Source: Planctomycetota bacterium
Lineage (GTDB): Bacteria; Planctomycetota; Planctomycetia; Pirellulales; Pirellulaceae
Length of the DNA stretch: 16,894 nucleotides
Reading direction: 5' to 3'
NCBI GenBank assembly: GCA_029259935.1
Contig: JAJDEH010000369.1
Location: forward strand, 1 to 16,894
Part shown: positions 1 through 16,894 of the stretch, piece by piece
Numbering within the stretch: position 1 is the stretch's first letter
How the letters are laid out: each line of letters starts with the position of its first letter
The notes under the pieces: model-generated
Seen by the model: only the letters and a program-made list of their open reading frames with translations
Database searches by the model: none
What the model was told of the DNA's origin: nothing
Program-made: the position numbers and the translations under genes

Positions 1-26
1 TTGAAAATACATCGCGCGCGCCTCGC

Positions 27-3000
27 TCAATCGCTTCGGCCTGGCTGCTCCTCCGTCGCGACGCCGCCTGCGCTTCTTTCGCTCGGCGGGCTGCCGCTTT
101 CAGCTTGAACTAGAGCGCAGCGGAAGCCAAGAAGGCTGATCCGGACGGCAGGCCCGAACGCATCGCGGCAAGCCGACCGCACGATCCGCGCGCTGACGCT
201 CCAGCCACCGCCGCGAACCGCCCGAGCCACGCCCTCGTCCGTCGAGCCAAGCGGATCGATTGCTGGCTCAGCCGTGTAGTCGCGCAAACCGTCTTGACAC
301 CATTCCCAGACGTTTCCGTGCATGTCGTAAAGTCCCCAGTTGTTTGGCGAAAACGTGCCCACGTCCACTGTTCCGTCACTTGAGTCGTAGCTGGCTTTGT
401 CAGGTGAAATCTCATCGCCGAGGGAATAGGCAGTTTCAGTTCCCGCTCGACAGGCGTATTCCCATTGCGCCTCGCTGGGAAGCGTCCAGTTCAGGCCCTT
501 GAACTTCTTACCAAGTTCTTGCAGGAAGTACAGGCAGTCAAGATAGCTGACACTGTCCACCGGCTGCCGGCCGCCAGCGAAATGGCTTGGGTTTTTGGAT
601 ACGACGGCAATCCATAATTCCTGGGTGACGGGCGTTTCAAACAACCAGAATCCCAGACTGAGGATGACTTCGTGAGCAGGCATTGCGTCGTGCAACCTAG
701 AATCCTCAGGGTCATCCGAGCCCATGATGAATCGACCAGGCGGAACCCAGCGCATACGCTGGGTGACAAGGCCCGACTCGACCTGGGCCTTGTTGGCAGG
801 CTCGATCGTGAAGTCTGCCCACAAGCCGTACTTGTCGCGGCCTATCGCCGAAGCCCAGCTTGGGTTGGTGAACCGCTCGACCACCAGTTCATCACGATTG
901 GTCAGTAAACGCACCGTCGGGGTCGTGGCGATCCGAATTCCGGGTTGTTCGGCGAGGCGCGCCGAAATTCGCGAGGCTCCGCCTCGAGTCTTCTCGCCGG
1001 GGCGTGGCTCCGCCTCACGCCCCTTGCTCCAAGCCTCGGGCTCCGCCGGCTGGCCTGCTTCTTGAACTAGAGCGCAGCGGAAGCCAAGATCGAGGCTCCG
1101 GTCGACAGGCACGAACGCATCGCGGACAGCCGACCGCACGATCCGCGCGTCGCTGAGCCAGCTACCGCCGCGAACCGCCCGATTCACGCCCTCGGTCGGG
1201 CCGAATGGATCTGTCATCGGCTGGCTGGTGTAGTCGCGCAAACCATCGTGGCACCACTCGTCCACATTGCCGTGCATCTCATACAGGCCCCAACGGTTAG
1301 GCGGCAAAGTACCAACCTCGACGGTTTCTTCGCGGTAAACTCCCGTTTTCCCCTGAGAGTAGGGATAGTTGCCATCGTAATTCACCTGCTCGGCCTTGAT
1401 GTTCTCGCCAAACGAAAAGGGAGTGGTCGTTCCCGCTCGACAGGCGTATTCCCATTGGGCCTCGGTGGGAAGCTGAAACTTAGCCTGCTCCACGAGGCTT
1501 GCTAGCCGCTGCATGAAATTCTGACAGTCGTCCCAGCTCACGTTTTCGACGGGACGCCGGTGGCCTGGAAATCGGCTGGGGTTGTCATCCATCACCGCCT
1601 GCCACAGATCTTGCGTGGCCGTGGTATCGAACAGCCAGAATCCGCGACTGAACGTCACTTCGTGTAGAGGTCCTTCGTCTTCATCTCGATCAACTTCGTC
1701 TGCCGGCGACCCCATCAGAAACGTGCCGGGTGGAACCCAGCGCAGGCGCTGCTTGATTTGCTCTTCGCGAGCTGGATCGACCCTTTCAGATGCACGAAAT
1801 TGGATTTCGGCCCAGGCCCCGAATTCGTCATGGCCCCAATCCGTCGCCCAAGGGGGCGTTATGCCTTGCCGCCAAAATCCGCCGTCATGGTCCTTTTTCT
1901 CTCCCCACTCGAAGGCAATTAGCCCATTGGAAGCGGAAAGCGTGGCACAAGGGCTGCCTTGCTCGGGATCGGTGTCAGCCGGACGTTGACGACATCCGAG
2001 AAACTCGCCCACTTGACGGAGCCAGACCGATTGCACGGTATCCCCGTCTGGTTCCTCGATGGGGTCGGCGTTGGGACGCCGGGCGGCGTCGATCTCGGGA
2101 TGTGTCAACTTCGACAGAGCTCGATAGATGGGACCAATTGTCTCGTCGTACCAGCCGGCGTTGGACTGCCGATCGACCGACCGGCTTAGAAAGGACAACG
2201 CCCCCGGATCGATGTGGCTTGGGTGTTCGGCGCGCTGCTTAAAATAACGAGCTTGCGCCAGAGCGTCGCGCCCATCGTCGGCGGGAACCAGGGCGCGCGA
2301 GTCACCGGACAGGCGGCGCAGTTCGTCCAGCCAAACGCTCTGTTCCAGTTGGCCATGCCAAACGCGAATCAGCGCCAGCACTTCTTTTCGCAGCCGGCTA
2401 TCGAGCCGCTCGAACTGGGGCAGCAATTCCTTGGCCGCGTCTTCGTCAAGCGTGGCTGCGGAAGGGTGCTGCGACCGCAGGGCGTCGTCCTGCCATACCA
2501 ACGACTCCAGGGCCGCACTGGACCATTGGGGACGCAGCCCACGGATCGCTCGCAACAGTCCCGGTTCCAGACGAACCGCCGGCGCGACGGCCCGCAGAAG
2601 CTCGGCCAGCCGCCTCTGCTGTTGCTGTGATGTCGTCTCGCCGCCAATCGCTTTCTGCCAGGGATGCACCGAAAAAACACGGCGTAACGGTTCGGCAACT
2701 TCCGCTTCACCGCAAGGAGTCAAGGCCACCAAGTGACTTCCGTTATCTCGAGCGAATCGTCCCCACGCGAGCCAGCGGCGCTCGAGCGCCGACCCACGTG
2801 TGTCTAGCGTTCCCAAATCCCCCAGCACCAGCACGACCGATCCAGGGTCCGGCGTGTGCAGCACCCTCGGGCCGCTCCACAGCATCAATCCATCCTCTGG
2901 ATCCGAAACAGTCGCGATCCGCAAGGCGTTTTCGGGAATCAGCCGCCGCAGGTGACGGCAAACCGAATGCTGGTCGTCGCGATAGGGTGTCAATCGCTCG

Positions 3001-3524
3001 CTATAATCGACGGCGATCACAACCGAATTGCCCCAGCGCCGCATGGCCTTTCGAGGAATTTGGCGAACGAGTTGGCGCTTGGCGACACGTTGCACCAGGC
3101 GTTTGACATCAACGCGTGCCCCACGGCCTTGCCGGGTCAGACCCGCCCGCAACCGGGGAACCAGCTCGCTCCACGTGGCCAACGGTTTCGCCACGGGCGC
3201 TTCCGACGGCCGATTATGCCATTGGTTATAGACCAAGTCTGGGTCCGGCGACTCGATCTCGCGGTGCCGACGTCCTGCCTCCGTTTCGCGGGAACGAAAT
3301 GTCAGCGGCCGCCAGAAAGGCGTTGGCGCTTGATCGGCTGGCCAATGGGAATCGCTGGGCACTTCTTCCCGAACCATCGGCAATGGCGGGGCCGGTCGCG
3401 GCAACTTGGTTTCGTGAGCGCGTTCCGTAATCTTCAGTTGGGCGGCCACGAACTGAATCGAATGGTCGTCGGCCAGGCCGATCACCCGCGCCAAATCGGC
3501 TCGGCTCACCTTCGAGCGGCTCAT
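27..3524 (-). CDS. vWA-like/SAV_2336-type protein with two FGE-like (C-type lectin fold) domains; predicted DGR variable protein
   Basis: This 1165-aa protein begins with a SAV_2336-like region. Residues 166-285 look like a vWA fold with a degenerate MIDAS, D173-Y-S175-E-R177, where DxSxS is usual. A helical segment follows (about 295-500). Two FGE-sulfatase/SUMF1-like domains occupy about 593-822 and 924-1141, each opening with an RW(V)PPG-F-MGS motif and ending in RGG(S/G)W to LGFRCAL. Both lack the two catalytic cysteines of true FGE (S791/V796 and V1110/V1115), so a ligand-binding rather than catalytic role is inferred. The domain ends are near-identical variable regions (residues 782-821 and 1101-1140) with the mutation pattern of a diversity-generating retroelement. 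The ATG overlaps the stop of the MoxR gene (ATGA, 3521-3524), indicating translational coupling. Inferred role: hypervariable sensor of a protease/MoxR/vWA conflict system. Family calls are from motifs, without a database search. Confidence 0.88.
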   Translation of the reverse strand: MSRSKVSRADLARVIGLADDHSIQFVAAQLKITERAHETKLPRPAPPLPMVREEVPSDSHWPADQAPTPFWRPLTFRSRETEAGRRHREIESPDPDLVYNQWHNRPSEAPVAKPLATWSELVPRLRAGLTRQGRGARVDVKRLVQRVAKRQLVRQIPRKAMRRWGNSVVIAVDYSERLTPYRDDQHSVCRHLRRLIPENALRIATVSDPEDGLMLWSGPRVLHTPDPGSVVLVLGDLGTLDTRGSALERRWLAWGRFARDNGSHLVALTPCGEAEVAEPLRRVFSVHPWQKAIGGETTSQQQQRRLAELLRAVAPAVRLEPGLLRAIRGLRPQWSSAALESLVWQDDALRSQHPSAATLDEDAAKELLPQFERLDSRLRKEVLALIRVWHGQLEQSVWLDELRRLSGDSRALVPADDGRDALAQARYFKQRAEHPSHIDPGALSFLSRSVDRQSNAGWYDETIGPIYRALSKLTHPEIDAARRPNADPIEEPDGDTVQSVWLRQVGEFLGCRQRPADTDPEQGSPCATLSASNGLIAFEWGEKKDHDGGFWRQGITPPWATDWGHDEFGAWAEIQFRASERVDPAREEQIKQRLRWVPPGTFLMGSPADEVDRDEDEGPLHEVTFSRGFWLFDTTATQDLWQAVMDDNPSRFPGHRRPVENVSWDDCQNFMQRLASLVEQAKFQLPTEAQWEYACRAGTTTPFSFGENIKAEQVNYDGNYPYSQGKTGVYREETVEVGTLPPNRWGLYEMHGNVDEWCHDGLRDYTSQPMTDPFGPTEGVNRAVRGGSWLSDARIVRSAVRDAFVPVDRSLDLGFRCALVQEAGQPAEPEAWSKGREAEPRPGEKTRGGASRISARLAEQPGIRIATTPTVRLLTNRDELVVERFTNPSWASAIGRDKYGLWADFTIEPANKAQVESGLVTQRMRWVPPGRFIMGSDDPEDSRLHDAMPAHEVILSLGFWLFETPVTQELWIAVVSKNPSHFAGGRQPVDSVSYLDCLYFLQELGKKFKGLNWTLPSEAQWEYACRAGTETAYSLGDEISPDKASYDSSDGTVDVGTFSPNNWGLYDMHGNVWEWCQDGLRDYTAEPAIDPLGSTDEGVARAVRGGGWSVSARIVRSACRDAFGPAVRISLLGFRCALVQAESGSPPSERSAGGVATEEQPGRSD
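104..224 (-). repeat. DGR variable region 2 (VR2), end of the second FGE-like domain
   Basis: This is the partner of 1061-1181 and encodes residues 1101-1140, about 25 codons before the stop. Variable residues are 1107, 1109-1111, 1119, 1124, 1126, 1127 and 1129-1131. The alignment is exact outside these codons, yet the ~30 codons just upstream in the two domains differ freely, including synonymous changes (for example TGC/TGT and GAT/GAC). Such a sharp border is expected from cDNA replacement from one template. The invariant end is 104-131. A weak 4-bp hairpin with a 4-nt loop (86-89 with 94-97) lies just beyond it on the coding strand. Confidence 0.85.
1061..1181 (-). repeat. DGR variable region 1 (VR1), end of the first FGE-like domain
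   Basis: This 121-nt segment encodes residues 782-821. It matches 104-224 at 104 of 121 positions. All 17 differences are at codon positions 1 or 2, in residues 788, 790-792, 800, 805, 807, 808 and 810-812, and none is synonymous. Most variable codons here are CTC, AGC, GAC, GTC or GAT, as expected if the template has AAC/AAT there. Its coding-strand 3' end is a 28-nt block (1061-1088) identical in both copies, the likely initiation-of-mutagenic-homing end. A GC-rich hairpin (999-1006 with 1016-1023, 9-nt loop) lies about 37 nt further downstream on the coding strand. Confidence 0.85.
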
Positions 3525-4489
3525 GGCTTGCCACCCGTATTTTTGTCCAAAACAAATCGCCCCACGCGGTCGAGCACTTCGCGTTGCCGTTTAATGTTCT
3601 TCGGCGCGATTTCGATCACCGCGCGGACCAGGTCGAGGTATTCGGCTTGGCCCGGCAATGGCGTGACTTGGCTATCGATCGCCTGGCGACGGTCACGGAT
3701 CAACAATTCGGCGGCCGCGCCGAGCAATTGCTGTTGCGCCTGCGGAAAGTGGGCCTTGGCCCGGCTGACCAGCAGGTCGGTCAGCTCCGCTTCGTCGGTC
3801 GGCAGCGAAAGGCTCAGCACGAGACAGCGGCGCAGGAAGGCGTCAGGTAGAACTCGTTCTTCGTTGGTCGTAATGACAACCAAGGCGACCGCCCCGGTCC
3901 CGGAAACCGGCTCGGAGAACCCTTCCGGTTGAAACTTCGCCGAGCCCAAGGCTTGCAGCAGGCCATTGGGCACGTCGCTTTCGGCCTTATCAATTTCGTC
4001 GATCAGCAACACGCAGCCATCTTCCGGGTTCCAGCCCTCGGGCCGCTCGTATTCGGGCAACTGAAGATGGGCCGCCTGCTGGGCCGCTTCCCGCCAATTC
4101 AACGCCCACCACACGGGACCGGGGCGAATGAACTTGCGCATCATCAGATCGTCGCGAATCGCGGCAAGGTCCTTGGTGACAGCGCCCAGAACCTGGGCCT
4201 CGGCCAGCCGCTGGACTGCGTCGAACTGCCACAACAGATCCCGGGACTCGGTTTGCGCGTCGACCACATGACAAATGAACGGCCGCTTCATCAGAACGGC
4301 GGTCGCTTGCGCCAACTGAGTCTTGCCCACGCCCGGTTCGCCGCGGACCAACAGCGGCCGCCGAGCGGCCAAAGCGGCATTCAAGGCCCAAATCGATTCG
4401 TCGTCAAACACATGAACTTGACCGGGTGCACTATCAGATTGCTCCAGCACCACCGGTTTCGTTGGCTTCTTTAGCGGGTGAAAAGTCAC
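3521..4489 (-). CDS. MoxR-type AAA+ ATPase of the ternary conflict system
   Basis: This 322-aa protein is a single AAA+ module of MoxR type. The Walker A motif GEPGVGKT is at residues 50-57, Walker B LLIDEID at 161-167 (D164, E165), a sensor-1-like Asn at N209 in VITTNEER, and arginine-finger candidates R220/R221 in DAFLRRC. The tail after about 225 looks like the helical lid. MoxR ATPases act as remodelling partners of vWA proteins, and here the next gene, overlapping by ATGA, encodes a vWA-like protein, so they very likely work as a pair. The start codon is GTG at 4489, with only a weak ribosome-binding site upstream; 55 bp separate it from the protease gene. Inferred role: the NTP-driven switch between the FGE-bearing sensor and the protease. 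Family assignment is secure; partner assignment is from context. Confidence 0.92.
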   Translation of the reverse strand: MTFHPLKKPTKPVVLEQSDSAPGQVHVFDDESIWALNAALAARRPLLVRGEPGVGKTQLAQATAVLMKRPFICHVVDAQTESRDLLWQFDAVQRLAEAQVLGAVTKDLAAIRDDLMMRKFIRPGPVWWALNWREAAQQAAHLQLPEYERPEGWNPEDGCVLLIDEIDKAESDVPNGLLQALGSAKFQPEGFSEPVSGTGAVALVVITTNEERVLPDAFLRRCLVLSLSLPTDEAELTDLLVSRAKAHFPQAQQQLLGAAAELLIRDRRQAIDSQVTPLPGQAEYLDLVRAVIEIAPKNIKRQREVLDRVGRFVLDKNTGGKP

Positions 4490-4544
4490 GTTTGATCCAG
4501 TTGTAGTTTAGAAAGTTTCAGTTGCGCAAGCTTCTTTTGAAGAT

Positions 4545-6026
4545 TCAAATCTGTGTCGCCGGCCGCGCTTGAAACATATCTTGCAGACGATAGAGCAAAG
4601 TGAATTCACGACCATCATCAGGTGGTTTGCGTTGCTTGACAAATACCAAACCTTGGTACTTCTGCTTCAGTCCTTTCACGATTTGCTCCCGGTGATTGTC
4701 GATCTTTGGTTCGGCCGACTCGGTAAAGACGTAGTAGAACCGTTGACGTTCGTCTTTGAGCTTGATCGTGATGGCTTCGTTGATTTTGCCTGATGCGCGA
4801 AAGGGAAAGGGAATCTTTAGCACTTCATAGAGCGCGTTCTCAAACTCTCTCTCAAAATTCTCGGTCGTCATTCCTTCTTCTGGTGGTTCACGAATCTGAC
4901 ATTCACCGCCGGGCAAATGATCGGGGCTGAAGGGAGCGGAGAATAACGCCTTGCGCCCGTCGACTCCCGCCATTAAGATCTCAACAATGGTGCAGGTAGT
5001 GGACGGTAGCAGTAGGAAGGCTTGAGGGCTGCCAATTCCCGCTCGGATGGCGCGCAGTTGATCTTCGTCGTACACAGCGGGAAACAGGTGGCTGCCGAAA
5101 GATATGATCGCGTTGATCGCATGACCGTCGGGGTCGGCGCCGGCACTGGCCAGGCTGTGATAACATTCGATCACGATATCCAAAACGTCGGCCAGCGAAC
5201 TGTCGAACAACGCGTCCGTCACTGCTTGAGGCTGCTCTTTGTCATTGGACTTGCGAGGCGTCGCGTTCTCCAAGCGAGTCTCGATGGCCGAGGCCAGTGC
5301 ATCGCTCGCGATTTTCGATTTTTTCAGTTCGACAACGGAGCCTTGCTTTAAGTGCTGGAGGGCTTGCTTGTGGTCCGTCTCGAGCGTGGATGTCTCGACG
5401 ATGAGATCCGGTTCGATTTTGGCAAGATCACTGACTGGAATGGCGAACGCGGTACTGTCCAGGCGGCCCGCGAACTCGGGAATATCATTGCGAACAACCG
5501 ATACCACCATGCCCACGACGCGCCCCGTGCCACGGTCGACCAACGGAGCCCCGCTGAAGCCGTGAGTAAGTTGCTTGGATTCCACTTGAATCAGTTGGCG
5601 GCCGGATGCCGTGTCCACGAGGCCCAGGTAATCTGCATTGGCAAACACACCGTCGATATCGTCGAGGCTTGGATAGCCAAAGGCGTCACACTTCGACGGT
5701 TTGTGATCACCGATTTCCCTAAGCCGGGCCACGAACACCTCGTCTCGCTTGAGCGTGCATCGCAAGAATGCAATATCCGCTTCCTCCGCCGGCTGCCACC
5801 TAGTGATCTCCGCGTCTGCTTTTTCGTCTTCCACGGCCAAGGCCGGCTTGACCTTCACGGACTTGCTTGTCGGCTTCGATGTGGCGATGTCGTCGATGAC
5901 GTGGGCACAGGTAACCACCAAGTCTTCGGCAACGACGAATCCCGTCCCGACTCGTTTACCGTCAACATAGACGGCAACGACACACTCTTTCAAACGCGCT
6001 TCGCGGTCGTGGGTTGCCCCCGTCAT
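4545..6026 (-). CDS. Trypsin-like serine protease with a VMAP-like C-terminal half
   Basis: The N-terminal domain of this 493-aa protein (about 10-200) is a trypsin-like peptidase with the full triad: H42 in TCAHV, D84 in EADIAFL, S158 in HGFSGAPL. There is no signal peptide or membrane segment, so it is probably cytoplasmic and active inside the cell. A linker of about 60 residues leads to a C-terminal region (about 270-493) that I do not recognise by motif; by position it matches the vWA-MoxR-associated protein (VMAP) slot of known ternary systems, where a trypsin domain is a common N-terminal effector. AAAAGG sits 6 nt before the ATG. It is 32 bp after the 327-aa gene and 55 bp before the MoxR gene on the same strand, so one transcript is likely. 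Inferred role: effector that cleaves targets, or itself, once the sensor fires. Confidence 0.88.
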   Translation of the reverse strand: MTGATHDREARLKECVVAVYVDGKRVGTGFVVAEDLVVTCAHVIDDIATSKPTSKSVKVKPALAVEDEKADAEITRWQPAEEADIAFLRCTLKRDEVFVARLREIGDHKPSKCDAFGYPSLDDIDGVFANADYLGLVDTASGRQLIQVESKQLTHGFSGAPLVDRGTGRVVGMVVSVVRNDIPEFAGRLDSTAFAIPVSDLAKIEPDLIVETSTLETDHKQALQHLKQGSVVELKKSKIASDALASAIETRLENATPRKSNDKEQPQAVTDALFDSSLADVLDIVIECYHSLASAGADPDGHAINAIISFGSHLFPAVYDEDQLRAIRAGIGSPQAFLLLPSTTCTIVEILMAGVDGRKALFSAPFSPDHLPGGECQIREPPEEGMTTENFEREFENALYEVLKIPFPFRASGKINEAITIKLKDERQRFYYVFTESAEPKIDNHREQIVKGLKQKYQGLVFVKQRKPPDDGREFTLLYRLQDMFQARPATQI

Positions 6027-6058
6027 GACATACCTTTTCTGCTCTAGGAAAACACCTG

Positions 6059-7042
6059 CTAATCCACGGTGAAATCAATCGAAGGGTCGAGCTTGCATTC
6101 CCGCAGTCCGACCCGGCATACGGCGTAGGTCACATCTCGCAATGGATCTTCGTAGGCGCCGGCCAACACCTTGGCCTCGGGAATGTCACGCGGCACCAGA
6201 CGGTCGTGTTGGGAATAGTAGACCATCGGTTCTTCATTAAAACGATCGAAATCGCGGCCCCTTGCAAACACGTTATATCCCCGCGCCAAGACTCCCACGC
6301 GGACTCGGTCGTTGCCGGCTTTCAATGCATCGCGGCTGTACTCGGAAAGGGCCAGTCGCAGTGGGCGGCTTTCAAATAACGGAGGCTCCTTTTTCAGTCT
6401 TTCGAGCAGTTGATCCACGGCGCGGATCGCCGGAAGCGAAATGGCGGGAAATCCCAACAGCGAAACAAGGGTTTCGCCTGTCTTGCCGCCTAAGAAACGA
6501 AAGATCTTCTGATACCACTGCGGCTCTTGGTGCTTCACGACTTCAAAGGAAAGCAACCCCAAGCCGCCCGGAATCTCGATGGGGCGTTTGCCGAACGCCG
6601 TGCGGGAGCTGAAACTCAAATCGCTCGGTTGAGCTCGATCGGAGGTGGCCGCGTCGTACAGTTTGAGTCCCGCGGCGATCGACCAAAACACGGTTTTAAA
6701 CACGGTATCCGTCGACTGTTCGTCCTTTCCGAAATTCAATCGCATGGTCGCCCGCATATCCTTGTCAATTTCTTCGCCTGCTCCGACGTGAAAAGACACC
6801 AATTCCAAGGCGGCTCGCACGTCGGGAGACTTTTCTGAACCGTCCAGGGATGGTTTGACTTTTGCGGGCTCGACCAACGTGGGGCCATCCATATCAGCCC
6901 CGAACTGAAAGACACAAAACTGATCTTCGAAGGCGGTCTTGGCCTCTTGCTGAACGCCAACCTTGATTAAGCTGGACTTCGTTGCCGGCAGCCTCAGTTG
7001 ATCGATCGATGCCGCCGCGTGTGCGGGTTCGAATTCAAACAT
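6059..7042 (-). CDS. Conserved-looking hypothetical protein, first gene of the conflict operon
   Basis: I do not recognise this 327-aa protein. It has no signal peptide, no classic nucleotide-binding motif and no convincing enzyme signature. A weakly hydrophobic stretch lies near 193-207 (LLGFPAISLPAIRAV region), too broken by prolines to call a membrane span. The middle (about 100-180) and the end (about 225-327, with several R/D-rich segments) look like ordinary soluble folds, probably beta-rich. A good GGGGAG ribosome-binding site lies about 8 nt before the ATG. It is 32 bp upstream of the protease gene, which suggests co-transcription and a role in the same system, such as a substrate, inhibitor, adaptor or second effector. 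That role is inference from position only. The 211 bp before it hold a possible pseudoknot. Confidence 0.75.
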   Translation of the reverse strand: MFEFEPAHAAASIDQLRLPATKSSLIKVGVQQEAKTAFEDQFCVFQFGADMDGPTLVEPAKVKPSLDGSEKSPDVRAALELVSFHVGAGEEIDKDMRATMRLNFGKDEQSTDTVFKTVFWSIAAGLKLYDAATSDRAQPSDLSFSSRTAFGKRPIEIPGGLGLLSFEVVKHQEPQWYQKIFRFLGGKTGETLVSLLGFPAISLPAIRAVDQLLERLKKEPPLFESRPLRLALSEYSRDALKAGNDRVRVGVLARGYNVFARGRDFDRFNEEPMVYYSQHDRLVPRDIPEAKVLAGAYEDPLRDVTYAVCRVGLRECKLDPSIDFTVD

Positions 7043-7196
7043 CCATATCTCCCCATTCGTGTAAGGATGAAAACCGGACTAACGGTTGCTCCGTGGAATC
7101 CGCCCAACTGCAAGAAGGTAGATCTGCGACCCGAACAGAGAGTATACCGAACTGGCAGTCGCTACGTGAAGAAGATGCCAGTGATTTTCTGGTGGA

Positions 7197-7239
7197 TCTC
7201 GGAATCAGACGGGGTGCATCCGAGAGGACACACCCCGTC
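7197..7239. other. Interlocking inverted repeats, possible H-type pseudoknot
   Basis: Two perfect inverted repeats interlock: TCTCGGA (7197-7203) with TCCGAGA (7219-7225), and GACGGGGTG (7208-7216) with CACCCCGTC (7231-7239). The order stem1-stem2-stem1'-stem2', with connecting loops of 4, 2 and 5 nt, fits an H-type pseudoknot or two mutually exclusive hairpins on either strand. It lies just after the Replic_Relax stop and before the 327-aa gene, so it could end one transcript, process it, or control read-through into the operon. On the minus strand no clear T-run follows, so a standard intrinsic terminator is unlikely. Confidence 0.5.
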
Positions 7240-7253
7240 CAAACTGGCCAAGA

Positions 7254-8498
7254 CTAGCGGCCAAAGAACCAACGTGAAGCAGGTTTCGACTCCGAAACCG
7301 TACCGGTGACGATCGCGATGGCCGAGTCCTCCCCTGCCGTAGCAGTTGGTTTGTCCTCGGCAGGTTGTGGCGTGGGAGTAAGAGCTGCCGCAATTGGTAG
7401 GACTGGCTGTTGCTCCCCTGCACCGAACAAAGGCCGCATGACTATGTCGGACAGGCTGTCACGCACAGTATCGCGGGAAAGTCCGTGGCCGTTATCACTA
7501 TCACTGGTCATGAGCCCTTTCCGGACATCTTCAACCTTCCTCCAAATGCTGGCGGACAATGGAGCTGCGTCGAACTGGTGCTGGCATAACTCGGCACAGG
7601 TCGTAAACCAGGCACGCTTCTGCACCTCAACAAAGCCAGACGCGGTGGCCAACAAATCGGCCACACGGTCGCTCTCCGACGGATTGGTGCGGTTGCCGGC
7701 GACCAACAAGAGACGGAATCCAGGACGCGGATTTGTTGCCCCGTGCCGGTGGTACAAATCCGTGAGAAACTCTTGTCCACTAGACGAAGTTGCCCATGCT
7801 TCATAGCGGGCAAACTTCGCCTCGATTTGCCGCATCGACATGTTTCCCATGTCGAGTTCCACGAACGAACAGATCATTCCTTGATCACGCACGCGGTGAA
7901 CGAACATGGCATCCGGTTCCAGTCGAGTCGCTTTGCCACTAACAGAACAGATCAGTCCATCGTTGGACGGCAGCGAGCGCCGCTCGATCTGCAACAGGTC
8001 GAGATTGTCTCGAGCCTGAATCGTCTGCCAGACAGCGACGCCGAACTCCGTGATTAGCAACTCGTGCAGCACATGTTCGCCGCTGTGACCCTCGGAGCGC
8101 GAGCGGTCGACGCGGATGAGTTGCCCCGGCTTGCTCTGCCGTTCCAACTCGGCCCGCAATCGACTGGCTCCCGTTTTCGTCACGAAATAGATCTTCGGCC
8201 ACAGCGGACTCGTGTTACGAGTCTCGACTAGGCCCAGGAAGCCCAGAGACTCCATCTCGGCGAGATGGCGGCGAGTGGTGCGATCGGTCTTGAGTATCGA
8301 CGCAAAGCGACGCTGAATCTGGCTGGCCACAGCGAGCCGGTTTCGATAGACGAAGCCCAAGATCGCTGGAAAGTGTGGCCGGTCCTTGGCGTTGGTAATC
8401 TTGACCGGCTTATGCGTATGCATCGGCTCCAGCAGTTTCGGCAACTCCCACGGGGTCAGTGGGCGTTTGGATCGATTCTTGGTTGTTGATGTTGACAT
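7254..8498 (-). CDS. Replication-relaxation (Replic_Relax) family protein
   Basis: The 414-aa protein has an N-terminal winged-helix-like region (about 45-115, ending WPKIYFVTKTGASRL). A PD-(D/E)xK-like core follows: EHVLHELLITEF (141-152), EPDAMF with D196, FVELDMG with E214 and D216, then K228 and Y232 in the K(F)ARY motif. This layout is typical of the Replic_Relax family, linked with relaxation of plasmid and integrative-element DNA. The C-terminal 90 residues are low-complexity and Pro/Thr/Ala-rich, without a recognised domain. An AGGAGA ribosome-binding site sits 8 nt before the ATG, supporting the start. It lies about 400 bp from the tRNA-fragment border, as expected for an element maintenance gene. 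Whether it keeps nuclease activity cannot be told from sequence alone. Confidence 0.82.
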   Translation of the reverse strand: MSTSTTKNRSKRPLTPWELPKLLEPMHTHKPVKITNAKDRPHFPAILGFVYRNRLAVASQIQRRFASILKTDRTTRRHLAEMESLGFLGLVETRNTSPLWPKIYFVTKTGASRLRAELERQSKPGQLIRVDRSRSEGHSGEHVLHELLITEFGVAVWQTIQARDNLDLLQIERRSLPSNDGLICSVSGKATRLEPDAMFVHRVRDQGMICSFVELDMGNMSMRQIEAKFARYEAWATSSSGQEFLTDLYHRHGATNPRPGFRLLLVAGNRTNPSESDRVADLLATASGFVEVQKRAWFTTCAELCQHQFDAAPLSASIWRKVEDVRKGLMTSDSDNGHGLSRDTVRDSLSDIVMRPLFGAGEQQPVLPIAAALTPTPQPAEDKPTATAGEDSAIAIVTGTVSESKPASRWFFGR

Positions 8499-8519
8499 TG
8501 AAGCGTTCTCCTAGAGCTA

Positions 8520-8557
8520 GGTGCCACTTTGTAAAAGTGGATATAAGTCGTGGCACC
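8520..8557. repeat. Compound inverted repeat upstream of the Replic_Relax gene
   Basis: GGTGCCAC (8520-8527) is repeated inverted as GTGGCACC (8550-8557). A competing perfect 7-bp hairpin shares its left arm: CCACTTT (8524-8530), loop GTA, AAAGTGG (8534-8540). The site lies 21 nt before the Replic_Relax start codon, overlapping the likely leader or promoter, so an operator for autoregulation or a leader structure is plausible. It could also be a dispersed palindromic repeat. Confidence 0.5.
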
Positions 8558-8604
8558 GGAATTTATGAAACAGCGGAAAAATAAGGATGAAATGAATGAG
8601 AAAA

Positions 8605-8625
8605 TGGCCACGCGGTGGCCACGCG
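8605..8625. repeat. Short direct repeat, TGGCCACGCG twice
   Basis: TGGCCACGCG occurs at 8605-8614 and 8616-8625, one base apart, each with a TGGCCA palindrome. It lies in the gene-free stretch between the Replic_Relax gene and the tRNA fragment (8558-8889), which otherwise holds no supportable ORF. Function unknown. Confidence 0.55.
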
Positions 8626-8783
8626 AAAAAGAGGCGGATCGCGGCATCGAGGTCGAATGAGGCTCGCCCCGTGATGCCGAGGCGGCGTGGCGTGAGATGC
8701 GATCGAAATCGCTGTGAGCCGAAAGAGAGAGATGCTAGAGTAACCGGAGGTGCGGACGCATGCCCGCCACGGCGGCGCACGCG

Positions 8784-8847
8784 GTTGCACCTTTCGTTGC
8801 ACCTTTCCTGTGCGTTTTGCACCATTTGGTGCGATGTGTGCGTTTTG
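8784..8847. repeat. TTGCACC repeat cluster beside the attachment site
   Basis: A 12-bp unit GTTGCACCTTTC is repeated in tandem (8784-8795 and 8796-8807). A third TTGCACC is at 8817-8823, with a near-inverted copy GGTGCGA at 8828-8834 and another GGTGCGG at 8749-8755. TGTGCGTTTTG also occurs twice (8810-8820, 8837-8847). The cluster ends about 40 bp from the tRNA fragment. This is the expected place for arm-type sites of a tyrosine recombinase or excisionase, or for iterons of an element-encoded replication protein. Confidence 0.55.
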
Positions 8848-8889
8848 GAAGTGGTTACTGGAGAAGAAGTTACGCGGAGACTGACAGGC

Positions 8890-8931
8890 CTTACAAGGCG
8901 GATGTCGTGGGTTCAAGTCCCCCATCGCCCA
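8890..8931 (+). pseudogene. 3' tRNA fragment (probably tRNA-Val, anticodon TAC): attachment-site remnant
   Basis: The fragment reads as an anticodon loop CTTACAA (8890-8896), anticodon-stem 3' arm GGCGG (8897-8901), variable loop (8902-8906), T arm GTGGG-TTCAAGT-CCCCC (8907-8923, with one U-C mismatch), acceptor 3' strand ATCGCCC (8924-8930) and discriminator A (8931), with no CCA encoded. Upstream bases do not supply the matching CCGCC arm, a D arm or the acceptor 5' strand GGGCGAT, so it is not a working tRNA. Identity that starts at the anticodon loop and runs to the 3' end is a common crossover region for tRNA-targeting integrases. The isotype is inferred from TAC and the acceptor sequence. 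Confidence 0.72.
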
Positions 8932-8941
8932 CTCACCATTG

Positions 8942-8985
8942 CCCCTTCGAAACAAGGTTTCATCTTTGTTTTCAAGGGGTTCTTT
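8942..8985 (+). terminator. Terminator-like hairpin just after the tRNA fragment
   Basis: CCCCTT (8942-8947) pairs with AAGGGG (8974-8979). After one mismatch, an inner stem of about 6 pairs continues, and the T-rich TTCTTT (8980-8985) follows. It begins 11 nt after the tRNA discriminator base, where the terminator of the original tRNA gene would sit, which supports the chromosome lying to the right. Confidence 0.5.
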
Positions 8986-9269
8986 GTTGCGCTCGTTGTC
9001 GGAGTCGACGCCCTCATCAACACGGCGGACCGTGCCCGATTGGTCCAATACGCTTGCCAGTGTGAGGGAAAGTTACAAGTGGCCCGCGGGCGGGTCAAGG
9101 TCAGCTCAAACCGGTCGGCCACGGCGATCTCGCGAATTCGGGATCGCGAGAAATCATGACGCTCGCGGATTAACCAAAGCGGGTCCTGGAAAAGCAGGAG
9201 GGTGACCGTAACCTCGGATAGAGTCCTACCTTGAGGTTCATGCCTGGATTCAGAGCCAAATTCGTTGAT
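8986..9269. other. Gene-free spacer between island border and kinase gene
   Basis: With the terminator-like hairpin before it, this makes about 340 bp without a supportable gene. It holds one perfect 8-bp hairpin, TCTCGCGA (9128-9135) with TCGCGAGA (9144-9151) and an 8-nt loop, about 120 bp beyond the kinase stop. It could end the kinase transcript, although no T-run follows on the minus strand. Nothing else was recognised. Confidence 0.4.
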
Positions 9270-11558
9270 TCAAACGGTTTTCGAAAGGCTGGTGAACGTA
9301 TCGGTGCGCATGCCAAAGCTATCGCTGGGCGCGACCGCTTTCAGCAGCGCTTCGATGTCGCGCTGAATGATCCGACATAAGGAAAAGGCGAACAGCGAAC
9401 CTAGGAAGCTCAGCACCGACAGCACGATCATGGCCGGCGTGTTCTGAGATTTGGTAACCAGACTGCTAATCAGTAGGACAAGAATTCCGATGACCGGAAT
9501 TCCACCCGCGCCATACAGGTACCATGATGAATAGGAACTCAATCGTTCCAAAGCATGTTCATCTTCGACGCCCGGATTCGCCTGGTGAAGTTGCATCGGA
9601 TAAAACACGCGTACACACAGAAACGTAACCAAGAAAAATGGATAAGTCGCGCCGACCAGTCCGCAAATCGCCAGCGAGGCGGAGAAATGAGCATACCAAC
9701 TGGCGTGCAGATCTCCCCTCAATAGGTTCAACGTCGTGGGGTAGGCAATGCCGGCGATCAGCCACACGACGATACCAATGACCGCGGCCCAGTGGCCCAG
9801 CGCCAACGTCCGTTGCCGCACCCACGCCGCATGTTCGCTGTCGTTGGCTTTTGGTTGGAGCACTTGCTTGGCAATCGGATTGATCATGTACAGGGCGATC
9901 GCGATCCCTAGCGGATAAAAGATGGAGTTGATGACCCCCACGATAATGTCAAACTGCCAGACCATCTCCTCCAAGTGTTCTCGAATTGCCTCCCGGTTGT
10001 AAATGTAATTGAAGGCACCGGCGAAAATATTGGGAAGCAACGCGGCAAGCAGCAAATAGAGCCGGGGGCGGCGGCGAATAATATCGCGCCATCCCTTTCG
10101 CGGTCGCAGCAGCCGTTGAGTTCGCGGTTGCAAAATGAGCGAGAATTCGCGAGCGAGACTTTCGCCCGTGGGATAGCGGTCGTCGCGATCGGGCGCGAGG
10201 CACTCCAACAACACACGCTGCAGTTCCCTGACGGTGGAATCATCGTGAGCTGGCTGCTGAATTTCGTCGAGGCCGTCCAATCGCCGCTGCGTCATTTGTT
10301 CCAGCGTCGCGATCCAGCCGGCGGATAGTTGCTCGTCTTGAAACGGCCGCTCGCCGTGTAGCAGTTCCCACAACATGACCGCCAGGGAATAGAGATCGCT
10401 ACGGCCGTCCAGTTCATCGGCTTGGCGAAGATGCCCCGGGTTGCAGGCCTCCAATTGTTCGGGCGACATATAAGCCAGGCTGCCCCCGAAGTACGCGGCC
10501 GGCGTGGCACCCTCGACGTTCGAACTGAAGCTGATGTTAAAATCCGCCAGCTTGGGCGCGCCATCGGCGGCGAGCAGTACGTTGGCCGGTTTGATGTCGC
10601 GATGCAAGACGCCCCGATTGTGGGCGTAGTCCAACGCCGAGGCCAGTTGGGCTCCCAGGCGGCAGATCACCTCGGGCCAGGGCATGCTCGACAGGCGGCG
10701 GCGTGTCGACGATTCCGATAAGACTTGCCCGCTGCGTTCCGCTTCTTCTTCGGCGGCCTCGGCCACGAGTCTCCCGCTTCGTTCCGACATCGGCAACCGG
10801 CTGGCCCGGTCGACAACCGACTGCAATGTCCCGCCCGCCACGTATTGCATGTAGAGCAACCGCAGTTTTCGATCAGGCAATTGCCGTTGGTCGTAAACTC
10901 GCACGATGTGCGGGTGGTCGAGTTGTGCCAGGGTCTGCGGTTCGCTGCCTTGATCGGCGGAAATCTTGAGGGCGACCAGGCGCTGCATCGACTCTTGCCG
11001 GGCCAGAAAGACGCTGGCGAAGGCACCCTTTCCCAGACGCAACAGCAGATTGAAATCGTCCAATTTTTCGCCGGGCTCGATGTCATCACCGGGACGAACG
11101 GTGGAAAACAACGCGGTGCTGACGTCGGGCGACTCCATCGGCAGCAGCCGCTCGAGTTCCTCGGTGTTGTCGGGAAAGCGGGCGAAGTACTCCGTCGGCT
11201 GGACGGCCTCGCCCGCCGTTCGCCGCACATGGTATTCTTCGTAAATCAGGTCGCAGGGAAACTTGCCATCCAGGCACAATTCCGGGTTCTCCTTGGCGTA
11301 ATCTTCCAAACGCAGCAGCGTGACCTCCTGCTGCGTGCGATACTCGAGATCGACCTTAATCAGCTCGATGAGCACCACGCGCCGCAACTCGTCCGCCGTC
11401 GTGGGGAGATGGTCGGAGATCGACGGGGGCGCGCCGGTAGCCTCCCAGGTCTCAATGAATCGCTCGAGATGCTGTGCCAGCACGTCCCAGGATTGTGTTG
11501 CTTCGTCGAGGGGAAGACCCATGAATTGCCAGCTTCTGATGAATGTTCGTGTCTCCAC
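9270..11558 (-). CDS. Membrane-anchored Hanks-type Ser/Thr protein kinase with six probable C-terminal membrane spans
   Basis: The 762-aa protein has an N-terminal helical region (1-160) of the type found before planctomycete kinase domains, then a kinase domain (about 168-475). It shows the glycine loop GKGAFASV (176-183), K198 in ALK, HRD at 319-321 with K323 and N326, and SPEQ (365-368). The DFG motif reads DFN (339-341). A charged insert lies at about 251-292. Six hydrophobic segments follow (about 497-520, 536-560, 590-610, 626-650, 680-702, 708-730), so the kinase domain should face the cytoplasm. It is divergent from an ECF sigma-factor gene 137 bp away; ECF/kinase pairs are a known planctomycete arrangement, so the kinase probably senses a membrane signal and controls that sigma factor. 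The start used is GTG at 11558; ATG at 11522 is a real alternative. Confidence 0.93.
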   Translation of the reverse strand: METRTFIRSWQFMGLPLDEATQSWDVLAQHLERFIETWEATGAPPSISDHLPTTADELRRVVLIELIKVDLEYRTQQEVTLLRLEDYAKENPELCLDGKFPCDLIYEEYHVRRTAGEAVQPTEYFARFPDNTEELERLLPMESPDVSTALFSTVRPGDDIEPGEKLDDFNLLLRLGKGAFASVFLARQESMQRLVALKISADQGSEPQTLAQLDHPHIVRVYDQRQLPDRKLRLLYMQYVAGGTLQSVVDRASRLPMSERSGRLVAEAAEEEAERSGQVLSESSTRRRLSSMPWPEVICRLGAQLASALDYAHNRGVLHRDIKPANVLLAADGAPKLADFNISFSSNVEGATPAAYFGGSLAYMSPEQLEACNPGHLRQADELDGRSDLYSLAVMLWELLHGERPFQDEQLSAGWIATLEQMTQRRLDGLDEIQQPAHDDSTVRELQRVLLECLAPDRDDRYPTGESLAREFSLILQPRTQRLLRPRKGWRDIIRRRPRLYLLLAALLPNIFAGAFNYIYNREAIREHLEEMVWQFDIIVGVINSIFYPLGIAIALYMINPIAKQVLQPKANDSEHAAWVRQRTLALGHWAAVIGIVVWLIAGIAYPTTLNLLRGDLHASWYAHFSASLAICGLVGATYPFFLVTFLCVRVFYPMQLHQANPGVEDEHALERLSSYSSWYLYGAGGIPVIGILVLLISSLVTKSQNTPAMIVLSVLSFLGSLFAFSLCRIIQRDIEALLKAVAPSDSFGMRTDTFTSLSKTV

Positions 11559-11695
11559 CCATTGTTATACGCGACAGGGGATTTTTGAACCGGGAGAAAT
11601 GAACTACGATAAGGTGTCGGCAATTGGCCGGTGGCCGACCTCGCCAGAGTAGTGGTCGGGTGGCGTAAAGAACTACGATTCGGTGCTAGGTTTCC
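11559..11695. promoter_or_regulatory. Divergent kinase/ECF sigma promoter region with 16-nt direct repeats
   Basis: GAACTACGATnnGGTG occurs twice in the same orientation, at 11601-11616 and 11670-11685, 69 bp apart, with only the two n positions differing. GAAC at the left of each unit resembles the AAC-type -35 element of ECF promoters, so autoregulation is possible, but the second copy lies only 10 bp before the ECF start codon, too close for a normal leader. TATAAC on the minus strand near 11565-11570 could be a -10 element for the kinase; if so, the downstream ATG at 11522 is the likelier kinase start. Confidence 0.5.
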
Positions 11696-12307
11696 ATGAG
11701 TACCTCCGCTAACGAAGATCTGATCGCACGTATCCGAGCCGGTGATGGCGATGCGCTGGCGGACTATATCAACCAGTTCCGTCCGCAACTGATGGCCTAC
11801 ATCGAACGGCAACTGGGCTCGGCGCTCCGGCGTAAAGTAGAAGCGGAAGATATTTTTCAAGAGGCTAGTGCTGATGCCGTCCGTTCGCTGGCGGATGTCG
11901 ACCTAGAGCAGCGGGAGCCGTTTTCGTGGCTGTGCCAAATCTGCGAGCGGCGAATTATTGACGCTCATCGCCATTATTTCGGCGCTCAAAAACGCGACGC
12001 TGGACGAGAAGTGCCCTTGGGTTCGCCTGGCGGAGATTCTCAGAATGCGGGGCTGATCAACATGTTGGTAAACAGCATGACGACGCCTAGCCAGGCTTTT
12101 TCACGTAACGCCCGCGAACTCAGGCTACTGGGCGCGTTGGAGCAATTGCCCGACGATCAGCAGGAAGCAATTCGCCTTCGATACATCGAGAACCTGCCCT
12201 CGAAACAAATTGCCGAAAAACTTGGCAAGTCGGATGCGGCGACACGCGTGATGCTGACTCGTTCGCTGAAAAAACTCGAGTCACTGCTCGGTTCCGAGTC
12301 GAGCTAG
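11696..12307 (+). CDS. ECF-family RNA polymerase sigma factor
   Basis: The 203-aa protein has region 2 at about 10-90, including the DIFQEA motif typical of sigma-70 region 2.1-2.2 and the PFSWLCQICERRIIDAHR segment (2.3-2.4). A linker of about 40 residues follows, then region 4 at about 140-200 with LPDDQQEAIRLRY and the helix-turn-helix LPSKQIAEKLGKSDAATRVML. Region 3 is absent, as in ECF factors. There is no anti-sigma gene nearby; the divergent membrane kinase probably takes that role, as in planctomycete kinase-linked ECF groups. Its own promoter region carries a repeated GAACTACGAT element. The ATG is supported by a modest AGG spaced 5-6 nt before it. Confidence 0.93.
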   Translation: MSTSANEDLIARIRAGDGDALADYINQFRPQLMAYIERQLGSALRRKVEAEDIFQEASADAVRSLADVDLEQREPFSWLCQICERRIIDAHRHYFGAQKRDAGREVPLGSPGGDSQNAGLINMLVNSMTTPSQAFSRNARELRLLGALEQLPDDQQEAIRLRYIENLPSKQIAEKLGKSDAATRVMLTRSLKKLESLLGSESS

Positions 12308-13400
12308 ATTGAAGCACTCAAGCCAGATGTGCACGCGAAGACGTCCTTGAAATTCGCGGCTTTCGTTTCCGAGTGTTTTCCGCAAGTTCGCTGCGGAAAT
12401 CTGCAATGCTGGAAGCAGCTTGCCGAGCGCGCAAAAAAAAGGCCCCCGGAATCGGTCGAGTCCCAGGGGGGCGAAGGACTCTAACAATGTTCCGGGAGCG
12501 ATTGGACGGTTTATGAATTGAGCATCCTGCCCAACTCACCGTACGGGATTCGCCAAGTTACCGCGCGAGTTTACAAAGCGGTCGTCAGCATCCATGCCGA
12601 CGATTACGCTTCGCGGTCCGCAGAGACATCCTCATTTCTGGGGACGCTCCAGATGCAGACTCATCCACGTGGCAGCTTCGCTCTCGACGCGTGAGCCGCC
12701 GGTTGGCGAACTCGTATGACGTCGATGAGGCGGGAGGATATGGAATTGCGAGCCGAGGGTCAATAGTGTTTTTCAACGAGATTCAATTGCCTCGCGTTGC
12801 CAGCAACTTCTCAGAAAATACGCTGAATCGCCGCGTGAGGAACTGTTTGCAAGGTTAGACCCCGTTGTTGGCCTTTGGGTTGCTCCGAGGAATACACTGG
12901 GCCCTGGACCATGTTTGCCGCAGTCTTCGACAAGTTTCGAGTCCTAGATTTCAGGGCGAATCGAAAAAAACACTGGCAGTGCGGTTGAACACACGAAAGT
13001 CGAGAATTTTAGGTGTTTTCTGCAAAATCGCAGGGTCGCCGTTGGAATTCCGGCCGTTTGCATAGTATGTAAATATAGACGAATAGCGATTCGATTCTGG
13101 CATCGCGAGTAAGGGGCCAGCCGCTTCTCGCAACGTCGGGGAAGAATCTTCCGGCAGCGTCTCAAGGGGGCCAACGAACTGACCGATCGGCGGTCGAGTT
13201 TCACGGGATCCCTAACTCATCACGTATTAGGGCGTTGGGGTCCGTATCCGTTGGAGATGCGAGCTAGTCGCAATGCGATGCTGGGTTGCGTGGAGTGCGT
13301 TGCCAAAGCGAAAGAGTGAAGCCCGGGCCAAGGCCCCATATGTCGCGGGCACGGATTGCATCGGTATCTATTGGACGACACCTCGGGAGCAAACGAAATC
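12308..13400. other. About 1.1 kb without a convincing gene
   Basis: Short ORFs here have no recognisable domain, no good ribosome-binding site and overlap one another on both strands. The stretch holds a minus-strand terminator-like hairpin (12433-12472) and two small hairpins near its right end: GACCG/CGGTC (13181-13185 with 13191-13195) and CCCTAA/TTAGGG (13210-13215 with 13227-13232). An AT-rich patch lies near 13060-13090. It may contain small RNAs or decayed genes. Confidence 0.45.
12433..12472 (-). terminator. Intrinsic terminator-like hairpin on the minus strand
   Basis: Read on the minus strand, a GC stem (GCCCCC with GGGGGC, continued by GGGA/UUCC) with a short loop is followed at once by eight T residues (12440-12433). 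This is a strong rho-independent terminator by appearance. It points away from the ECF gene, and no clear minus-strand gene lies upstream of it, so it may end a small RNA made from about 12500-13200. Termination of the plus-strand ECF transcript is less likely, because no T-run follows on that strand. Confidence 0.55.
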
Positions 13401-13721
13401 ATGCCCAAACGTAAAGGTTTTTCTCGAATTCAACTCACCGTGGCCGTGGCCGTCATGGTCGTTGCCCTGTTTGGCGCGACGATGACTTGCGTCGTGCTGT
13501 TTGGCGGCAAGTCAGCCAAGGAGATTGATCAGGAAAACATTACGGCGCTCAACCGAAAAGTAACCGAATACTACATGGAAACCGGCGAATGGCCGGACAA
13601 ATGGCTGGTTCGGTTGCACTCCGGCGGATACACCGAAAGGCTTCGGCACCCAACACCCTTCGGCGGTTACTATTCGTTTAACGCCAAACAAAAATCCGTC
13701 GTCAATACGTTTGTTGATTAG
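13401..13721 (+). CDS. Small pseudopilin-like protein with a non-standard prepilin motif
   Basis: With the ATG at 13401 the protein is 106 aa. KGFSRIQLTVAVAVMVVALF (residues 5-24) looks like a class III prepilin signal: G6 before F7, a hydrophobic helix to about residue 34, but Gln at mature position 5 (Q11) where Glu is usual. The rest resembles the short C-terminal domain of type II secretion GspG-like pseudopilins, with a Y-x-E-T-G-x-W-P segment and a G-Y...P-x-P-F-G-x-Y-Y-S-F ending. It has no pilus genes around it. GGGAG about 11 nt upstream supports this start over an upstream TTG at 13356. It could be an orphan minor pseudopilin, or a single-pass membrane protein that only looks like one. 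Confidence 0.65.
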   Translation: MPKRKGFSRIQLTVAVAVMVVALFGATMTCVVLFGGKSAKEIDQENITALNRKVTEYYMETGEWPDKWLVRLHSGGYTERLRHPTPFGGYYSFNAKQKSVVNTFVD

Positions 13722-13739
13722 CACGAGCCAAACTTCCCA

Positions 13740-14840
13740 TTAGCATTGTCGTGTCGGCGCGAGTTTGTCCCAATCCAACTCCACGCCATGCCCGATTGCG
13801 TCCGGCGCGACGGCATGGCCATCGACCACCTGCAGCGGGCGCTTCATGCACTCGTCCAGGCCGAATCCGTGATGCTCGAGGTACGACGCGTTAGAGACCG
13901 CGGCCAGCAGATGGACGTGCAGATCGTGGACGCCATGCGATGTAACCGGCAGGCCGTTTCGCTGGGCGAGTTCCGCGACGCGTAGCCAGGCCGTGATACC
14001 ACCGATGTTGGTGACATCGGGTTCGGGATAAGCGACGCCGCCGGCCGCGATGAGCATTTCGAATTCGCGCTCGGTGTGAAGGTTTTCGCCAGCCGCAATG
14101 GCCAAGCCGCTTTCACGCGCGATGTGGGCGTGGCCGGGGAAGTCGTCGGGAGCGATTGGTTCTTCTAGCCAATAGACGTCGTACTCCTTCAGCGCGCGGG
14201 CCGCGTCGACGGCTTGCTCGACCGACCAGGCCATGTTCGCATCGACCATGAGCGGAATGTCGTGCCCCAAATGCTCGCGCATGGCGGCGACTCGGCTGAG
14301 GTCTTCTTTTAGGTCCGCGCGTCCGACCTTCATCTTGATGGCTCGAAATCCCTGATTCATGAACGTCGCGGCTTGGGCGAGCAGTTCTTCGACGGAAAAC
14401 TGAAGGTCAATTCCGCCCGCATAAACCGGAACCTGGTTTTCCTTACCGCCCAGCAGCCGCCACAGCGGTAGGCCCTCGCGGCGCGACTTGAGATCCCACA
14501 GCGCGATATCGACGGCCGCGATTGCAAAAGAGGCAATTCCGCCTCGGCCCACGTAATGAAGATTGCGCCACATCTGTTGCCAGATCTGGTCGATGTTTGC
14601 CGAATCGACGCCGACGAGAAGTGGCGTCAGATCCGCGCTAATGACTTCCCGCACGGCGAGCCCGCCGTGACCGACCGTGTAGGTGTATCCCAGCCCTTCC
14701 GTGCCGTCCGTATCTCGTAGCTGTACGGTAATAAGTTGGAAATGCGAAATGCGGCCGTGCGTCGAATCGGAAAGCGTACGGGGCAACGGAATGCGATAGC
14801 AGGCCGCATCGACCGACGCGATTTTCGGGGAGCTGTTCAT
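13740..14840 (-). CDS. Enolase-superfamily protein, mandelate racemase / acid-sugar dehydratase type
   Basis: Using ATG at 14840 (MNSSPKI) the protein has 366 residues, the normal family length. The barrel shows the KxK base motif (K169, K171), metal ligands D200, E226 and E252 with N202, the D275 region PEPDVTNIGG, and H302 in SHG, which would act as the second acid/base. The N-terminal capping domain is at about 1-125. This set fits the mandelate racemase subgroup, which includes galactarate, talarate and other sugar-acid dehydratases; the substrate cannot be named. A longer reading frame back to TTG at 14954 adds 38 residues without family likeness and would cover the operator. It is divergent from a GntR/FCD regulator, which probably controls it in response to a sugar acid. 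Confidence 0.9.
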   Translation of the reverse strand: MNSSPKIASVDAACYRIPLPRTLSDSTHGRISHFQLITVQLRDTDGTEGLGYTYTVGHGGLAVREVISADLTPLLVGVDSANIDQIWQQMWRNLHYVGRGGIASFAIAAVDIALWDLKSRREGLPLWRLLGGKENQVPVYAGGIDLQFSVEELLAQAATFMNQGFRAIKMKVGRADLKEDLSRVAAMREHLGHDIPLMVDANMAWSVEQAVDAARALKEYDVYWLEEPIAPDDFPGHAHIARESGLAIAAGENLHTEREFEMLIAAGGVAYPEPDVTNIGGITAWLRVAELAQRNGLPVTSHGVHDLHVHLLAAVSNASYLEHHGFGLDECMKRPLQVVDGHAVAPDAIGHGVELDWDKLAPTRQC

Positions 14841-14956
14841 GAGGCGGCCTTCGTCCAAACACTTGACGGCGAGGATCGCTAATAGTAAATTGTTAACAAT
14901 CAACAATAAGCCGGTCCGGCTTCCCAGCATATTCCCTGCCGCGAGAGTGTTCAAGC
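14841..14956. promoter_or_regulatory. Divergent promoter region with a GntR-type operator palindrome
   Basis: A perfect 12-bp palindrome, ATTGTTAACAAT, is at 14889-14900, between the dehydratase start and the GntR regulator start. FCD-type GntR proteins commonly bind TTGT-n-n-ACAA-like sites, so this is a good candidate for the regulator's own operator, able to act on both genes. The basis is the sequence plus known family binding preference. Confidence 0.65.
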
Positions 14957-15556
14957 ATGGCGTCCATTACACGCACGATTCGAGAACAGGTCACCAATCA
15001 GATCCGCGATGACGTGGTCGCGGGCAACTTTCCCGCCGGACATCCGCTACGTGAGGGTGAGTTGGCGGAAAGATTCGGTGTCAGCCGCGGCCCGATTCGC
15101 GATGCGTTCCTGCAGCTTTCTCAAGAGGGGTTCCTGGCCTATCAGGCGAATCGAGGAGTCACCGTGCGGGAGCCTCCCGAACCGCACAACCGCGACTTTA
15201 TCATTTCGTTGCGGCAACAGATCGAATGCTACATCATTCGCCGTGGCTTTGATCAGCTTAAGGACGGCGGATTGGCACCCGTTCAATCCGCGCTGGACGA
15301 ACTAAAGATTGCTTGCTCCAGCGGCGATGTGGCGACGGTCGCCAGATGCGACATGGCTTTCCACGAAGCGATTCTGATGGCTTGTGGCGGCGACGACCTG
15401 TTGCCAGTGTGGAAGTGGCTGTGTTCCCAAATGCTGCTGGCCTATTCGCGTCTGGAAAACTATCAGCAAATCTACGAAGAACATGCTGAGATTCTCAATG
15501 CCCTCAAGTCGAGCAAGAAGCGAGCGGTGGCGGCGATCAAATCCAATATTCGTTAA
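14957..15556 (+). CDS. GntR-family transcriptional regulator, FCD (FadR-like) subfamily
   Basis: The 199-aa protein has an N-terminal winged helix (about 5-72) with the usual LREGELAERFGVSRGPIRDAF recognition region (32-52) and RGVTVRE wing. A helical FCD ligand-binding domain follows (about 80-199) with candidate metal ligands in D-x-x-FHEA and later in the EEHAEILNAL segment. It stops after KSNIR, a little shorter than typical FCD proteins of about 220 aa, but all expected helices seem present. Divergent from an acid-sugar dehydratase gene across a palindromic operator, it probably represses that gene until a pathway compound binds. The PSCyt1/DUF1549 gene starts 15 bp after its stop, so the two may be co-transcribed. 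Confidence 0.92.
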   Translation: MASITRTIREQVTNQIRDDVVAGNFPAGHPLREGELAERFGVSRGPIRDAFLQLSQEGFLAYQANRGVTVREPPEPHNRDFIISLRQQIECYIIRRGFDQLKDGGLAPVQSALDELKIACSSGDVATVARCDMAFHEAILMACGGDDLLPVWKWLCSQMLLAYSRLENYQQIYEEHAEILNALKSSKKRAVAAIKSNIR

Positions 15557-15571
15557 GCGGATTCTTTCAAG

Positions 15572-16894
15572 ATGGTTGAACGAACAATGCGTGGCATTTC
15601 AGTCTTTGTCGGAGTACTTGTCTTAACGCTTCTCTTCAATTTCGGCGCACCGTTAGGCCGGGCCGACGACGGGGTAAAGTCGCAACAGGCACGCGTGCGG
15701 GCAGAGCGGCTGTTCGCCTTGAAGGTGCTGCCGCTGCTGAAGACAAAGTGTTTTGGCTGTCATGGTGGCGATTCGAAAGACATCAAGGGCGATTACAACC
15801 TCCTTGCTCGCGAGGGGATGCTCAAGGGAGGCGAGTCCGGCGAACCTTCGCTGCTTCCTGGCAATCCGGCGGAAAGCCCGCTGTATTTGGCAATCAAATG
15901 GGAAGACCTGGAAATGCCGCCGAAGGAAAACGATCGGCTCACCGAGGAGCAAATCGAATGGGTTCGCCAGTGGATCAAGGCAGACGCCCCGTGGCCCGAT
16001 GCGACCGCCGTGGCCGAGTACCGCAAGCAGGAACGAAGCGTGGCGCGCAACAAGGACGGCGTACTCGTTGCCACCAGCGGAGGATTGTCTGACGACTGGA
16101 CCTATCGTCGTTACAAGCCTGAAGACATCTGGTCCTTCCAGCAAGTCGTGAAACCGAAGATTCCCAAGGCGGCTGACCACGCCGTTGACGCCTTCATTCA
16201 GGAGCAGTTGCGGCGAGCTAAAATTCAGCCGGCACTGCGGGCCGAGGCACGAACACTGATTCGTCGGGCCACTTACGACTTGACCGGCCTGCCGCCAACG
16301 CCGGAAGAGGTCGATGCCTTCGTGGCCGCTTGCAAGAAGGACCAAGACGCAGCCTGGAGCGAACTGATTAATCGGTTGCTGGAGAGCCCGCATTACGGCG
16401 AACGCTGGGGACAGCACTGGCTGGACGTCGTTCGCTACGCGGACACGAGTGGATATTCCAACGACTGGGAACGGTCCAACGCCTGGCGTTACCGAGACTA
16501 TGTCATTCGCTCGTTCAACGACGACAAACCGTATAATGAATTCGTAATCGAGCAAATTGCTGGCGATGAGATAGCAAAGCAGAGAGAGAAAGACGATACG
16601 AAGAAAGAAGACTGGATTCCGCGTTCGTCCTTCAATCTTGCTCCCTCCGAACTGCTTATTGCAGTTGGGTTCCTGCGCATGGGGCCGTGGGAGCACACGC
16701 CGATGACGCCTGACAAGGTCAGCCGCCAGTTGTATCTCGACGACTTAGTGAACAGCGTCGGACAGACGTTTCTGTCGACGGCCATGCGCTGCTGTAAATG
16801 CCATGATCACAAATTCGATCCACTGCCGACGCGCGATTACTACCGCCTGTATGCGGCGCTAGCGACGACGCAGCCGGCCGAGCGGCCCGCCCCG
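15572..16894 (+). CDS. PSCyt1 / DUF1549 (PSCyt2) planctomycete cytochrome-type protein, partial at right edge
   Basis: The frame is open from ATG 15572 to the window end (441 codons). Residues 1-31 form a signal peptide (MRGISVFVGVLVLTLLF then a GRA-D cleavage-like site). A PSCyt1 haem domain follows, with C60-F-G-C63-H64 and a typical MPP...L(T)EEQ(I)...WI(K)...GAPWP-like end. A DUF1549 domain (about 195-440) follows, with the familiar TYDLTGLPPTPEEV and YGERWGQHWLDVVRYADT segments. A second CxxCH, C407-C-K-C410-H411, is followed by DHKFDP. The usual C-terminal DUF1553 would lie beyond the edge. Such exported proteins are abundant in planctomycetes and linked with polysaccharide use, though no exact role is known. 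An internal ATG at 15587 is an alternative start. Confidence 0.93.
   Translation, partial: MVERTMRGISVFVGVLVLTLLFNFGAPLGRADDGVKSQQARVRAERLFALKVLPLLKTKCFGCHGGDSKDIKGDYNLLAREGMLKGGESGEPSLLPGNPAESPLYLAIKWEDLEMPPKENDRLTEEQIEWVRQWIKADAPWPDATAVAEYRKQERSVARNKDGVLVATSGGLSDDWTYRRYKPEDIWSFQQVVKPKIPKAADHAVDAFIQEQLRRAKIQPALRAEARTLIRRATYDLTGLPPTPEEVDAFVAACKKDQDAAWSELINRLLESPHYGERWGQHWLDVVRYADTSGYSNDWERSNAWRYRDYVIRSFNDDKPYNEFVIEQIAGDEIAKQREKDDTKKEDWIPRSSFNLAPSELLIAVGFLRMGPWEHTPMTPDKVSRQLYLDDLVNSVGQTFLSTAMRCCKCHDHKFDPLPTRDYYRLYAALATTQPAERPAP

Follow-up and report, generated by a model that had tools for sequence, protein, structure and literature searches.

How can two segments of one gene agree in every silent codon choice and still differ in the amino acids they encode? 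This question is raised by the first gene of the window, the whole stretch of DNA analysed here, a contig of 16,894 bases whose left edge lies 26 nt past the end of that gene. ORF and Pfam annotation places the gene in a minus-strand cluster spanning 27-8498, with the following features:

27..3524, minus strand: target gene (predicted sensor), 1165 aa; an N-terminal part without a Pfam domain, then two FGE-sulfatase (C-type-lectin-fold) domains
104..233, minus strand: VR2, predicted variable region of the second (C-terminal) FGE domain, 130 nt, the same as 1061-1190 save at 19 sites
1061..1190, minus strand: VR1, predicted variable region of the first FGE domain, partner of VR2
2475..3191, minus strand: N-terminal segment of the target (aa 112-350), predicted divergent vWA-like fold
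3521..4489, minus strand: MoxR-type AAA+ ATPase, 322 aa, its gene sharing 4 nt with the start of the target gene
4545..6026, minus strand: trypsin-like peptidase, 493 aa, Trypsin_2 3.3e-17
6059..7042, minus strand: protein without family match, 327 aa
7254..8498, minus strand: Replic_Relax gene

The right end of the window encodes planctomycete cytochrome C and DUF1549 domains (PSCyt1, PSCyt2). The closest listed relative of the target is 52% identical and comes from a Pirellulaceae MAG, and a protease homolog in the Pirellulaceae relative is 52% identical over 96%; together these point to a planctomycete as the likely host. Domain searches matched no family to the 327-aa protein encoded at 6059-7042; its gene, between the protease and Replic_Relax genes, perhaps marks a mobile segment. 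Further along, 9270-12307 holds a Ser/Thr kinase gene (minus strand) divergent from an ECF sigma factor gene (plus strand).

A sequence-only reading of this DNA had counted 17 differences between 104-224 and 1061-1181, all at codon positions 1 or 2, and our recount agrees. The boundary that it drew around 11 codons fell one codon short, as the next codon out (225-227, AAT/GCT) behaves alike. Compared over 104-233 and 1061-1190, the segments differ at 19 sites in 12 codons, eight at position 1, eleven at position 2 and none at position 3; the 39-codon pair used for comparison with relatives gives 7, 10 and 0 differences by codon position. Across the 204 aligned codons of the FGE domains outside the segments, the corresponding counts are 58, 53 and 123. 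Where both domains encode the same amino acid, they use different codons in 0 of 31 cases inside the segments versus 56 of 110 outside (Fisher p = 1.1e-8). The inside set here comprises 44 codons; the outermost lies just past the segment and contributes a difference at position 2 and another at position 3. This silent-codon contrast is stronger evidence than the chance of (2/3)^17 offered before. The segments were therefore recently copied from one source, yet their amino acids differ.

Homogenised segments with no silent differences in 31 codons could also arise with no retroelement involved, if the two FGE domains recently underwent gene conversion and selection then diversified their binding residues. 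That history requires 19 selected changes in 12 codons, and not one silent change, after the conversion. The location of the sites agrees with it. The target carries PF03781 in two stretches (E 6.6e-81), and its top PDB match, both by Foldseek and by sequence, is 2Y3C, the Treponema denticola variable protein 1 (TvpA). The variable region aligns with the variable end of TvpA and lies at the C-terminal end of the C-type-lectin/FGE fold, where TvpA has its own. Unlike the window's target, TvpA has one FGE domain in the solved chain, and it is described as an outer membrane lipoprotein (PMC10907252).

Base composition bears on the choice between gene conversion and adenine-directed copying by a diversity-generating retroelement (DGR). 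Among bases common to both domains, A makes up 6 of 110 inside the segments versus 83 of 379 outside (p 3.4e-5), and C, G and T show no difference; gene conversion does not predict A as the sole depleted base. By itself the depletion is weak evidence, because the pairs at two related loci, L001 and L046, are likewise low in A. Template repeats are more telling: five of them, from five DGRs in three relatives, have A at 14, 12, 14, 13 and 15 of the window's 19 sites (hypergeometric p 5.8e-6 to 9.2e-9, for templates that are related to each other) and, over the rest of the 114-nt span, an A content of only 9 to 12%. In ten variable regions from four of these five DGRs, A still stands at 5 to 9 of the 19 sites, which tempers the contrast.

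We searched five genomes (G001, G134, G225, G364 and G004; E up to 0.001) with both real segments and with a version carrying A at the 19 sites. The best match of the A-bearing query was a template repeat in three of the five, G001, G134 and G225, and in the latter two it was the sole match. The real segments behaved differently: in G001 both matched best the variable regions of the twin-FGE locus C126, with the template only third for the first segment, and in G134 and G225 they had no match at that threshold. None of the three queries matched in G364, and in G004 all three matched only its own FGE gene. DGR transcriptases were seen in exactly the three genomes where the template was the best match; G364 and G004 had no transcriptase with the SQ motif in its usual place (12 of 20 listed loci inspected, including all those of the two genomes). 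Gene conversion does not predict that restoring A at 19 sites should recreate the templates of relatives, and we regard it as a very improbable origin of the pair.

A DGR needs a template and a reverse transcriptase. Only two copies of the segment occur in the window (repeat search, minimum 30 nt; pattern search, up to 3 mismatches), so no template was found there; an A-biased repeat-pair scan of the window also returned no pair, and no reverse transcriptase was found in it. Applied to G001, the same scan recovered template-VR pairs at 4 of 4 loci with an SQ-motif transcriptase. Each of these four transcriptases adjoins a template-VR pair, and at three of the four loci two variable regions were found. 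G001, one Pirellulaceae MAG, thus combines four DGR cassettes (L029-L032) with two twin-FGE targets, on C126 and C450, that have no linked cassette.

With a profile of the target's N-terminal part, we screened 396 genomes belonging to the same order as G001 and identified the family at eight loci in 6 of them. Two of these loci, L048 and L047, have a DGR cassette beside the target, consisting of MoxR, a multi-FGE target, an HRDC gene, a reverse transcriptase with an SQ motif and a template repeat. We take xGxxxSQ to be the motif of the DGR-type reverse transcriptase. L048, in G134, reads:

7734-8810: MoxR
8814-12278: target, 1155 aa, two FGE domains, variable regions near 11256 and 12108
between target and reverse transcriptase: HRDC gene
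12765-13784: reverse transcriptase (GLPIGALVSQ)
near 13841: template repeat
near 14759: short FGE target with a third variable region

L048 resembles the window in its MoxR and in a target of the same sequence family with two FGE domains and two variable regions; unlike the window, it includes the HRDC gene, the transcriptase, the template and the third variable region in a short target. Over 39 codons, every mismatch between the template and the three variable regions falls at a template A, bar one C/G difference in the last codon, and the three comparisons among variable regions give 7,8,0, 8,7,0 and 4,7,0 differences by codon position. L047 has three variable regions in two open frames, an HRDC gene, a transcriptase with GLPIGALTSQ and a template. 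Its variable regions differ by 8,6,0, 8,4,2 and 7,5,2 over 39 codons, and its template-VR match is imperfect because of one to three third-position differences.

The sequence-only reading had attributed the twin segments to a DGR, and this is now supported by the lack of silent change, the depletion of A only, A at 12 to 15 of the 19 sites in the relatives' templates and the cassettes at 2 of 8 family loci. Both segments are very probably variable regions of one DGR. Its error-prone reverse transcriptase, predicted to be encoded beyond the left end of the contig, would rewrite them both from a single template. Judging from relatives, that template would have A at all 19 sites, with the cassette arranged as target, HRDC accessory gene, reverse transcriptase and template. 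HRDC accessory genes that overlap the transcriptase have been described for T. denticola DGRs (PMC4891356).

The other six of the eight loci showed no transcriptase in the genomic stretch examined around the target. Three of them, L043, L044 and L045, have 0 third-position differences in one comparable pair each, with neither transcriptase nor template in the stretch examined; the pattern alone is therefore no proof of present activity. The window's segments could accordingly be former DGR targets, their retroelement since lost or broken and their sequence no longer changing. Such a state may be represented by L043 and L044, whose genome (G364) has a single RVT_1 match, without the SQ motif form in the usual place, and by L001 and L046, which look like decayed pairs: L001, the closest relative, with the same trypsin-MoxR-twin-FGE order, shows 11 third-position differences, and L046 shows seven. 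Besides its own three copies, the L001 pair has no match above 77% in its genome (40 of 44 candidates scored). L049 gave no match to the variable-region search expression. Degraded DGR loci have also been reported (PMC10907252). Against a past loss stand the zero silent changes accumulated in the window's pair, so that any loss was recent, and the relatives' assemblies, which may be incomplete. We consider it unlikely that the segments have stopped changing.

Alternatively, the template and transcriptase could lie elsewhere in the genome and write in trans, in which case the missing left flank would hold no cassette. Action in trans has been reported for DGR 4 and 5 of Thiohalocapsa (PMC10907252), and in G001 the C450 pair (L045) and a copy on C24 (L089) form one lineage of three variable regions on two contigs with no template among matches at E 1e-4 or better (40 of 53 candidates scored). 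In L047 and L048, by contrast, the cassette directly follows the target, and writing in trans seems to us possible rather than likely. C450 itself ends about 500 nt past its last variable region, rather like the window's contig, which ends just past its own.

The neighbours of the target suggest what its variable faces could serve. The ATPase is of MoxR type (AAA_5 1.2e-12, over cut-off; bpMoxR 5.4e-4, below its cut-off) with the Walker A motif GEPGVGKT and the Walker B motif VLLIDE. The trypsin-like protein contains the motifs TCAH and GFSGA; no Pfam domain passes its cut-off in the C-terminal half (about aa 200-493). Homologs P0046, P0047 and P0050 match 89-96% of the protein, and in other homologs the trypsin domain is fused to nSTAND1 or VMAP domains. 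The third protein of a MoxR-vWA-VMAP system would carry VMAP. Models of that domain gave no match to the protease up to E 5, although P0057 and P0061, weak homologs in the trypsin domain, have PF20028.

DGRs are associated with MoxR-vWA systems (PMC7159879). PMC10907252, which counts planctomycetes among the hosts of this DGR lineage, describes tandem VR-bearing C-type-lectin domains, MoxR and trypsin-like neighbours, unnamed N-terminal extensions and action in trans. In its model the DGR target recognises an invader and relays a signal through MoxR to a peptidase effector, a sensor role that its abstract presents as a proposal still to be tested. The earlier remark that two variable regions in one protein are unusual was too strong: several variable regions lie within one ORF in 31 of 271 multi-VR DGRs (PMC6642488), and section 13 of PMC10907252 gives conflict targets with three tandem C-type-lectin domains. 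A tandem-VR target of a conflict system is thus already known, and the window is a further example. Among the papers listed by full-text literature searches, no other title concerned this family.

The closest published arrangements are the targets of DGR 4 and 5 of Thiohalocapsa PB-PSB1, each a single target with several tandem VR-bearing C-type-lectin domains in a MoxR-type conflict locus (PMC10907252). They have three domains and a recognised vWA, as against two domains in the window, and belong to a gammaproteobacterium rather than a likely planctomycete with no VMAP found in the window (models up to E 5). The target of DGR 9 in the same strain shares the unnamed N-terminal extension; section 13 of PMC10907252 does not state tandem variable regions for it, unlike the two of the window.

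Within the family itself, P0014 of Marichromatium purpuratum is 36% identical over 98% of the window protein, and is presumably the published tandem-VR target of M. purpuratum 984. That target is from another species, and its locus is called part of a VMAP system in PMC10907252. On plasmid p4 of Azospirillum brasilense Sp7, a family member (L034) adjoins several insertion-sequence genes; its annotated gene aligns only from residue 321 of the window protein onward.

From the literature and the gene neighbourhood, we predict that the target is an intracellular sensor with two FGE/lectin faces binding putative ligands. Copies of a single template, randomised wherever it has A, would be inserted into one or the other FGE domain, letting the two lectin faces of one protein change independently. 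The N-terminal, probably vWA-like part would work with the adjoining MoxR ATPase, and ligand binding may switch on the trypsin-like protease, in line with what has been suggested for ternary conflict systems diversified by DGRs.

There is moderate evidence that the unnamed N-terminal part of the target is a divergent vWA fold. Tentatively, and with considerable doubt, this may extend to the N-terminal half of the whole family as a vWA with a broken metal site (D-x-S-x-R/H); MoxR, a bivalent, doubly hypermutated vWA-lectin sensor and a protease would then give planctomycetes and proteobacteria a minimal adaptive immune switch, its two independently diversified faces reading two antigens at once. 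If the vWA reading is true, targets with an "unknown N-terminal extension" would join the MoxR-vWA scheme. Cellular DGRs are thought to diversify immune sensors; with the window they gain a likely planctomycete member that has two variable faces in a single protein, and at L047 and L048 template, transcriptase and tandem targets are found together.
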